Both the position numbers and the translations under genes were made by a program. A DNA stretch of 64,000 nucleotides from Flavobacterium ammonificans (GTDB lineage: Bacteria > Bacteroidota > Bacteroidia > Flavobacteriales > Flavobacteriaceae), in contig NZ_AP025185.1 in the NCBI RefSeq assembly GCF_020886115.1, forward strand, positions 868,001 through 932,000. Reading direction: 5' to 3'. The notes beneath the pieces were generated by a model that did no database searches, was not told the origin of the DNA, and saw only the letters and a list, made by a program, of their open reading frames with translations. The number at the start of each line of letters is the position of its first letter. Within the stretch, counting starts at the first letter, position 1. Shown piece by piece: positions 1-64,000 of this stretch.

Positions 1-141
1 AGTGGAGTATTTACTCAATTTACCGAGTATCCAACCTCTAGTGGTTTTGTTTTAAAAAGTGTTCAGGACGCGATGGCATACAATAATTTCCACGAAGGAC
101 TTCATCTGGGAATACTAATGAGTATGAAGAAAATAGTATAG
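1..141 (+). CDS. DinB-family protein, C-terminal fragment
   Basis: The window opens inside a gene. Frame 1 reads about 46 codons to a TAG stop. The end contains FHEGLHLGILMSM, which matches the last helix of DinB/YfiT-like four-helix bundle proteins, where an H-x3-H pattern supplies metal ligands. Enzymes of this superfamily are metal-dependent, often thiol transferases or hydrolases, but the substrate cannot be told from this fragment. The 5' part lies outside the window. The family call rests on the short terminal motif only. Confidence 0.6.
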   Translation, partial: SGVFTQFTEYPTSSGFVLKSVQDAMAYNNFHEGLHLGILMSMKKIV

Positions 142-299
142 TTTTAAATAACAATTATTTTTCAACATTATTTGCGAAAACCATATCATTTTCGTGAAAA
201 GCTGTGTTGTAAATGCATATTTCTTCAGTATAGCTTGTTAAAATTGTAAATCGTCAAAAAAAGTCAAAAATATAGAGGAATTTATTTATCAATTACAAC

Positions 300-307
300 T
301 ATCTTTG
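300..307 (+). promoter_or_regulatory. Bacteroidota -7 box for gdhA
   Basis: TATCTTTG matches the Bacteroidota -7 consensus TAnnTTTG exactly and lies 81 bases before the gdhA start. No clear TTG sits at the expected -33 distance. The rest of the 142-388 gap is AT-rich and shows no other gene. Confidence 0.6.
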
Positions 308-388
308 TTGTAGTTACGAAATCGATTTCTTAAAATTGTCATCGGAACCCAAAATCAAGTATATAGACCTAAACTTAGTACCTAAACT

Positions 389-1732
389 ATGGAAGATAAA
401 ATAAATCAATTTATGGCTTTGGTGGAAGCCAAAAATCCCAACGAACCGGAATTCATTCAAGCGGTGAGAGAATTTGCTGAAACGGTAATTCCGTTCATCT
501 CAGAACGAAAAAAATACGACGGGAAAAACATATTACTTCGAATTGCTGAGCCAGAGCGTTCTATTATTTTTAGAGTGCCATGGGTAGCAGATAATGGAGA
601 AATTATCGTAAATCGTGGATTTAGAATTCAAATGAATTCGGCTATCGGACCGTATAAAGGCGGAATTCGTTTTCATCATACTGTGAACTTATCGGTATTG
701 AAATTCTTGGCTTTCGAACAAGTATTCAAAAATAGTTTGACTACACTACCAATGGGTGGTGGAAAAGGAGGTTCTGATTTTGATCCAGAAGGAAAATCAG
801 ATGGTGAAATCATGCGTTTTTGTCAATCATTTATGACGGAATTGTGTCGTCATATTGGACCCGACTTGGATGTTCCTGCGGGAGATATTGGAGTTGGAGC
901 CAGAGAAATTGGTTACTTATTCGGACAATACAAACGCATTCGCAATGAATTTACTGGGGTATTAACTGGAAAAGGATTGGCTTACGGAGGTTCGTTAATT
1001 CGCCCAGAAGCAACAGGATACGGTGTAGTGTATTTTACAGAGCAAATGTTGCGTTCTATAGGTCATGAAATTAAAGGTAAAACGGTTGCTATTTCAGGTT
1101 TTGGAAATGTAGCTTGGGGAGTTGCTTTAAAAGTAAATGAGCTGGGCGGAAAAGTAGTTACCCTTTCAGGTCCTGACGGATATATTTATGATCAAGATGG
1201 AATTTCAGGTGATAAAATTGAATTTATGTTAGAGTTGAGAGCGCGCGGCGATAATAAAGCCGAAGCCTATTTAGAGAAATATCCAAATGCAGTTTTCCAC
1301 AAAGGTAAAAGTCCTTGGGAAGCAAAAGTAGATATCGCTATTCCATGCGCGACTCAAAATGAATTGAACGAAGAAGATGCTAAAAAATTGATTGCTAATG
1401 GAGTAATTTGTGTTACTGAAGCGGCTAATATGCCTTGTACATTAGACGCTATTAAACAATTTTTAGATGCTAAAGTATTATTTGCTCCAGGAAAAGCTGC
1501 GAATGCTGGAGGAGTTGCCGCCTCTGGGTTAGAGATGACTCAAAATTCGATTCGTTTGAACTGGACGAGCGAGGAAGTAGATGAACGATTAAAAGACATT
1601 ATGGTGGGTATTCACAATCAATGTAAAAAATATGGTGCGGAAGAAGATGGGTATGTTAACTATGTAAAAGGAGCTAATATCGCTGGATTTGTAAAAGTGG
1701 CTGACGCCATGCTTGCACAAGGAGTGGTATAA
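389..1732 (+). CDS. gdhA: NADP-type glutamate dehydrogenase
   Basis: Makes glutamate from 2-oxoglutarate and ammonium in the cytoplasm, joining nitrogen assimilation to the TCA cycle. The protein has 447 residues, the normal length of hexameric bacterial GDH. The substrate domain carries IGPYKGGIRFH (about residues 86-96) and the glycine-rich PMGGGKGGSDFDP, with the catalytic-region lysine near 126. The nucleotide-binding fold shows SGFGNVAWG (about 235-243). The start follows an AT-rich leader with no Shine-Dalgarno, normal for this phylum. The gene stands alone, with its own -7 box and a strong terminator. The NADP preference is inferred from overall likeness to the anabolic type. Confidence 0.96.
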   Translation: MEDKINQFMALVEAKNPNEPEFIQAVREFAETVIPFISERKKYDGKNILLRIAEPERSIIFRVPWVADNGEIIVNRGFRIQMNSAIGPYKGGIRFHHTVNLSVLKFLAFEQVFKNSLTTLPMGGGKGGSDFDPEGKSDGEIMRFCQSFMTELCRHIGPDLDVPAGDIGVGAREIGYLFGQYKRIRNEFTGVLTGKGLAYGGSLIRPEATGYGVVYFTEQMLRSIGHEIKGKTVAISGFGNVAWGVALKVNELGGKVVTLSGPDGYIYDQDGISGDKIEFMLELRARGDNKAEAYLEKYPNAVFHKGKSPWEAKVDIAIPCATQNELNEEDAKKLIANGVICVTEAANMPCTLDAIKQFLDAKVLFAPGKAANAGGVAASGLEMTQNSIRLNWTSEEVDERLKDIMVGIHNQCKKYGAEEDGYVNYVKGANIAGFVKVADAMLAQGVV

Positions 1733-1754
1733 GACTATTAATTCAAATACTTAA

Positions 1755-1790
1755 AACCTTCTTTCGATTTTCGAGAGAAGGTTTTTTTTA
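1755..1790 (+). terminator. Rho-independent terminator of gdhA
   Basis: AACCTTCT (1755-1762) pairs with AGAAGGTT (1776-1783) and is followed by a run of T. It begins 22 bases after the gdhA stop. Confidence 0.85.
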
Positions 1791-1818
1791 TTTTGTGTGG
1801 TAGAGTATATTATATTTG
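1791..1818 (+). promoter_or_regulatory. recO promoter
   Basis: TATATTTG (1811-1818) is an exact TAnnTTTG box 18 bases before the recO start. TTTTG at 1791-1795 could serve as -33, but the 15-base spacing is short. Confidence 0.5.
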
Positions 1819-1836
1819 TGAATCAAAATTCAAACG

Positions 1837-2550
1837 ATGCAAGTCAAAACCAAAGCGATTGTTATTTCGGCATTAAAATTTCAGGAAAAAAGCCTGATTG
1901 TAAAATGCTTTACGTTGACTCACGGTTTGAAATCCTATTTTGTTCGGGATGCTTTTTCGGCTCGAAAATCGAATCAGAAAATTGCGTATTTCCAGCCGTT
2001 GAATATTTTAGAAATTGAAGCGGTGCATAAGAATAAAGGTACCTTGGAGAATTTCAAAGAAATTAAAATTGCCACGCCTTTTCATTCAATTCATACCGAC
2101 ATTGTCAAAAGCACCATTGTGTTGTTTCTGTCAGAGATTTTGCACCATTCCATTCACGAAGAAGAAAAAAACGAACCGCTCTTTGCCTTTTTAGAAGCGG
2201 CCTTACAGTGGCTCGACAATCATAATGAAACGGCTAATTTCCATTTGATTTTATTGCTTGAAATGACCAAGCATTTTGGATTTTACCCGGATGTTTCCGA
2301 CAAGGATCAAGCCTTTTTCGAATTGATAGAAGGTGTTTTTTCTCCGTTTCATGCAGTAAGTTCACTTACTGAACACGAAACACTTTTATTCAAAAAACTG
2401 ATTGATTTAAAATGGGATTCGGATCAAAAAATCTTCCATGTGATTGAAAGACAAATCCTCTTGAAAATCCTAATGGATTACTACAGTTATCATTTGGACG
2501 GCTTTCGAAAACCCAAATCTTTGGATGTGTTGAAGGAGGTTTTTGCTTAA
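1837..2550 (+). CDS. recO: DNA repair protein RecO
   Basis: Recombination mediator that with RecR loads RecA onto SSB-coated single strands in the RecF pathway. The protein has 237 residues, usual for the family. The N-terminus (MQVKTKAIVISALKFQEKS) matches the OB-fold opening of RecO, followed by the mostly helical middle and C-terminal part. The zinc-finger cysteines of some RecO proteins are absent, as in many Bacteroidota. It has its own -7 box just after the gdhA terminator and is followed by a 189-base gap before ileS. Confidence 0.9.
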   Translation: MQVKTKAIVISALKFQEKSLIVKCFTLTHGLKSYFVRDAFSARKSNQKIAYFQPLNILEIEAVHKNKGTLENFKEIKIATPFHSIHTDIVKSTIVLFLSEILHHSIHEEEKNEPLFAFLEAALQWLDNHNETANFHLILLLEMTKHFGFYPDVSDKDQAFFELIEGVFSPFHAVSSLTEHETLLFKKLIDLKWDSDQKIFHVIERQILLKILMDYYSYHLDGFRKPKSLDVLKEVFA

Positions 2551-2557
2551 AAAAACA

Positions 2558-2582
2558 CGAATTTCACGAATTGGCACAAATT
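2558..2582. repeat. Dispersed ACACGAATTTCACGAATT-type repeat remnant
   Basis: The start of the recO-ileS gap holds acacgaatttcacgaatt followed by ggcacaaattt. Phrases of this kind recur between genes in many Bacteroidota genomes. Only one copy is visible in this window, so the repeat call rests on general knowledge. Confidence 0.35.
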
Positions 2583-2683
2583 TCTCAGATGTAGTATGTC
2601 TCTTTGATAATATGCGAAATCTGTGTTTTAATTTCCTTTGAAAATCACACATTAATCAGTATCAATAACTTTTAGCTATTGCC

Positions 2684-2715
2684 TTTTGCCTTTTGCCTAT
2701 AAATCATTACTTTCG
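2684..2715 (+). promoter_or_regulatory. ileS promoter, decides the start codon
   Basis: TTTTG (2684-2688), 19 bases, then TACTTTCG (2708-2715), one mismatch from TAnnTTTG. The box lies downstream of the longest possible ATG (2686) and 24 bases before the ATG at 2740, which supports 2740 as the real start. Confidence 0.65.
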
Positions 2716-2739
2716 CAACTCGATTTAGAAAAGCATACC

Positions 2740-5700
2740 ATGAGCACAAAATTTACTGAATACAAAGGACTTGACTTGCCAAAATCGGCAGAAGAAGTGC
2801 TGGATTTTTGGAAGAAAGAAACGATATTTGAAAAAACGGTAACTACCCGCGAGGGGAATCCGCCATACGTATTTTTTGAAGGGCCGCCTTCGGCAAATGG
2901 TTTACCAGGAATTCACCACGTGATGGCACGTGCTATTAAAGATATTTTTTGTCGCTATAAAACTCAAAAAGGGTTCCAAGTAAAGCGTAAAGCTGGATGG
3001 GATACTCATGGTTTGCCTGTCGAATTGGGTACCGAAAAAGAACTCGGAATTACCAAAGAAGACATCGGTAAAACCATCACAGTAGAAGAATACAACGAGG
3101 CGTGCAAACGCACTGTAATGCGCTATACGGATGTTTGGAACGACCTAACAGAAAAAATGGGGTATTGGGTAGATATGGAAGATCCGTATGTGACGTACAA
3201 ACCCAAATACATGGAAACCGTGTGGTGGTTGTTGAAACAAATCTACAACAAGGATTTGATGTACAAAGGCTACACCATTCAGCCGTATTCGCCAAAAGCG
3301 GGGACTGGATTGTCTTCTCACGAGGTGAATCAGCCGGGTTCGTACCGCGATGTAACTGATACAACTATCGTAGCACAGTTCAAAACTAAACCAGAGTCAT
3401 TGCCAAGCTTTTTACAAGGATTTGGAGAGATTCATGTTTTGGCTTGGACAACTACTCCTTGGACTTTGCCATCGAACACGGCTTTGACCGTAGGACCAAA
3501 AATTGATTATGTGTTGGTGAAAACCTTCAATCAGTATACTTTTTTACCATCGAATGTTATTTTGGCTAAAAATTTAGTTGGAAAACAATTCGGAAAAACC
3601 TTCTTCGAATCGACAGATGCGGCTGATTTTGAAAACTTCAAAGCAGGAGACAAGAAAATTCCATTCCAAATTTTGGCGGAAGCCAAAGGAGCGGACTTGG
3701 TTGGGATTCGTTACGAGCAATTAATGCCATTAGTGTTACCGTATCAAAATGCCGAAGATGCTTTCCGAGTGATTGCAGGAGATTTTGTAACTACCGAAGA
3801 CGGAACAGGAATTGTGCATACCGCACCTACTTTTGGTGCAGATGATGCTAAAGTAGCCAAAGAAGCTACTCCTGAAATACCGCCTATGTTGGTTTTGGAC
3901 GAAAATGGTACACCAGTTCCTTTGGTAGATTTGCAAGGTAAATTTGTCAATGGATTGGGGGATCTTTCAGGTAAATACGTTAAAAACGAATACTATAACG
4001 AAGGCGAAGCGCCAGAGCGTTCTGCCGATGTGGAAATTGCCATTCAGTTAAAAGAAGAAAATAAGGCGTTCAAAGTAGAGAAATACGTTCACAGTTACCC
4101 ACATTGTTGGCGAACAGACAAGCCTATTTTATATTACCCATTGGATTCGTGGTTCATCAAGATTACCGAAGTGCGTGACCGTATGTTTGACTTGAATGAT
4201 TCCATCAACTGGAAGCCAAAAGCGACTGGAGAAGGTCGTTTTGGAAACTGGTTGAAAAACGCTAACGATTGGAATTTATCCCGTTCTAGATATTGGGGAA
4301 TTCCGTTGCCAATATGGAGAACTGAAGACAAACAAGAAGAAATTTTGATTGGTTCGGTTGAAGAATTGTACAACGAAATTGAAAAATCAATTCAGGCTGG
4401 TTTCCAAAAAACAAATCCGTTTGCGGGTTTTGAAATTGGAAATATGTCAGAAGCGAATTATGATTTGATTGATTTGCACAAAAATGTAGTAGACGAAATC
4501 ACTTTGGTTTCGGCTTCAGGAAAACCAATGCAACGCGAAAGCGATTTGATAGACGTTTGGTTCGATTCTGGAGCTATGCCTTATGCACAATGGCATTATC
4601 CATTTGAAAATAAAGAGTTGATTGACCAAAATAAATCATTCCCTGCAGACTTTATCGCTGAAGGAGTGGATCAAACCCGTGGTTGGTTCTATACTTTACA
4701 CGCTATTGGGACTTTGGTTTTTGATACAGTTGCCTATAAAAATGTGGTTTCTAACGGATTGGTATTGGACAAAAATGGACAGAAAATGTCGAAACGTTTA
4801 GGGAATGCCGTTGATCCTTTTGAAACTTTGAAAGAATATGGTCCAGACGCAACGCGTTGGTACATGATATCTAACGCGAATCCTTGGGACAATTTGAAAT
4901 TTGACTTGGAAGGAATTGCTGAGGTGCGTCGTAAATTCTTTGGCACTTTATATAACACTTATTCATTCTTTAGTTTGTATGCTAATATCGATGGATTTAC
5001 TTATTCAGAAGCTGAAATTCCGTTGGCAGAGCGTCCAGAAATTGATCGTTGGATTATATCCGAATTGAATACATTAATTAAAGATGTGGATGGTTTCTAT
5101 GCTGATTATGAACCAACAAGAGCTGCTCGTGCGATTTCTGATTTTGTTCAAGAAAACTTGAGTAACTGGTACGTTCGTTTGTGTAGAAGACGTTTTTGGA
5201 AAGGTGAATATGCGCAAGATAAAATCGCGGCCTATCAAACTTTATATACCTGTTTGTTAAGCATAAGTAAATTGGCTGCTCCAATTGCGCCATTTTATAT
5301 GGACAAATTATACAGAGATTTAACACAAGCGACACATTTAGAAGGTTTTGAGAGTGTACATTTGGCAAAATTTCCAGAATTCGTTGAAAACTTTGTTGAT
5401 AAATCGTTGGAAAGCAAAATGCAAAAAGCACAAACGATTTCATCATTGGTATTATCGCTTCGTAAAAAAGAGATGATTAAAGTACGCCAACCTTTGCAAA
5501 AGGTAATGATTCCAGTACTTGACAGTAATCAAAGAGCTGAAATTGAAGCAGTATCCGATTTAATTAAAGCGGAGGTTAACGTAAAAGAAATAGTGCTTTT
5601 GGATGATGCCTCGGGTGTTTTGGTGAAGCAAATCAAACCTAATTTCAAGGCATTAGGACCTCGTTTTGGCAAAGACATGGGCTTGATTTCTAAGGAAATT

Positions 5701-6141
5701 CAAGGGTTTTCTCCAGATCAAATCAACGAACTGGAACAGCAAGGAACTTTAGCTATTGTTATTGCAGGGAATACTGTATCTTTAACTTTAGAAGATGTAG
5801 AAATTACGTCTCAAGATATTGAAGGATGGTTGGTAGCTAATTCTAACGGAATTACGGTAGCTTTAGATATTACAATTTCGACAGAATTGAAACAAGAAGG
5901 AATTGCCAGAGAATTGGTTAACCGAATCCAAAATATCCGTAAAGATTCAGGATTTGAAGTAACAGATAAAATTAAAGTAACCTTACAACAGAATGCTGAA
6001 TTAAAAACCGCAGTTGAAGCGAATTTAGACTACATCATGTCGGAAACGCTAACTGAAAGTTTGGTTTTTGATGATGAGGTAACCAATGGATTAGAAATAG
6101 AATTTGACGATATAAAAACAAGAATACTAATTACTAAATAA
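2740..6141 (+). CDS. ileS: Isoleucyl-tRNA synthetase, eukaryotic-like type
   Basis: Charges tRNA-Ile in the cytoplasm. The protein has 1133 residues from the start chosen here, well above the roughly 940 of the common bacterial type, and belongs to the long eukaryotic-like class. Class I signatures are present: PSANGLPGIHH near residues 50-60 as the HIGH region and KMSKR at 682-686. The editing domain lies between them and the anticodon-binding domain follows. The reading frame is open from an ATG at 2686, but the promoter overlaps that region and MSTKFTEYKGL is the family-like beginning. Long-class IleRS is generally insensitive to mupirocin, which is family knowledge and not shown here. A DksA-like gene follows after 6 bases. 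Confidence 0.96.
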   Translation: MSTKFTEYKGLDLPKSAEEVLDFWKKETIFEKTVTTREGNPPYVFFEGPPSANGLPGIHHVMARAIKDIFCRYKTQKGFQVKRKAGWDTHGLPVELGTEKELGITKEDIGKTITVEEYNEACKRTVMRYTDVWNDLTEKMGYWVDMEDPYVTYKPKYMETVWWLLKQIYNKDLMYKGYTIQPYSPKAGTGLSSHEVNQPGSYRDVTDTTIVAQFKTKPESLPSFLQGFGEIHVLAWTTTPWTLPSNTALTVGPKIDYVLVKTFNQYTFLPSNVILAKNLVGKQFGKTFFESTDAADFENFKAGDKKIPFQILAEAKGADLVGIRYEQLMPLVLPYQNAEDAFRVIAGDFVTTEDGTGIVHTAPTFGADDAKVAKEATPEIPPMLVLDENGTPVPLVDLQGKFVNGLGDLSGKYVKNEYYNEGEAPERSADVEIAIQLKEENKAFKVEKYVHSYPHCWRTDKPILYYPLDSWFIKITEVRDRMFDLNDSINWKPKATGEGRFGNWLKNANDWNLSRSRYWGIPLPIWRTEDKQEEILIGSVEELYNEIEKSIQAGFQKTNPFAGFEIGNMSEANYDLIDLHKNVVDEITLVSASGKPMQRESDLIDVWFDSGAMPYAQWHYPFENKELIDQNKSFPADFIAEGVDQTRGWFYTLHAIGTLVFDTVAYKNVVSNGLVLDKNGQKMSKRLGNAVDPFETLKEYGPDATRWYMISNANPWDNLKFDLEGIAEVRRKFFGTLYNTYSFFSLYANIDGFTYSEAEIPLAERPEIDRWIISELNTLIKDVDGFYADYEPTRAARAISDFVQENLSNWYVRLCRRRFWKGEYAQDKIAAYQTLYTCLLSISKLAAPIAPFYMDKLYRDLTQATHLEGFESVHLAKFPEFVENFVDKSLESKMQKAQTISSLVLSLRKKEMIKVRQPLQKVMIPVLDSNQRAEIEAVSDLIKAEVNVKEIVLLDDASGVLVKQIKPNFKALGPRFGKDMGLISKEIQGFSPDQINELEQQGTLAIVIAGNTVSLTLEDVEITSQDIEGWLVANSNGITVALDITISTELKQEGIARELVNRIQNIRKDSGFEVTDKIKVTLQQNAELKTAVEANLDYIMSETLTESLVFDDEVTNGLEIEFDDIKTRILITK

Positions 6142-6147
6142 GGGATT

Positions 6148-6528
6148 ATGATAGATGAAATTGCAAGATATTCAGAAGCTGATTTAGCAGAATTCAAAGA
6201 ATTAATTTTAAAGAAAATACAAAAAGCTCAAGAAGATTTAGACTTGATTAAAAGTGCTTATATGAATGATTTGAATAATGGAACTGATGATACTTCTCCA
6301 ACATTCAAAGCGTTTGAAGAAGGTAGTGAAACCATGTCTAAAGAAGCCAACTCACAATTAGCTATTCGCCAAGAAAAGTTTATTCGTGATTTGAAAAATG
6401 CGCTTTTTAGAGTTGAAAACAAAACTTACGGAGTATGTAAAGTTACGGGTAAGTTAATTAGCAAAGAGCGACTGTTGATTGTGCCTCACGCTACAATGAG
6501 TATCGAAGCCAAAAACATGCAGCGATAA
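6148..6528 (+). CDS. TraR/DksA-family protein with degenerate zinc finger
   Basis: The protein has 126 residues: a helical coiled-coil part (about 1-90), then the zinc-finger region. In DksA/TraR this region holds CxxC twice. Here it reads C97-K-V-T100 and later S118-I-E-A121, so only one of four cysteines remains and zinc binding is unlikely. Family members bind RNA polymerase through the secondary channel and change promoter response to ppGpp; whether this one does is unknown. It lies 6 bases after ileS and almost certainly shares its transcript. Relatives with the same loss occur in this phylum, so the gene is probably functional. Confidence 0.88.
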   Translation: MIDEIARYSEADLAEFKELILKKIQKAQEDLDLIKSAYMNDLNNGTDDTSPTFKAFEEGSETMSKEANSQLAIRQEKFIRDLKNALFRVENKTYGVCKVTGKLISKERLLIVPHATMSIEAKNMQR

Positions 6529-6591
6529 GAACAGGCTCATTTTAAGAATAGTATTCCAAATTCCAGGATCTTTAGATAAGAAAACTTGGAA

Positions 6592-6626
6592 TTTGGAATT
6601 TTTATTTTAGAATTTATTTACTTTTG
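6592..6626 (+). promoter_or_regulatory. lspA promoter giving a probably leaderless mRNA
   Basis: TTTG (6592-6595), 23 bases, TACTTTTG (6619-6626), then only CCGC before the ATG at 6631. With the usual start of transcription a few bases after the box, the mRNA would begin at or next to the ATG. Confidence 0.65.
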
Positions 6627-6630
6627 CCGC

Positions 6631-7248
6631 ATGAAACAGAATTTTATCTCATTACGTCTAGCTTATCTTTTAGTTATTTTGATTTTAATAATAGATCAAT
6701 TGTCTAAAATTTACATAAAAACTAACTTCGTTTTAGGGGAAGAAGTGGAAGTGTTTTCTTGGTTTAAAATTTATTTTATTGAAAACGAAGGAATGGCTTG
6801 GGGTACTAAAATACCTGGCGAATATGGGAAGTTGTTTTTAACTTTATTTAGATTAGTTGCTGTTGCAGGCATAGGGTATTGGTTATGGGATTCTATTACA
6901 AGAAAGAACAGTTCTAACTACCTTATAGTTGCGATAATATTAATTATGGCAGGAGCTTTTGGGAACATAATTGATTCTGTTTTTTACGGAATATTTTTTG
7001 ATGATAGTCAACAAAATGTAGCTACTATGTTTTCCAATCAACCCTACGGAACCTGGTTTCATGGTAAAGTAGTGGATATGTTCTATTTTCCCATCTGGCA
7101 AGGTAATTTACCTTCTTGGATTCCTTTTTGGGGCGGTAAAGAATTTACTTTTTTCAATGCTATTTTCAATGTTGCTGACGTAGCCATTTCTACCGGCGTG
7201 GGGATTTTACTTTTTTTTAACGCAAAAGCATTTCCAACACAAAATTAA
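6631..7248 (+). CDS. lspA: Lipoprotein signal peptidase (signal peptidase II)
   Basis: Integral inner-membrane aspartyl protease that cleaves prolipoproteins before the lipidated cysteine. The protein has 205 residues from the ATG at 6631; an in-frame ATG at 6586 lies upstream of the promoter and is rejected. Family motifs are visible: DQLSKIYIKT near the N-terminus, ENEGMAWG, and the two catalytic-aspartate motifs VVDMFYFP and FNVADVAIS. It is longer than the 160-170 residues of E. coli LspA because of an insert between the membrane helices, common in Bacteroidota. The order ileS-dksA-like-lspA recalls ileS-lspA in other bacteria. It meets radA tail to tail with 2 bases between. Confidence 0.95.
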   Translation: MKQNFISLRLAYLLVILILIIDQLSKIYIKTNFVLGEEVEVFSWFKIYFIENEGMAWGTKIPGEYGKLFLTLFRLVAVAGIGYWLWDSITRKNSSNYLIVAIILIMAGAFGNIIDSVFYGIFFDDSQQNVATMFSNQPYGTWFHGKVVDMFYFPIWQGNLPSWIPFWGGKEFTFFNAIFNVADVAISTGVGILLFFNAKAFPTQN

Positions 7249-7250
7249 AA

Positions 7251-8612
7251 TTATCCAAATAATTCGCCAGCCACATCTTCAATTTTGGCAACCAAACGGA
7301 TTTTAATTCCTGTATTTTTCAAGGCAATTTTGTTGTATTTGGATACAAAAATAGTTGAAAATCCCAATTTTTCAGCTTCTTGGATGCGTTGATCTACGCG
7401 GTTTACAGGTCTAATTTCGCCTGAAAGGCCTACTTCGCCTGCAAAACAAAAATCTTTGTTCACAGGAATGTCTTCATTAGAAGATAAAATAGCGGCCACC
7501 ACTGCCAAATCAATAGCTGGATCATCCACGGAAATGCCTCCAGTGATGTTCAAGAAAACGTCTTTAGCACCCAAACGGAAACCAGCACGTTTTTCCAAAA
7601 CCGCCAAAATCATATTCAGTCTTTTGGCATTGTATCCCGTTGTACTACGTTGCGGTGTTCCGTATACTGCCGTGCTGACTAAAGCTTGTATTTCGAGCAT
7701 CAAAGGACGCATACCTTCCAAAGTAGTAGCAATAGCAGTACCTGACAATTCTTCGTCTTTGTGTGAAATCAAAATTTCAGAAGGATTGGATACTTCGCGT
7801 AAGCCGCTGCCTAACATTTCGTATATTCCGATTTCGGCAGTGGAGCCAAAACGATTTTTTAACGAACGTAAAATACGGTACACATGATTTCGGTCGCCTT
7901 CAAATTGTAAAACCGTATCGACCATGTGTTCCAAAATTTTCGGTCCAGCTATGGTTCCGTCTTTAGTGATGTGACCAATTAAAATAACAGGTGTATTGGT
8001 TTCTTTGGCAAACTTTATTAGTTCAGCTGTAGTTTCTCTAATTTGAGAAATACTACCTGGTGTAGATTCAATATAATCGGTATGCAGCGTTTGAATCGAA
8101 TCTATAATGACGATTTCAGGTTGGATGGCTTCAATTTGTTTGAAGATATTCTGTGTTTTGGTTTCGGTCAGAATATAGCAATTATCGCCATTTGGCGTAA
8201 TGCGTTCTGCACGCATTTTGATTTGTTTCTGACTCTCTTCCCCCGAAACATATAATGTTTTATAGGGTAAGCTAAGCGAAATTTGTAATAAAAGCGTACT
8301 TTTTCCAATACCCGGTTCGCCTCCCAAAAGAATTAAGGAACCCGGGACAATTCCGCCTCCTAAAACGCGATTCAATTCGTTGTCTGTAGTGTCTAGACGA
8401 ATTTCTTGCGCTGAGTCGATTTCATTTATTCGCAAGGGTTTTGGTGCTTTTCCAGCGCTTGTCGGTTCGCTTTTCCATGCTACTTTTTCTTGTTTCTGAA
8501 CAATTTCTTCCGCAATGGTGTTCCATTCTTTACAGGCATTGCATTGCCCTTGCCATTTGGCATATTGCGTTCCGCAGTTTTGACAGAAAAAAGTAGTTTT
8601 CACTTTCGACAT
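7251..8612 (-). CDS. radA: DNA repair protein RadA (Sms)
   Basis: RecA-like DnaB-type helicase that drives branch migration of recombination intermediates. The protein has 453 residues. An N-terminal C4 zinc finger uses C10, C13, C24 and C27; the Walker A motif GGEPGIGKST is at 97-106; the RadA signature KNRFG follows; the C-terminus is a Lon-protease-like domain (around 330-440). The N-terminus MSKVKTTFFCQNCG is typical. It ends 2 bases from the end of lspA with no terminator hairpin between the converging genes. Confidence 0.97.
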   Translation of the reverse strand: MSKVKTTFFCQNCGTQYAKWQGQCNACKEWNTIAEEIVQKQEKVAWKSEPTSAGKAPKPLRINEIDSAQEIRLDTTDNELNRVLGGGIVPGSLILLGGEPGIGKSTLLLQISLSLPYKTLYVSGEESQKQIKMRAERITPNGDNCYILTETKTQNIFKQIEAIQPEIVIIDSIQTLHTDYIESTPGSISQIRETTAELIKFAKETNTPVILIGHITKDGTIAGPKILEHMVDTVLQFEGDRNHVYRILRSLKNRFGSTAEIGIYEMLGSGLREVSNPSEILISHKDEELSGTAIATTLEGMRPLMLEIQALVSTAVYGTPQRSTTGYNAKRLNMILAVLEKRAGFRLGAKDVFLNITGGISVDDPAIDLAVVAAILSSNEDIPVNKDFCFAGEVGLSGEIRPVNRVDQRIQEAEKLGFSTIFVSKYNKIALKNTGIKIRLVAKIEDVAGELFG

Positions 8613-8634
8613 AATTCTTGGAATAAATTGAATT

Positions 8635-8642
8635 CAAATTTA
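8635..8642 (-). promoter_or_regulatory. radA -7 box
   Basis: On the minus strand the sequence is TAAATTTG, an exact TAnnTTTG box 22 bases before the radA ATG. No TTG stands at the -33 distance. Confidence 0.5.
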
Positions 8643-8689
8643 CAGTAAAGAATCGTTTAAAAAAATTATTGGAAATAGATTGTTGATAA

Positions 8690-8720
8690 AACAAAAAACC
8701 ACTCCTTTTGAGAGTGGTTT
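8690..8720 (-). terminator. Terminator of panC-panD
   Basis: AAACCACTC (8696-8704) pairs with GAGTGGTTT (8712-8720). Read on the minus strand the stem is followed by TTTTGTTTTATC. It lies 23 bases past the panD stop. Confidence 0.85.
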
Positions 8721-8742
8721 AGTTGCGTATATTAATCCTTGA

Positions 8743-9093
8743 TTAAGTCAAAGAATTGTCGTTTTCATTTGGAAAAATAATCCAAGGTTTAAAGGTTTTT
8801 GCTTCTTCAAATTCAAGTGTTGCATAGGAAATAATGATGATAATATCATCTTTTTGTACTTTTCTTGCAGCGGGTCCATTCAATGTGATAGTCCCTGAAT
8901 TTTTTTCTCCTTTAATAGCATAGGTTTCAAAACGTTCGCCATTATTTACGTTCACAATGGCTACTTTTTCTCCTTCAATTATATTAGAAGCCTCTAACAA
9001 AGCTTCGTCAATAGTAATACTGCCGATGTAATTTAAATCAGCTCCAGTTACCTTAACGCGGTGTATTTTTGATTTTACAACTTGAATTTGCAT
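8743..9093 (-). CDS. panD: Aspartate 1-decarboxylase proenzyme
   Basis: Makes beta-alanine from aspartate for pantothenate. The protein has 116 residues, the normal size. The self-cleavage site is G24-S25 in LNYIGSITID; the serine becomes the pyruvoyl cofactor. The substrate-binding K9 and R-containing N-terminal strand (KSKIHRVKVTGADLNY) and the NGERFETY segment fit the family. The gene starts 14 bases after panC ends, so the two probably share a transcript, but a complete promoter-like pair also lies directly before panD. A terminator follows. Confidence 0.97.
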   Translation of the reverse strand: MQIQVVKSKIHRVKVTGADLNYIGSITIDEALLEASNIIEGEKVAIVNVNNGERFETYAIKGEKNSGTITLNGPAARKVQKDDIIIIISYATLEFEEAKTFKPWIIFPNENDNSLT

Positions 9094-9097
9094 AGTA

Positions 9098-9130
9098 CAA
9101 AAGTAAATTAATTTAATGAAATGGTATCAA
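9098..9130 (-). promoter_or_regulatory. Internal panD promoter, probably leaderless
   Basis: Read on the minus strand: TTG (9128-9130), 22 bases, TACTTTTG (9098-9105), TACT, then the panD ATG. It overlaps the end of panC and has the same four-base distance to ATG as lspA and pth. Confidence 0.55.
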
Positions 9131-9956
9131 TCAAACGAATATTGTTGACAAAAACTGCTATAAAAGCACGATAGTTTTTGTTTTTATCTTTATTATGGCA
9201 TGTGATTAACTTTTCTTCATCGGCTATAACGAAGTATTCTAATTCAAAAAGTGGATGATTTTCAAATGTCTTTTGGACAAATTGATTCACTTTTTCAATA
9301 TCTTCATTTTGGAATTTAATTTTAGCCTGAGCCAATGTTTGGTATATAAGTCCAGCTTGTTTCCTTTCTTCTTCAGATAAGCGTTCGTTTCTTGAACTCA
9401 TCGCTAGTTGATTGGCCTCTCTGAATATTGGACAGCCAATAATTGTTACAGGAAGATTGTATTTAACAGCTAGTTTTTTTACAATTTGTAATTGTTGAAA
9501 ATCTTTTTCTCCAAAATAAGCCCTAGTAGGATTCACTATTTCAAATAAACGCTTAACGATTGTTCCTACGCCATTAAAATGACCGGGTCTAAATTGACCT
9601 TCCATTTGATTTTCTAATCCATCAAAATCAAAAGATTGTGAGACAGGATTTCCACTGTAAATATCTTCTACTGTGGGAGCATAAACAATTATATTGGTAC
9701 TTAATGCGGTAATTTTTGTTAGATCAGCTTCAAGATTGCGGGGGTATTTTGCTAAATCTTCTGGATTATTAAATTGAGTTGGATTGACAAAAATACTAAC
9801 TATAGTATGTGTGTTTTCTGTAAGCGATTGTTGCATTAAAGCAAGATGACCACTGTGTAACGCGCCCATCGTAGGAACAAAACCAATTGAAGAATCAGCA
9901 GTACTGATAAGCTCTAAGTGTGCTATTAATTGTTCTTTCGCGTAGAAAATTGGCAT
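9108..9956 (-). CDS. panC: Pantothenate synthetase (pantoate-beta-alanine ligase)
   Basis: Condenses pantoate and beta-alanine with ATP to give pantothenate, the coenzyme A precursor. The protein has 282 residues, as usual. It carries the nucleotidyl-transferase HIGH motif in FVPTMGALHSGHLALM (about 26-41), the pantoate-binding region with VNPTQFNNPEDLAKYPR, GEKDFQQ, and the KMSKS-like MSSRN. It forms a two-gene unit with panD, the next enzyme's partner, and diverges from the glycogen-synthase-like gene; the two promoters lie within 60 bases. panB is not in the window. Confidence 0.97.
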   Translation of the reverse strand: MPIFYAKEQLIAHLELISTADSSIGFVPTMGALHSGHLALMQQSLTENTHTIVSIFVNPTQFNNPEDLAKYPRNLEADLTKITALSTNIIVYAPTVEDIYSGNPVSQSFDFDGLENQMEGQFRPGHFNGVGTIVKRLFEIVNPTRAYFGEKDFQQLQIVKKLAVKYNLPVTIIGCPIFREANQLAMSSRNERLSEEERKQAGLIYQTLAQAKIKFQNEDIEKVNQFVQKTFENHPLFELEYFVIADEEKLITCHNKDKNKNYRAFIAVFVNNIRLIDTISLN

Positions 9957-9978
9957 ACCAGTTGTTTTAAATGGAGTG

Positions 9979-9986
9979 CAAACTTA
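9979..9986 (-). promoter_or_regulatory. panC -7 box
   Basis: The minus strand reads TAAGTTTG, an exact TAnnTTTG box 22 bases before the panC ATG. It is divergent from the promoter at 9992-10025. Confidence 0.55.
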
Positions 9987-9991
9987 ACATA

Positions 9992-10025
9992 TTTGTTATA
10001 AAGTGCATAAATTTTTGTAATTTTG
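9992..10025 (+). promoter_or_regulatory. Promoter of the glycogen-synthase-like gene
   Basis: TTTG (9992-9995), 22 bases, then TAATTTTG (10018-10025), both on consensus. The start codon at 10064 follows 38 bases later. The box lies inside a longer possible reading frame from 9971, so that frame's start is rejected. Confidence 0.65.
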
Positions 10026-10063
10026 CTCGGTTTTTATTGCCAAAAAATTTAGTTAATTATAAT

Positions 10064-10876
10064 ATGAAAGACAAGAAGATATTATATGTATCATCTGAAG
10101 TAGTTCCTTATCTTGCTGAAAATGAGGTTTCTTTGATGTCCTATGACGTTCCTAAAATGATAAATGATCAAGGAGGGCAAATCAGAATTTTTATGCCTAG
10201 ATATGGTAATATTAATGAAAGACGACATCAGTTGCATGAAGTAATTCGACTTTCAGGGATGAATTTGGTAGTAAATGATTTAGATATGCCACTTATTATT
10301 AAAGTTGCATCTATTCCAAAAGAAAGAATTCAGGTTTATTTCATCGATAATGATGACTACTTTAAGAGGAAAGCTACTTTCGCCGATGAGAATGATGTGT
10401 TGTATCCAGACAATGACGAACGCGCAATATTTTTTGCTAAAGGAGTTGTAGAAACAGTCAAAAAGTTAAATTGGGTACCAGATATTATTCATGTTCATGG
10501 TTGGTTAGCTGCAATGTTACCGGTTTATATGAAGCATTTTTATAAAAACGAAGCTTTATTTTCTGATACAAAAATAGTTACGTCTGTTTATAGTCAATCT
10601 TTTGAAGGTGCTTTAGACACTCAAATGATGCAAAAAGTGAAGTTTGACAATGTTCCTTTAGAATCTATTTTGGATCTTGAAGTGCCAAATTATGAGAACA
10701 TTATCATGACAAGTCTCAAGCATTCGGATGCAATTATTGTTGCTAGTGAAAATGTTTCACCAAGTTTAACAAAATATATTGAATCTTCGGGAAAACCTTT
10801 TTTACCTTTCCAGTCAAAAGAAGTATTTGCAGATGCGTATACTAATTTTTACAAAAACGAAGTGCTTAAAGTTTAA
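10064..10876 (+). CDS. Glycogen/starch-synthase-like N-terminal domain protein, probably not catalytic
   Basis: The protein has 270 residues and resembles only the N-terminal GT5 half of bacterial glycogen synthase (ILYVSSEVVPY at the start, IFMPRYG near 46-52, PDIIHVHGW). The whole second Rossmann domain, which holds much of the ADP-glucose site in a normal protein of about 480 residues, is missing. The K-x-G-G-L motif after EVxP is replaced by ENEVSL (19-24), and HDWH reads HGWL. A glycogen-synthase activity is therefore unlikely; a retained structural or regulatory role is inferred. The frame is intact. It is followed by DUF4270 and glmS, in tight succession with no terminator. Confidence 0.8.
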   Translation: MKDKKILYVSSEVVPYLAENEVSLMSYDVPKMINDQGGQIRIFMPRYGNINERRHQLHEVIRLSGMNLVVNDLDMPLIIKVASIPKERIQVYFIDNDDYFKRKATFADENDVLYPDNDERAIFFAKGVVETVKKLNWVPDIIHVHGWLAAMLPVYMKHFYKNEALFSDTKIVTSVYSQSFEGALDTQMMQKVKFDNVPLESILDLEVPNYENIIMTSLKHSDAIIVASENVSPSLTKYIESSGKPFLPFQSKEVFADAYTNFYKNEVLKV

Positions 10877-10892
10877 AATTCAACCCAATAAT

Positions 10893-12464
10893 ATGTACAA
10901 TAATTCTTTTGCAAAGAGAACACTGCTATTTTTTATCTCAATCTTTTTTCTATACTCTTGCGATAAAGAATATAATTCAATAGGAGCTGATTTACTTGGT
11001 CAAAACAATTTTGATTTTTTACAATATACTTCTGATGTTGTAGCCTATAACCAAAAAGTTGGACCAGTAGATGCAATTAATTTATCTGTAAATTCGTTAG
11101 GGATTGCCACTAATTCTTCATTTGGCAAAACAATATCTCATTTTGCAACACAAGTGAATTTGTCAACTGTTTCCCCTTCCATAGGAGCTAATGCTGTAAT
11201 CGATAGCGTTTATTTATCTGTACCCTATTTTAGTACTTTAAAAACAACCAATGCAAATGGCAGTAAAACCTACGAATTAGATTCAATATATGGAGGGCAA
11301 GCACCTATAAAGTTGAGTGTTTTCGAATCGGGTTTTTTTATGAGAGATCTAGATCCATCGACTAATTTTCAGACTCCACAGCCTTTTTTTACCGATCAAA
11401 ACAGTACTTTTGATAATGCAAAAATCGGTTCTAGACTGAATAATTCTTCAGATGCTTCTCAGAATGATGCCTTTGTATTTAGCCCAAAAGAAATAGTTCA
11501 AAAATCCATTGCTACCGATGGGAAGGAAGTTTTAAATAGATCAGTTCCCGCAATGCGTTTGCGATTAAATAGCAATTTTTTCACTTCTAAAATTTTGAAT
11601 GCACCAGCAGCTAAGTTAGCTGCAAACGATGTTTTCAAAGAGTATTTTAGAGGCCTTTATTTTAAAGTAGAAACAGTTCCAGGAAGCGAAGGAAGCTTGG
11701 CTATGATGAATTTCAAAGCAGGACGAATTACTATTAATTATAAAGAAGATTTGGTCACCAATGGAGTAACAACTAGAGTTTCTAAATCTCTAGATTTAAA
11801 TTTAACAGGTAATTCGGTTAACTTATTTGAAGATACTAATACAGTTGCATCGTATTTAAATACGGTAAATAATCCAAACACCACTGAGGGAGATGATAAT
11901 CTCTATATTAAAGGCGGGCAAGGGTCAATGGCGGTAATTAATTTATTCAATTCAGCGGCTGAGTTGAACAGAATAAGAACTAGCGGTTGGTTAATTAACG
12001 AAGCGAATTTAATTTTTCATATTGATGCAAATAAAATGAATGGTTCTGAAGAGCCTAACCGTTTGTATCTTTATGATCTTACTCATAATATACCAATAGC
12101 TGATTTTAATTTAGACCCCACCAGCTCACCTGATGTGAAAAAATCTAAATTTATTTTTGGAGGACTACTTACAAAACAAGAAGGAGCTAATGGTCGAGGC
12201 CTATCCTACAAAGTTAGAGTTACTAATCAGATTAGAAATTTAATCAAGCATTCTGATTCTACAAATGTAAAGTTAGGCTTAGTTGTTACAGAGAATATCG
12301 CAGAACCTACTTTTTCGAAATTAAGAAGCGCAAATGCATTTACATCAAAGTTTCCTAAAGCAGCAGTTATGAATCCTCTTGGAACAGTACTTTACGGTAC
12401 CAGCTCCAGAGTACCTGCAGATAAAAGGTTAAAACTTCAAATTTATTATACAAAACCTAATTAG
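10893..12464 (+). CDS. DUF4270 lipoprotein
   Basis: The protein has 523 residues from ATG 10893. It opens with a lipoprotein signal (MYNNSF..., hydrophobic run, LYSC lipobox, Cys at about 23) followed by DKEYNSIGADLLG, the typical beginning of DUF4270 proteins of Bacteroidota. The rest is soluble, rich in beta-type sequence, and its function is unknown in the literature I know. It lies 16 bases after the glycogen-synthase-like gene and 9 bases before glmS, a neighbourhood kept in many Flavobacteriia. An earlier in-frame ATG at 10779 lies inside the upstream gene and lacks the signal peptide at its start. Confidence 0.85.
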   Translation: MYNNSFAKRTLLFFISIFFLYSCDKEYNSIGADLLGQNNFDFLQYTSDVVAYNQKVGPVDAINLSVNSLGIATNSSFGKTISHFATQVNLSTVSPSIGANAVIDSVYLSVPYFSTLKTTNANGSKTYELDSIYGGQAPIKLSVFESGFFMRDLDPSTNFQTPQPFFTDQNSTFDNAKIGSRLNNSSDASQNDAFVFSPKEIVQKSIATDGKEVLNRSVPAMRLRLNSNFFTSKILNAPAAKLAANDVFKEYFRGLYFKVETVPGSEGSLAMMNFKAGRITINYKEDLVTNGVTTRVSKSLDLNLTGNSVNLFEDTNTVASYLNTVNNPNTTEGDDNLYIKGGQGSMAVINLFNSAAELNRIRTSGWLINEANLIFHIDANKMNGSEEPNRLYLYDLTHNIPIADFNLDPTSSPDVKKSKFIFGGLLTKQEGANGRGLSYKVRVTNQIRNLIKHSDSTNVKLGLVVTENIAEPTFSKLRSANAFTSKFPKAAVMNPLGTVLYGTSSRVPADKRLKLQIYYTKPN

Positions 12465-12473
12465 ACTAAATAT

Positions 12474-14321
12474 ATGTGTGGAATAGTTGGATATATTGGA
12501 TATAGAGAGGCCTATCCTATAGTAATTAAAGGATTGAAAAGATTAGAATACCGTGGCTATGATAGTGCAGGTGTTATGTTATATGATGGAGTAACCTTAA
12601 AATTGTCTAAGACAAAAGGTAAAGTTTCTGATCTTGAAGCTAAAGCCGCTTCTGAAATTACAACTAATGGAACAATTGGAATGGGTCATACACGTTGGGC
12701 TACACATGGTGTTCCAAACGATGTAAATTCGCACCCTCACCTTTCAAATTCAGGAAATTTAGCCATTATTCATAATGGGATTATTGAAAACTATGCTCCT
12801 CTTAAAGAAGAATTGATAAAAAGAGGATATGTTTTCCACTCTGATACGGATTCAGAGGTTTTAGTTAATTTGATTGAAGATGTTCAGATTAAAGAAAATT
12901 TAAAATTAGGAAAAGCAATACAAGTAGCTTTAAACCAAGTGGTAGGTGCTTATGCAATTGCAGTTTTTGATGTTAAAAACCCTAATGAAATTGTTGCAGC
13001 TCGTTTAGGCAGCCCTTTAGCAATAGGGGTAGGCGAAGGAGAATATTTTATAGCTTCAGACGCTTCACCATTTATAGAGTACACTTCAAATGCTATTTAT
13101 TTAGAGGATGGAGAAATGGCAAATATCAGGTTGCATAAACCTATGAAAGTTCGTAAAATCAAAGATGATTCGCTTGTAGATCCTTATATTCAAGAACTTC
13201 AAATGAATTTGGAGCAAATTGAAAAAGGAGGTTACGATCATTTCATGTTAAAAGAAATATACGAACAGCCAAGTGTAATTAAAGATACCTACAGAGGAAG
13301 ACTTCATGCTAATGAAGGAATTATCAAAATGGCTGGTATTGAAGATAATTTAGAAAAATTTTTAAATGCAGATCGAATTATCATTGTGGCTTGCGGAACT
13401 TCTTGGCACGCAGGACTTGTAGCTGAATATGTTATTGAAGAATTTGCAAGAATCCCAGTAGAAGTGGAATATGCTTCCGAATTTAGATACCGAAACCCAA
13501 TTATAAGCAGTAAAGACGTTGTTATTGCCATTTCACAATCTGGTGAAACAGCGGATACAATGGCCGCTATTAAGTTGGCAAAAGAAAACGGAGCATTTGT
13601 TTTTGGGGTTTGTAATGTGGTGGGATCTTCTATTTCTAGAGAATCGCATGCGGGTGCTTATACCCATGCTGGTCCAGAAATTGGTGTTGCTTCTACAAAG
13701 GCATTTACCACACAAATTACAGTTTTAACCATGATTGCGTTGCGTTTGGCTAAAGCCAAAGGTACCTTGTCAAAATCTGATTTCCATCAGTATTTACAAG
13801 AATTAGAGATTATTCCAGAGAAAGTTAAAGAAGCTTTAGATACGAATGAAAGAGCAAAAGAAATTGCAGCTACTTTCAAAGATGCAACGAATTGTTTGTA
13901 TTTAGGAAGAGGTTATAATTTCCCTGTTGCTTTAGAAGGGGCGTTAAAATTAAAAGAAATATCATACATCCATGCTGAAGGTTATCCTGCAGCAGAAATG
14001 AAACATGGTCCAATTGCTTTAATTGATGAACAAATGCCTGTTATTGTTATTGCTCCTAAGCAAGGACATTATGATAAAATAGTTAGTAATATTCAAGAAA
14101 TAAAATCAAGAAGTGGGCGTATTATTGCGGTAGTAACTAAAGGTGATACTCAAGTTCGCGATTTAGCTGATTTTGTGATAGAAATACCTGAAACTTCAGA
14201 TGCTTTATCGCCACTTATTACAACAATTCCTTTGCAATTATTGTCATATCATATAGCAGTAATGAGAGATTGTAATGTAGATCAGCCTAGAAATTTAGCA
14301 AAATCGGTTACAGTGGAGTAA
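12474..14321 (+). CDS. glmS: Glutamine-fructose-6-phosphate aminotransferase (isomerizing)
   Basis: Makes glucosamine 6-phosphate from fructose 6-phosphate and glutamine, the first step to UDP-GlcNAc for peptidoglycan and LPS. The protein has 615 residues, standard size. The N-terminal glutaminase domain begins MCGIVGYIG, with Cys2 as nucleophile after removal of Met, and carries GHTRWATHG. Two SIS sugar-isomerase domains follow (about 290-430 and 460-600), with CGTSWHAG, SQSGETADT and the C-terminal LAKSVTVE. No glmS ribozyme is visible; only 9 bases separate it from the DUF4270 gene. A strong terminator follows. Confidence 0.98.
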   Translation: MCGIVGYIGYREAYPIVIKGLKRLEYRGYDSAGVMLYDGVTLKLSKTKGKVSDLEAKAASEITTNGTIGMGHTRWATHGVPNDVNSHPHLSNSGNLAIIHNGIIENYAPLKEELIKRGYVFHSDTDSEVLVNLIEDVQIKENLKLGKAIQVALNQVVGAYAIAVFDVKNPNEIVAARLGSPLAIGVGEGEYFIASDASPFIEYTSNAIYLEDGEMANIRLHKPMKVRKIKDDSLVDPYIQELQMNLEQIEKGGYDHFMLKEIYEQPSVIKDTYRGRLHANEGIIKMAGIEDNLEKFLNADRIIIVACGTSWHAGLVAEYVIEEFARIPVEVEYASEFRYRNPIISSKDVVIAISQSGETADTMAAIKLAKENGAFVFGVCNVVGSSISRESHAGAYTHAGPEIGVASTKAFTTQITVLTMIALRLAKAKGTLSKSDFHQYLQELEIIPEKVKEALDTNERAKEIAATFKDATNCLYLGRGYNFPVALEGALKLKEISYIHAEGYPAAEMKHGPIALIDEQMPVIVIAPKQGHYDKIVSNIQEIKSRSGRIIAVVTKGDTQVRDLADFVIEIPETSDALSPLITTIPLQLLSYHIAVMRDCNVDQPRNLAKSVTVE

Positions 14322-14342
14322 AAATTAGCACATATAGTTAGT

Positions 14343-14375
14343 AAAAAAGCAAGATTTATCTTGCTTTTTTTATTT
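14343..14375 (+). terminator. Terminator of glmS
   Basis: AAAAAAGCAAGA pairs with TCTTGCTTTTTT around a short ATT loop, then a T-rich run. It begins about 20 bases after the glmS stop. Confidence 0.88.
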
Positions 14376-14608
14376 TTTACCCAACGCTATTTTTTTATGA
14401 TTTTTTCAATAACGTTCCGTTTTTTGAAAAAATACATTCTTTTTTTTCAAAAACCACATCAAATACTGACAATTATTTAACGAAGGCAAATGCTAAATAG
14501 CTAGAATTTTGGGTATTAGTTGTTAAAAATGAAATTTTTATACGATTTTTCTATTAAAAGCAAAAAATATTTGTATTTTGGCTGCATAAACCAACAAAAT
14601 TTAAACCA

Positions 14609-17443
14609 ATGAGAGTATACTTACTTTTTTTGACCTTGTTTTTTTGCAGCATTTCTTTTGCTCAAAACACAATTTCAGGTACTGTTTTAGACAGTAATAA
14701 ACAATCTGTTCCCGGAGCCAACATTAAGGTTGTTGGAGACAAATCAGGTGCTATAACTGATTTTGACGGAAAATTCATTTTGAATACAACTAAAAAATTA
14801 CCCTTCCAAATTGAAATTACCGCTTTAGGTTTTGGATCTAAAAAAGTGTCAATTACTACTGCTAATCAAAAAGTAGAAGTTACACTTATGGATGAAGAAA
14901 CAAAGTTAAATGAAATAGTAGTTTCTGCTTCAAGAACACCAGAGCGTGTATTGGAATCTCCAGTAACTATTGAAAGAATGGGTATTGCAGAGATTAAGAA
15001 AACTGCATCGCCTTCTTTCTACGACGGACTAGAGAATCTTAAAGAGGTTCAAATGAATACGAGTAGTATGTCATTCAAGTCCATTAATACTAGAGGTTTT
15101 GCTACGGTAGCAAATACACGTTTCATGCAACTAGTAGATGGTATGGACAACTCTTCTCCATTGTTGAACTTTGTTTTAGGAAACCTGATAGGTGTTTCAG
15201 AAATAGATACACAAAGTGTAGAGTTACTTCCAGGAGCGTCTTCTGCTTTGTATGGAGCAAATGCCTTCAACGGGATTTTATTTATGAATAGTAAAAATCC
15301 ATTCACAAGTGAAGGAATCACGGCGTATGCAAAATTTGGTCAAACTAGTCAACAAGCCGCTGGTGTTAATGATTATTTGGATTATGGTGTAAGAATGGCT
15401 AAAGCATTTAGTCCTTATTTAGCAGCTAAAGCTAATTTTACTTATATGAGAGCAACCGATTGGTTTGCTACAAACACTAATGGTATAAATTCAGTAAATG
15501 GTGATGAGATCGTTGGAATTGACAGATCTAACATAAATTATAATGGTATAAACGTCTATGGAGATGAGGTTTCAACCAATATTAAAGGAGTTGGAAACTC
15601 ATTGGCTGCACTTGGAAGAATTCCAGCATCGGCAGTGAATTTATTGCCAAATACAAATGTAAGTAGAACTGGATACAATGAGACAGATTTGACAGATAAT
15701 AAAGCTTCAAATACAAAAATTGACTTCTCAGTTCATTTGAGACCTTTTGGTAATGAAAAATTAGAAGTGATTTGGCAAAGTAAATTCGGTTTTGGTAATG
15801 CCGTTTATCAAGGTGCCAATAGGTATTATTTGAATAATTTCTCTATGCAACAGCATAAGCTGGAATTCAAAGGTAAAAACTTCTTTCTTAGAGGATATAC
15901 CACTACAGAAGATGGAGGACAATCGTATGATATGTTGTTTACAGGTATTAATGTTAACCGTAAATGGAAAGCAGACAGTCAATGGTTTGGGGAATATGCA
16001 GGAGCATATATCCAATCAACTTTGGGAGGAATGACGCCAGAGAACGCTCACAAAGCAGCTCGTGCTACAGCAGATACTGGAAGATTATTACCAGGAACAC
16101 CGGGATTCGTTAATGCTTTCAATCAAGTAATTGCTGATCCAAATGTATTATCAGGATCCAGATTAGTAGATAATTCAAGAATTAATCATTCGGATGTGAA
16201 TTATAATTTTAAAGATCAAATCAAATTTGCAGAAATTCAAGTAGGGGGATCTTTCAGAGAATACGTATTGAATTCATTTGGTCGTATTTATACGGATGCT
16301 GATGGTCCAATTCGTTATAATGAATATGGAGCTTACACTCAAGTTATGAAAAAAGTAATGGATGATCGTTTAAAATTTACAGGATCTATTCGTTATGACA
16401 AAGCTCAAAATTTTGAAGGCAACTTCTCTCCTAGAGTTTCTATGGTATATACAGGAGGAGAAAGCAGAAGACATAATTTTAGAGCGTCTTTTCAAACAGG
16501 ATTTAGAAACCCTACCACACAAGATCAATATATTGGGTTTAACGTAGGTAGTGCTATTTTATTAGGATCTGCTCCTGATAACTTGACTAGATATAGAGAA
16601 ACTTTGCAGATTCAAACACCGATAGGGCAATTGTTTGCGGGTGGTTCATCAGTAAATATTACAGGTCTAAATGCTTATAACAACTCCTATACTGCGGCTT
16701 CTGTAGCTCAGTTGAGTGCTACTGGAAATCCTGCTGTATTAAGAAAAACAAATTTACAGTTCGTAAAACCAGAAGAAGTGAAAGCTTTTGAATTAGGATA
16801 CCGTTCATTTATTAAAGATATGTCAATAGATCTTAATGGTTATTATAATGTGTACAACAACTTTATTGGAAACTTAAATGTAGTTGCGCCATTATATGGT
16901 AAAGCACAAGACGCTCCAAATCCTGGTGCTGGAGCTGCTGATCCAGGAGTGCAGTCGCTTCATGCATTGCAGAATGGGAACATCAGAGCTTTCCAATTGT
17001 ATACTAATACGGATGTTGAAATCCAATCACTTGGTTTTGGTGTTGGATTATCTAGAAAAGTATACAAGGATTTTGAAGTAGGAATGAATTATAACTTTGC
17101 TGAATTTGATTTTGATCGCACAGCAAATCCAAGTTTTGAAGCAGGATTTAACACACCAAAACACAGAGTTAAAGCTTCTTTTGGAAACGAAAAACTATTC
17201 AAAAACTTTGGGTTCAATATTAGTGGAAGATGGAATAGTGAATACATATGGGAATCTACAATGGTGGATGGGGTAATTCCTTCAGCTACAGTTATTGATG
17301 CTCAAATTAACTATTTGATACCAAAATTGAAGTCTACGCTTAAAATTGGAGCGGCTAACTTAGGAGGTAGAGAGTATATCCAAGTGTTAGGTGCAGGTGC
17401 AATCGGGCAACAGTATTTTGCTTCATGGACAATTAATCCATAA
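14609..17443 (+). CDS. TonB-dependent receptor with carboxypeptidase-regulatory-like domain
   Basis: Outer-membrane active transporter. The protein has 944 residues: signal peptide ending SFAQ (about 1-19); a CarboxypepD_reg-like domain (about 20-105, TISGTVLDSNKQSVPGAN); a plug with EIVVSASRTPERVLESPV and the later SVELLPGASSALYGANAFNG; then a long beta-barrel. No SusD-type lipoprotein follows, so this is not a classical polysaccharide pair. Instead an SGNH-hydrolase lipoprotein begins 28 bases downstream, which suggests an acylated substrate or lipid (inference). A TATTTTG box one base short of consensus lies at 14584-14590. The 287-base gap before the gene is very AT-rich and holds an A/T palindrome around 14419-14453. 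Confidence 0.93.
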   Translation: MRVYLLFLTLFFCSISFAQNTISGTVLDSNKQSVPGANIKVVGDKSGAITDFDGKFILNTTKKLPFQIEITALGFGSKKVSITTANQKVEVTLMDEETKLNEIVVSASRTPERVLESPVTIERMGIAEIKKTASPSFYDGLENLKEVQMNTSSMSFKSINTRGFATVANTRFMQLVDGMDNSSPLLNFVLGNLIGVSEIDTQSVELLPGASSALYGANAFNGILFMNSKNPFTSEGITAYAKFGQTSQQAAGVNDYLDYGVRMAKAFSPYLAAKANFTYMRATDWFATNTNGINSVNGDEIVGIDRSNINYNGINVYGDEVSTNIKGVGNSLAALGRIPASAVNLLPNTNVSRTGYNETDLTDNKASNTKIDFSVHLRPFGNEKLEVIWQSKFGFGNAVYQGANRYYLNNFSMQQHKLEFKGKNFFLRGYTTTEDGGQSYDMLFTGINVNRKWKADSQWFGEYAGAYIQSTLGGMTPENAHKAARATADTGRLLPGTPGFVNAFNQVIADPNVLSGSRLVDNSRINHSDVNYNFKDQIKFAEIQVGGSFREYVLNSFGRIYTDADGPIRYNEYGAYTQVMKKVMDDRLKFTGSIRYDKAQNFEGNFSPRVSMVYTGGESRRHNFRASFQTGFRNPTTQDQYIGFNVGSAILLGSAPDNLTRYRETLQIQTPIGQLFAGGSSVNITGLNAYNNSYTAASVAQLSATGNPAVLRKTNLQFVKPEEVKAFELGYRSFIKDMSIDLNGYYNVYNNFIGNLNVVAPLYGKAQDAPNPGAGAADPGVQSLHALQNGNIRAFQLYTNTDVEIQSLGFGVGLSRKVYKDFEVGMNYNFAEFDFDRTANPSFEAGFNTPKHRVKASFGNEKLFKNFGFNISGRWNSEYIWESTMVDGVIPSATVIDAQINYLIPKLKSTLKIGAANLGGREYIQVLGAGAIGQQYFASWTINP

Positions 17444-17471
17444 TTGATTTAATAATATAAAAAATACAATC

Positions 17472-19004
17472 ATGATAAAAAATTTCAAATGGCTATTATT
17501 AGTTTCGTTAACTTTTGTAGCTTGTAATGATGATGAAGATATTATTGTTGAAGAGCCAGTATCTGCTGGTTCTGCAGTATTCTCAAAATATGTTGCTTTA
17601 GGAGATTCTTTTGCGGCAGGTTTTAGCGATGGCGCTTTATTTATTGAAGCTCAAAAAGGAGCTTATCCTAACATATTAGCTCAGCAATTTTCGGAAGCTG
17701 GTGGAGGTGCTTTTACAACTCCTTTTACAGCTGATAACACTGGAGGCTTACTATTAGGAGGAAATGTTATTGCAAATCAACGTTTGTTTTTTAACGGAGC
17801 TGCTCCAACTCCTGTTTCAGGAACGCCTACAACTAATGTTGCTACTAAAGTAACTGGTCCGTTTGGAAACTTAGGAGTGCCTGGAGCTAAAAGTTACCAC
17901 TTAGTTGCTGCTGGTTATGGTAATGTTGCTGGAGTTGCTGCGGGTTTAGCTAATCCTTACTATGCTCGTTTTTCAACTTCTGCTACATCAACTGTTTTAG
18001 GAGATGCCGTGGCGCAAACACCAACTTTCTTTTCATTATGGATTGGAGGAAATGATGTTTTAGGATTTGCAACATCTGGAGGAGTAGGAACTAACCAAAC
18101 TGGAAATATGAACCCAGCTACATACGGTTCAAATGATATAACTGACCCTACTGTTTTTGCTAGTGTTTACAATACTTTAGTAAACGGTATGACAGCTAAT
18201 GGAGCAAAAGGAGTGGTGGCTAATTTACCGTATGTTAATACCTTGCCATTCTTTACTACAGTACCTTCAAGTCCTTTGTCTCCAGCTGCATTAGGGGCTA
18301 ACCTTGCTACACTAAATGCACAGCTATACGGACCTTTAAAACAAGCGTTAACTGTTTTTGGAGCTGGGGATAGAATTAATTTACTTTCTGCCACAGCTGC
18401 AAATCCTCTTTTAATTAGAGATGAATCATTACCTAATTTGTCAGCTCAATTAACCGCTGCTTTTACTCCTACATTAGGGGCTACAACCGCTGCTTTTTAC
18501 GGGGCTGTTTTTGGTCAAGCGCGTCAAACAACTTCAGCTGATTTGGTTTTATTGACTACACAATCTGCTATTGGTGCTGCACCTACAGCTGCAAATTCAG
18601 GGCTTGGAATTGCTCCTCCAGCACCTTTAAATAGTTTTGGGATCTCATATCCATTACAAGATATGCATGTATTAATTCCTTCTGAAATTGCTGCGATTAG
18701 AGTAGCAACAGACGCTTATAACACAAGCATTAAGGCTATTGCAGATGCTAAAGGGTTAGCTTTTGTTGATGCTAAAGCGATAATGAACCAATTGTCAAGT
18801 ACTGGTATTGTTGCTAATAATTTTACAATGACATCTCAATTTGTATTTGGAGGTTCGTTTTCATTAGACGGAGTTCATCCAAGTCCAAGAGGATATGCTT
18901 TAATTTCAAATGCTTTTATTGATGCAATTAATGCTAAATACGCTTCAACTTTGAAAAAAGTTGATTTAGGTAAGTATAGAATTTTATTTCCAGCTAGTTT
19001 ATAA
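17472..19004 (+). CDS. SGNH/GDSL hydrolase lipoprotein
   Basis: The protein has 510 residues. It begins with a lipoprotein signal (VSLTFVAC, Cys18) followed by the acidic stretch NDDEDIIVEE, which resembles the lipoprotein export signal that sends Bacteroidota lipoproteins to the cell surface. The SGNH blocks are present: GDS at 44-46 with catalytic Ser46, GGND in SLWIGGNDVLGF, and D466-G-V-H469 as the acid and base. Members are esterases, lipases or deacetylases; the substrate here is unknown. It directly follows the TonB-dependent receptor and shares its transcript, so the two probably act on the same compound. A terminator follows. Confidence 0.9.
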   Translation: MIKNFKWLLLVSLTFVACNDDEDIIVEEPVSAGSAVFSKYVALGDSFAAGFSDGALFIEAQKGAYPNILAQQFSEAGGGAFTTPFTADNTGGLLLGGNVIANQRLFFNGAAPTPVSGTPTTNVATKVTGPFGNLGVPGAKSYHLVAAGYGNVAGVAAGLANPYYARFSTSATSTVLGDAVAQTPTFFSLWIGGNDVLGFATSGGVGTNQTGNMNPATYGSNDITDPTVFASVYNTLVNGMTANGAKGVVANLPYVNTLPFFTTVPSSPLSPAALGANLATLNAQLYGPLKQALTVFGAGDRINLLSATAANPLLIRDESLPNLSAQLTAAFTPTLGATTAAFYGAVFGQARQTTSADLVLLTTQSAIGAAPTAANSGLGIAPPAPLNSFGISYPLQDMHVLIPSEIAAIRVATDAYNTSIKAIADAKGLAFVDAKAIMNQLSSTGIVANNFTMTSQFVFGGSFSLDGVHPSPRGYALISNAFIDAINAKYASTLKKVDLGKYRILFPASL

Positions 19005-19024
19005 ATAAACAGCTTTAAATTATT

Positions 19025-19056
19025 AACCACTGCTCAAAAGGCAGTGGTTTTTTTAT
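19025..19056 (+). terminator. Terminator after the SGNH lipoprotein gene
   Basis: AACCACTGC (19025-19033) pairs with GCAGTGGTT (19041-19049), followed by a T run. Confidence 0.88.
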
Positions 19057-19093
19057 GGGTTAATATTTATGTAGTTTTTTTAACAAAAAATTA

Positions 19094-19122
19094 TTGATTT
19101 TATATTTTAAAAATTATCTTTG
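19094..19122 (+). promoter_or_regulatory. atpD promoter
   Basis: TTG (19094-19096), 18 bases, TATCTTTG (19115-19122), an exact Bacteroidota pair. Transcription would begin about 80 bases before atpD, leaving a fairly long AT-rich leader. Confidence 0.7.
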
Positions 19123-19203
19123 CACTCTGTAAAAAGGATTTATTTGATAACTTTCAATTAAGTCAATTTCATAAACCTAAATAGCTATTTAATAAATACA
19201 TAA

Positions 19204-20718
<1,515 letters not shown>

Positions 20719-20760
20719 TTCAATTAACAATGGATAATTAACAATTGACAATGTAAAAAA

Positions 20761-20816
20761 TTATCAATTATCAATTATCAATTATCAATTATCAATTATC
20801 AATTATCAATTATCAA
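20761..20816 (+). repeat. Heptanucleotide tandem repeat, TTATCAA x 8
   Basis: Eight perfect head-to-tail copies of TTATCAA fill 56 bases and end one base before the ATG of atpC at 20818. The bases just before it (20719-20752) hold related phrases such as CAATTAACAA and CAATTGACAA. The tract is not in a reading frame that continues atpD or atpC. Confidence 0.98.
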
Positions 20817-20817
20817 A

Positions 20818-21099
20818 ATGATTTTAGAAATAGTATCACCAGAGGCAAAGTTATTTTCAGGAGAAATTACTTCATTATACCTTCCAGGAGTTGATGGAGA
20901 TTTTCAAATCTTGAATAATCACGCGCCAATTGTTTCTTTACTTAAAAAAGGAACTGTAAAAATTGCAGCGCCAAGTTTTACGCTTTCTAAAGAAGCAGCA
21001 GCTAAATTAACGAAAGTAAATGACCAATTGTATACTTTATCAGTGGAGTCAGGAACAATCGAAATGAAAGACAATAAAGTAATTCTATTAGCTGACTAA
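20818..21099 (+). CDS. atpC: ATP synthase F1 subunit epsilon
   Basis: Central-stalk subunit that couples rotation to catalysis and can inhibit ATP hydrolysis. The protein has 93 residues and holds only the N-terminal beta-sandwich domain (ILEIVSPEAKLFSGEITSLYLPG, then FQILNNHAPIVSLL). The C-terminal helical hairpin of about 45 residues found in E. coli epsilon is absent, as in other Bacteroidota, so the classical helix-based inhibition should not operate. Its start codon touches the heptanucleotide repeat, and there is no Shine-Dalgarno. A terminator follows. Confidence 0.95.
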   Translation: MILEIVSPEAKLFSGEITSLYLPGVDGDFQILNNHAPIVSLLKKGTVKIAAPSFTLSKEAAAKLTKVNDQLYTLSVESGTIEMKDNKVILLAD

Positions 21100-21116
21100 T
21101 ACGAATTAAGATTCAT

Positions 21117-21147
21117 AAAAAAAGCCTAACATTCGTTAGGCTTTTTT
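21117..21147 (+). terminator. Terminator of atpD-atpC
   Basis: GCCTAAC (21124-21130) pairs with GTTAGGC (21135-21141), with an A run before and a T run after, so it could work on both strands. The converging gene on the minus strand ends about 75 bases further on. Confidence 0.9.
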
Positions 21148-21219
21148 GTTTTAGATTGCTCTATAGATTAGTTGAAAATAAAACAAACCACTTATTTAAA
21201 TTTTCAACTTGAATGTAAT

Positions 21220-22764
21220 TTATTCTGCTCCATCAACACGGGCTCTTGCTATTGCAAATTTCCCAACCGTTTCTCCCAAAAGCAATCCTTTTTCGCAATC
21301 ACTTCTGTAATGGATTGCGCCAAACAACCGTGAGTTGGACGCGTCTTTTGCCATAGCCTTAAATTGGGTAGCCTTTTCAGGTATAATATGAGACAAAACA
21401 GTAGCGGCTGCACCACTAAATGTAGAGTGTCCAGATACATAGGCTGGGAAGTTTGGAATCCCTGTTAATGTTTTTATAGACGGGTCTATTTGTGTTGGTC
21501 TAGGATTAAAATAATAATATTTAGCATCCCAACAACTAATTGCGGCATCCATAAGAGAAAGATTCAATAAGGCCATATTTCTAGCCCAACGTACCTCACT
21601 ATAATTTTTTGTTACAAAGGCATCTGCTGCAATTGCGTTCCAATGACCCGGCGGCGTATAAGTTCCTACACCATCTGCCCAAAATGTTACAATATCCATT
21701 TCTTTGCGACTAGCATTTTGACTGAATTTTTTTACTTCAGCTAGTTCTTGTGCAAACTGTATCGATTTAGTTGATGGTGGCGGGACAGGACGACTAGCAA
21801 TAACGTCAGCAGTAGACATCAAGAACGAACGTACATTTCCAAACAAAGGCAACATAGGAGGCCGAGCAGGTAAATCTAAAGATAACCACGGAATTTCGCC
21901 TTTCGCTATTGTTTGAGTTTCGAGTTGCGACCAAATAGTTTGATTTCCAACAGCAGCACCCATTCCGTCAGCTGCTGCTCTTGTGATGTATTTTGCCGCA
22001 ATTTTTCTACCTAAAGCAATACCGGCTTCTACATCGCTTCGCACATTGGCACCGCTGATAATTCGGTATAATTTTTCTTCTTCTGCTTTTCCATTGATAT
22101 AAGCAATTTCAGTTGGGAATAATAGTTTTAATAATTCTACAGTTACACCAGCTAATACTCCATCCTCTGACGGATATGAAGGCATTCCGTTTTTAGGGAT
22201 GTGCACTTTTATTGCATTGTCTACAACATAGGGTGCTGCACGGTTGTATAGCTTTTTGTAATGCCAAGTTGCGACCAATGCATCATACTGGGCAGCACTA
22301 ACATAAGCATAAGCACGAGCGGCATAAGGTGGATTTGAAAAGGGAAAAGGAGTATTGGCAAACGGATTAGTAGCCGAAGGCGTAGGATAGGTTCCATCTG
22401 CATTTTGGTAAGGAGGTAAATTATATTTGGCTACCAAAGTGCGCATAATTTCGTTCCAACGTAAAACACTACCGGCACTCCAGTATTGGATGATGCCTTT
22501 TTGTTCCTTATTAATATTGGCTTGATAGCTCTTAATTTCGTTTAATTCTCTAATAAAAGCAGTGCTGTTTGTTGCTGCAGGAGCCTCCAAGCTGAATTCA
22601 TCAGGAGCAGAAAGTAAAATAGGTTTCCAATTTCCAGCCATATCATCATTATTGGAAGGATTTAACATTGGATAGTTTTCTGAACGATCATCAAATTCAT
22701 TACTACAAGATGATATAGAGATAAATGAAACAAATCCTAAAAGGGTGATAATTATATTTTTCAT
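21220..22764 (-). CDS. Vanadium-haloperoxidase/PAP2-superfamily lipoprotein
   Basis: The protein has 514 residues with a lipoprotein signal (ISISSC, then SNEFDDRSE). The C-terminal 150 residues carry the three-part PAP2/vanadium-haloperoxidase motif: K-x6-RP in KYYYFNPRP, SGH in YVSGHSTFSG, and SR-x5-H-x3-D in SRLFGAIHYRSD. All vanadate- or phosphate-binding residues are kept; the usual P before SGH is V. Proteins of this long form are named haloperoxidases, but phosphatase activity is equally possible from sequence. Its start overlaps the stop of the upstream barrel gene by 4 bases, so the two are translated together. The acidic residues after the lipid cysteine may direct it to the cell surface. 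Confidence 0.87.
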   Translation of the reverse strand: MKNIIITLLGFVSFISISSCSNEFDDRSENYPMLNPSNNDDMAGNWKPILLSAPDEFSLEAPAATNSTAFIRELNEIKSYQANINKEQKGIIQYWSAGSVLRWNEIMRTLVAKYNLPPYQNADGTYPTPSATNPFANTPFPFSNPPYAARAYAYVSAAQYDALVATWHYKKLYNRAAPYVVDNAIKVHIPKNGMPSYPSEDGVLAGVTVELLKLLFPTEIAYINGKAEEEKLYRIISGANVRSDVEAGIALGRKIAAKYITRAAADGMGAAVGNQTIWSQLETQTIAKGEIPWLSLDLPARPPMLPLFGNVRSFLMSTADVIASRPVPPPSTKSIQFAQELAEVKKFSQNASRKEMDIVTFWADGVGTYTPPGHWNAIAADAFVTKNYSEVRWARNMALLNLSLMDAAISCWDAKYYYFNPRPTQIDPSIKTLTGIPNFPAYVSGHSTFSGAAATVLSHIIPEKATQFKAMAKDASNSRLFGAIHYRSDCEKGLLLGETVGKFAIARARVDGAE

Positions 22765-23669
22765 TGAATTTTTTTATTGAAATTGATGATGTAAAAGAAG
22801 CCTGCATAGATGGCATTTGTTTGACCCACATTTCGTCCGTCTAAAACGTGATTGAAACCACCAACAAGCGAAAGTGCTTCTTTACCAGGGAAAGTATATT
22901 TAGAATGCATTCCAATTCTAAGAGCATTCATTGTATTACTTGGAAAAGGCATATTGTTTTTTGTAATGTCAAAACCGCCTTGCGTTACTTGGTTATCCAA
23001 AATAGCTTCAGCAATTAAACGACCGGAACGGTACCCCGTGCGTAAGTTTATATTAATTACATCAGGCATCGCTACCTCATTGGAGTAGACCATTTCCGTT
23101 GTAAAATAGGCATTTCGGTCTATTGTAATTGCAGCTCTTTTTTGATAAGCTGCAGACAGTGTGGTAAAAAAGTTACCTCTTTGATAGTCACCCATTAAAC
23201 GGAAAGTAGCGGTTCTACTTTGTAGACCAATACTTAAGGGTAAATAATCGGCAACATAGTTGGTCGTTGGAATTGAGACGCCTGCTATCGTGTACACTGA
23301 ATAAATACCTTGCCCAATCGTTTTTTCAATAGGCATGTATTTTATCGTAGCGGATAAATCTTGCAATCCATTTTGTCCTTTCAAAGTGCCTGCCGAAGCT
23401 TCGGTAGCAATATAAGGCAAACTCACAATCACGTTCAATTTGTCAGTAACTCCGTAGTTTCCATTGATGCTAATATTGTTGTTAGAAACCGTTCCTAAAT
23501 TTTGATTGTCTCTTTTGAAGGTTCCTTCCCAATAATTGCTCCAGGCTCCGTATTGAAAAATCGCTCCTGTACAAAGTTGGTTTTTACTCATCATGATGCC
23601 GTCAATCTCAGTTTGCGCATTTGCAATAAAATGGCATAATAATAGACAGCAGAAATATATTTTTTTCAT
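22761..23669 (-). CDS. Outer-membrane beta-barrel (transporter-like) protein
   Basis: The protein has 302 residues with a signal peptide (MKKIYFCCLLLCHFIANAQ). The mature part alternates polar and hydrophobic residues in strand-length blocks and ends with an aromatic-rich strand (IYAGFFYIINFNKKIQ), as in outer-membrane barrels; it resembles the MetA-pathway phenol-degradation/transporter group, but weakly. It overlaps the haloperoxidase-like lipoprotein by 4 bases and probably serves it, for example as a channel or a platform (inference). No clear promoter is visible; the nearest is TTCATTTG on the minus strand at 23693-23700, one mismatch from consensus. Confidence 0.72.
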   Translation of the reverse strand: MKKIYFCCLLLCHFIANAQTEIDGIMMSKNQLCTGAIFQYGAWSNYWEGTFKRDNQNLGTVSNNNISINGNYGVTDKLNVIVSLPYIATEASAGTLKGQNGLQDLSATIKYMPIEKTIGQGIYSVYTIAGVSIPTTNYVADYLPLSIGLQSRTATFRLMGDYQRGNFFTTLSAAYQKRAAITIDRNAYFTTEMVYSNEVAMPDVININLRTGYRSGRLIAEAILDNQVTQGGFDITKNNMPFPSNTMNALRIGMHSKYTFPGKEALSLVGGFNHVLDGRNVGQTNAIYAGFFYIINFNKKIQ

Positions 23670-23820
23670 TTTAGATAATTAATAGCATCTTACAAATGAA
23701 TAGCCTCAACTCAATAGCGTTGATGAAATGAGTGATAACAAGACACCATTACTTTTAGGTAACGTGATGGCATATTCATTCTAAGAAAAATAAATAGTAA
23801 ATAAGATAGGATACTATATT

Positions 23821-23858
23821 TGACGTGTAGCATTATACCCTAAATGGGTTTTACGTCA
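23821..23858. promoter_or_regulatory. Nested inverted repeat, possible operator
   Basis: TGACGT (23821-23826) pairs with ACGTCA (23853-23858), and inside it ACCC (23837-23840) faces GGGT (23846-23849) across TAAAT. It lies in the 294-base gap upstream of the barrel gene on the minus strand, about 150 bases from its start. Nothing else recognisable is in that gap. Confidence 0.4.
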
Positions 23859-23963
23859 CGAGTGTAGCCAATAATTTTACAGAATGAAAGAATACCTTGT
23901 TGTAAAATAAGGTGTATTAAACAGACAATTCAATTGAGTAAATAATAATTGGTTAACCCAAAA

Positions 23964-24503
23964 TTAAATACAATCCGGAGGAGAATAGGGTAATGAAAGA
24001 TGACCTGGATTAGTAAATTCAGCGTCATTGGTATAAAAAGAATCAGTTGAAACAACCGCCTGAGTTGGCATAGGAATGCTGACTTCAGGATTATCGATAT
24101 AATCTTTGATAAATGATTTCAATAATTTTTTTGTAGGCGATTCTTTCGAAGATCCTGTATTGAATAATTGACTATGAACAAGGTCGTTTAAGTCTTTGCT
24201 TACGGTATTTTCATTAGCGTTAGGCAGATAATACAAACTTAATACATTGTCCTTTATTTGCTTTTTAAAGATATGATAGCTTTTATTATTGATGACTACA
24301 TCTTCGTTTACATCTTCAAATTCTGTGTCATCGACAAACGAATACAATGAGGCATTTAATCGTAAAACTCGAAAATCAGAAGGGCTTGTATTTCCCATAC
24401 GCGCAACCCATGCTTGCTGCTCTTTGAACGCAAACATTAAATAATAACCTATCATGTTGTAGAATAAGGTTACTACTAAAAAAAGGGTGGCTAATCTCTT
24501 CAT
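23964..24503 (-). CDS. Unknown membrane-anchored protein
   Basis: The protein has 179 residues from the start chosen here (MKRLATLF); an in-frame ATG 27 bases upstream is possible. One hydrophobic N-terminal segment (about 4-25) is followed by a polar, acidic domain with no cysteine until DCI at the very end. I do not recognise the family. It stands on the minus strand before the barrel/haloperoxidase-like pair with 294 bases between, and diverges from bioF with 166 bases between. A signal anchor or uncleaved signal peptide facing the periplasm is likely. Confidence 0.65.
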   Translation of the reverse strand: MKRLATLFLVVTLFYNMIGYYLMFAFKEQQAWVARMGNTSPSDFRVLRLNASLYSFVDDTEFEDVNEDVVINNKSYHIFKKQIKDNVLSLYYLPNANENTVSKDLNDLVHSQLFNTGSSKESPTKKLLKSFIKDYIDNPEVSIPMPTQAVVSTDSFYTNDAEFTNPGHLSLPYSPPDCI

Positions 24504-24655
24504 CGGTAACGAAAATAGAAAACTATTCAATCGCCAAATCTTCTAACTAGATTATTTTAACATTTTTTTAACAAAAATTGAACTGTTGCTACAACGAAAA
24601 CCTTTTCGATTTTGCCTCAAAAATTTGAAGAAACCAAAAGATCAAAAAATTGCCT

Positions 24656-24663
24656 TATTTTTG
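24656..24663 (+). promoter_or_regulatory. bioF -7 box
   Basis: TATTTTTG is an exact TAnnTTTG box only six bases before the bioF ATG at 24670, so the leader would be a few bases at most. The nearest TTG (24625-24627) is 28 bases upstream, longer than usual. Confidence 0.5.
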
Positions 24664-24669
24664 TAGCGT

Positions 24670-25809
24670 ATGAAAAAGCTGCCAGAAATACTTTTTAATA
24701 AATTAAATGTTCGTTTGCAAAACAACGCATTACGTAAGTTGCCACAAGAAACTGACTTGGTTGATTTTTCATCGAACGATTATTTGGGTTTTTCTAATTC
24801 TAAATTAATTTTTGATACTACACATCAGTATTTGTTAGAACATAATCAAATACAAAATGGCGCTACAGGATCTCGTTTGCTTTCTGGCAACCATTCTATT
24901 TACAAAACTGTGGAGGATTATATCACTCAATTTCATCAAGCACAATCAGCTTTGATTTTCAATTCTGGTTATGATGCGAATGTTGGTTTTTTCAGTGCTG
25001 TTCCTCAAAAAGGAGATTTGATTTTGTATGATGAATTATGTCATGCTTCTATTCGGGACGGGATTCAGCTATCCAATGCGAAAGCCTATAAGTTCCAACA
25101 TAATGATTTAGAGGATTTAGAACGATTATTAGTTCGGAATTCAGAAAAGACAATTTATATCGTTACTGAATCCGTTTTTTCAATGGATGGTGATACGCCT
25201 AATTTGGAAGAATTAGTTCAGTTGGCTGAAAAACACGATGCTTATATGGTAGTTGACGAAGCACATGCTTTAGGTGTTTTAGGTGACAAAGGGGAAGGTC
25301 TTGTTCAAAGTTTACATCTACAAGATATAGTTTTTGCGCGAATCATGACTTTTGGTAAAGGATTGGGCTGTCATGGTGCGGCAATTTTGGGAAGCCAAGA
25401 ATTAAAAAGTTATTTAGTCAATTTTGCTCGAAGTTTTATTTATACGACAGGTTTATCGCCTCATTCGGTGGCTACTATTTTGATGGCTTATCAGCAGTTG
25501 GAAAAAGCAACAGATAGTCAACAACAATTAAAAAATAACATTGCTCATTTCAATCAGGAAAAGAATCGATTGAGCTTAAAGCCTTTGTTTGTATTTAGTA
25601 AATCAGCCATCCAGTCAGCTATTATTCCTGGGAATGAAAGAGTCAAAAGCATAGCCCATCAATTACAAAGCAAAGGATTTGATGTTAAGCCTATTTTGTC
25701 TCCAACGGTTCCTGAAGGCCAAGAGCGCTTGCGTTTTTGTTTACACAGTTACAATTCAGAAAATGAAATTACTCAATTAGTACAATTATTATCTAATTGT
25801 ATAATTTAA
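24670..25809 (+). CDS. bioF: 8-amino-7-oxononanoate synthase
   Basis: PLP enzyme that condenses pimeloyl-thioester with alanine in the first ring-building step of biotin synthesis. The protein has 379 residues, usual for the family. Family motifs: DFSSNDYLGFS near 30-40, GATGSRLLSGNH, VDEAHALGVLG with the PLP-pocket Asp, and TFGKGLGCHGAA with the Schiff-base lysine. The sequence cannot tell whether it prefers pimeloyl-ACP or CoA. It heads a run of bioF, bioD, bioA and a beta-ketoacyl synthase on the same strand. Confidence 0.94.
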   Translation: MKKLPEILFNKLNVRLQNNALRKLPQETDLVDFSSNDYLGFSNSKLIFDTTHQYLLEHNQIQNGATGSRLLSGNHSIYKTVEDYITQFHQAQSALIFNSGYDANVGFFSAVPQKGDLILYDELCHASIRDGIQLSNAKAYKFQHNDLEDLERLLVRNSEKTIYIVTESVFSMDGDTPNLEELVQLAEKHDAYMVVDEAHALGVLGDKGEGLVQSLHLQDIVFARIMTFGKGLGCHGAAILGSQELKSYLVNFARSFIYTTGLSPHSVATILMAYQQLEKATDSQQQLKNNIAHFNQEKNRLSLKPLFVFSKSAIQSAIIPGNERVKSIAHQLQSKGFDVKPILSPTVPEGQERLRFCLHSYNSENEITQLVQLLSNCII

Positions 25810-25870
25810 CTTTTTTCTATCATTTATTTCCTGATAACTTATCGATATTTGTACTCAAATTGTATAAAAA

Positions 25871-26488
25871 ATGAAACTATTTATTACAGGAATTGGTACC
25901 GATGTGGGTAAAACTATTGCCTCATCAATTATTGTTGAAGCACTTCAAGCTGATTATTGGAAACCGGTTCAAGCGGGTGATTTAGATAACTCAGACAGTC
26001 ATAAAATTCAATCTTATATTTCTAATTCTTCAACAGTTATACACGAAAATAGTTATAAATTAACTACGCCAGCTAGTCCACATTTAGCTGCTAAATTAGA
26101 TCAAATCACGATTGACATTCAACAAATTGTTGAGCCAAAAACAGCTAATCATCTTGTTATCGAAGGTGCAGGTGGCGTTTTAGTTCCCCTGAATAACTCC
26201 GATTGTATCATCGATTTAATTAAAGATGATTACAAAGTGATTGTAGTTTCTAGACATTATTTGGGCAGTATTAATCATACATTATTAACTTTAGAAGCCT
26301 TGCGCTCCCGCAATATTCCTGTTGCGGGTATTGTATTTTCAGGTGATGAATACCCTTCTTCTGAAGAAATTATTTTAAGCAAGTCAAATGCTAAACTTAT
26401 TGGAAGAATAGAAAACGAACCTTATTTTGATCAGAATGTAATTCAGTATTACGCGGATAAATTTAGAGAGCCATTGCAAAGTTTATAA
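25871..26488 (+). CDS. bioD: ATP-dependent dethiobiotin synthetase
   Basis: Closes the ureido ring on 7,8-diaminopelargonate using CO2 and ATP. The protein has 205 residues. The P-loop is FITGIGTDVGKT (residues 3-14), and VIEGAGGVLVPL near 96-107 is the second family motif. It lies 61 bases after bioF and 57 before bioA. A partial -7-like box (GATATTTG) precedes it, so it may be partly transcribed on its own. Confidence 0.95.
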   Translation: MKLFITGIGTDVGKTIASSIIVEALQADYWKPVQAGDLDNSDSHKIQSYISNSSTVIHENSYKLTTPASPHLAAKLDQITIDIQQIVEPKTANHLVIEGAGGVLVPLNNSDCIIDLIKDDYKVIVVSRHYLGSINHTLLTLEALRSRNIPVAGIVFSGDEYPSSEEIILSKSNAKLIGRIENEPYFDQNVIQYYADKFREPLQSL

Positions 26489-26520
26489 TTCATTTGTCAA
26501 TCTGCTAATTTTTCTCGGTG

Positions 26521-26528
26521 TATCTTTG
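26521..26528 (+). promoter_or_regulatory. bioA -7 box
   Basis: TATCTTTG is an exact TAnnTTTG box 17 bases before the bioA ATG. TTTG at 26493-26496 is 24 bases upstream, one more than the usual upper limit. Confidence 0.5.
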
Positions 26529-26545
26529 TTCTTTAAAATGTAAAT

Positions 26546-27817
26546 ATGAGTTTTTCATTAAGAGATAAAAAACACAATTGGCATCCCTATACCCAACACA
26601 AGACTGCACCCGAATTCCCTGCAATTGTTAAAGGGAATGGAGCTTTACTTTGGGATGAAAATGGGAAAGAATACATTGACGCAATTGCTTCTTGGTGGGT
26701 CAATCCGTATGGGCATTCAAACCAAGTTATGGCAGATGCTATTTACAAGCAATTGACAACTTTAGAGCATGTCTTGTTTGGCGGATTTACACATAATGTA
26801 GCGGTTGAACTCTCAGAAAAGCTCACTCAAATTTTACCAATAAACCAACAAAAATTATTTTATTCCGATAACGGTTCTACTGCAGTTGAAGTTGCTATTA
26901 AAGTGGCCTTGCAATACCATTACAATAAGGGAGTTAAAAAAACTAAAATCATTGCTTTTGAAGACGCCTTTCATGGAGATACTTTTGGTGCCATGGCTGC
27001 AAGTGGAATTTCTTTTTTCACAGAAGCTTTTGAAGGATCACTTTTAGAAGTTGTTCGAATTCCTATTCCAGTCGAAGGAAAAGAAAATGAAACCAAACAG
27101 CTGTTAGAGGAATTGCTGACAACCAATGAATTTGCGGCATTTATTTTTGAACCCTTGGTGCTTGGTGCGGCGGGAATGATTATGTATTCTCCACAAATTT
27201 TAGATGAGTTGATTGCGTTGTGCAAAAGCCATAATGTCTTTACCATAGCCGATGAAGTAATGACCGGTTTTGGTAAAACAGGAAAAACATTTGCCTGTGA
27301 TTATTTATCGCTGCAACCTGATATGATGTGTTTGTCCAAAGCACTTACAGGAGGTACAATTCCTATGGCAATTACGACCTTTACTCAGGAAATTTTTGAT
27401 GGATTTTATGACGATGATACTTCAAAAGCCTTATTTCACGGACATACTTTTACTGCAAATCCAACAGGTTGTGCTGCAGCTTTAGCCAGTATTTCTATTT
27501 TACAAACAGAGGCAATTCAAAAAAATATTCAAGAGGTAAATCAATCTCATTTGCAATTTGAACAACATATAAAAAAGCATCCAAAAGTAGTTGCCACTCG
27601 AGTCTTAGGAGTAATTTTTGCATTAGAAATAAAGTCAGATGTGAAAGAGAGCTATTATGGGACTATGCGCAATACATTGTATAATCATTTCATTGAAAAT
27701 GGAGTAATATTACGTCCAGTTGGGAATGTTGTTTACATTTTACCTCCTTACATTATCTCTAAAGAGCAATTACAAAAAGTATATCAAGTCATCGAAAATG
27801 CTCTTGAAATAGTTTAA
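26546..27817 (+). CDS. bioA: Adenosylmethionine-8-amino-7-oxononanoate aminotransferase
   Basis: PLP class III aminotransferase that makes 7,8-diaminopelargonate. The protein has 423 residues. KHNWHPYTQHK near the N-terminus is the BioA signature, with ASWWVNPYGHSN, YSDNGSTAVEVA, ADEVMTGFGKTG and the lysine-bearing CLSKALTGGTIPMA. The amino donor is probably S-adenosylmethionine, though lysine-using forms exist. The stop codon TAA is also the beginning of a TAnnTTTG box for the next gene. Confidence 0.96.
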   Translation: MSFSLRDKKHNWHPYTQHKTAPEFPAIVKGNGALLWDENGKEYIDAIASWWVNPYGHSNQVMADAIYKQLTTLEHVLFGGFTHNVAVELSEKLTQILPINQQKLFYSDNGSTAVEVAIKVALQYHYNKGVKKTKIIAFEDAFHGDTFGAMAASGISFFTEAFEGSLLEVVRIPIPVEGKENETKQLLEELLTTNEFAAFIFEPLVLGAAGMIMYSPQILDELIALCKSHNVFTIADEVMTGFGKTGKTFACDYLSLQPDMMCLSKALTGGTIPMAITTFTQEIFDGFYDDDTSKALFHGHTFTANPTGCAAALASISILQTEAIQKNIQEVNQSHLQFEQHIKKHPKVVATRVLGVIFALEIKSDVKESYYGTMRNTLYNHFIENGVILRPVGNVVYILPPYIISKEQLQKVYQVIENALEIV

Positions 27818-27822
27818 TTTTG
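27815..27822 (+). promoter_or_regulatory. -7-like box overlapping the bioA stop
   Basis: TAATTTTG is an exact match to the -7 consensus and includes the bioA stop codon. If used, transcription would start near 27826, which would favour the TTG at 27838 over that at 27820 as start of the next gene. Confidence 0.35.
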
Positions 27823-28992
27823 CATAAAATAAATTCTTTGTCACAAACCATCTCCATAACGGCCATTGCTTCTGTTTCTCCTTTGGGAAATGATTCCGAA
27901 ACTATTTGGAAGAATTACCAAAACCCTGAACCTAGTTTTCATATTCAATTATTAGATCAAAAGAATACTTGGGTAGGGGCATTAGATGAGGAATCAAAAG
28001 CAGAAGTTTCCGCTTTAAGACAATCCGATACTAAATACAATTCACTAGATAATTCTGTTTTATTTGCAATGCTGGCTTCTCGTAAAGCCATTGCCAAAGC
28101 AGGGTGGTCAAAGCAGGATGTTTTCGGAATAAATATTGGATCGTCTCGTGGCGCAACGGATCTGTTTGAAAACCATTTTAAAGAATATATTGCTACAGGT
28201 AGTGCGCCAACCTTAACGTCTCCTACTACAACCTTAGGTAATATTTCCTCTTGGGTAGCACACGATTTACAAAGTTCGGGACCAGAAATTTCTCATTCAA
28301 TCACCTGTTCGACCGCTTTACACGCAGTGTTGAATGGCGTTGCTTGGTTACGATCTGGAATGGCAGACAAGTTTTTAGTTGGGGGTAGCGAAGCTCCTTT
28401 GACTGATTTCACTATTGCTCAAATGCGCGCCTTAAAAATTTACTCTCGAAGTCAAGATGAATATCCTAATCGCGCATTGGATTTTGAAAAAAAACAAAAC
28501 ACATTAATTTTAGGTGAAGGTGCTGGCGTTTGTTGTTTGGAAATTGGAAAAAAAGAAAACGCTTTAGCTTATATTGAAGGTATCGGCTATGCTACAGAAA
28601 TTTTAGAACACAATATTTCCATTTCGGCTGAAGCAGACTGTTTCCAAAAATCAATGAGAATGGCATTAGCAAATACGGATTTGTCCGAAGTAGGCGCCAT
28701 AGTAATGCACGCTCCTGGAACTATCAAAGGCGATTTGACAGAATACAAAGCCATTGAAAAAGTATTTGGCAGCAAACTTCCTTTATTGACTTCCAACAAA
28801 TGGAAAATAGGACATACTTTTGGTGCTTCTGGGATTTTGAGTATGGAGTTGGCTATTTTAATGCTGCAACACAATCAATTCGTGGGCGTTCCTTTTGCGA
28901 AAAAGCAAGAACAGACGCAATCCAATAAAAAGGTTTTGGTGAATGCAGTTGGTTTTGGCGGCAATGCAGTGAGTATTTTATTGTCCTTGTAG
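27820..28992 (+). CDS. Beta-ketoacyl synthase of the biotin cluster
   Basis: The protein has about 390 residues with a thiolase fold. The catalytic triad is complete: Cys in SHSITCSTALHAV, His in VMHAPGTIKGD, and His in KIGHTFGASG. Its start is not ATG: TTG at 27820 or 27838, since the next Met lies deep inside the fold. It begins 2 bases after bioA, so it belongs to the biotin run, where a condensing enzyme could help build the pimeloyl chain (inference). No bioC or bioH gene is present here. It could also be a general FabB/FabF-like paralogue; the normal housekeeping fabF would sit with acpP, which is not seen. Confidence 0.82.
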   Translation: MHKINSLSQTISITAIASVSPLGNDSETIWKNYQNPEPSFHIQLLDQKNTWVGALDEESKAEVSALRQSDTKYNSLDNSVLFAMLASRKAIAKAGWSKQDVFGINIGSSRGATDLFENHFKEYIATGSAPTLTSPTTTLGNISSWVAHDLQSSGPEISHSITCSTALHAVLNGVAWLRSGMADKFLVGGSEAPLTDFTIAQMRALKIYSRSQDEYPNRALDFEKKQNTLILGEGAGVCCLEIGKKENALAYIEGIGYATEILEHNISISAEADCFQKSMRMALANTDLSEVGAIVMHAPGTIKGDLTEYKAIEKVFGSKLPLLTSNKWKIGHTFGASGILSMELAILMLQHNQFVGVPFAKKQEQTQSNKKVLVNAVGFGGNAVSILLSL

Positions 28993-28995
28993 TTG

Positions 28996-29020
28996 GAGCT
29001 TGTCTGAGCTTGTCGAAGAC
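28996..29020. repeat. REP-like element, direct repeat of GAGCTTGTC
   Basis: GAGCTTGTC occurs twice, one base apart, and is followed by GAAGAC. Its complement contains CTTCGACAAGCTCAG, a phrase known as a dispersed intergenic repeat in many bacteria. It fills the gap between the converging ketoacyl synthase and recX genes. Confidence 0.55.
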
Positions 29021-29496
29021 TAATTTTTTCTAGCTTCTAATTCCTTCACTTTTTCGTACACTAAATTACTTTCGTAACCTTTACGCAATAAAAAATCACA
29101 ACATTTTTTACGTTTTTTGAGCCCGTTGGATTCTTTTATGGAATGCCAATTTCGTTCGGCTAGTGCATTGAAATTAGTATCGTATTCTTCGGGTGTAATT
29201 TCTTTGAGTGCCAAATTGATGTTGAAAGTAGAGATATTTCTAAATTTCAGTTCGTTGATGATGCGCACTTTGCCCCAAAATTTAATGCGGTGTTTTCCTC
29301 TGGCAAAGCTACAAGCAAACCGACTTTCGTTGAGGTAGTTTTCTTTAATTAAATGAGCTACTATTTCGTCAATTTCATTCGCATCCATTTTCATAGCGCG
29401 GAGTTTTTGCATCACTTCATCGTGGCAACGCTCCTGATAGGCACAAAAATGTTCTATTTTATGAATCGCTTCTTTAACGGAATTGACTTCGTTCAT
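29020..29496 (-). CDS. recX: Regulatory protein RecX
   Basis: Small helical protein that binds RecA and limits its filaments. The protein has 158 residues and is built of three-helix repeats; the family-like core is YQERCHDEVMQKLRAMKM, then LIKENYLNESRFACSFARGK and KLRFRN-type segments (here IINELKFRNIS), and a C-terminal FLLRKGYESNLVYEKV. recA is not nearby, which is common in this phylum. A partial -7 box (TACTTTTC) lies upstream. Confidence 0.9.
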   Translation of the reverse strand: MNEVNSVKEAIHKIEHFCAYQERCHDEVMQKLRAMKMDANEIDEIVAHLIKENYLNESRFACSFARGKHRIKFWGKVRIINELKFRNISTFNINLALKEITPEEYDTNFNALAERNWHSIKESNGLKKRKKCCDFLLRKGYESNLVYEKVKELEARKN

Positions 29497-29661
29497 TGGG
29501 TTAGCTTTTATACTTGAAAAGTAAGTATTTTAATTGGATTCAAAACTTACAATTTGTCAAAAATCACTAAATATAGGTATTTTAAAATATTTCTTTTTAG
29601 GTTAAATTTGTTTTAACTAGTTGAATTCATTAACGTTAATCATAATAATTGTGCCCCCTTT

Positions 29662-32600
29662 ATGTATTCTTTTTTCCAAATCAAGCACGGAAAAGCGATA
29701 GCTTTTTGGCTTATTCATTTTACTTTATTCATTGGCTATAGCCAAGAAGTTCAAGTCGATTCCAATTTTAACAAACAAGATGATGGTCAATCAGGAGATG
29801 GCTTTGACGGCACCGTTAGATCTGTCGCGATTCAAACTGATGGGAAGCTACTCGTTGGAGGAGAGTTTCTTAATTTCAACGGAAATGCCACCCCTTATTT
29901 TTGCAGATTATTGACAGATGGGTCCAAAGACCCTACGTTTATTTTGGGATCAGGGTTCAATGGCAGAATAAACGCATCAGTTATCCAACCCGATGGAAAA
30001 ATTATTATTGGAGGTAGTTTTACTTCATTTAATGGAGCTCCCGTAGGGCGTTTAATCCGATTGAATGTTGACGGATCAAGAGATAGTAGTTTTGACACTT
30101 CTGTTGCGGTCGGAAGTGGAATTATTTATGGATTAGCATTACAAGCTGATGGGAAATTGATTGCGGTTGGGAGTTTTACCAAATACAATGAGTCTACCGT
30201 TAACAGAATAGCAAGACTTTTACCAAATGGTACTTTGGACAGTTCTTTTGTCACCGGAACAGCAGCTACGAGTACTATTGATGATGTAGTGATTGGTGCC
30301 GATGGTAAAATAGTCCTTTCGGGAACCTTTACTTCTTTTAATGGAAATTCGAGTTATTCCAAATTAGTTCGGTTACACTCCAATGGAAGTATTGACACTT
30401 CGTTTTCAATAGGTGCCGGATTTGACGACTCTATTGAAGCGATAGCGGTTCAGCCCGATGGTAAAATAATAGTAGGCGGTAGTTTTCTAAACTACAACGG
30501 ATCGACTCAAAATAGAATTGTTCGTTTGAATTCAAATGGAGTTGTTGATTCAAGTTTTCTTTCAGGTACAGGTTTTAATAATGGAACAGTCCATACCATT
30601 CTTGTAGCATCAAGTGGTATTTTGATTGGGGGTAATTTTTCTGATCAATACAAAACAACTGATGTGAATCGTTTGGTTCTTTTAAAAAGTAACGGAACTA
30701 TTGCTACTGATTTTACTATTGGCGAAGGTCCCGCAACATCAACTGTTTATGCTTTAGCTGCATCATCCGATAGTTTTTTTGTAGGAGGTTCATTTTCTGT
30801 TTTTGATGAGTTAAAACAAGGCAGATTAGCTAAGATTAGTTTTAAGGGAGAACTAGATAATGAATTTCTAACTTCTGGTGTTGGGTTTGATAAAACGGTC
30901 AATAAATTGATTCCATTAGCTGATGGGAGTTGTATAGCTTTTGGAAGTTTTACTCAATTCAACGGAAAATTAGTGAGTCGAATAGCGAAGATTAATTCAA
31001 AAGGAGAGTTGGACACTACCTTTAATTCCAATCAAATAGGAGCAAACAATACAGTAAAAGAAGTGTTAGTGCTCCCCGATGGTAAATTATTAGTTGCTGG
31101 AAATTTTACAAATTACAATGACTCTTCTATTAGGCGTATGGTTCGGTTACATGCCAATGGCACGGTGGATTCGTCATTCAATATAGGATCTGGGTTTAAT
31201 TTAATGGTTCATTCTATTATATTACAAAATGACGGTAAAATTATTGCTGCGGGAAGTTTTTCTAGCTACAAAGGAGTATCGGTAAATAAAGTCATTCGCT
31301 TGTTAGCGAATGGTGATTTGGATAGTAGTTTTAATATAGGTACAAATCCAAACGACAATCCTACTTTAGTAGTACTACAAGCTGATGGGAAGGTTTTAGT
31401 AGGTGGAGAGTTTAGTACTTTTAATGGGGTAGCTTCGAATAGATTAATTCGGCTCAATGTTGATGGCTCTGTTGACACAAGTTTTAATGTTGGGAATGGA
31501 TTTGCAGGGTTTGTATATGCAATTACTTTGCAAAATGACGGAAAAATTCTTGTTGGTGGTTCTTTCACAAGTTTTAATGGTCAGTCAAACAGGCGAATTA
31601 TTCGTTTAAATCTAGATGGAAGTCAAGATACTTCTTTTAATTCTGGGTCAGGATTTAGTAATGGAATTGTGAGAACAATAGCAGTACAAACCAATGGTAG
31701 TATTCTTTTAGGGGGTTCGTTTTCGAACAAGTATAATGGATTAAATGTAAAAAGAATGCTTCGTCTTTTTTCGAATGGGACTTTTGATTCCTCTTTTCCA
31801 ATTTCAATAAATGGGGAAGTTTTAGCTATTGCATTAGTCAAAGGGGGTGCCCTGATTGGGGGTAATTTTAATTCAATTTCAGGAATATCTAAGCATCGAA
31901 TTGCTAAGCTACTCTTTTGTCAAGAAGGTACAATTTGGGACGGTACAAATTGGAGTAATGGATTGCCAACGATAGATAAGACCGTTATTTTTAATTCCAA
32001 TTATAATATTGAAACAGATTTAAAAATCTGTTCTTGCGTTGTTAATTCCGGAGTTAGAGTTGGAGTAAAAAATTCGGCAACCCTTGAGCTGACTCTACAT
32101 CTTTCAGGTCAAGGAAAGTTAATTTTTGAAACCAATTCGTCACTCTATCAATTTGATGACGCTATCATCAACTCCGGTTCCATTGAATACATTCGCAAAT
32201 CTACACCTATGCGGAAAACGGATTATACTTATTGGTCTACACCTGTGGCGGGTCAGCAATTAAAACTCCTTTCTCCTAACTCACCCAGTGCTACATTTTA
32301 TTCCTTTAATTCACAATCCAATAATTGGCAAAACGAATCTACTAATGCAAAGATGATTCCAGGTAAAGGGTATATTTTTCAAGCGCCACAAAATTTTTCA
32401 GAGACTACTCCTTCGGTTTTTGATGCGGTTTTTTCAGGAATCCCAAATAATGGTTTACTAATTATTCCAAATATAAAAACAGTCAATCCTATTTTAATTG
32501 GGAATCCCTATCCATCTGCACTAAATGCTGATGCGTTTATTTTGGAGAATCAAAATGTCCTTCAAGGAAGTCTATATTTTTGGACACATAATACACCAAT

Positions 32601-33519
32601 TACAAATGGTCAATATACTTCAAATGATTATGCAGTTTATAACATTTTCGGCGGAATAGGAACAGCAGCTAAAAATAGCGGAGTAAATAATAAAATTCCT
32701 AATGGTAAAATTGCATCAGGGCAAGCGTTTTTTGTTGTAGGAACCAACCAATTAGGTGCGATTACGTTTAAGAATTCTATGCGACTAAAAGCAGATAATA
32801 ACTTATTCTTTAAAATTGGAAATTCACAAAAAGCGATCATAAATTCTAATTTTGAGAAACATCGAATTTGGCTTAATTTGTCCAATAAACAAGGACTTTT
32901 TAAACAAATTTTATTGGGATATGCCACAGGAGCCACCAATGAAAGAGACGTGTTGTTTGATGGGTTTTCATTGGACGGAAATGAATGGTTGGATTTTTAT
33001 AGCTTAAATAATGGGGATAAAAATTCGATTCAGGCGCGCGCATTGCCTTTTGACATAAAAGACGCTATCAAAATTGGCTATCGAGCAAAGCAGGAGGGTA
33101 GTTTTACAATTGACTTGGACGATTTTGATGGCTTATTTGTAAATCAATCCATTTATTTAGAAGACCTTCAAGAATCAAAAATTCAAGATTTGAAGAAAGG
33201 ACAGTATTCTTTCTTTACAACTAAAGGAACTTTTGATAACCGCTTTAAATTACTTTTTCAAGACAAAAATGCAGTTCTTGAAAATACAGATATTGAGGTG
33301 CAAGTTGTAGCACAAAACAATCAAATCCAGATAAGTTCTTCAAAAGAAACGATAAATAAAGTAGTGTTATATTCACTAGATGGGAAACAATTATACAAAG
33401 CTTCAGAATTAAAAACAAAAACGCATTTAATTGAAGCAGCGATTTGGAAATCTAAAATACTTATTGTTCAAATTACTCTGGAAACTGGAGAAGTAGTCCG
33501 TCGTAAAGTTTTGTTTTAA
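29662..33519 (+). CDS. Secreted delta-60-repeat protein with T9SS-type end
   Basis: The protein has 1285 residues. A signal peptide (ending FIGYSQ, about 1-28) is followed by about fourteen delta-60 repeats (about 45-750), each of the kind QPDGKIIVGGSF..NG...RLIRLNVDGSxDxSF, predicted to form a beta-propeller. A middle region (about 750-1200) resembles the part that precedes sorting domains in other Bacteroidota surface proteins. The last 80 residues (VVLYSLDGKQLYKA ... GEVVRRKVLF) look like a type A T9SS sorting domain without the usual NP motif. Surface or released protein; ligand unknown. It has its own terminator shared with converging bioB. Confidence 0.85.
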   Translation: MYSFFQIKHGKAIAFWLIHFTLFIGYSQEVQVDSNFNKQDDGQSGDGFDGTVRSVAIQTDGKLLVGGEFLNFNGNATPYFCRLLTDGSKDPTFILGSGFNGRINASVIQPDGKIIIGGSFTSFNGAPVGRLIRLNVDGSRDSSFDTSVAVGSGIIYGLALQADGKLIAVGSFTKYNESTVNRIARLLPNGTLDSSFVTGTAATSTIDDVVIGADGKIVLSGTFTSFNGNSSYSKLVRLHSNGSIDTSFSIGAGFDDSIEAIAVQPDGKIIVGGSFLNYNGSTQNRIVRLNSNGVVDSSFLSGTGFNNGTVHTILVASSGILIGGNFSDQYKTTDVNRLVLLKSNGTIATDFTIGEGPATSTVYALAASSDSFFVGGSFSVFDELKQGRLAKISFKGELDNEFLTSGVGFDKTVNKLIPLADGSCIAFGSFTQFNGKLVSRIAKINSKGELDTTFNSNQIGANNTVKEVLVLPDGKLLVAGNFTNYNDSSIRRMVRLHANGTVDSSFNIGSGFNLMVHSIILQNDGKIIAAGSFSSYKGVSVNKVIRLLANGDLDSSFNIGTNPNDNPTLVVLQADGKVLVGGEFSTFNGVASNRLIRLNVDGSVDTSFNVGNGFAGFVYAITLQNDGKILVGGSFTSFNGQSNRRIIRLNLDGSQDTSFNSGSGFSNGIVRTIAVQTNGSILLGGSFSNKYNGLNVKRMLRLFSNGTFDSSFPISINGEVLAIALVKGGALIGGNFNSISGISKHRIAKLLFCQEGTIWDGTNWSNGLPTIDKTVIFNSNYNIETDLKICSCVVNSGVRVGVKNSATLELTLHLSGQGKLIFETNSSLYQFDDAIINSGSIEYIRKSTPMRKTDYTYWSTPVAGQQLKLLSPNSPSATFYSFNSQSNNWQNESTNAKMIPGKGYIFQAPQNFSETTPSVFDAVFSGIPNNGLLIIPNIKTVNPILIGNPYPSALNADAFILENQNVLQGSLYFWTHNTPITNGQYTSNDYAVYNIFGGIGTAAKNSGVNNKIPNGKIASGQAFFVVGTNQLGAITFKNSMRLKADNNLFFKIGNSQKAIINSNFEKHRIWLNLSNKQGLFKQILLGYATGATNERDVLFDGFSLDGNEWLDFYSLNNGDKNSIQARALPFDIKDAIKIGYRAKQEGSFTIDLDDFDGLFVNQSIYLEDLQESKIQDLKKGQYSFFTTKGTFDNRFKLLFQDKNAVLENTDIEVQVVAQNNQIQISSSKETINKVVLYSLDGKQLYKASELKTKTHLIEAAIWKSKILIVQITLETGEVVRRKVLF

Positions 33520-33524
33520 AATGA

Positions 33525-33558
33525 AAAAGCTTCCAGTCTTTTCAGGCTGGAAGCTTTT
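33525..33558. terminator. Bidirectional terminator between converging genes
   Basis: AAAAGCTTCCAG (33525-33536) pairs perfectly with CTGGAAGCTTTT (33547-33558). The A/T ends allow use on both strands, ending the delta-60 gene (+) and bioB (-). Confidence 0.88.
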
Positions 33559-33577
33559 ATATAGTTGCAATTCATTT

Positions 33578-34663
33578 TTATTTTCCTTTTATAGAGGCCT
33601 CTAAATTTCTTTCGATTTTGTGTCCTGGACGAGACCATTTTGGTTTTTCGCCTAAGGCAACAAATTGAGAATCTTCGGCTTCTACCGTTGGCGGTTGTAC
33701 CATTTTTGTAAATGGTTTTTGTGGTTTCAATCCTAGTAATTCAAACATTTTCATGTCTTCATTCACATCTGGATTAGGCGTAGTCAATAATTTATTTCCT
33801 GCAAAAATGGAATTGGCACCTGCAAAGAAACACATCGCCTGGCCTTCGCGACTCATATTTGTTCTTCCTGCTGATAAACGTACTTGAGTATCCGGCATTA
33901 CAATTCGAGTTGTGGCTACCATTCGAATCATTTCCCAAATTTCAACTGGTTCTTCATCTTCCAATGGAGTTCCGTCTACAGCCACCAAAGCATTAATTGG
34001 CACTGATTCGGGTTGAGGATTCAATGTAGAAAGAGCTACCAGCATTCCGGCTCTGTCTTCAATACTTTCTCCCATTCCGATGATTCCCCCACTACAAACA
34101 GTAACATTTGTTTTACGAACATTCTCTATAGTTTGCAAACGGTCTTCAAAACCGCGTGTCGAAATAACTTCTTTATAATATTCTTCAGAGGTATCTAAAT
34201 TGTGATTGTAAGCATATAAACCCGCTTCGGCTAAACGTTGTGCTTGGTTTTCTGTAATCATACCTAAAGTACAACATACTTCCATGTCTAATTTGTTGAT
34301 GGTGCGTACCATTTCTAACACTTGGTCAAATTCTGGTCCGTCTTTTACATTACGCCAAGCGGCTCCCATACAAACGCGAGATGATCCAGCAGATTTAGCA
34401 TTTAAAGCTTGCGCTTTTACTTGGTTAACAGTCATTAAATCATTCCCTTCAACGTTGGTGTTGTAACGTGCTGCTTGAGGGCAATACCCGCAATCTTCAG
34501 AACAACCACCCGTTTTGATGGATAATAATGTAGAAACTTGAACCACATTAGGATCGTGATTTTCTCTATGTATAGTGGCTGCGTCATACAATAAATCCAT
34601 TAACGGTCTATTGTAAATCGCTATAATTTCTTCTTTAGTCCAATCGTGTTTTGTAATGCTCAT
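33578..34663 (-). CDS. bioB: Biotin synthase
   Basis: Radical SAM enzyme that inserts sulfur into dethiobiotin. The protein has 361 residues from MSITKHDW; an in-frame ATG 21 bases upstream is possible but leaves the promoter very close. The radical SAM [4Fe-4S] motif is C54-x3-C58-x2-C61 in GGCSEDCGYCPQ. Further family motifs are CMGAAWR, NHNLDTSEEYY, SGGIIGMGE and LSAGRTNMS, the latter with the [2Fe-2S] arginine. It stands about 4.6 kb from bioFDA on the other strand with its own promoter. Confidence 0.97.
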   Translation of the reverse strand: MSITKHDWTKEEIIAIYNRPLMDLLYDAATIHRENHDPNVVQVSTLLSIKTGGCSEDCGYCPQAARYNTNVEGNDLMTVNQVKAQALNAKSAGSSRVCMGAAWRNVKDGPEFDQVLEMVRTINKLDMEVCCTLGMITENQAQRLAEAGLYAYNHNLDTSEEYYKEVISTRGFEDRLQTIENVRKTNVTVCSGGIIGMGESIEDRAGMLVALSTLNPQPESVPINALVAVDGTPLEDEEPVEIWEMIRMVATTRIVMPDTQVRLSAGRTNMSREGQAMCFFAGANSIFAGNKLLTTPNPDVNEDMKMFELLGLKPQKPFTKMVQPPTVEAEDSQFVALGEKPKWSRPGHKIERNLEASIKGK

Positions 34664-34681
34664 GGGTATAATTTTATGTAT

Positions 34682-34712
34682 CAAAAGTAATCAAATAGTT
34701 TCAAACAAGCAA
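34682..34712 (-). promoter_or_regulatory. bioB promoter
   Basis: Read on the minus strand: TTG (34710-34712), 20 bases, TACTTTTG (34682-34689), both on consensus, 18 bases before the bioB ATG. Confidence 0.65.
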
Positions 34713-34739
34713 TGGTATTATCTCACACCAATCCACCAT

Positions 34740-35669
34740 TTATAATCCGCTAAGATAGCGTAACGAATACTCTTTGTCTTTTTGAAGTTGCTGGATTAGT
34801 AATGCTACCGACTCAAATTTTTGTTCTGACCGAATAGGATGAATAATAGATACGGTAATTTTTTGGTCGTAGATGGTTGATTCAAAATCAAATAGATGTA
34901 CTTCAATCGTTTTCTCTTTGCCCTCAACGGTTGGATTAAATCCAATGTTCATCATCCCAAAAACTGCCTTTTCCTCAATAAGTGCTTGCACAATATAAAC
35001 GCCGTTTATAGGAATTAGTTTATAATCTTCACTTAATTGAATATTAGCTGTTGGAAACCCAATGGTTCTCCCTAATTGTTTTCCTTTTACAACGGTTCCG
35101 CTAAAAACATAATCATAACCTAAATAATCGTTAGCGAGATGAATTTCTCCTTCTTCGAGTGCAGTTCTGATTTTGGTTGAGCTAATCGAAATTGCATTAA
35201 TTTCTTGTGCTGATATTTGTTCGACTTCGAAACCATATATTTTACCAAACGCTTCTAAATCTTCAAAATTAGCGGTTCTGTTTTTTCCAAAACGATGATC
35301 ATAGCCAATAATTATTTTCTGAATATGCAATTGGTCAACCAAAATAGTTTTGACAAATTCTTCAGCAGTCAATTGAGAAAAAACCTCATCAAAAGGATGG
35401 ATGATTAAATTTTCAATCCCTATTTTCTCAAATAACCCTATTTTTTCATCAATGGAATTTAATAATTTCAAATCTGTTTTTCCTTGTAATACCATTCTAG
35501 GGTGAGGAAAAAAAGTGAGAACGGTACTTTCAAACTCTCCATTATGAGTGTTTTGAATCAATTTTTTAAGAATTGCAGTATGTCCAATATGCACACCATC
35601 AAAAGTGCCTAACGTAAGAATGGTTTTCTTATCTGATTCAAAATCGTGTATGGAATGAAAAATTTTCAA
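34740..35669 (-). CDS. ribF: Bifunctional riboflavin kinase/FAD synthetase
   Basis: Makes FMN and then FAD from riboflavin. The protein has 309 residues, standard. The FAD-synthetase domain (about 1-170) has LGTFDGVHIGHTAIL with the nucleotidyl-transferase HIGH motif and GYDHRFGKNR; the kinase domain (about 180-305) has GRTIGFPTANI and GVYIV. The gene starts with TTG: the family-like N-terminus MKIFHSIHDF begins there and no ATG exists until well inside the domain. A consensus -7 box stands 23 bases before it. Confidence 0.95.
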   Translation of the reverse strand: MKIFHSIHDFESDKKTILTLGTFDGVHIGHTAILKKLIQNTHNGEFESTVLTFFPHPRMVLQGKTDLKLLNSIDEKIGLFEKIGIENLIIHPFDEVFSQLTAEEFVKTILVDQLHIQKIIIGYDHRFGKNRTANFEDLEAFGKIYGFEVEQISAQEINAISISSTKIRTALEEGEIHLANDYLGYDYVFSGTVVKGKQLGRTIGFPTANIQLSEDYKLIPINGVYIVQALIEEKAVFGMMNIGFNPTVEGKEKTIEVHLFDFESTIYDQKITVSIIHPIRSEQKFESVALLIQQLQKDKEYSLRYLSGL

Positions 35670-35692
35670 TATTTTTTCGTTTATTTTGATTG

Positions 35693-35700
35693 CAAATTTA
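35693..35700 (-). promoter_or_regulatory. ribF -7 box
   Basis: The minus strand reads TAAATTTG, an exact TAnnTTTG box 23 bases before the TTG start, which supports that start. No FMN riboswitch is seen. Confidence 0.55.
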
Positions 35701-35837
35701 CGTTAATCTATTTGAAATTTTGAAGCAATGCGTGTTGGTTTTATCTGAAATTTTAAACTATCAATCAAAAGTTTAAAAAAAATTGTTTTTATGTGTAAAA
35801 TTATATAGCTCCCTAATTTAATTCCGTTAAAATAAGC

Positions 35838-35845
35838 TAATTTTG
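35838..35845 (+). promoter_or_regulatory. -7 box of the metalloprotease gene
   Basis: TAATTTTG is an exact box 22 bases before the ATG at 35868. No TTG is found at the -33 distance. Confidence 0.5.
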
Positions 35846-35867
35846 GTCATCCAAAGCTTCCAAATCC

Positions 35868-38537
35868 ATGAAAAGAAATTGTATTGTATTCTTTTTATTT
35901 ACTTTTTATACACTTGTAAATGCCCAAGTTGTTTCTCCATGGAAACGAGTCCCTAGTTCCGATTTTACCCTAAAAAACGATGCTGGAGCTAATCCATCAA
36001 GGAAGAGTAAGTTGCTATTTTATTTAGATCAAGAGCAACTTAAGACCTCATTAGAAGTTTTGTCTCATAAAAGGAAAGGTGATTTCGTACTAATTGAGTT
36101 TCCTAATTCCAATGGAGACCTAGAACAATTTGTAGTGAAAGAATTATCTAATTTTGCTCCTGAATTACAAGAAAAATATCCAGAAATCAGAGCTTTTTCA
36201 GGTAAAAGTAGTGGTGATAAAACAGCTGTTATTCATTTTAGTTTTTCGCCCTATGGATTTCAGTCTATGATACTTCGCGCTAATTCTGGGTCAGAGTTTA
36301 TAGAAGGGTATTCCATTCCGCAATCCATTTATACTATTTTTTCAAGTCGTGATAATGAATCGGAGGCACGTTTAATTTGCACTTCTTTTGAATCAATGGC
36401 TAAACCGATACGGTCTCTATCATCAAAGACTGTTTCTTCTAACGGTATGTTCAAAACACTTCGTTTGGCACTCGCATGTACAGGAGAGTACACTGCTCAT
36501 TTTGGAGGAGTGCCACAAGCTTTGGCGGCTATGAATGCAACCATGACAAGAGTAAATGGAGTTTTTAATAAAGATTTAGCATTGCATTTAAATTTAATCC
36601 CCAATACAGAAATTTTAATTTATCCCAATGCCGCGACTGATCCTTTTTCGCCTGCAAATATTGGCGCTCAAGGCGCTTGGAATATGCAACTTCAAAGAGA
36701 TCTTTCTGCAAAAATCGGAAATTCAAATTACGATATTGGACATTTACTTGGCGCTTCAGGTGGCGGTGGAAATGCTGGCTGTATAGGGTGTGTTTGTAAC
36801 AATCCACAATCACAGAATGATTTAGCTAAAGGCAGTGGCTATTCCTCGCCTTCAGATGGTAAACCCGAGGGAGATACCTTTGATATAGATTTTGTAGCGC
36901 ATGAAATCGGACATCAATTAGGTGCTAATCATACTTTTTCTCATGAAATAGAGGGCACTGGAGTTAGTGTTGAACCAGGTAGCGGTTCCACTATAATGGG
37001 TTATGCTGGGTTAACAGATTACAATGTTCAATTGAATTCGGACGATTATTTTTCTAAAGTTAGCATCGAACAAATTTTAACTAATCTTTCCGCTAAAAGT
37101 TGTCCCGTAGTTACCACTTTGTCTAGTCAGACTCCAACAGTAAATGCCGGTCCTGATTATGTAATTCCAAAAAGCACGCCATTTTATTTAAAAGGAACCT
37201 CTACAGATCCAAATGGAGATAGCATTAGCTATTGTTGGGAACAAATAGATTCTGCTATCAATACTTCTGGAAGTTCTAGCGTTGCATTTCCAACAAAAGA
37301 AAACGGACCCCTTTTTAGATCCGTTTATCCCTCTTCATCTCCAATTCGTTTTTTTCCTTCATTTTCGAATGTTTTAAACTCAGTTTTAACATCAAAGTGG
37401 GAATCTGTTGTAGACATTTCAAGAGAATTAAATTTTGCATTAACAGTTAGAGATAATGCTTTAGGTAATGTAGCACAGACTAATTCAGACACTATGAAAG
37501 TTCAGGTTGATGCGACTACAGGTCCTTTTGAATTTTTATCGCAAAGCGAAGCTGATTTGTCATGGCCTGCTTCTAGTTTTCAAACCATAACATGGGCTGT
37601 AAATAACACTATGAAGTTGCCAGGAGCTTCTCATGTCAATATAAAATTATCAATAGATGGTGGTCAAACATTTCCGATTGTTTTAAAATCAAATACTCCA
37701 AACGATGGTTCAGAATTAATAGTAGTTCCTAAAGGAATTGTTGGTAAAAATTGCAGACTCTTAATTGAACCGGTATCCTCAATTTTTTACACCGTAAATA
37801 AAGAATCGTTTGCAATAGGATACTCTTCTGTTACCACATGTAGCACCTACGATTTTCCTACGCCATTCGTGATACCAGAGTCTATTACTCCGTTAACTAG
37901 AACAATTTCAGTTCCAGTTAACTCGTCAATGGTTTCTGATGTTAATGTAAAAGTAGAATTGAGTCATGAATATATTTCAGACGTTCAAATTGAATTAATA
38001 AGTCCGCAAAGGAGAGTAATAAAACTGTTAGAAAACAAATGTGGAGATACTAATTCTAGTTTAAAACTTAATTTTGATGACCAAGGAACAGAACTTAATT
38101 GCACCTCTTCGCTGCTGCAAAATGTAGTTCCAATAGATCCGTTAAATGTATTAAATGATAGTAATCCTTCCGGAAATTGGTCCATCAGAGCCAGAGATTT
38201 GTTTAGTGGAGATAGTGGGTCTATTCAGTCAGCTTCTGTAACCATTTGCACCAAAGCATTTACTCCGATCGCTCCATTTGAAATAGATTTAAGCTCAGTT
38301 TTAGTGTATCCAAATCCAAATCAAGGAGAATTTAATGTTATTTTTACAAGCGATCAAGTCGCAGAAAAAACAATTATGGTACATGATTTACTAGGAAGAA
38401 AAATTTACGAAAAACAATTCCTTAGTACTACCATTTTTTATGAAACAATCCAACTAGTCAATGTTCAAACGGGAGTCTATATTGTAACAGTAAAAGATGG
38501 TCCAAGACAATTAACCAAGAAAATAGTAATCGAGTAA
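35868..38537 (+). CDS. Secreted reprolysin-like metalloprotease with P domain and T9SS type A signal
   Basis: The protein has 889 residues: signal peptide ending LVNAQ (about 1-20); a propeptide; a metzincin catalytic domain (about 195-420) with the zinc site HEIGHQLGANH at 345-355 and the Met-turn region SGSTIMGYAG; a PKD/Ig-like stretch (about 420-570); a proprotein-convertase P domain (about 660-795, LSHEYISDVQIELISP, NPSGNWSIRARD); and a C-terminal type A sorting domain beginning VYPNPNQGEF and ending with basic/hydrophobic KKIVIE. Secreted through the T9SS, probably as an extracellular protease for protein feeding. It meets pth tail to tail with 10 bases between. Confidence 0.92.
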   Translation: MKRNCIVFFLFTFYTLVNAQVVSPWKRVPSSDFTLKNDAGANPSRKSKLLFYLDQEQLKTSLEVLSHKRKGDFVLIEFPNSNGDLEQFVVKELSNFAPELQEKYPEIRAFSGKSSGDKTAVIHFSFSPYGFQSMILRANSGSEFIEGYSIPQSIYTIFSSRDNESEARLICTSFESMAKPIRSLSSKTVSSNGMFKTLRLALACTGEYTAHFGGVPQALAAMNATMTRVNGVFNKDLALHLNLIPNTEILIYPNAATDPFSPANIGAQGAWNMQLQRDLSAKIGNSNYDIGHLLGASGGGGNAGCIGCVCNNPQSQNDLAKGSGYSSPSDGKPEGDTFDIDFVAHEIGHQLGANHTFSHEIEGTGVSVEPGSGSTIMGYAGLTDYNVQLNSDDYFSKVSIEQILTNLSAKSCPVVTTLSSQTPTVNAGPDYVIPKSTPFYLKGTSTDPNGDSISYCWEQIDSAINTSGSSSVAFPTKENGPLFRSVYPSSSPIRFFPSFSNVLNSVLTSKWESVVDISRELNFALTVRDNALGNVAQTNSDTMKVQVDATTGPFEFLSQSEADLSWPASSFQTITWAVNNTMKLPGASHVNIKLSIDGGQTFPIVLKSNTPNDGSELIVVPKGIVGKNCRLLIEPVSSIFYTVNKESFAIGYSSVTTCSTYDFPTPFVIPESITPLTRTISVPVNSSMVSDVNVKVELSHEYISDVQIELISPQRRVIKLLENKCGDTNSSLKLNFDDQGTELNCTSSLLQNVVPIDPLNVLNDSNPSGNWSIRARDLFSGDSGSIQSASVTICTKAFTPIAPFEIDLSSVLVYPNPNQGEFNVIFTSDQVAEKTIMVHDLLGRKIYEKQFLSTTIFYETIQLVNVQTGVYIVTVKDGPRQLTKKIVIE

Positions 38538-38547
38538 TTAGTGGTTC

Positions 38548-39222
38548 TTATTTTCCATTGTAGCTAGTCATAGTGTTTTCTAGACCAGCAGTTCCAAAAG
38601 ATTGTATAATTGTAGCTGCTAATTCAAGTCGTTCAGGGAGTTTAGCTTTTTCTTCTTCATCCCATTCGCCTAAAACATAATCCACCTGTTGTCCTTTTTT
38701 GAATTGGTCACTAATTCCAAAACGGAAACGAGTATAGTTTTGAGTATTCAAGATTAAATTGATGTTTTTGAGTCCGTTATGCCCGCCATCACTTCCTTTG
38801 GGTTTGATGCGAATTGTGCCAAAAGACAAGTTCAAGTCATCGGTAATTACCAATATATTTTCTAAAGGAATATTTTCTTTATCCATCCAGTATTTAACCG
38901 CTTTCCCGCTTAAATTCATGTAGGTGTTGGGTTTTAACAAAAAGAAAGTACGCCCTTTGAATTTGTATTCGGCAAGAGCGCCTAATTTAACCGTTTCAAA
39001 AGAAAGATTTTCCTTTTTAGCCAAAAAGTCCAATGCTTTAAATCCAATATTATGGCGTGTATTGACATATTCGGCTCCGATATTCCCTAGCCCAACAATT
39101 AAAAATTTATTACTCACGCTTTTCATATTGTCATTTGTGTGTTCGTGAACCTCCGGTTTCTTACTATCTGTATCACTTACTGTTTTACTAGAGGCAAACA
39201 GTTGTTTTATCCATTGAATCAT
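38548..39222 (-). CDS. pth: Peptidyl-tRNA hydrolase
   Basis: Frees tRNA from dropped-off peptidyl-tRNA. The protein has 224 residues; the catalytic domain begins at about residue 38 (FLIVGLGNIGAEYVNTRHNIGF, with Asn and His of the active site), and carries NTYMNLSGKAV, ITDDLNLSFG and KGSDGGHNGLKN. It has a polar N-terminal extension of about 35 residues (MIQWIKQLF then SDTDSKKPEVHEHTND), longer than the usual start; the start codon chosen lies directly behind a promoter. An internal ATG before KSVSNKF would give the standard length. Confidence 0.94.
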   Translation of the reverse strand: MIQWIKQLFASSKTVSDTDSKKPEVHEHTNDNMKSVSNKFLIVGLGNIGAEYVNTRHNIGFKALDFLAKKENLSFETVKLGALAEYKFKGRTFFLLKPNTYMNLSGKAVKYWMDKENIPLENILVITDDLNLSFGTIRIKPKGSDGGHNGLKNINLILNTQNYTRFRFGISDQFKKGQQVDYVLGEWDEEEKAKLPERLELAATIIQSFGTAGLENTMTSYNGK

Positions 39223-39226
39223 ACTG

Positions 39227-39254
39227 CAAAAATAAACTTATTTAAAAGAATCAA
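39227..39254 (-). promoter_or_regulatory. pth promoter, probably leaderless
   Basis: Read on the minus strand: TTG (39252-39254), 17 bases, TATTTTTG (39227-39234), CAGT, then ATG. The -33 element adjoins the U tract of the rplY terminator. Confidence 0.6.
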
Positions 39255-39256
39255 CC

Positions 39257-39292
39257 AAAAAAAAAGCACCAGTTGTAGAACTGATGCTTTTT
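39257..39292 (-). terminator. Terminator of prs-rplY
   Basis: On the minus strand AAAAAGCATCAGTT pairs with AACTGGTGCTTTTT (one G-U pair) around a CTAC loop, followed by a T run. It lies 18 bases after the rplY stop. Confidence 0.85.
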
Positions 39293-39310
39293 CGTAGGAT
39301 TGAAAAAAAA

Positions 39311-39916
39311 TTATTTTTTTCCTTTTGGTGCTTTTGCAGCCTTTGCAGCTTCTTGAGCCGCTTTCATAGCCGCACGAGAAATTCTTACTTGACAAACTAC
39401 AGTATTGTCTGGGTGCATTAATTTGTATTTGTCAGAAACTAATTTCGTAACATACAATTTGTTACCCATTTCAAGTGGAGTGATGTCAGCCTCAACAAAA
39501 TCTGGAAGATTTTTAGGTAAAGCTTTCACTTTTAATTTACGAGTGTTCAAACGTAAAACACCACCTGCAAGAACACCTTTAGATGTACCAACAATTTTCA
39601 CAGGAACTTCCATAGTGATTTCTTTATTGTCAAACAATTGGAAGAAGTCAATGTGTAAAATTCTGTCAGTTACTGGGTGAACTTGAATGTCTTGCAAAAT
39701 TGCATTGAATGATTTTCCTTTACCCAAATCAATCACAACTGTGTGTGCGTTTGGAGTGTAAACCAAGTTTTTAAATGCTTTTTCTTCTGCTGAAAAATGA
39801 ACTGGTTGATCTCCTCCGTATAAAACGCAAGGAATCGCTCCAGCATTACGTAAGGCTTTAGTAGCAACTTTGCCCACGCTTTCTCTTTCTGATCCTTTGA
39901 TTGTAATTGATTTCAT
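39311..39916 (-). CDS. rplY: 50S ribosomal protein L25 (general stress protein Ctc type)
   Basis: Binds 5S rRNA. The protein has 201 residues, the long Ctc type: an N-terminal L25 domain ([16 protein letters not shown], then [16 protein letters not shown] and ILHIDFFQL, to about 95) and a C-terminal beta domain (about 96-180), ending with a lysine/alanine-rich tail ([10 protein letters not shown]). It begins 27 bases after prs, with no separate promoter visible, so both share a transcript. The prs-rplY order, often followed by pth, is found widely in bacteria. Confidence 0.95.
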
Positions 39917-39943
39917 TGTAAAAAAATATAGTTATTAAAAATA

Positions 39944-40885
39944 TTACATAATAAACTTTCCACTAATGGAATTGTTGTGGTGCACCATGTGCATTACTTC
40001 TGCGAAAAGAGGCGCACAACTCAACACTCTAATCTTGTCCGATTTTTTCTTCAACGGAATAGAATCGGTAACTATTAATTCACTCAATTTTGAGTTTTCT
40101 ATTTTTTCGTAGGCGTCTCCAGATAAGATTGGGTGAGTACAAATGGCTCTTACGCTCAATGCTCCTTTTTCAATCATTAAATCGGCTGCTTTCGCCAATG
40201 TGCCTCCGGTATCGATCATATCGTCTACAAGAATTACATTTTTGCCTTTCACCTCTCCAATTAACTCCATAGTGTCAATTATATTGGCTACTTTTCTTTG
40301 TTTGTAACAAACCACCACATCTGATTCTAAAAATTTAGAATACGCATAGGCTCTTTTAGAACCTCCCATATCAGGGGAAGCAATCGTTAAATTATCCAAA
40401 CCTAAACTTTTTACATACGGTAAAAAGATAGTAGAAGCAAAAAGATGATCTACTGGTTTTTCGAAAAAACCTTGGATTTGATCTGCGTGTAAATCCATAG
40501 TCATTACTCTTGTTGCTCCTGCGGCATCCAATAAGTTGGCTACTAATTTAGCTCCAATTGGCACCCTTGGTTTGTCTTTTCTATCCTGTCTTGCCCAACC
40601 GAAGTAAGGAATGACAGCAGTAATATGTCTAGCTGATGCACGTTTAGCCGCATCAATCATTAATAACAATTCCATCAAGTTGTCCGCACTTGGAAAAGTC
40701 GAACAAACTATAAATACACGTAATCCTCTTATAGACTCTTCAAAAGAAGGCTGGAATTCACCATCGCTATAGGTTGAGGTAATTACTTTTCCTAGTGGCA
40801 CTCCATATGCTTGCGCAATTTGTTCTGCTAGGTATACACTTTTTGAACATGCAAAAATTTTAGCTTCTGGTTCGTGGTGCGACAT
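39944..40885 (-). CDS. prs: Ribose-phosphate pyrophosphokinase (PRPP synthetase)
   Basis: Makes PRPP from ribose 5-phosphate and ATP for purine, pyrimidine, histidine and NAD synthesis. The protein has 313 residues. The motifs are complete: FACSKSVYLAEQIA, YFGWARQDRKDKPR, the PRPP-loop VILVDDMIDTGGT (about 219-231) and the metal-binding TMDLHADQIQGFF. It diverges from the tRNA-Leu gene. The leader is about 115 bases long, counted from a -7 box at 41003-41010. Confidence 0.97.
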   Translation of the reverse strand: MSHHEPEAKIFACSKSVYLAEQIAQAYGVPLGKVITSTYSDGEFQPSFEESIRGLRVFIVCSTFPSADNLMELLLMIDAAKRASARHITAVIPYFGWARQDRKDKPRVPIGAKLVANLLDAAGATRVMTMDLHADQIQGFFEKPVDHLFASTIFLPYVKSLGLDNLTIASPDMGGSKRAYAYSKFLESDVVVCYKQRKVANIIDTMELIGEVKGKNVILVDDMIDTGGTLAKAADLMIEKGALSVRAICTHPILSGDAYEKIENSKLSELIVTDSIPLKKKSDKIRVLSCAPLFAEVMHMVHHNNSISGKFIM

Positions 40886-41002
40886 TCGTATTGTTTATTA
40901 GTCCGTGACCTTTTTATAGTTATACTATTAATTTTATAATAGTTGTAGCTACTTTATACGCCTCGGTTGTAGTTAGTTAGTTAGCTGTGTTTTAACGAGC
41001 TG

Positions 41003-41010
41003 CAAATTTA
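41003..41010 (-). promoter_or_regulatory. prs -7 box
   Basis: The minus strand reads TAAATTTG, an exact box. The 352-base gap 40886-41237 holds this box, a TAGT repeat near 40971-40985, the divergent tRNA promoter at 41051-41084 and the tRNA leader; no gene is seen. Confidence 0.5.
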
Positions 41011-41050
41011 TAAAATTTATCCAACTCTGAAAGGAAAAATTTAAGTATTT

Positions 41051-41084
41051 TTTGTAGCACGTTTAATTTTATTTTTTACATTTG
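41051..41084 (+). promoter_or_regulatory. tRNA-Leu promoter
   Basis: TTTG (41051-41054), 22 bases, TACATTTG (41077-41084). Transcription would start near 41088, about 150 bases before the mature tRNA end, an unusually long 5' leader. Confidence 0.6.
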
Positions 41085-41237
41085 CACCGTGTTAAAGGAA
41101 TCGAGGCTTGATTTTGTATTAAACTCCTCTTTTATTGCGTTAAAATAACTGTTGTTATTTTATGTCTGCTAAGCCCGGATGACTGTTTTACTTTTATTTT
41201 TTTTAAAAATAAATCAGAAATTTCGAAGCTACAATTT

Positions 41238-41317
41238 GCCCGGATGGCGGAATTGGTAGACGCGCTGGTCTCAAACACCTGTGGGAAACCGTGCCGGTTC
41301 GACTCCGGCTCCGGGTA
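41238..41317 (+). tRNA. tRNA-Leu (CAA)
   Basis: Folds as a class II tRNA: acceptor GCCCGGA with TCCGGGT (first pair G-U), D arm with AATTGGTAGAC, anticodon loop CTCAAAC with anticodon CAA, a long variable arm (TGTGGGAAACCGTG), and T arm GCCGG-TTCGACT-CCGGC. The 3' CCA is not encoded. It is followed at once by a strong terminator, so it is a single-gene unit. It reads UUG leucine codons. Confidence 0.95.
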
Positions 41318-41318
41318 C

Positions 41319-41353
41319 AAAAGCCTCTTCGAAAGAAGAGGCTTTTTTGTTTT
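41319..41353 (+). terminator. Terminator of tRNA-Leu
   Basis: AAAAGCCTCTTC (41319-41330) and GAAGAGGCTTTT (41335-41346) form a 12-pair stem with a GAAA loop and a T run, starting one base after the tRNA. Confidence 0.93.
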
Positions 41354-41466
41354 GCTAACTTTTCTAATTGATATTCACTTTTTACTTTTTTGTGAGACGA
41401 AAAACAGTACATTTGTTTATTATTTTTAAAGAATAATTAAACAAAAAATCAATCTATTTTTCTTTC

Positions 41467-42975
41467 TTGAAAAAACAGTCCCTACATATTGTTTGGTTCA
41501 AACGTGATTTCCGTTTGGTGGATAATGAAGCCTTGTTTCATGCGCATCAATCGGGTGTGCCGCTGTTGTTCATTTGTTTTTTTGAACCTAGCGTTATGAG
41601 TTATCCCGATTCGGATGTTCGCCATTGGCGATTCATTTACGAATCTATTCAGGATTTGAATAAAAAATTAGCGCCGTCGAAAGCAAAAATCTATTTTTTT
41701 CATGACGAAGTCAAAACTGTTTTTTCCAAATTAATTCAAAAATATGAAGTAAAATCTGTTTTCTCCCATCAAGAAATCGGAAATAAGTTAACCTACGACC
41801 GCGATTTGGAAATGAAAGCGTTTTTCGATGACAATGACATCATTTGGAAAGAGTTTCAGATGCACGGTGTCATTCGTAAATTAAAATCAAGACAAGATTG
41901 GGACAAGCGCTGGGAACAAGTCATGCGTGATACCCCAAAAATTATAAATGAATCCGATTTAAAAACGATAGCATTAGATTCGGAGTTTTATGACAAAATA
42001 AAAGGCGCGGATTTATCAACTGAAATCACTACTCCAAATCCTAACTTTCAACGTGGAGGCGAATATTGGGCCTGGCGTTATTTGGATAGTTTTGTTAAAG
42101 AACGGTATGTCAATTACAGCAAACACATTTCAAAACCGGCCTTGAGTAGAAAAGGCTGCAGTCGCTTGTCGCCTTATTTAACGTATGGAAACATTAGTAT
42201 GCGGATGATTTATCAGTATACGAATCAGCATTACGAGTCATCTAAAAATAAACGAGCGATTCTCAATTTTGTTTCGCGCTTGCATTGGCATTGCCATTTC
42301 ATTCAAAAGTTTGAAGACGAATGCGAAATGGAATTTGAAAACGCCAACCGTGCCTATGATTCTTTGGTAAAACCAAAAAACGAGACCTACATCAAAGCTT
42401 GGCAAGAAGGAAAAACGGGTGTGCCAATTGTCGATGCCTGTATGAGATGTTTGGTAGCAACGGGCTATATTAATTTTAGAATGCGCGCCATGGTAGTGTC
42501 ATTTTTCACTTTTAATTTATGGCAAGATTGGCGTGAATTGCATTTCTTGGCAAGGCAGTTTTTAGATTACGAACCTGGAATTCATTATCCGCAAATTCAA
42601 ATGCAATCTGGGACCACGGGAATTAATACGATACGAATTTACAGTCCGATTAAAAATTCTGAAGAGCATGATCCTGATGGAATTTTCATTAAACAATGGC
42701 TCCCCGAATTAGCTGAAGTACCCGTGCATTTGCTTCACGAACCTTGGAAAATGAACGAAATGGAGCAGCAATTTTATAATTGCATTATTGGCACAGATTA
42801 TCCAGCTCCTATTGTTGATATTGAAGCAACTCGAAAGTATGCCAGCGATATCGTTTGGAGCTTTCGCAAAAAAGATGAAGTGAAACAAGAAGGAAAACGA
42901 ATTTTGCAAAAACACGTGAGTAACCCCAATAAACCAAAAAATGCGAGGAGTAAAAAAACAAAACCTACCAACTAA
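41467..42975 (+). CDS. Cryptochrome/DNA photolyase family protein (class I-like)
   Basis: The protein has 502 residues. The N-terminal antenna-binding Rossmann domain begins [20 protein letters not shown]; the FAD domain contains [57 protein letters not shown] and the FAD-loop [22 protein letters not shown]. It either repairs pyrimidine dimers with blue light or is a light receptor. It must start at TTG: there is no ATG before the conserved domain. It heads a run of three family members. Its last 35 bases overlap the DUF2256 gene in another frame. Confidence 0.9.
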
Positions 42976-43078
42976 GGTTTGTGTCGTTTGCCAAAAACCA
43001 TTCGCTTGGCGTAAAAAATGGGAAAAAGTGTGGGACGAAGTAAAATACTGTAGTGATAAATGCAGAGGAAAAAAATAA
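42941..43078 (+). CDS. DUF2256 small zinc-ribbon-like protein
   Basis: The frame from ATG 42941 encodes 45 residues, [20 protein letters not shown] followed by [21 protein letters not shown] and RGKK. Two CxxC-type pairs (CVVC and C-x3-C) could bind one zinc. This is the DUF2256 family, which is often found next to photolyase or cryptochrome genes; its function is unknown. It overlaps the upstream gene by 35 bases in the +1 frame and ends 8 bases before the next photolyase, so all are surely on one mRNA. Confidence 0.88.
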
Positions 43079-43086
43079 ATTAATAA

Positions 43087-44622
43087 ATGTCAAAAACGTT
43101 ACGATTAGTTCTCGGAGATCAATTGAACAGCAATCATTCTTGGTTCAAAACCATTGATGATTCGGTGACTTATGTGATGATGGAAATCCGAACAGAAACG
43201 GATTATGCCACGCATCATATTCAAAAAATAGTTGGGTTTTTTTCGGCGATGCAAGAATTTGCTGCCGAAATACAATCGCAACAACATCGAGTAATTTATA
43301 TTCGTTTGAATGATGGCAATAATTTACAATCGTTTGAGAAAAACATCAAATCATTAATAGAGAAAGAACAGTTTACCCATTTTGAATACCAATTCCCAGA
43401 CGAATACCGATTGGACGAACAGTTGAAAAATTTATGCCAGTCGCTTTCTATTACAAGTTACGTATGCGATTCGGAGCATTTTATGAGTTCAAGAAACGAA
43501 TTAGGTGATTTTTTCGAAGGTAAAAAAACCTTTTTAATGGAGAGTTTTTACCATATGATGCGTAAAAAACACCATATTTTAATGGAGGGCGACAAGCCTT
43601 TGACAGGAAAATGGAATTACGATGGAGAAAATCGAAAAAAATTACCCAAAGATCACAAACCCACTTCGCCTTTGGTTTTCCAAAATGATGTAACCAAAAT
43701 CGTTTCAGAAATTCAAAAAACAGATATCAAAAGCATTGGAAACATCGATGCAGAAAATTTTGTTTGGCCCATTAACAGAAAGCAATCACTTGAATTACTC
43801 GATTTTTTTGTGACGGAATGTTTAGCACTTTTTGGGAGTTACCAGGATGCGATGACGCCTAACGAATGGTCGTTGTATCACGCCCGACTTTCGTTTTCTA
43901 TGAATGTGAAACTAATTTCACCTTTGGAAGTGATTCAGCGAGCAATTACAGAATGGGAAAACCGTCCTGAAGCAATTGCCTACCATCAATTGGAAGGATT
44001 TGTGCGCCAAATTATTGGCTGGCGCGAGTATATGAGAGGTATTTATTGGAACAAAATGCCCGAATATGCCACGATGAATTATTTCAATAACGAAAACTCA
44101 CTTCCGGAATGGTTTTGGACAGGAAAAACCAAAATGAATTGTTTGAAAGATGCAATCAATCAATCTCTGAATTACGCCTATGCACACCACATTCAGCGCT
44201 TGATGGTTACAGGTAATTTTGCACTTTTAGCAGAAATTCATCCTGATGAAGTGGACGCTTGGTATTTGGGCATTTATATCGATGCGATTGAATGGGTAGA
44301 AATTACGAACACGCGCGGGATGAGTCAGTTTGCAGATGGCGGCATCGTAGGTACAAAACCCTATGTGAGTTCGGCAGCATACATTGACAAAATGAGTCAT
44401 TATTGTGGAAGTTGCTTTTATAAAAAGGCTGTAAAAACAGGAGACAAAGCTTGTCCTTTCAATAGTTTGTATTGGAATTTTTATGATAAAAATGAAGACA
44501 AATTAGGTAAAAATCCCCGAATTGGTATGATGTACAATGTATGGCGCAAAATGAAACCCGATGACAAAGTTGCCTTATTGGAACAAGCCGATTATTATTT
44601 GAAAAACATCAATAATTTATGA
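43087..44622 (+). CDS. FeS-type bacterial cryptochrome/(6-4) photolyase
   Basis: The protein has 511 residues and belongs to the PhrB/CryB group. It begins LRLVLGDQLN, the sign of the group's antenna domain. Four cysteines that hold the [4Fe-4S] cluster are in place: C352 (KMNCLKD), C440 and C443 (YCGSC), and C456 (KACPF), with the same spacing as in Agrobacterium PhrB. The C-terminal FAD domain has GWREYMRG and WVEITNTRGMSQFADGG. Characterised relatives repair (6-4) photoproducts. It overlaps the next gene by 4 bases (ATGA). Confidence 0.93.
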   Translation: MSKTLRLVLGDQLNSNHSWFKTIDDSVTYVMMEIRTETDYATHHIQKIVGFFSAMQEFAAEIQSQQHRVIYIRLNDGNNLQSFEKNIKSLIEKEQFTHFEYQFPDEYRLDEQLKNLCQSLSITSYVCDSEHFMSSRNELGDFFEGKKTFLMESFYHMMRKKHHILMEGDKPLTGKWNYDGENRKKLPKDHKPTSPLVFQNDVTKIVSEIQKTDIKSIGNIDAENFVWPINRKQSLELLDFFVTECLALFGSYQDAMTPNEWSLYHARLSFSMNVKLISPLEVIQRAITEWENRPEAIAYHQLEGFVRQIIGWREYMRGIYWNKMPEYATMNYFNNENSLPEWFWTGKTKMNCLKDAINQSLNYAYAHHIQRLMVTGNFALLAEIHPDEVDAWYLGIYIDAIEWVEITNTRGMSQFADGGIVGTKPYVSSAAYIDKMSHYCGSCFYKKAVKTGDKACPFNSLYWNFYDKNEDKLGKNPRIGMMYNVWRKMKPDDKVALLEQADYYLKNINNL

Positions 44623-45914
44623 TAAAGAACGCATTAGTTTGGTTTAAAACCGACTTACGAATTGAAGATAACGAAACACTTTTAAAAGCCATTTCACAAA
44701 GCGAGAAGGTAATTCCTGTGTATTGTTTTGATGAAGCTCATTTTGAAACTTCGGTTTACGGATTTAAAAAAACGGGGAGTTTTAGAGCGCAGTTTTTATT
44801 GGAATCGCTTGAAGATTTAGATGCCAAATTGCGAACTTTAGGTTCAGGTTTGCGCATAGTAATGGGTAAGCCTGAAGTTGAAATTCCCAAATTAGTTCAA
44901 GAATATAAAGCGCAAAAAGTCTTCGCCAAGCGCGAGGTAGCTTTTGAAGAAAAACAAACTGAGAAAAAAGTGCAAACGGAATTGTTCAAATTGCGTTGCG
45001 AATTGGACACTTATAGTACCAGTACATTATACCATGCCGAAGATTTGCCTTTTTCTATCAAAAATATTCCGGATGTATTTACTAATTTCAGAAAAAAAAC
45101 AGAAAAGGATGCTGAAATTAGGCCACCATTTACAGCTCCAAAACAAATTAATTCGCCTGAAATCCCTGCTATAGAATTACCAACATTAGAGGACTTAGGT
45201 ATTTCGAAAACTACTATCGATTCTCGTGCCGTTTTAGCATTTAAAGGAGGAGAGAGTGAGGCCATTCAGCGGTTACAGCATTATTTTTATGATACGCAGT
45301 GTTTGTCTACTTACAAAGAAACCCGAAACGGAATGGTAGGTGCGGACTATTCGTCTAAATTTTCGCCATGGTTGGCTATGGGTTGTATTTCGGCACGATA
45401 CATTTATGCCGAAGTTAAAAAATACGAAATGCAATTTGGCGCTAATGATTCGACTTATTGGTTGGTTTTTGAATTGCTATGGCGTGATTTTTTCCGATTT
45501 ATGTTTAAGAAATACCAAACCAAATTTTTCTTGTATGAGGGAATCAAATTAAAAAAAGGCAACTCCAAATCTTTAAACGAAAAACTACTTTCTCAGTGGG
45601 TCAATGGAACTACGGCTTCTGATTTTATAAATGCAAATATGCTCGAATTACAACAAACAGGATTTATGAGTAATAGAGGACGACAAAACGTAGCGAGTTA
45701 TTTTTGTAACGAATTGAATATGGATTGGCGACTTGGAGCAGCCTATTTTGAAGAGCAATTAATCGATTATGATGTGTGCAGCAATTGGGGCAATTGGGCC
45801 TATTTAGCTGGAGTTGGTAATGACCCAAGGGGACACCGTTACTTTAATATTGAGAAACAAGCAACTGATTATGACAAAAACAAAGCGTTCAGAAAACTTT
45901 GGTTAACCGAGTAA
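44619..45914 (+). CDS. DASH-family cryptochrome
   Basis: The protein has 431 residues, the usual CRY-DASH length. It begins NALVWFKTDLRIEDNETLLKA and carries SKFSPWLAMGCISAR, FELLWRDFFRFM, TGFMSNRGRQNVASY (typical DASH FAD motif) and DWRLGAAYFEEQLIDYDVCSNWGNW. Relatives repair dimers in single-stranded or looped DNA and may signal light. It is translated with the previous gene through a 4-base overlap and ends 2 bases from the converging DUF2452 gene. Confidence 0.94.
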   Translation: MIKNALVWFKTDLRIEDNETLLKAISQSEKVIPVYCFDEAHFETSVYGFKKTGSFRAQFLLESLEDLDAKLRTLGSGLRIVMGKPEVEIPKLVQEYKAQKVFAKREVAFEEKQTEKKVQTELFKLRCELDTYSTSTLYHAEDLPFSIKNIPDVFTNFRKKTEKDAEIRPPFTAPKQINSPEIPAIELPTLEDLGISKTTIDSRAVLAFKGGESEAIQRLQHYFYDTQCLSTYKETRNGMVGADYSSKFSPWLAMGCISARYIYAEVKKYEMQFGANDSTYWLVFELLWRDFFRFMFKKYQTKFFLYEGIKLKKGNSKSLNEKLLSQWVNGTTASDFINANMLELQQTGFMSNRGRQNVASYFCNELNMDWRLGAAYFEEQLIDYDVCSNWGNWAYLAGVGNDPRGHRYFNIEKQATDYDKNKAFRKLWLTE

Positions 45915-45916
45915 GT

Positions 45917-46327
45917 TTAGTCGGTTTTTGTTTCTAAAACCACCCATTTTTTATCACTATTGAGTTTGAATGAAGCGATGAATTCTTTGTTCCATTCATT
46001 GGGTGCAATCAATGATAAAAATTCAATACCATCATCACCCAAATACATATGATAGGTTTCGCCAATGACTGGTTCGAAGGAAAATTTAGCGTTGTAGACT
46101 AATTCATTCCATTTGTAATCGTCCATTAATTTTTGGTATGCCGATTGTAACTCCTGAAATTTGTTTTCAAATTCCTTATTGACACTATGGATTCCACGGG
46201 ATTTCCAAGCAACAACATCATCCGTTGTAATAACGGGTGCACCTACACTCGTAGCATACGGAAGTAAACTTGCGTTGTATCCTTGCTCTTCAGAATATAC
46301 AATGTTGTCAGGTTTTTTATTGTCCAT
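45917..46327 (-). CDS. DUF2452 protein
   Basis: The protein has 136 residues and no signal peptide or membrane segment, so it is probably cytoplasmic. The beginning KPDNIVYSEEQGYNASLLPYATSVGAP and the later GETYHMYLGDDGIEFLSLIAPNEWN fit DUF2452 of Bacteroidota; its function is not known. A helical middle (about 50-85) separates the two parts. A TAATTTTG box on the minus strand at 46371-46378 lies 43 bases before the start. Confidence 0.82.
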   Translation of the reverse strand: MDNKKPDNIVYSEEQGYNASLLPYATSVGAPVITTDDVVAWKSRGIHSVNKEFENKFQELQSAYQKLMDDYKWNELVYNAKFSFEPVIGETYHMYLGDDGIEFLSLIAPNEWNKEFIASFKLNSDKKWVVLETKTD

Positions 46328-46370
46328 ACTTTGTTGTTCGTGTTTTTAATGTGGGAATCGCTAAAGAGTT

Positions 46371-46378
46371 CAAAATTA
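46371..46378 (-). promoter_or_regulatory. DUF2452 gene -7 box
   Basis: The minus strand reads TAATTTTG, an exact TAnnTTTG box 43 bases before the ATG. No TTG stands at the -33 distance. Confidence 0.4.
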
Positions 46379-46525
46379 CACTATTTCAAATTTTATATTG
46401 GTTAAACAAAACAAAAAATTAGGATAAAATAAGATAATTTGAAGCAATGAAAGAATTTGATAGGTATTCAACATCATTTAAACCAAAACCACTATATTTA
46501 TTTCCGCTATTTAACCAAAAAAACT

Positions 46526-48214
46526 ATGAACCAAAACAGCCTTGAATTAACCGATTATATTGTATTTATTACCTACTTTTTAGTAGTATCCATTTATGGA
46601 TATGTTATTTATCGCAAACGCGAAAAGAACGAAAACGATGCCAAGGCTTATTTCTTAGCTGAAGGTAAATTAACTTGGTGGGCTATCGGGGCTTCTTTAA
46701 TTGCTTCTAATATTTCGGCAGAACAATTCATTGGAATGAGTGGCGAAGGCTTCTTTTTGGGGATTGCTGTTGCCGCTTACGAATGGATTGCGGCCATCTC
46801 TTTATTGATAGTTGCCATTTGGTTCATTCCCGTCTATTTGAAAAATAAAATTTACACTATGCCCCAATTTTTAAAGACGCGTTATAACGAATCGACGGCT
46901 TTGATTATGGCGGTGTTTTGGTTGTTTTTGTATGTTTTTGTGAATTTGACTTCCATTTTATACTTAGGAGCTGTGGCTATTAATGGTTTGGCTGGAGGCC
47001 AATACTTGCATATTATAATGATTGGATTAGCTTCCTTTGCCTTAGTAATTTCACTTGGCGGAATGAAAGTAGTAGCTTATACCGACGTGATTCAGGTGGC
47101 GGTTTTGCTGATTGGCGGATTGGTAACTTCCTATATTGCTTTGACTACGGTAAGTCATTATTTTGGTTTTGGTCACGATGCCATTGCTGGTTTTCAGGTA
47201 TTGATGGAACAGGCGCCAGAACATTTCAAAATGATTATGCCTGAACCAACAGCCACTTCGACTCAAGAAGAGATTAATAAATATTTGACTATTCCAGGAG
47301 CAATGGCCTATTTGGCGGGGATTTGGATTATCAATCTGAATTATTGGGGTTGTAACCAATACATTACCCAACGTGCTTTGGGTGCCGATTTAGACACGGC
47401 GCGTTCGGGAATTTTATTTGCAGGTTTTATTAAATTATTTATGCCTCTCATTGTGATTTTGCCTGGAATTGCGGCTTATGTTTTACATCAGGGAGGTCAT
47501 TTACCACAATTAGTGGGAGGGAAAGACGGTGCTTACTCGGCAATTTTAACTTTCTTGCCTACGGGTTTGAAAGGACTTTCAGTAGCCGCATTAACTGCAG
47601 CGATTGTGGCTTCTTTGGCAGGAAAAGTCAACAGTATTTCTACAATTTACACCTTAGATATTCATAAAAAATATATTCAAAAGGAAGCAACAGATACGAA
47701 ACAAGTGAACGTTGGGAAATATGCTGTTATTGCTGCTTTATTGCTGGCAGTACTTTTTACTTGGAACGATACTTTAGGCATTGGAGGTGTGGGCGGATTT
47801 ACCTACATCCAAAAATACACTGGTTTTATTAGCCCGGGAGTTTTTGCGATGTTCATTTTAGGAATGTTTTGGAAACGCACTACAGGTGCTGCAGCTGTTG
47901 TAGGTGTATTGGCAGGATTTGCCTTGTCTGTGGTATTTAACGAACTGGCACCGGCTTGGTTTGGCAACGACACTTGGTTGTACACAGCTTACCCTAACGG
48001 CAAAGGCGGTTACGAAATACCCTTCTTAATTTGCATGGGTTTGTCTTTTATATTTACTATGCTCTTAATGATTATAGTAAGTTTGGCTGGACCTAAAGTC
48101 AACGAAAAAGCCTTTGAATTGGACAAAGTGATGTTCAGAATGAAACCACAAACAACTGTTTTAATTGTGGCCTTAGTCTTGATTATTTTTGCCTTGTATG
48201 TAAGGTTTTGGTAG
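46526..48214 (+). CDS. Sodium/sugar symporter (SSS family)
   Basis: The protein has 562 residues from MNQNSLELTDY, with about 14 predicted membrane helices. SSS motifs: ARGKLTWW-like FLAEGKLTWWAIGASLIASNISAEQFIG (helix 1-2, sodium site), GGMKVVAYTDVIQ, WGCNQYITQRALGADL and the FTYIQKYTGFISPGVFAMF region. It resembles vSGLT-type sugar transporters, so galactose or glucose uptake is likely but unproven. An in-frame ATG at 46457 gives an unlikely polar extension. The gene stands alone; no sugar enzyme lies next to it. Confidence 0.92.
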   Translation: MNQNSLELTDYIVFITYFLVVSIYGYVIYRKREKNENDAKAYFLAEGKLTWWAIGASLIASNISAEQFIGMSGEGFFLGIAVAAYEWIAAISLLIVAIWFIPVYLKNKIYTMPQFLKTRYNESTALIMAVFWLFLYVFVNLTSILYLGAVAINGLAGGQYLHIIMIGLASFALVISLGGMKVVAYTDVIQVAVLLIGGLVTSYIALTTVSHYFGFGHDAIAGFQVLMEQAPEHFKMIMPEPTATSTQEEINKYLTIPGAMAYLAGIWIINLNYWGCNQYITQRALGADLDTARSGILFAGFIKLFMPLIVILPGIAAYVLHQGGHLPQLVGGKDGAYSAILTFLPTGLKGLSVAALTAAIVASLAGKVNSISTIYTLDIHKKYIQKEATDTKQVNVGKYAVIAALLLAVLFTWNDTLGIGGVGGFTYIQKYTGFISPGVFAMFILGMFWKRTTGAAAVVGVLAGFALSVVFNELAPAWFGNDTWLYTAYPNGKGGYEIPFLICMGLSFIFTMLLMIIVSLAGPKVNEKAFELDKVMFRMKPQTTVLIVALVLIIFALYVRFW

Positions 48215-48286
48215 TAGGATATGATTCAATAAATAAAAAAAACCTCTAACAGTATGATTTAATGTTAACGTTTTTTAAGTAAGGCC

Positions 48287-49210
48287 TTAAAAATTGTAAC
48301 AACTACAAGGTCTATTATCTCTTCCTTCAATATTGAAGTTTATATAAAAAGAATGAATTCCGTTATTTTGAGAATTAAATTTTGTTATCGATTTATCAAA
48401 TGCATATCCAAATAAGTAGTTTTCATAAATTCTAATTCCTGCAAAAAGACCTATTGAAGATTTGAATTCAAAATTTGCACTTGCATATATTTCATTTTTA
48501 CTATTAAAGTTCATCGAAATTAGAGTACTAACTGGTGCCCCTTTTACTAATCGAGTTAGAAATGTAGGTTGAATGTATATATTTTCATTTGTATAAATTT
48601 TGTAACCTGAACTTAAATAATAATTCATGGATTGTTGAGAAATAATTGAATTTCTTGAATCTAATAAATTAGGTTTAATTAGATTAGGAATTGATGCACC
48701 AATAAAAAAATTCTTATTATAAAGATAAAACCCTGTGCCAAAAATGTAATTTAATGTTTTTTGTTCTCCAATTCCAGCAATGAATTCAGAGGGATTCTCA
48801 ATTGATAGAAGACTATAGTCTACAACATAGTTTTGAACTCCAGCTTTAATACCCATTGAAATTTGCCAATAGTTATTTAAGTATAAATGGTAAGCATAAT
48901 TGGCAACTAATTTTGTTTCTTCTTCAGTTCCTCTTTTGTCAATTTCAGCATTGACACCTAATCCCATTAATCTGTCAGAAATTGCTTGATGACCATTAAA
49001 AAGAATTGTTTTTGGTGCGCCAGGAAATCCTACCCACTGTGAACTATATACGCTAGTTAGACTTATGCCTCCATTACTCCCTGCATAGGCTGGATTATAT
49101 GCTAAAGGCGTTAAGCTAAAATTAGACAACTTAAAATCAGCCTGAGCAGATAAGCGCATAAAACCAAATGCTATAAACAAAAAAAGAAATTTTGATTTAA
49201 TTATGTGCAT
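48287..49210 (-). CDS. PorP/SprF-family type IX secretion membrane protein
   Basis: The protein has 307 residues from MHIIKSKF; the signal peptide ends LSAQ. The mature start DFKLSNFSLTPLAYNPAYAGSNG is the PorP/SprF signature, followed by an outer-membrane barrel (about 30-300). SprF-like proteins are needed to secrete or anchor the type B T9SS protein encoded beside them. The upstream gene, a type B protein, ends 1 base before this start, so the two make an operon like sprB-sprF. Confidence 0.93.
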   Translation of the reverse strand: MHIIKSKFLFLFIAFGFMRLSAQADFKLSNFSLTPLAYNPAYAGSNGGISLTSVYSSQWVGFPGAPKTILFNGHQAISDRLMGLGVNAEIDKRGTEEETKLVANYAYHLYLNNYWQISMGIKAGVQNYVVDYSLLSIENPSEFIAGIGEQKTLNYIFGTGFYLYNKNFFIGASIPNLIKPNLLDSRNSIISQQSMNYYLSSGYKIYTNENIYIQPTFLTRLVKGAPVSTLISMNFNSKNEIYASANFEFKSSIGLFAGIRIYENYLFGYAFDKSITKFNSQNNGIHSFYINFNIEGRDNRPCSCYNF

Positions 49211-49211
49211 A

Positions 49212-52200
49212 TTAATTTGTACTGTCAATTTGTAAATAACCGGTTAATTCGGTTTGTTTATCTACAAATGTATTATTGTAAACTAAAATGAAAAAATAGG
49301 TTCCAGAGGGTAAAAAGCTGTCTTTCATATACACCCCCGAAACATTAGCTTTGCCTTTAAAAGAGTTATTCATATTGTCATATCCGGTAGTTTCCCAAAC
49401 TAATTTTCCATATCGATTGTAAATTTTCACCGAATTATCTGGGAAATAGGAGATCTCATCAAAAGTTAATTGGTCGTTTAATGAATTTCCATTAATGGTA
49501 ATTAAGTTGTATGCAGTAATATTACATTTAAAAAGATCTACTTTAACAGCTAATCGTTGTGAACTTTCACAACCAGTTGCTTTATCTAGAGTTGTTGCAT
49601 AATACGTTGTATTGTCTTGTAATAATGTTGGATTGTCAATAATCATTCCATTTGTAAGGGCATCAAACCATAGGACAGAGTTGCCTGTTATAATTAAATT
49701 TGAAATAACAGGATTCTCTTCAGTACAGAATTTTTGGATTCCATCTCCTTCGGGTGTTGGTAATTTTTGGATTGTAACAGTGGTTTGAAAACGATTAGCA
49801 CTTTCACAACCATCAATAGTTTGAGTAGCAAAATAGATAGTTCCGTTAGTTAAATCGTCATTATTATTTAAAGTTGTTGAACCCGTAGCTGATGCATACC
49901 ATTGAATAGCAGTTCCTGTTGCAGTTAAATCTGAAATCAAAGGTGTTGGATTAGCACAAAATACTTGTATAGGGTTGCCTGTTGGGGGTGAAATGTTTGA
50001 AATAACATTTATGGTCATGGTAGTTGTCGTTGCACATTGACCTGAATTTGGTGTAAAAGTATATGTGGTAGTTGCAGTATTATTAAGAGCTGGTGACCAA
50101 GTTCCTGTAATTCCATTTGTTGATAAATTAGGCAAATCTACTAATGGATTCCCATAACAAATTGTAGGTGCTTGAGTAAAAGTAGGAGTAATTGGTTTTG
50201 ACACTAAAGAAAAATTAAAAAAATTATTTGAATAATCACACTCATTAACTGAGTTATATGGAAAAAATTGATTTGAGTTATTAAAATTAATTATTGCAAA
50301 TACATCCGTTAAAGATAAATTTGATAGTTCAATAGTAACAGTTGCTTGTGTTGATGGAGCTATTGAAAAATTAACCATTTCACTTTTAATTAAGCTACCT
50401 GGATTAGTGTTATTGCCTTCAAAAATCAATATGTTGAATTCTGTTAAAACAGTTTTAGATCCTTGATTTTCAATTGTTAAATCAAAACTAGTAATCTGGT
50501 TATTACAATCATAAACTATATTATCTACTTGGCTAATTATTAAATCTGGAGCCGGATATATTGGACAGCCCGAAATGTCTCTAATTGTTTCTTGGGCCAT
50601 AAAACTATTTAATGGTCTTAAAGTTGCGCCTAAACAACTTCCTAGAGAATTATAAAACTGTAATCCGTGATTTTGTTGTTGAATCGGTATGGTTAAGTCA
50701 TCATTGATATTGACATTAAAATAGGCATATTGATTCCATATCTTTCTAGAAGGAGCCCATGGTTGTCCATTACTTTTAAAAGATTGAATTCTTCCCTTAA
50801 AAGGGCCAAGTGTTGGGTCGTCTGAGGTGATTATTATGTTTGATTGATTATCATTATTTATATCACAAATTACAGGTCCTTCAAATGCTGTGCCAGACAA
50901 TGAAGAAAAATTTGATAATACTATAGGTGTTGTGCCAGAACCATTAATTATTCTTAATTGGGTTTCATCACGATAAATAATTTCTTGAATTCCGTCTTGA
51001 TTAAAATCAAACATAGAAATTTTTGTAGCTCCACTATTATCAGTTGTAATTAATTCCCATTTCAAGACTAAATTGTTATTAATAAATTTGTAAGTAAGGA
51101 GTTTATATGGCCTACATACCCCTATTTCTGGAGCTCCATCTCCATCCATATCTCCTATAAAAGGCACTCCAACCAGATCTAAATTGGTGCCAGTAGGTAT
51201 ATTAATGCTAGAAATAATATTATTTGTGATTGGGTTCCATATATATAATAAACTAGAGGAGGAGTTACCAGAGGTTGAAACTACAACATCCAATAGACCA
51301 TCTAAATTGATATCAGCAATTGAAGTAAATCCATCCTTATTTAAAGGATTATTAATTGGTGACATAGTATTTCCAGAAGTGCCGTTAGTATTGGTAATAA
51401 TTATATCATAAACTGTTTTACCTGCAGCTAATTCTAATCCAAAATTATTGGTTAAATCTGCTGCTACAGTTAACGAGTAGACCCCATTAAGTAAATTGTT
51501 TAGTGAAGTTTCCATTCTTCCAATACCGTTACTACCTCCATCAATTAATTTAATTCCTGTTTGAGCATTAAAGATTTCATTAAAAATATATACTTCAGGG
51601 ATTCCATCTAAATTAAAATCTGCAATACCTAGAGTTCCACCTCCTTTATTATTACCAGGGGTATTTGCGCCATATTGTACATTAGATTTCCATATTAAAT
51701 TCCCATTAATATCATAACAAAACAAATACCTTTGATTAATCGCATTATTACCTGAAGTACTTGATGCAAAAATGATTTCCCCTAATCCATCATTATTTAC
51801 ATCCGCAATAAGTATACTACCGGGGGCTTCCCAATATATATATGGTGTTGGAAAAGTTGAAATTAAACTTCCATTTGACCCATTAAAAATATTTATTCCA
51901 GATGTAATTCTAGGGTTATTTACAGTCATACCTGTTGTTCCTAGAGCAACAATTTCAGTCATACCATCATTATTTATATCACCACTAACTATAGAAGACA
52001 TTGTAATAATTGGCGTATTAGTTGACCAATTCTGAATTATAGATAAGGGTTCAGGAGTAAAATCAATTTGGCATTCTGGCTGACAAATATTAAAATAAGT
52101 ATTATCAACACATGGGCAATCAGAATCAAATCCATCCACAAATCCATCATTATCATTATCTAAACCATCCGCACAAATTTCACTACATTGTAAAACTTCG

Positions 52201-53279
52201 ATGGTCATCGTAGCTGTAGTACTACATGCACCAGCTATTGGTGTAAAAGTATACATAGTTGTAGCTGTATTATTTAAAGCTGGAGACCATGTTCCTGTTA
52301 TTCCATTGTTGGAAGTTAATGGCAAACTGATTGTGCCACCTGAACAAATAGGCGCTATTTGATTAAAAGCAGGCGTTGTAAGTGATATAGGGGGTAAATT
52401 TAAAACGCTTTGAATCACACATCCTTCAGGACTTCGTATCCAAATATTTTGATTTCCTGGACTAATTGTAAGTGAATTAGAAGTTGAGTAATTGGTGCCA
52501 TTAAGCGAATATTGAGCAGTATTTACATTGGACAATAATTCAACAGTATATTGACTGCAGGTTGAACTTAGTATAGTATAACCAGTATAATTAAAAGTGT
52601 TAATTGAGGTTGCTTCATTATCATATTGAATTGAACCTACAGCAGCTCCATGATTTATATTAGCTATCTCATTTAATAAACTAGAATTGAATTTATAATA
52701 CCCTTTAAGTCCAACTTGAGTAGATGGATTGGGTAGAGTGTTCATGTTGTTTTTAATATCATTTTCACTTCTACATACATTCCATATTCGCACTTCATCA
52801 ATAGAGCCAAAAAATTGTTCAAACTCTTGAAAGTTTGAAGTTCTATTTCCAATTCCAGTGTTTATATTATTTTGCAATAAATTCCCAGTGGCAGGATTTT
52901 TAATTACCAAGCATCCATTCACATAATACCTCACAAATTGACCGTCATAAGTGCCTGCAACATGATACCATTTATTTAATTCTAAAGCATAGGGATTGTT
53001 CATTAAGTAAAACCCATTGCTTGTGCTAATTTCAAATGTTTTAGGTCGTAATAAATAATTTAGATTGGAGGAGTCAGTATGTTTTGAAACAATATTCATA
53101 GCATAGGCTGAAGTTGCAGATATGAAAATTTTTGCTTCAACGGTGAGTTGGTTACCTGAAATATCTAAATCACCAATATTCACATATTGATTCGTATTAG
53201 TCAGTTTAAGACTTTGCCCAAAAACTAAATGTGTAAAAAGGAAGCTAATCCAGAGCAGTATTTTTAGTTTCAATTTCAT
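49212..53279 (-). CDS. Large surface protein with type B T9SS sorting domain
   Basis: The protein has 1355 residues: signal peptide (ending LVFGQ, about 1-22); a LamG/concanavalin-like domain (about 23-205, with KWYHVAGTYDGQFVRYYVNG); Ig-like stretches (about 300-360, 1030-1160) with the repeated phrase GITGTWSPALNNTATT; FG-GAP/VCBS-like repeats (about 420-800; DINNDG, DFNLDG, DINLDG calcium-loop motifs) that should form a propeller; and a C-terminal gliding-motility-type domain (about 1265-1355, SVKIYNRYGKLVWET, SGTYFFILVYN). Secreted by T9SS and held on the surface, probably an adhesin. It is followed at once by its PorP/SprF partner. Confidence 0.92.
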   Translation of the reverse strand: MKLKLKILLWISFLFTHLVFGQSLKLTNTNQYVNIGDLDISGNQLTVEAKIFISATSAYAMNIVSKHTDSSNLNYLLRPKTFEISTSNGFYLMNNPYALELNKWYHVAGTYDGQFVRYYVNGCLVIKNPATGNLLQNNINTGIGNRTSNFQEFEQFFGSIDEVRIWNVCRSENDIKNNMNTLPNPSTQVGLKGYYKFNSSLLNEIANINHGAAVGSIQYDNEATSINTFNYTGYTILSSTCSQYTVELLSNVNTAQYSLNGTNYSTSNSLTISPGNQNIWIRSPEGCVIQSVLNLPPISLTTPAFNQIAPICSGGTISLPLTSNNGITGTWSPALNNTATTMYTFTPIAGACSTTATMTIEVLQCSEICADGLDNDNDGFVDGFDSDCPCVDNTYFNICQPECQIDFTPEPLSIIQNWSTNTPIITMSSIVSGDINNDGMTEIVALGTTGMTVNNPRITSGINIFNGSNGSLISTFPTPYIYWEAPGSILIADVNNDGLGEIIFASSTSGNNAINQRYLFCYDINGNLIWKSNVQYGANTPGNNKGGGTLGIADFNLDGIPEVYIFNEIFNAQTGIKLIDGGSNGIGRMETSLNNLLNGVYSLTVAADLTNNFGLELAAGKTVYDIIITNTNGTSGNTMSPINNPLNKDGFTSIADINLDGLLDVVVSTSGNSSSSLLYIWNPITNNIISSINIPTGTNLDLVGVPFIGDMDGDGAPEIGVCRPYKLLTYKFINNNLVLKWELITTDNSGATKISMFDFNQDGIQEIIYRDETQLRIINGSGTTPIVLSNFSSLSGTAFEGPVICDINNDNQSNIIITSDDPTLGPFKGRIQSFKSNGQPWAPSRKIWNQYAYFNVNINDDLTIPIQQQNHGLQFYNSLGSCLGATLRPLNSFMAQETIRDISGCPIYPAPDLIISQVDNIVYDCNNQITSFDLTIENQGSKTVLTEFNILIFEGNNTNPGSLIKSEMVNFSIAPSTQATVTIELSNLSLTDVFAIINFNNSNQFFPYNSVNECDYSNNFFNFSLVSKPITPTFTQAPTICYGNPLVDLPNLSTNGITGTWSPALNNTATTTYTFTPNSGQCATTTTMTINVISNISPPTGNPIQVFCANPTPLISDLTATGTAIQWYASATGSTTLNNNDDLTNGTIYFATQTIDGCESANRFQTTVTIQKLPTPEGDGIQKFCTEENPVISNLIITGNSVLWFDALTNGMIIDNPTLLQDNTTYYATTLDKATGCESSQRLAVKVDLFKCNITAYNLITINGNSLNDQLTFDEISYFPDNSVKIYNRYGKLVWETTGYDNMNNSFKGKANVSGVYMKDSFLPSGTYFFILVYNNTFVDKQTELTGYLQIDSTN

Positions 53280-53295
53280 ATTTGTTGGGAGTATT

Positions 53296-53604
53296 TTAAA
53301 TTTTATGATGTATCAGTAAACAAGCTACATAAACCGAAAATTTGTTATTAGGACATTCTTGCGATTTAGGTTGGTTGTACAACGAAGAGCGAAAGTGGTA
53401 TATTTCTTTATCTGTTTTTTTGACTTGATTAATTCGTTCTTTAACACTTTCAACACTTTCGTTTTTAACAGCTAAGAAATAATTCATTTTTCCAAAACGA
53501 AGTAGTAAAACACCATTCTCAATTGCATAATCAAACGAAGATCTTTTGCCTAAGGTTAAATGGGTAAAAATGGGTGCGGATATAGTTTCTTTTGTTCTTT
53601 TCAT
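53296..53604 (-). CDS. Unknown 102-residue protein
   Basis: No signal peptide or membrane helix. The protein is basic and has a C-terminal YHFRSSLYNQP motif and a final VYVACLLIH. I do not recognise the family. Its start overlaps the stop of the 223-residue gene by 4 bases, so the two are translated together and probably act together. It lies just before the large type B gene (16 bases) but is cytoplasmic in type, so this seems an inserted pair and not a part of the secretion system (inference). Confidence 0.75.
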   Translation of the reverse strand: MKRTKETISAPIFTHLTLGKRSSFDYAIENGVLLLRFGKMNYFLAVKNESVESVKERINQVKKTDKEIYHFRSSLYNQPKSQECPNNKFSVYVACLLIHHKI

Positions 53605-54272
53605 TTATTTTGTAGTTCATTAACTAATACTTCAGCTTTAGCAAAAAGTAACATTTCTATTGTTGATATATTAGAGTTTAACTCTTTTGCGACGGATTTT
53701 AGAAGTTTTATGTATTCTTCATAAAATATTCTATTTGAAAGTCTAGACCAATTTTCAATTCTTGAAATTTCTTTTATTTCTGAATTACCTTTTTTTATTA
53801 AATTATTGCGGCTAGAAAGAATAGGAAACAGAATTTTAGCCTCGTTATTGGATAAAATCTGTAGAATATTTAAAGAACAAGAAACTCTTGCATCAAAAAT
53901 GGCATAATTATTCCAATCGTGAACAACCAAAGCCTTTGACCATGAAGCAACACCTTGGTTTCCTTTCAGAATAAGTTCTTCTGCATTGTTTGATCTATAT
54001 ATATTTAGAGAAGCAACTCCGTTAGTTTTAATTCCACCCCATTTTACAATATAATACTCGATTAAATCACCTTTAATAGTTTCATTTTTTTCATTTTTCC
54101 ATAAAGTATGAAGCTGTTTTTTTAAACTAATGTTCTTACTGTAGTTATTACCGTCTGGCAGTATTATATTTTTTGGTAAATGATTTTCATTTACGCACCA
54201 ATTGAACCAACCGTTATTTTCAGTTAAATGTGTTTGTGAAAATTCAAGTAAAATATTTTTTAATTCTTCCAT
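53601..54272 (-). CDS. Unknown 223-residue protein, possible OGG-fold
   Basis: Cytoplasmic and helix-rich. The segment GVASWSKALVVHD followed by YAIFDARVSCSLN (about 104-133) resembles the part of 8-oxoguanine-glycosylase-fold (OGG-like) proteins where xASWSK and YDxRV recur. The helix-hairpin-helix and catalytic lysine/aspartate cannot be placed with certainty, so a DNA glycosylase role is only a guess. It is followed, with a 4-base overlap, by an unknown 102-residue gene. The pair sits between two secretion genes. Confidence 0.7.
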   Translation of the reverse strand: MEELKNILLEFSQTHLTENNGWFNWCVNENHLPKNIILPDGNNYSKNISLKKQLHTLWKNEKNETIKGDLIEYYIVKWGGIKTNGVASLNIYRSNNAEELILKGNQGVASWSKALVVHDWNNYAIFDARVSCSLNILQILSNNEAKILFPILSSRNNLIKKGNSEIKEISRIENWSRLSNRIFYEEYIKLLKSVAKELNSNISTIEMLLFAKAEVLVNELQNK

Positions 54273-54299
54273 TTTGTTTAAGTTTTATTTTTTATCATA

Positions 54300-55841
54300 C
54301 TAATTTTCAGTAATGTTTAGTATTAATCCTGACACTATTGTTAAACTTTGGCCAGAGTTTAGTACGATTGGTAATGAGATATTCAATTCATTTTGCAAGA
54401 ATGTATCTGATAAGTTTCGCGTACTTGAACTAGTGACCCCATTTTGTCCAAATTGAAAAACCTCGGCTTTATATTTTTGTATTAATATATTTCCAAAATC
54501 TGCAATTATCCAATTTCCATACCCACTCCAATCTACCCCAGATGAAATGTATCTAACAAAATTACCTGTCCAATTTATTGTTGGTGGAGTAGACCCAACA
54601 ATAATATTTGTTATAGTCCAAGTTTTACCTGACGGGACTTGGTAAGTACCCTGGCTATTAATTGCAAATACTCTTCCTGAATTTTGAGTTGTTTGACAAA
54701 TATATTTTGTTTTACTATTTTCAATTTCGTTACTTTCTAGTATTCCATTATTATTTAAATCTAAACCAACTTCAATTTTTATTCCGCCGTTAGGACAATC
54801 ATTGCTAGCTAAAGGTACAGTAGTTGTGTTTATTAGTGAATTTTTTCCATTGACTCCAGCTGCACCTTGTGGTCCTACTAAAGCAATACCGCTCCCCCAA
54901 GCCCCACTAGTTTTAGGGCCAAACAACAAATTAGTAGTCGTGTTAATGTAAAAATCACCATTGTTTCCAGTGCTATTTGTCGGGTCTTGATTACCGTTTA
55001 GGATAGTTTTTCCATCTAAGCCATTGGTGCCGTTTGTTCCTGCTATGCCTTGCTGTCCTGTAGCACCTTGTATTCCTTGAGCTCCAGTTGCCCCGCGTAA
55101 TGCTGTTAAAAATTGTGCTTCTGTTCCGGTATTACCAGTATTTAGCCAAATTTGGTAAGCACTTAATCCGTTAGTTCCATTGGTTCCATTAGTCCCTGCA
55201 ATTCCTTGCGGTCCTGCAATTCCTTGTGGGCCAACTAGTGGTACACCACTTCCCCAAATCCCATTTGTTTTTGGTCCAAAAAGACTACTTGAAACAGTAT
55301 TAATATAAAAATCCCCATTGGTTCCAAGGCTAGCAATTGGATTAGTTGTTCCATTTAAGAGAGTTTTACCATCTAATCCGTTGTTTCCAGCAGGGCCTTG
55401 TGTTCCAGCCACTCCTGTATGTGCAGCATAGAGCGCAAACGGAACATAAGTAAAAGGCTGATTGCTAATTTCTATAAAATGAGTTGATTGACCACTTGGA
55501 TCTAGGGATACAATTAAATTTTTAGCAGAACCATCCCAATTGATGGTGCTAAATTGAGTTGCTATTCCAGCTTTTCGTGTACCGGTACCAATGACAACAT
55601 TGACCATTCCAAATTCATCAGTTTGTGTGTTGATGGTTTCTTGATAGTCTAATGAAGAAGAGGCATTAAGAATTTTAAATTCTAAAGTAATGTCTTGATT
55701 TACCAAAGGCAAACGGGAGTTGTCTGCACCTGGCAATTCTTCTGTATTTGGATTTAAAATTACTGCTTGATAGGTAATTCCATTTTGAGCATAGCTCCAA
55801 AATGTAAATAATAAAATAAGGAAGGTGTAGTGTTTTTTCAT
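54300..55841 (-). CDS. Secreted collagen-like repeat protein
   Basis: The protein has 513 residues with a signal peptide ending WSYAQ (about 1-18). An N-terminal beta domain (about 19-140, GITYQAVILNPNTEELPG) is followed by collagen-type G-x-y tracts (about 146-158, 203-224, 250-277, 325-335) with GPQGIAGPQGIAG, GTNGTNGTNG and related runs, broken by GDFYIN...FGPKT segments that occur twice. The end has DUF7151-like text (LDLNNNGILESNEIE) and a C-terminal domain (about 380-513). It is followed by no clear sorting domain. The neighbours are a barrel protein and a T9SS protein, so it is probably exported to the surface. Confidence 0.85.
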   Translation of the reverse strand: MKKHYTFLILLFTFWSYAQNGITYQAVILNPNTEELPGADNSRLPLVNQDITLEFKILNASSSLDYQETINTQTDEFGMVNVVIGTGTRKAGIATQFSTINWDGSAKNLIVSLDPSGQSTHFIEISNQPFTYVPFALYAAHTGVAGTQGPAGNNGLDGKTLLNGTTNPIASLGTNGDFYINTVSSSLFGPKTNGIWGSGVPLVGPQGIAGPQGIAGTNGTNGTNGLSAYQIWLNTGNTGTEAQFLTALRGATGAQGIQGATGQQGIAGTNGTNGLDGKTILNGNQDPTNSTGNNGDFYINTTTNLLFGPKTSGAWGSGIALVGPQGAAGVNGKNSLINTTTVPLASNDCPNGGIKIEVGLDLNNNGILESNEIENSKTKYICQTTQNSGRVFAINSQGTYQVPSGKTWTITNIIVGSTPPTINWTGNFVRYISSGVDWSGYGNWIIADFGNILIQKYKAEVFQFGQNGVTSSSTRNLSDTFLQNELNISLPIVLNSGQSLTIVSGLILNITEN

Positions 55842-55850
55842 TTTGATGTG

Positions 55851-56468
55851 TTATTTAATAACATAGTGTAATCCAAATTGTAATTGATGGGTCGTAAAGG
55901 CTAATTTTTGTGTGGTTGAATTACTTAAATTGATTCCTTTACAATAATCATATCCTAAACTGATGTAACCCGCAGCAGCAAGGTTGTATTTTACCTGTAT
56001 ACCTAATGCTGGAGTTGCTAATAATCCACTGAACTCTTTTTCTTTAGTCAAGTCAAAATAGGTTCCGTTGATGGTCTGCTTACCACTAATGATAGTTCCT
56101 AAGTTCATACCTAAATGAGGCATAATGTCAAAACTACTACGTCTGTCTAATAGAGAGTAGGATAGACGGGATTGAATTCCCAGATATTGTGTATCCCAGC
56201 TATAACTATTACTTGTGTTGCCGCCTACGCAATTGTATTCATTCAGGGATAAGCCTATATGCACATTTATTTTTTCATTAGATAGTGGCTTAGTATAACC
56301 CAATTCATAAAAATTACCTGTTCCATTTTTTAAGTTAGGATTGGTAGCGCCATTGGAATTTTTAAAATCATAAGTAGTAAAATTTTTCCCTGTATAGAAA
56401 TAGACTTCTTGTGCGAAACTATTTTGAGAAATTATATAAAAGCTGATAATTAGAAATAGTTTTTTCAT
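55851..56468 (-). CDS. Outer-membrane beta-barrel protein
   Basis: The protein has 205 residues; the signal peptide ends SFAQ. About eight amphipathic strands end in HQLQFGLHYVIK, as in small outer-membrane barrels; VYFYTGKNFTTYDF near the start is typical of Bacteroidota barrel proteins. It starts inside the stop of the upstream T9SS gene (4-base overlap) and is 9 bases before the collagen-like gene. Its function is unknown; a supporting part of the same surface structure is likely. Confidence 0.72.
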   Translation of the reverse strand: MKKLFLIISFYIISQNSFAQEVYFYTGKNFTTYDFKNSNGATNPNLKNGTGNFYELGYTKPLSNEKINVHIGLSLNEYNCVGGNTSNSYSWDTQYLGIQSRLSYSLLDRRSSFDIMPHLGMNLGTIISGKQTINGTYFDLTKEKEFSGLLATPALGIQVKYNLAAAGYISLGYDYCKGINLSNSTTQKLAFTTHQLQFGLHYVIK

Positions 56469-56953
56469 TTTGATTGTATGATTTGAGTGTAATAATTCAA
56501 TTTATCTGCAGTTAAACGTACTAGATAAGTTGCGGATGGTAGTTGTAGGTTTGTAATAGAAAGTATTTTTTCGTTTGGTTTTTTTGTTTCTTGATATACT
56601 ATTTTACCTGTTATGTCAAATAGTGTAATCTGAATGCTTGTATTTATTAGTTGTGAAAATTGAAAATAGACTGTGTCAAAGAAAGGATTGGGATAAGTTT
56701 TTGTACTTATAATCGAAGCGTCATAGGTTTTAATATAATTGCTCCACAGACTTTGTTGGTATCCTTGCGAAATAGTAAGATTGTTTTTTTGAGAAGTACC
56801 AGTTAAACTCTGCTGCCCTATAGACTGAGATATGTACATTCCATTAGCAATGGTAAAACTATTACCTTGAGCAGTTACCATTTGGCGTTGTAAGTTTTGA
56901 CTATAAAGAGTGCTACCAATTGCTAGAAATACTACTAGTATTGTTTTTTTCAT
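56465..56953 (-). CDS. Small T9SS type A sorting-domain protein
   Basis: The protein has 162 residues: signal peptide (ending STLYSQ, about 1-18), a short middle with SQSIGQQSLTG..., then a type A sorting domain (about 85-162) with TYPNPFFDTVYFQFSQ and the closing YYTQIIQSK. Most of the mature protein is the sorting domain. It begins the three-gene run with the barrel and collagen-like genes and overlaps the next by 4 bases. Confidence 0.88.
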   Translation of the reverse strand: MKKTILVVFLAIGSTLYSQNLQRQMVTAQGNSFTIANGMYISQSIGQQSLTGTSQKNNLTISQGYQQSLWSNYIKTYDASIISTKTYPNPFFDTVYFQFSQLINTSIQITLFDITGKIVYQETKKPNEKILSITNLQLPSATYLVRLTADKLNYYTQIIQSK

Positions 56954-57102
56954 TCGTGTTTTTAGTAAAATTGAAAATGCGGGGACAGTTCGAATTAAAA
57001 ATAGCCTAACTCATTTAAGCATTTCAAAATATCGTTGGAAATCATTTTTTCCACTATTTTTATTAAGTCAATGATTTGATTATTAATATTATATATAAAA
57101 AT

Positions 57103-57128
57103 AAAAACGCCTAATTGAAGGCGTTTTT
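57103..57128 (-). terminator. Terminator of the kelch gene
   Basis: AAAAACGCC (57103-57111) pairs with GGCGTTTTT (57120-57128). Read on the minus strand a T-rich run follows. It lies 21 bases after the stop of the gene at 57149. Confidence 0.85.
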
Positions 57129-57148
57129 TGATGTATTTCTACTATATA

Positions 57149-58507
57149 TTATACTTTTTTAAGCAGTTTTGGGAGTAAAAGTAGGTCTTTAAGTCGTTTG
57201 TCTTCCAAGTTTTTTTGTTCCAACTGTAGTTGGTTCTCTGGTATACCGGTCAATTTAGAAACTTTATTGAGCAAGCCATTAATGGCTTGTTCTCTTCGTT
57301 TAATAACGGCTGAGGTAGTTTGAGGTTGCGCTGGGTTTTCAAAGAGTTCGTTGATTTGGTTCAAAGAGACAAATTCATCTATAGAATCCATTAAGAAATA
57401 CAACAGCTTTTTCTCGTTTTCTTCAAAGTGTTGTATCGGTTTTCTATTGTATAAAAACTGGTCTTTATTGCTGTCATAAACAATTCCTTTGAAAGGTTTT
57501 TGGAATGAAATGATTCTTTTTTTATAGCCTATTACAACTAAACCCAAAAATAGTATTCCAATGAATCCAATTATAAGATAATTATTAAAAGTTGTATTAT
57601 CCTCAACAAAAAAAGGAACTGTTTCAATGTATTTTCCTTTTAAATCAGTGATGGTCGTTTTTTTGAAATAGTATTTATTTTCAGTTGTTGAAAATATACC
57701 GTGAATTGTATCTCCAACTACGTAATGTTGTTTGATCAACTCGTAATTTTTAAATTGATATTTCTTTGCGATCTTATTAGTAAAATCTATTTCAATAATA
57801 TAAGCATCAATTAAATACAGTTTATTTTTAATTTGGATATTTTTTGTAAAGTCGCTTAAGATGGTAGGATTATATTGCCCAACATTTGTCCAAGACATAG
57901 TAGGTAAATGGAGTTTCCAGAGTTTCGCCTCAACGGGTTTGCTTATTAATACGTCCTCATCATCACCTGTATATCCACCAAACACAAATAGATTATTGCC
58001 ATTTCGATAGGTAAATGCATGTGTTCTTCCTTCTGGTTTTGATTTACCAATTGTTTGTATTTGATTCCACTCTCCACTATTTAAATCATACTTGGTAATT
58101 ATATTTTTATAAGTAAATAGCCCATAACCGCCAAAAAGATACATTTCGTTGCCATATGAAAATGGTGCACTTTTATATTGGTTTTTTTGTAAAAAAGAAT
58201 GGTCAATTCGTACTATAGAGTCATTTCTAAATTCTAATACAGGGCCACAACCTTTATGTACTAAGTATGTTTTTGTTCCAATTCCAAAAGGAATATACTC
58301 ACTAATTTTATCAGGATATTCGGTATGCTTGAAAGGAATAAGCTGCTTTCCTTTGTAAACAAGAGAATCGTTGATGATAATAATGGGTTGTTTTGATTTT
58401 GCTTCTTTGAACAATAGCAAATCATCATAGCGTTTCAATTTTTGCCCCTGACTTGTGGTAGCAATCAATAGAGAAAATAGCAGCAGTAGTATATTTTTTT
58501 TGACCAT
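57149..58507 (-). CDS. Kelch-repeat membrane protein with cytoplasmic winged-helix-like domain, copy 1
   Basis: The protein has 452 residues: signal peptide (about 1-21); a periplasmic beta-propeller-like part (about 22-305) with kelch motifs (YLFGGYGLFTYKNIITKYDL, then NLFVFGGYTGDDED); one membrane helix (about 308-327, LIIGFIGILFLGLVVIGY); and a cytoplasmic part of about 125 residues. The last has FEENEKKLLYFLMDS, then FVSLNQINELFEN, then SAVIKRREQAINGLLNKVSKL, in the order of an OmpR-type winged helix with a basic second helix. A membrane one-component regulator is inferred; direct DNA binding is not shown. The copy at 58677 is a close paralogue. The gene ends with its own terminator. Confidence 0.8.
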   Translation of the reverse strand: MVKKNILLLLFSLLIATTSQGQKLKRYDDLLLFKEAKSKQPIIIINDSLVYKGKQLIPFKHTEYPDKISEYIPFGIGTKTYLVHKGCGPVLEFRNDSIVRIDHSFLQKNQYKSAPFSYGNEMYLFGGYGLFTYKNIITKYDLNSGEWNQIQTIGKSKPEGRTHAFTYRNGNNLFVFGGYTGDDEDVLISKPVEAKLWKLHLPTMSWTNVGQYNPTILSDFTKNIQIKNKLYLIDAYIIEIDFTNKIAKKYQFKNYELIKQHYVVGDTIHGIFSTTENKYYFKKTTITDLKGKYIETVPFFVEDNTTFNNYLIIGFIGILFLGLVVIGYKKRIISFQKPFKGIVYDSNKDQFLYNRKPIQHFEENEKKLLYFLMDSIDEFVSLNQINELFENPAQPQTTSAVIKRREQAINGLLNKVSKLTGIPENQLQLEQKNLEDKRLKDLLLLPKLLKKV

Positions 58508-58541
58508 GTTGTGAGGGAAACTTATGAGTATGAAATAAAGT

Positions 58542-58549
58542 CAAATATC
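58542..58549 (-). promoter_or_regulatory. -7-like box of the first kelch gene
   Basis: The minus strand reads GATATTTG, one mismatch from TAnnTTTG, 34 bases before the start at 58507. Weak. Confidence 0.3.
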
Positions 58550-58676
58550 TAATTTAATTGGTAGCTATGTAAAATAAATTACTAGAAAATGCAATTTCCA
58601 CTAATAAAGTAATATTAAAATCCCGCATTTCAAGCAGGTTGTTCTACAGCATTTAAATTTATATTGATAAGAAATT

Positions 58677-60047
58677 TTAATAATTTAACTTTATTTCTTC
58701 AAGTAAATCAGGCAACAACAACACGTCTTTTAAGCGTTTGTCTTCAGCGTTTTTACGTTCTAATAGTAAATCCGATTCAGGAATATCAGTAATCATTGCA
58801 ACTTTTGCAATTAAACTATTTACCGTTAATTCTCTTCTTTTGATTATTGCGGTAACAGTTTCGGTTTGTTTTGAATTTTCAAATAGTTCATTTAATGTGT
58901 TTAACGAAACATATTCGTTAGGGTGTTCTAATAAAAAGTGAAGCACCTTTTTTTCATTCTCTTCGAAGGAAGTTATGGTTTTTTGTTTGAATTCAAATTC
59001 GTTTGTTTTTCTATTGAATATAATTTTAGCACTCGTATTTTTTTTACTTTTTCTTATAAAAAAGAAAATCAAGACAGCACTAACACATAACACAAGCACT
59101 CCCAAAACACCATATTTTTCAATTGGTATTCCACCATAAGGCAAAATAAACGGCTCACTACCTAAATATTTGCCTTTAATATCTTCGATTGCCTTTTTTG
59201 AAAAATAAAGTTTTCTGTTGTTGTTTTCAAAAACACCGTATATAGAATCATTTTTTGCCAACATAGCTTTTGGAACGATATGGTTAGAATAATCGTATTT
59301 TTTAACTGTGTTGTTTTCCAAATCTACTTCTAGAAGAATTTGATGAAATAGATATAATTTGTTTTTTATTTGCACACCATCATATTGGGAAGTAATAAGT
59401 GCGGAATTATACGTACCCATTTTTTTCCAGGTCATTGTTGTTAAATCTAAGTCCCAAACAATTGGTTTGACGTCATTAACCTCTCTAATGTTTTTAGGGT
59501 CGTTTGCAACCCCACCAAAAATATACAAATGATCATTTTTCCTATAACTAACTACTTCACAACATCTTGCTTCAGGAAATTCTTCTCCATAAGTTTGCTC
59601 TTGGTTCCACTCTCCGTTCTTAAAATCATATCGTGTAATGATGTTTTTGTAGGTAAAAAGACCATAACCGCCAAAATAATGAATCTGGTTGTTGTAAACA
59701 AATGGAGTGGTGCCAAACTGGCTATTGTGTAAATAGGAATTGTCTATTCTAACTAAAGAATCATTTCTAAATTCCAATACGGGTCCGCAACCTGAGTGTG
59801 CTAAAAAAGTTTTCTTACCAATATTTAATGCAAGATATTCGTTTAATTTACCTGGAAAAGAGGTTGATTTTAATTGAAATCGTTTCCCATTTTTATAAAA
59901 AAGGGAATCGTTAATGAATATAATAGTTTTTTGTGTTTTGGCTTCAATAAACAAAGAAATACGATCATTGTAATTCCAAGTTTGCCCATAATTATTGAGT
60001 GAAAATAGTAAAGCAATAAGTAAAAATTGGATTTGTTTCGTTCTCAT
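58677..60047 (-). CDS. Kelch-repeat membrane protein with cytoplasmic winged-helix-like domain, copy 2
   Basis: The protein has 456 residues with the same layout as the gene at 57149: signal peptide (ending NNYGQ), kelch repeats (HYFGGYGLFTYKNIITRYDF, LYIFGGVANDPKN), one membrane helix (about 309-332) and a cytoplasmic domain with FEENEKKVLHFLLEHPNEY, SLNTLNELFEN and TAIIKRRELTVNSLIAKVA. Blocks such as GCGPVLEFRNDSxVRID are nearly identical in both copies, while other parts differ, so the duplication is old. It lies 169 bases upstream of copy 1; the gap has no hairpin. Confidence 0.8.
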   Translation of the reverse strand: MRTKQIQFLLIALLFSLNNYGQTWNYNDRISLFIEAKTQKTIIFINDSLFYKNGKRFQLKSTSFPGKLNEYLALNIGKKTFLAHSGCGPVLEFRNDSLVRIDNSYLHNSQFGTTPFVYNNQIHYFGGYGLFTYKNIITRYDFKNGEWNQEQTYGEEFPEARCCEVVSYRKNDHLYIFGGVANDPKNIREVNDVKPIVWDLDLTTMTWKKMGTYNSALITSQYDGVQIKNKLYLFHQILLEVDLENNTVKKYDYSNHIVPKAMLAKNDSIYGVFENNNRKLYFSKKAIEDIKGKYLGSEPFILPYGGIPIEKYGVLGVLVLCVSAVLIFFFIRKSKKNTSAKIIFNRKTNEFEFKQKTITSFEENEKKVLHFLLEHPNEYVSLNTLNELFENSKQTETVTAIIKRRELTVNSLIAKVAMITDIPESDLLLERKNAEDKRLKDVLLLPDLLEEIKLNY

Positions 60048-60298
60048 TTTTTTGGGGATAAAAAATTAATGTAGGAAATGTAGCAATAATTACTTTATTA
60101 ATTATAATAAATCAAAAGAAAGTATGGTTTCTAGTATTTTCATTATAGCTATTTGGCTGTTAATCAATTGAAACATCAACTTTAGAGACTAACTTCATTT
60201 TTTAAATTAGTCTGCAAATTAGTGGTCAAACTTATTTGTACTTTAATAAAGTGAAGCATCTTACTTTTAAAATCATAAATGCCTTATATGGTTCAAAT

Positions 60299-60390
60299 TT
60301 TTTAATTTGTCTGTGAATCATTGGCTGGATTGCTTCGTCGTTCCTTCTAGCAATCACTTCGTGCCTTGGTGCCTTCGTGGCATAAAACAA
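60299..60390. repeat. Remnants of dispersed repeats in a 405-base gap
   Basis: The gap 60048-60452 has no gene. Its first two thirds are AT-rich. Around 60330-60385 there are phrases (ttgcttcgtcgttcc, cttcgtgccttggtgccttcgtggc) of a kind found repeated between genes in other Bacteroidota. Only one copy of each is in this window. The terminator of nuoN takes the end of the gap. Confidence 0.35.
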
Positions 60391-60427
60391 TAATAAAAAA
60401 ACCCGCCAAAATCACTCTTGACGGGTT
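60391..60427 (-). terminator. Terminator of the nuo run
   Basis: AACCCGCCAA (60400-60409) pairs with TTGACGGGTT (60418-60427), with one G-U pair. Read on the minus strand a run of T (60391-60399) follows. It lies 26 bases past the nuoN stop. Confidence 0.85.
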
Positions 60428-60452
60428 ATACTATATAATGTAAATGGATTTA

Positions 60453-61820
60453 TCACAATAAGTTTAATACTAATGATGGGAACATTCCAATAATGATATT
60501 CAAAGCAATAGCGGTAAAAGCCACAGCATAGATTAAGAATGGTTTTCCTGTGCGTTCTTCGTTAGATTCTTTGGTGTACATGGCCAAGATCAATTTGAAA
60601 TAATAACCCACACTAATAATCGAGTTGATTACAGCCACAATTACTAAGGCAATAAATCCATTTTCGATGGTTTGAGAGAACAAAACCAATTTAGCAAAGA
60701 ATCCCGCGAAAATTGGAATACCTGCCATAGAAAGCAAAGAAGCCGTTAAAATAGCTGCTAAAAAGGGATGTGTTTTTCCTAATCCGTGGAAGTTAGTAAT
60801 GTCTTCGTTGTGTTGGTTTTTGCAAACGTATAAAATCACACTAAAAGCAGCAATTCCTGAAAGCGCATATGCAGTGGTATAATACAATAAACTACTTGCC
60901 GAAGTCGATAAACTCAATAAGGTCATCAACATAAAACCAGCATGTGAGATTCCTGAGAAAGCCAACATACGCTTTACATTGGTTTGTTTCAATGCCATAA
61001 TATTTCCTACCGTCATAGAAGCCATAGAAACGGCTACGATAACCATTTTATAGGCTTCAGAGATATCAGCGTTCATAACAGACAATAATTTGTATAGGGT
61101 AGCCATAGCAACTACTTTAGCTAAGGTACTCAACAAGGCTGTTGTTAATGCTGGAGAACCTTCGTAAACATCTGGCGCCCAGAAATGGAATGGTACGGCA
61201 GCAATTTTGAAAAACATACCTACGGTCAACAATGCAATTCCAATTGGAAACCATATTGGCAATTCAGCTGATTGTGATAATTCACTTATTTCAGTTACGT
61301 CAAAACTTCCCATGGCTCCATATACCAAGCAAATCCCGAACAATAAGATCCCTGAAGCGAAAGATCCCATCAAGAAATACTTCATTCCGGCTTCGTTACT
61401 TTTTAAATTTAATCGGTCGCTGGCTGCCAAAACATATAAAGAAATAGACAATACTTCGATACCTAAGAAAAACATCGCCAAGTTGCCAAAAGAAACCATG
61501 GCTACAGCTCCCGATAATAAAAATACCTTGATAGCAATGTAATCCGAGATTTTGTTTTGATGATTTTCATAAAAATTATGTCCTAATGCCACTAAGAAAA
61601 TTGTCAGTACAATGAACAGAGAAGAAAATGTAGTAGAGAATTTACTCACCACAATCATATTTCCATAGTAAGATTCTGTTGAACCAAATTCTGAGATATT
61701 CAATCCCAATACCGCTAACAAACCAATGATGGTAACCGGTACAATTGCTTTTCTTTGATTTAGAATTTCAAATATAAGGCATAAAACGCCTAATCCTATT
61801 ATTGCTATTAATGTATTCAT
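60453..61820 (-). CDS. nuoN: NADH-quinone oxidoreductase subunit N
   Basis: Antiporter-like proton-pumping subunit in the membrane arm of complex I. The protein has 455 residues with about 14 helices. Family motifs: FFLGIEVLSISLYVLAA, FKIAAVPFHFWAPDVYEGSPA with the key lysine, and RMLAFSGISHAGFML. It begins 13 bases after nuoM ends and is the last gene of the run, followed by a terminator. Confidence 0.96.
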   Translation of the reverse strand: MNTLIAIIGLGVLCLIFEILNQRKAIVPVTIIGLLAVLGLNISEFGSTESYYGNMIVVSKFSTTFSSLFIVLTIFLVALGHNFYENHQNKISDYIAIKVFLLSGAVAMVSFGNLAMFFLGIEVLSISLYVLAASDRLNLKSNEAGMKYFLMGSFASGILLFGICLVYGAMGSFDVTEISELSQSAELPIWFPIGIALLTVGMFFKIAAVPFHFWAPDVYEGSPALTTALLSTLAKVVAMATLYKLLSVMNADISEAYKMVIVAVSMASMTVGNIMALKQTNVKRMLAFSGISHAGFMLMTLLSLSTSASSLLYYTTAYALSGIAAFSVILYVCKNQHNEDITNFHGLGKTHPFLAAILTASLLSMAGIPIFAGFFAKLVLFSQTIENGFIALVIVAVINSIISVGYYFKLILAMYTKESNEERTGKPFLIYAVAFTAIALNIIIGMFPSLVLNLL

Positions 61821-61833
61821 TTTTGTAGTGGAC

Positions 61834-63276
61834 TTATTTGATTCTATTAATTTGATTTACAATTTCTTCAATGCTTGGTGCAATTAACTCTACGATTGGT
61901 TTTGGATACAATCCAAAGAAGAACAATACTGAAATAATTACTACCAAAACAATTCCTTCATTTGCCGTAACATCTGCAAAGGGTTTAGCATTGGTTTCGC
62001 CTAACATAACCGATTGGAACATTTTAAGCATATAATAAGCTCCCAAAATAATTGTTGTTCCACCTACAATGGCAAACCCCATATTAACTTGAGACAAACT
62101 ATATAAAACGGTAAACTCTCCCACAAAGTTAAATGTTCCTGGCAAAGCTACTGAAGCCAGCACAAGGATTAAAAACAAAGAAGTGAATTTTGGTGCTTGT
62201 GAACGAATTCCCCCCATATCTGTAATAGCTCTGGTGTCATAACGTCTAAAAATGATTTCAGCTGCAAAAAATAAACCTACTACCACGAAACCGTGAGCAA
62301 TCATTTGTAATACGGCACCACTCATTCCGTCAGTGGTCAAAGTATAAGCTCCCGCAGCAATTAAACCAACGTGAGCCAAAGAAGAATAGGCCAATAATTT
62401 TTTTAGATCCTTTTGTTTTAATGCTACAATGGAACCGTAAACCACACCTGCTATTCCTAAAACTAACATAATAGTAACGTGAGCTTTGGCAGCAAAAGGG
62501 ACAATAGGCAACTGCCAACGAATTACGCTATACAATCCCATTTTCAACATAATACCAGACAAAAGCATCGTTCCAACTGTTGGTGCTTTTTGGTACACAC
62601 TAGCCTGCCAAGTATGGAAAGGAATGATTGGAATTTTAATGGCATACACCAAGAAGAAAGCTGCAAAAAGCCAAATTTGTTCTGTTCCGTTTAAATTTAA
62701 TTGGTATAAATCTTCAATTAATAAACTTCCCGCTTTTTGATACAAATACACAAATCCTATTAGCATGAACAACGAACCTGCTAAAGTGTAGATGAAGAAT
62801 TTCACTACTGCTTTTTTACGTTCTTCGGCATCTCCATTCCCCCAAACTAAGGCAATAAAATAAATTGGTAACAAAGCCAATTCCCAGAAGATATAGTACA
62901 ACAATCCGTCAGCGGCTAAGAATGTTCCCGCCATAGCAAATGCCATAAATAGAATCAAGGCATAAAATGTTTTGGCATTTTTCACTTCGGTTCCAAATGA
63001 TGAAAAGATAATTATCGGCGTTAAAGCTGTGGTTAACAAAAGCATAGATAAAGCTAATCCATCTGCTTGTAAAGCAAAAGAAATATTCGGTTTTGCAATC
63101 CATTGTGTAAAGAAACCGATATTTTCACCTAGATTGTAGTGATTTAATAAAAGGATAGAAGCGCCTAAGGAAACTAATCCAAAAAGCAAGGCGATTTTAG
63201 ATGCAAATTTGTCACCAACCATATAGGTTGCTAAAGCACCAATTAAAAGAATAATTAATATTAGAGATACGTTCAT
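61834..63276 (-). CDS. nuoM: NADH-quinone oxidoreductase subunit M
   Basis: Second antiporter-like subunit of complex I. The protein has 480 residues. Motifs: YYIFWELALLPIYFI with the conserved glutamate, AIKIPIIPFHTWQASVYQKAPTVGTMLL with the proton-path lysine, and LKKLLAYSSLAHVGLIAAG. It begins 9 bases after nuoL ends. Confidence 0.96.
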   Translation of the reverse strand: MNVSLILIILLIGALATYMVGDKFASKIALLFGLVSLGASILLLNHYNLGENIGFFTQWIAKPNISFALQADGLALSMLLLTTALTPIIIFSSFGTEVKNAKTFYALILFMAFAMAGTFLAADGLLYYIFWELALLPIYFIALVWGNGDAEERKKAVVKFFIYTLAGSLFMLIGFVYLYQKAGSLLIEDLYQLNLNGTEQIWLFAAFFLVYAIKIPIIPFHTWQASVYQKAPTVGTMLLSGIMLKMGLYSVIRWQLPIVPFAAKAHVTIMLVLGIAGVVYGSIVALKQKDLKKLLAYSSLAHVGLIAAGAYTLTTDGMSGAVLQMIAHGFVVVGLFFAAEIIFRRYDTRAITDMGGIRSQAPKFTSLFLILVLASVALPGTFNFVGEFTVLYSLSQVNMGFAIVGGTTIILGAYYMLKMFQSVMLGETNAKPFADVTANEGIVLVVIISVLFFFGLYPKPIVELIAPSIEEIVNQINRIK

Positions 63277-63285
63277 AGTAATGTA

Positions 63286-64000
63286 TTATTGAGCTAAAAA
63301 TAAAAAGGAAATAATGGCACATAAACCTAAAACAAAAGCAAACAGGTATAGACCAACACTTCCGTTTTGTACTTTTTCCCCTTGAACACTAATTTCATTG
63401 GTTACTTTTCCAAATCCAAATACGAATGAAGACAAGCTAGTTTCTACTTGGTCTCTAAAGAATTTAGACATTGCATTAATCGATTTAACAAACAAGAAAT
63501 CGTAAATCTCGTCTAAGTAGTATTTGTTATACAATACTTTAGCAAATCCTGTGATAGAAGCATCCTCTCCAGGAACCGTATTTTGTTTGTTGTATTTGGC
63601 ATAAGCCAATCCAATTCCTACTAATCCACCTACAACAGCAATAGCCATTAGTATATATTCAGTAGTTCCTAAATGGTGTTGTGCAGTTGCTAATTTTGGT
63701 AAAATTGGAATCAAGTAGTGATTCAACCAAGAATTTCCAGGCAAGCTAATTACTCCACCAACTGTTGCTAAAATAGCCAAAACAATTAATGGGAACGTAA
63801 TCAAAGCAGGACTTTCGTGTAAGTGGTGTTTTTGTTCTTCTGTTCCTCTAAACTCGTTAAAGAAAGTTAAGAACATCAGACGGAACATATAAAAAGCGGT
63901 CATAATAGACGCCACCGAAGCGACAACCCATAGCGGAATGTTATGATGAAAAGCCGTTAACAAAATTTCGTCTTTAGAGAAGAATCCTGAAAATACCGGC
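63286..64000 (-). CDS. nuoL: NADH-quinone oxidoreductase subunit L, C-terminal part
   Basis: The frame is open to the end of the window, so the 5' part is outside. It contains PVFSGFFSKDEILL, then AFYMFRLMFLTFFNEF, and a C-terminal part with the long amphipathic helix region (LYNKYYLDEIYDFLFVKSI) and last membrane helix. About 237 residues of some 620 are seen. A TTG at 63963 could be taken as a start, but the coding sequence continues above it. It is the largest antiporter-like subunit of complex I. Confidence 0.95.
   Translation of the reverse strand, partial: PVFSGFFSKDEILLTAFHHNIPLWVVASVASIMTAFYMFRLMFLTFFNEFRGTEEQKHHLHESPALITFPLIVLAILATVGGVISLPGNSWLNHYLIPILPKLATAQHHLGTTEYILMAIAVVGGLVGIGLAYAKYNKQNTVPGEDASITGFAKVLYNKYYLDEIYDFLFVKSINAMSKFFRDQVETSLSSFVFGFGKVTNEISVQGEKVQNGSVGLYLFAFVLGLCAIISFLFLAQ

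Follow-up and report, generated by a model that had tools for sequence, protein, structure and literature searches.

The minus strand of the window, by which is meant the whole 64,000-nucleotide stretch of Flavobacterium ammonificans DNA that was analysed, carries two tandem genes whose products appear to join a kelch part outside the cytoplasm to a putative DNA-binding part inside it. The question raised by this locus is whether these proteins, P0001 and P0002, might turn genes on or off according to the condition of the cell surface. To our knowledge, few direct sensors are known in Bacteroidota for tuning T9SS cargo and capsule genes to that state.

P0002 is the upstream copy (456 aa; 58677..60047, minus strand) and P0001 the downstream copy (452 aa; 57149..58507, minus strand). 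Both were found to have the layout that a first-pass annotation, made from the letters alone, had proposed for them: the start resembles a signal peptide, kelch repeats and a single TM helix follow, and the protein ends in a cytoplasmic tail, putatively a winged helix. The signal-peptide-like start of P0002 covers residues 1–22 (59982..60047), with a hydrophobic run at residues 6–17 and a presumed cleavage site; in a hydropathy scan the N-terminal hydrophobic runs end in TSQGQ in P0001 and NNYGQ in P0002. The exported kelch part of P0002 follows at residues 23 to ~305 (59133..59981), its presumed ends enclosing a Pfam kelch match at residues 116–234. A Kyte–Doolittle scan gave one interior hydrophobic helix per protein, at residues 313–331 in P0002 (59055..59111; hydropathy 2.96) and 310–328 in P0001 (57524..57580). 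Beyond this helix are tails of 124 (P0001) and 125 (P0002) residues, with the cytoplasmic tail part of P0001 placed at residues 338–452 (57152..57496). The two proteins are 44% identical overall and 51% identical in the tail. The "long identical blocks" ascribed to the pair earlier are fairly worded but modest, because the longest are of 14 residues (FGGYGLFTYKNIIT) and 12 residues (GCGPVLEFRNDS).

The kelch part was recognised in both proteins by Pfam PF24681 (E 1.5e-13 and 5.9e-12) and by Kelch_6, which scored 35.6 and 27.2 bits, above its cut-off of 25.3. PF24681 was found in 28 of 28 family members (E up to 0.1), and kelch propellers were among the PDB matches of the family profile. A full-length AF2 model from a single sequence (pLDDT 40.5) was uninformative on propeller closure and was set aside. 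At a hydropathy threshold of 1.6, the membrane helix was detected in 44 of 46 full-length rows; in P0002 it is followed by 12 residues with five K/R and no D/E. The positive-inside rule places the tail in the cytoplasm in 43 of 44 members, in agreement with the cytoplasmic C-terminal part first suggested and not with a periplasmic tail.

The putative DNA-binding part escapes both family libraries searched, Pfam and NCBIfam. The tail of P0002 reached 16.2 bits against Trans_reg_C (PF00486), under the curated cut-off of 26.2, that of P0001 had no winged-helix match in Pfam, and a PF00486 search of the genome found three genes, neither P0001 nor P0002 among them. Across 41 tails from the family, Trans_reg_C matched 3 within an E limit of 0.05, the best of them at 0.011. 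Pfam as a whole returned 23 families for these tails, each in 1–3 members and several of them of a helix-turn-helix kind (with cut-offs given just for the first member), and NCBIfam returned families with at most 2 members each (best MsvR, 3.7e-5, cut-offs not shown). NCBIfam matches to P0001 and P0002 themselves were all far below cut-off, e.g. OxyR at 19.8 bits against 500.

Profile searches and structural modelling indicate that the tail of both proteins very probably forms an OmpR/ToxR-type winged helix, in P0002 at residues 338–456 (58680..59036). In the PDB, a profile of 25 tails (alignment A3) matched OmpR-type response regulators, ToxR and chains of the PhoB type (best E 0.0034), one of 41 tails (A8) matched DrrD (E 0.0011), HpaR (0.0031) and ToxR (0.017), and the whole-protein profile matched the DNA-binding part of ToxR at positions 335–423 (E 0.0014). 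An AF2 model of the tail from 4 sequences (pLDDT 62.5) has strands followed by three helices, in the order expected of the OmpR/ToxR type and in keeping with the winged-helix-like end suggested by the first-pass annotation; residues 435–444 lie below pLDDT 50 and form no wing hairpin. When this model was searched with Foldseek, 49 of the best 50 of 106 rows were OmpR/ToxR/CadC-type by title, none of these 50 being significant (best E 0.13, TM 0.44 by query).

Alignment of 49 tails with 11 response-regulator tails by hhalign gave a probability of 95, and 0 of 60 column shuffles reached the alignment score; the query profile itself had drawn in 8 of the 11 targets. With the 3 unselected targets alone, the probability was 55 for all tails, 61 for the 25 rows of A3, 38 for the genus-type rows and 4 for 24 phylum-wide tails, which gave 19 against all 11 targets and 13 against MarR. 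The shuffles were run on gap-free columns; those of gapped columns from the phylum-wide tails scored >130, above the real score, and were taken as an artefact. The shuffle control points to a winged helix but not to its kind, because MarR also beats the shuffles. MarR as the nearest kind was rejected, with probabilities of 4 (A3) and 18 (all tails) against a MarR target of 2 sequences, where the OmpR type reached 93 and 95.

The putative recognition helix of P0002, with KRRE, was placed at residues 398–420 (58788..58856) from helix 61–83 of the modelled construct and from conservation, and the putative wing at residues 427–445 (58713..58769) from conservation in the alignments. D436 and R438 of the wing are invariant (28 of 28 rows in A1, 25 of 25 in A3 and 41 of 41 in A8), and K403 of the helix is nearly so in the 28-row A1 and 25-row A3, not in the 41-row A8. 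In the PDB profile search, the D-R stretch of the tail profiles matches HpaR and SlyA. Five members have a tail of 92 residues that lacks the N-terminal strand stretch. A search of 299 genomes with the tail profile additionally brought up eight ORFs of 225–239 aa; one of these was scanned and proved to be a response regulator that carries Trans_reg_C.

Relatives with the same layout, which the first-pass annotation had proposed to look for in other Bacteroidota, are scattered over the phylum and extend into other classes. Relatives of P0002 in two MAGs are 78–79% identical to it, with dN/dS of ~0.11 and dN lowest in the tail. A search of viral contigs gave 21 pattern matches and no relative.

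Next to the pair lie genes for a protein with a T9SS type-A tail (56465..56953, minus strand; PF18962, E 4.4e-10) and for a collagen-repeat and DUF7151 protein recognised by Pfam (54300..55841, minus strand), both possible targets, and further away a LamG protein with a CHU_C tail (49212–53279) and a PorP/SprF gene (48287–49228). The T9SS and collagen-like neighbours named earlier are borne out by Pfam; for the "barrel" gene listed with them (55851–56468, 205 aa), Pfam gave nothing even with E allowed up to 1. Terminator-like hairpins separate the pair from the surface genes, and 6 such sites were found between 56400 and 60500 against 1.6 expected in shuffles. One lies upstream of the pair, after a nuoN-like gene (60400..60427, minus strand), a weak one of 5 pairs lies between P0002 and P0001 (58622..58638, minus strand), and one lies 3' of the pair, before the T9SS-tail gene (57103..57128, listed on the minus strand and reported on both). 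A stretch upstream of P0002 (60048..60150, minus strand) that is common to the relative at locus L016, as judged by eye in alignment A5, is a candidate control region. A promoter consensus scan was at chance level (19 sites against 21.6 expected).

The neighbourhoods lean toward the cell surface. Within the genus, T9SS-tail genes make up 7 of 38 immediate neighbours and 1 of 151 genes further away, a context picked after looking; in other genera the counts are 1 of 49 and 2 of 212, and the T9SS context is absent. These counts used a profile built from 20 tails found at other places in these genomes, which replaced a circular one trained on the neighbours themselves and left the counts unchanged. 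A Glycos_transf_4 gene, also a context picked after looking, is found no more than 3.5 kb away in 6 of 18 genomes, almost all from other genera, and by reading of the loci many members adjoin housekeeping genes. The surface-gene context first noted here is seen in part of the family, with T9SS genes in the genus and Glycos_transf_4 mostly elsewhere.

On these comparisons, each gene is likely to encode a membrane-bound one-component transcription regulator with a periplasmic kelch sensor and a C-terminal winged helix that acts on promoter DNA. The kelch part would lie in the periplasm and detect a glycan, cargo protein or partner, either in that compartment or on the inward side of the outer membrane. 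Detection would change the dimer state across the single membrane helix, and the winged helix, still tied to the membrane, would then bind promoter DNA by way of the KRRE helix and the wing with its invariant D and R. To judge by the neighbourhoods, the likeliest duty would be the control of cell-surface genes, the proposed targets being T9SS-secreted proteins in this genus and surface polysaccharide in some other genera. The hairpins between the pair and the surface genes, the housekeeping neighbours of many members and the lack of a T9SS context in other genera speak against this reading.

It is improbable that P0001 and P0002 are bound to work as a heterodimer, an extension of the earlier suggestion that the two work together or as heterodimers. 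Pairs do recur at three other loci (L121, L132 and L136), the first two belonging to one genus in which the pair flanks a Glycos_transf_4 gene, but a single member was found at 39 of 43 fetched loci, some on short contigs. The genome of the window carries a third copy, and two near relatives, whose genome completeness is not stated, have one copy at the locus of the pair, an orthologue of the third copy and, in the genomes as they stand, no detected orthologue of P0001. P0001 and P0002 are probably paralogues that act separately.

The tail might instead be a winged helix that does not bind DNA and docks a cytoplasmic protein, such as a secretion or polysaccharide-synthesis component, which would make each protein an envelope sensor that does not touch promoters. 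This is unlikely, although no operator was identified by eye in the alignment of upstream DNA, and in the several genera with a polysaccharide-type transferase gene nearby a membrane adaptor could contact its product directly. The most conserved tail residues are basic or in the putative wing (K403, D436 and R438), as DNA contacts predict, and no neighbour gene cluster is common to more than 8 of 43 loci, which suits a regulator in trans. Release of the tail by regulated proteolysis at the membrane, to act as a soluble factor, would be permitted by the lone helix and a tail that folds on its own, and is given little credence here. With promoter binding from the membrane as the preferred reading, one protein would link a kelch sensor in the periplasm to a promoter, a route that would be simple to test; should the layout alone be correct and the targets wrong, this would be a further membrane regulator whose domain order is less usual.

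A long sister family comprises 9 proteins of 838–869 aa (L174–L177, L179–L182 and L184) that likewise have a kelch part; their one membrane helix falls between residues 555 and 588, and their tail of 261–284 residues is longer than in the family of P0001 and P0002. They look like SARP-type regulators, an identity that neither Pfam and NCBIfam nor a search of the PDB using a single tail confirmed. By hhalign, the long tails reach 88 against OmpR-type tails (67 against unselected targets), and 84 against all short-family tails (2 against the 25-row A3 alone). A single-sequence search with the long sister over 60 relatives matched solely in the genome of the window, where it hit the kelch part of P0001. 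It is a tentative possibility that Bacteroidota have an unrecognised class of membrane regulators in which a kelch sensor is joined to OmpR-type winged helices at the C-terminus, in at least two forms, one with a short tail and one with a long, SARP-like tail; these would report envelope state and directly switch surface polysaccharide or the surface proteins of the T9SS, with no kinase. Among the matches listed from open-licence PMC literature, no titles or abstract starts described kelch-sensor membrane regulators, a statement that does not extend to print as a whole.

Transmembrane transcription regulators, which combine a DNA-binding domain and a membrane region in one protein, are enriched in Bacteroidota according to a census that relied on Pfam models of DNA-binding domains (PMC10269533). 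P0001 and P0002 would fit this description with their membrane helix and a putative DNA-binding domain, predicted by profile only, and the kelch-sensor family was probably missed by that census because Trans_reg_C stays under its cut-off here. The tail resembles the C-terminal winged helix of OmpR/PhoB response regulators (Trans_reg_C, PF00486), but P0001 and P0002 have no receiver domain, are membrane-bound and fall below the Pfam cut-off. In ToxR and CadC, the winged helix is N-terminal and cytoplasmic and the periplasmic part C-terminal. ToxR, CadC and TcpP have an OmpR-type winged helix, a membrane helix and a periplasmic part, as is predicted for the pair, and the tail profile matches the DNA-binding part of ToxR, but that part is N-terminal there and C-terminal here, and the sensor differs. 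The reversal of the ToxR/CadC layout recognised by the first-pass annotation holds, with the kelch part N-terminal and the putative winged helix C-terminal, and it is not unprecedented. SusR-like regulators of Bacteroides, also in Bacteroidota, have a sensor that faces the periplasm and a cytoplasmic DNA-binding part near the C-terminus, compared here by description only; SusR binds maltose, and the available excerpt mentions no kelch part for it (PMC3878776). Rsp of Neisseria gonorrhoeae joins the PilS receptor to the PilR DNA-binding domain and, again by description only, resembles the predicted layout of the pair in its N-terminal membrane receptor and C-terminal DNA-binding domain, differing in its PilS/PilR parts and, in the available part of the source, with no kelch part mentioned (PMC10269533).

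The two minus-strand open reading frames at 57149–58507 (P0001, 452 aa) and 58677–60047 (P0002, 456 aa) are 44% identical overall and 51% identical across the tail. Kelch repeats were found in both with Pfam, and a hydropathy scan placed a single interior helix at residues 310–328 (P0001) and 313–331 (P0002), followed by tails of 124 and 125 residues, respectively; the 12 residues after the helix of P0001/P0002 include five K/R and no D/E. The reading frames, repeats, single helix, and tail described in the first-pass annotation were thus all recovered. Membrane helices were then scanned for in the 47 family rows from fetched neighbourhoods (46 after exclusion of one short row) and were seen in 44 of 46 at a threshold of 1.6. 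The side after the helix was more positive in 43 of these 44 (summed K/R and D/E of 54 and 60 before it and 173 and 25 after it). Because of this bias, the family tail is predicted by the established positive-inside rule to be cytoplasmic rather than periplasmic, as the annotation had assumed. At the level of sequence prediction, a kelch part, a single helix, and a winged-helix-like tail on the positive side can be regarded as established features of the pair.

To PDB sequences, a 25-row tail profile (A3) gave 15 matches at E up to 1, headed by two response-regulator sequences (E 0.0034; entries titled CosR in the Foldseek list) and followed by more response regulators and ToxR; SlyA and HpaR aligned to the final part of A3 only, and 2 of the 15 were unrelated proteins. 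A 41-row tail profile (A8) gave 34 matches, mainly winged-helix proteins (DrrD, 0.0011; HpaR, 0.0031; ToxR, 0.017), with unrelated ones (homeodomain, TRIM63, and a cilia protein) appearing only at E 0.096 and above, and the 28-row profile of the full-length protein (A1) matched the DNA-binding part of ToxR (E 0.0014). An AF2 model of the tail from four sequences (pLDDT 62.5) contains two strands, helices at 26–37, 45–52, and 61–83, an extra helix at 87–96, and a final strand, with construct residues 98–107, part of the putative wing, below 50 pLDDT. Among the 50 of 106 Foldseek matches listed for this model, 49 are OmpR/PhoB-type, ToxR, or CadC domains by title, including some names that we take to belong to the OmpR family, and the odd one is a chaperonin complex; the first match is ToxR on DNA, the best E being only 0.13 with a TM of 0.44. 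When hhalign was run on gap-free columns against 11 response-regulator tails, the three unselected own-genome ones among these, and two MarR proteins, probabilities were 95, 55, and 18 for all 49 tails; 93, 61, and 4 for A3; 92, 38, and 12 for genus-type rows alone; and 19, 4, and 13 for 24 phylum-wide tails alone. In none of the 12 comparisons, MarR ones included, did any of 60 shuffles equal the real score. Trans_reg_C fell below its Pfam cut-off for these tails, and the three genes returned by a PF00486 search of the genome included neither P0001 nor P0002. Taken together, the PDB matches, the model with its Foldseek list, and hhalign make a winged helix very likely, with OmpR/ToxR type as the best label; the annotated winged helix gains profile support, whereas DNA binding remains a prediction.

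D436 and R438 are invariant in all rows of A1 (28), A3 (25), and A8 (41), and K403 is nearly invariant in A1 and A3. Five loci (L004, L007, L012, L026, and L033) encode a shorter, 92-residue tail that lacks the N-terminal strand stretch and retains both putative-wing residues, D and R. Sequence comparison of P0002 with its two relatives indicates purifying selection (dN/dS ∼0.11), dN being lower in the tail (0.087–0.093) than in the kelch part (0.103–0.106).

The two copies had been suggested to work together or as heterodimers. A third copy lies in the same genome (G000:C1:1395762-1397105; L003, L103), in a gene order common to L107 and L108. In a tree of 36 proteins, P0001, P0002, and the two relatives of P0002 form one group (98/98), so that the P0001/P0002 duplication seems to predate the split from these relatives. 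Both relatives have a P0002 orthologue at the matching locus, adjoining a gene that we read as nuoN in L016 and one gene off in L015, and a third-copy orthologue (68 and 67% identity to L003). No P0001 orthologue was found in either of their possibly incomplete genomes; a fixed heterodimer is therefore not needed for P0002, and the heterodimer suggestion is not supported. Family members are paired again at three loci (L121, L132, and L136), and at L121 and L132, from two genomes of one genus, they flank one Glycos_transf_4 gene.

The closest named relatives (78–79% identity) come from one Flavobacterium sp. MAG and one Flavobacteria bacterium MAG. In the genus, 13 of 249 genomes matched the whole-protein query, and in the taxonomic family 9 of 149 did (own genome included in each); two of the 13 (G320 and G359), aligned over 66–80 residues only, were not counted as members. 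Two of the nine align to part of the query, yet their ORFs have the tail, one at a contig end. A3 matched 27 of 299 genomes, 8 of them via open frames of 228–246 aa (ORFs of 225–239 aa), of which one scanned is a response regulator and the remainder were classed as such from length. In the order, A1 matches at E up to 0.001 came from 37 of 246 genomes, many via the kelch part only; in the phylum, at E up to 1e-8, they came from 29 of 395, where ORFs of ∼500–520 aa from another class cover most of A1 and have the tail, other matches being kelch-only. The layout is therefore old and patchily distributed, and the annotation's proposed search elsewhere in Bacteroidota found it in other genera and another class.

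Terminator-like hairpins flank the pair on both sides, and a weak one separates the two copies; the downstream surface genes therefore probably do not share a transcript with the pair. Near the pair, 54300–55841 encodes a protein with collagen repeats and DUF7151, and 53296–54272 holds two small overlapping genes, the larger weakly resembling an OGG-like DNA glycosylase (E 0.043, 13.9 bits vs 27). Genes at 43 loci were called with a simple longest-ORF script. At 19 genus loci from 13 genomes, including the window and the third copy, a profile trained on tails from elsewhere detected T9SS type-A tails in 7 of 38 immediate neighbours (one masked and left unscored), none of the 36 second neighbours, and 1 of 151 genes farther out (Fisher 5.6e-5). 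The seven, spread over six loci in four genomes, are not independent, because five belong to one LamG-type cluster. The T9SS context was picked post hoc, and when applied to 24 other-genus loci the test came out negative (1 of 49 vs 2 of 212). Outside the genus a different context emerges: in 6 of 18 genomes, the regulator has a Glycos_transf_4 (WecA/MraY-type) gene no more than 3.5 kb away. One of the 18 (G191) does belong to the window's genus, and two of the six positives share one genus; ∼0.19 genomes were expected (1–3 such genes per genome; P about 2e-8 with rounded genome sizes and independence assumed). As, in addition, the gene and the distance limit were picked post hoc, this proximity counts as a lead rather than as a test. 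By our reading, some neighbours encode NusG/UpxY-like proteins, GDP-mannose dehydratase, and epimerases, in keeping with a polysaccharide setting; housekeeping genes adjoin many other members. Close to the regulator, the next gene in L115 (9496–9828) and an overlapping neighbour in L116 (8091–8423) encode a protein of 110 aa that has a signal-like start and contains repeats of NQAD/NQA.

The regulator interpretation survives in its core as a prediction backed by profiles. In this reading, the kelch part would act as sensor, the signal would pass via the dimer state, and the tail would bind DNA from the membrane, with surface genes as targets guessed from context. A longer sister family of nine proteins (838–869 aa; L014/L184 in G123, L174–L177, and L179–L182) combines a kelch part with a single membrane helix (between 555 and 588) and a tail of 261–284 residues. 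In a comparison of 11 rows, two of them one protein and one with a short-type tail, this tail gave hhalign probabilities of 88 against OmpR-type tails and 67 against unselected ones (shuffle scores ≤18 vs real scores of 40 and 33), and it reads like a SARP-type regulator. The part order of ToxR and CadC is opposite to that of the pair. The pair falls in the class of transmembrane transcription regulators, for which a census used Pfam DNA-binding-domain models (PMC10269533); being built on these, it probably missed the kelch/winged-helix family. SusR (PMC3878776) and Rsp (PMC10269533) are described with the part order seen in the pair.
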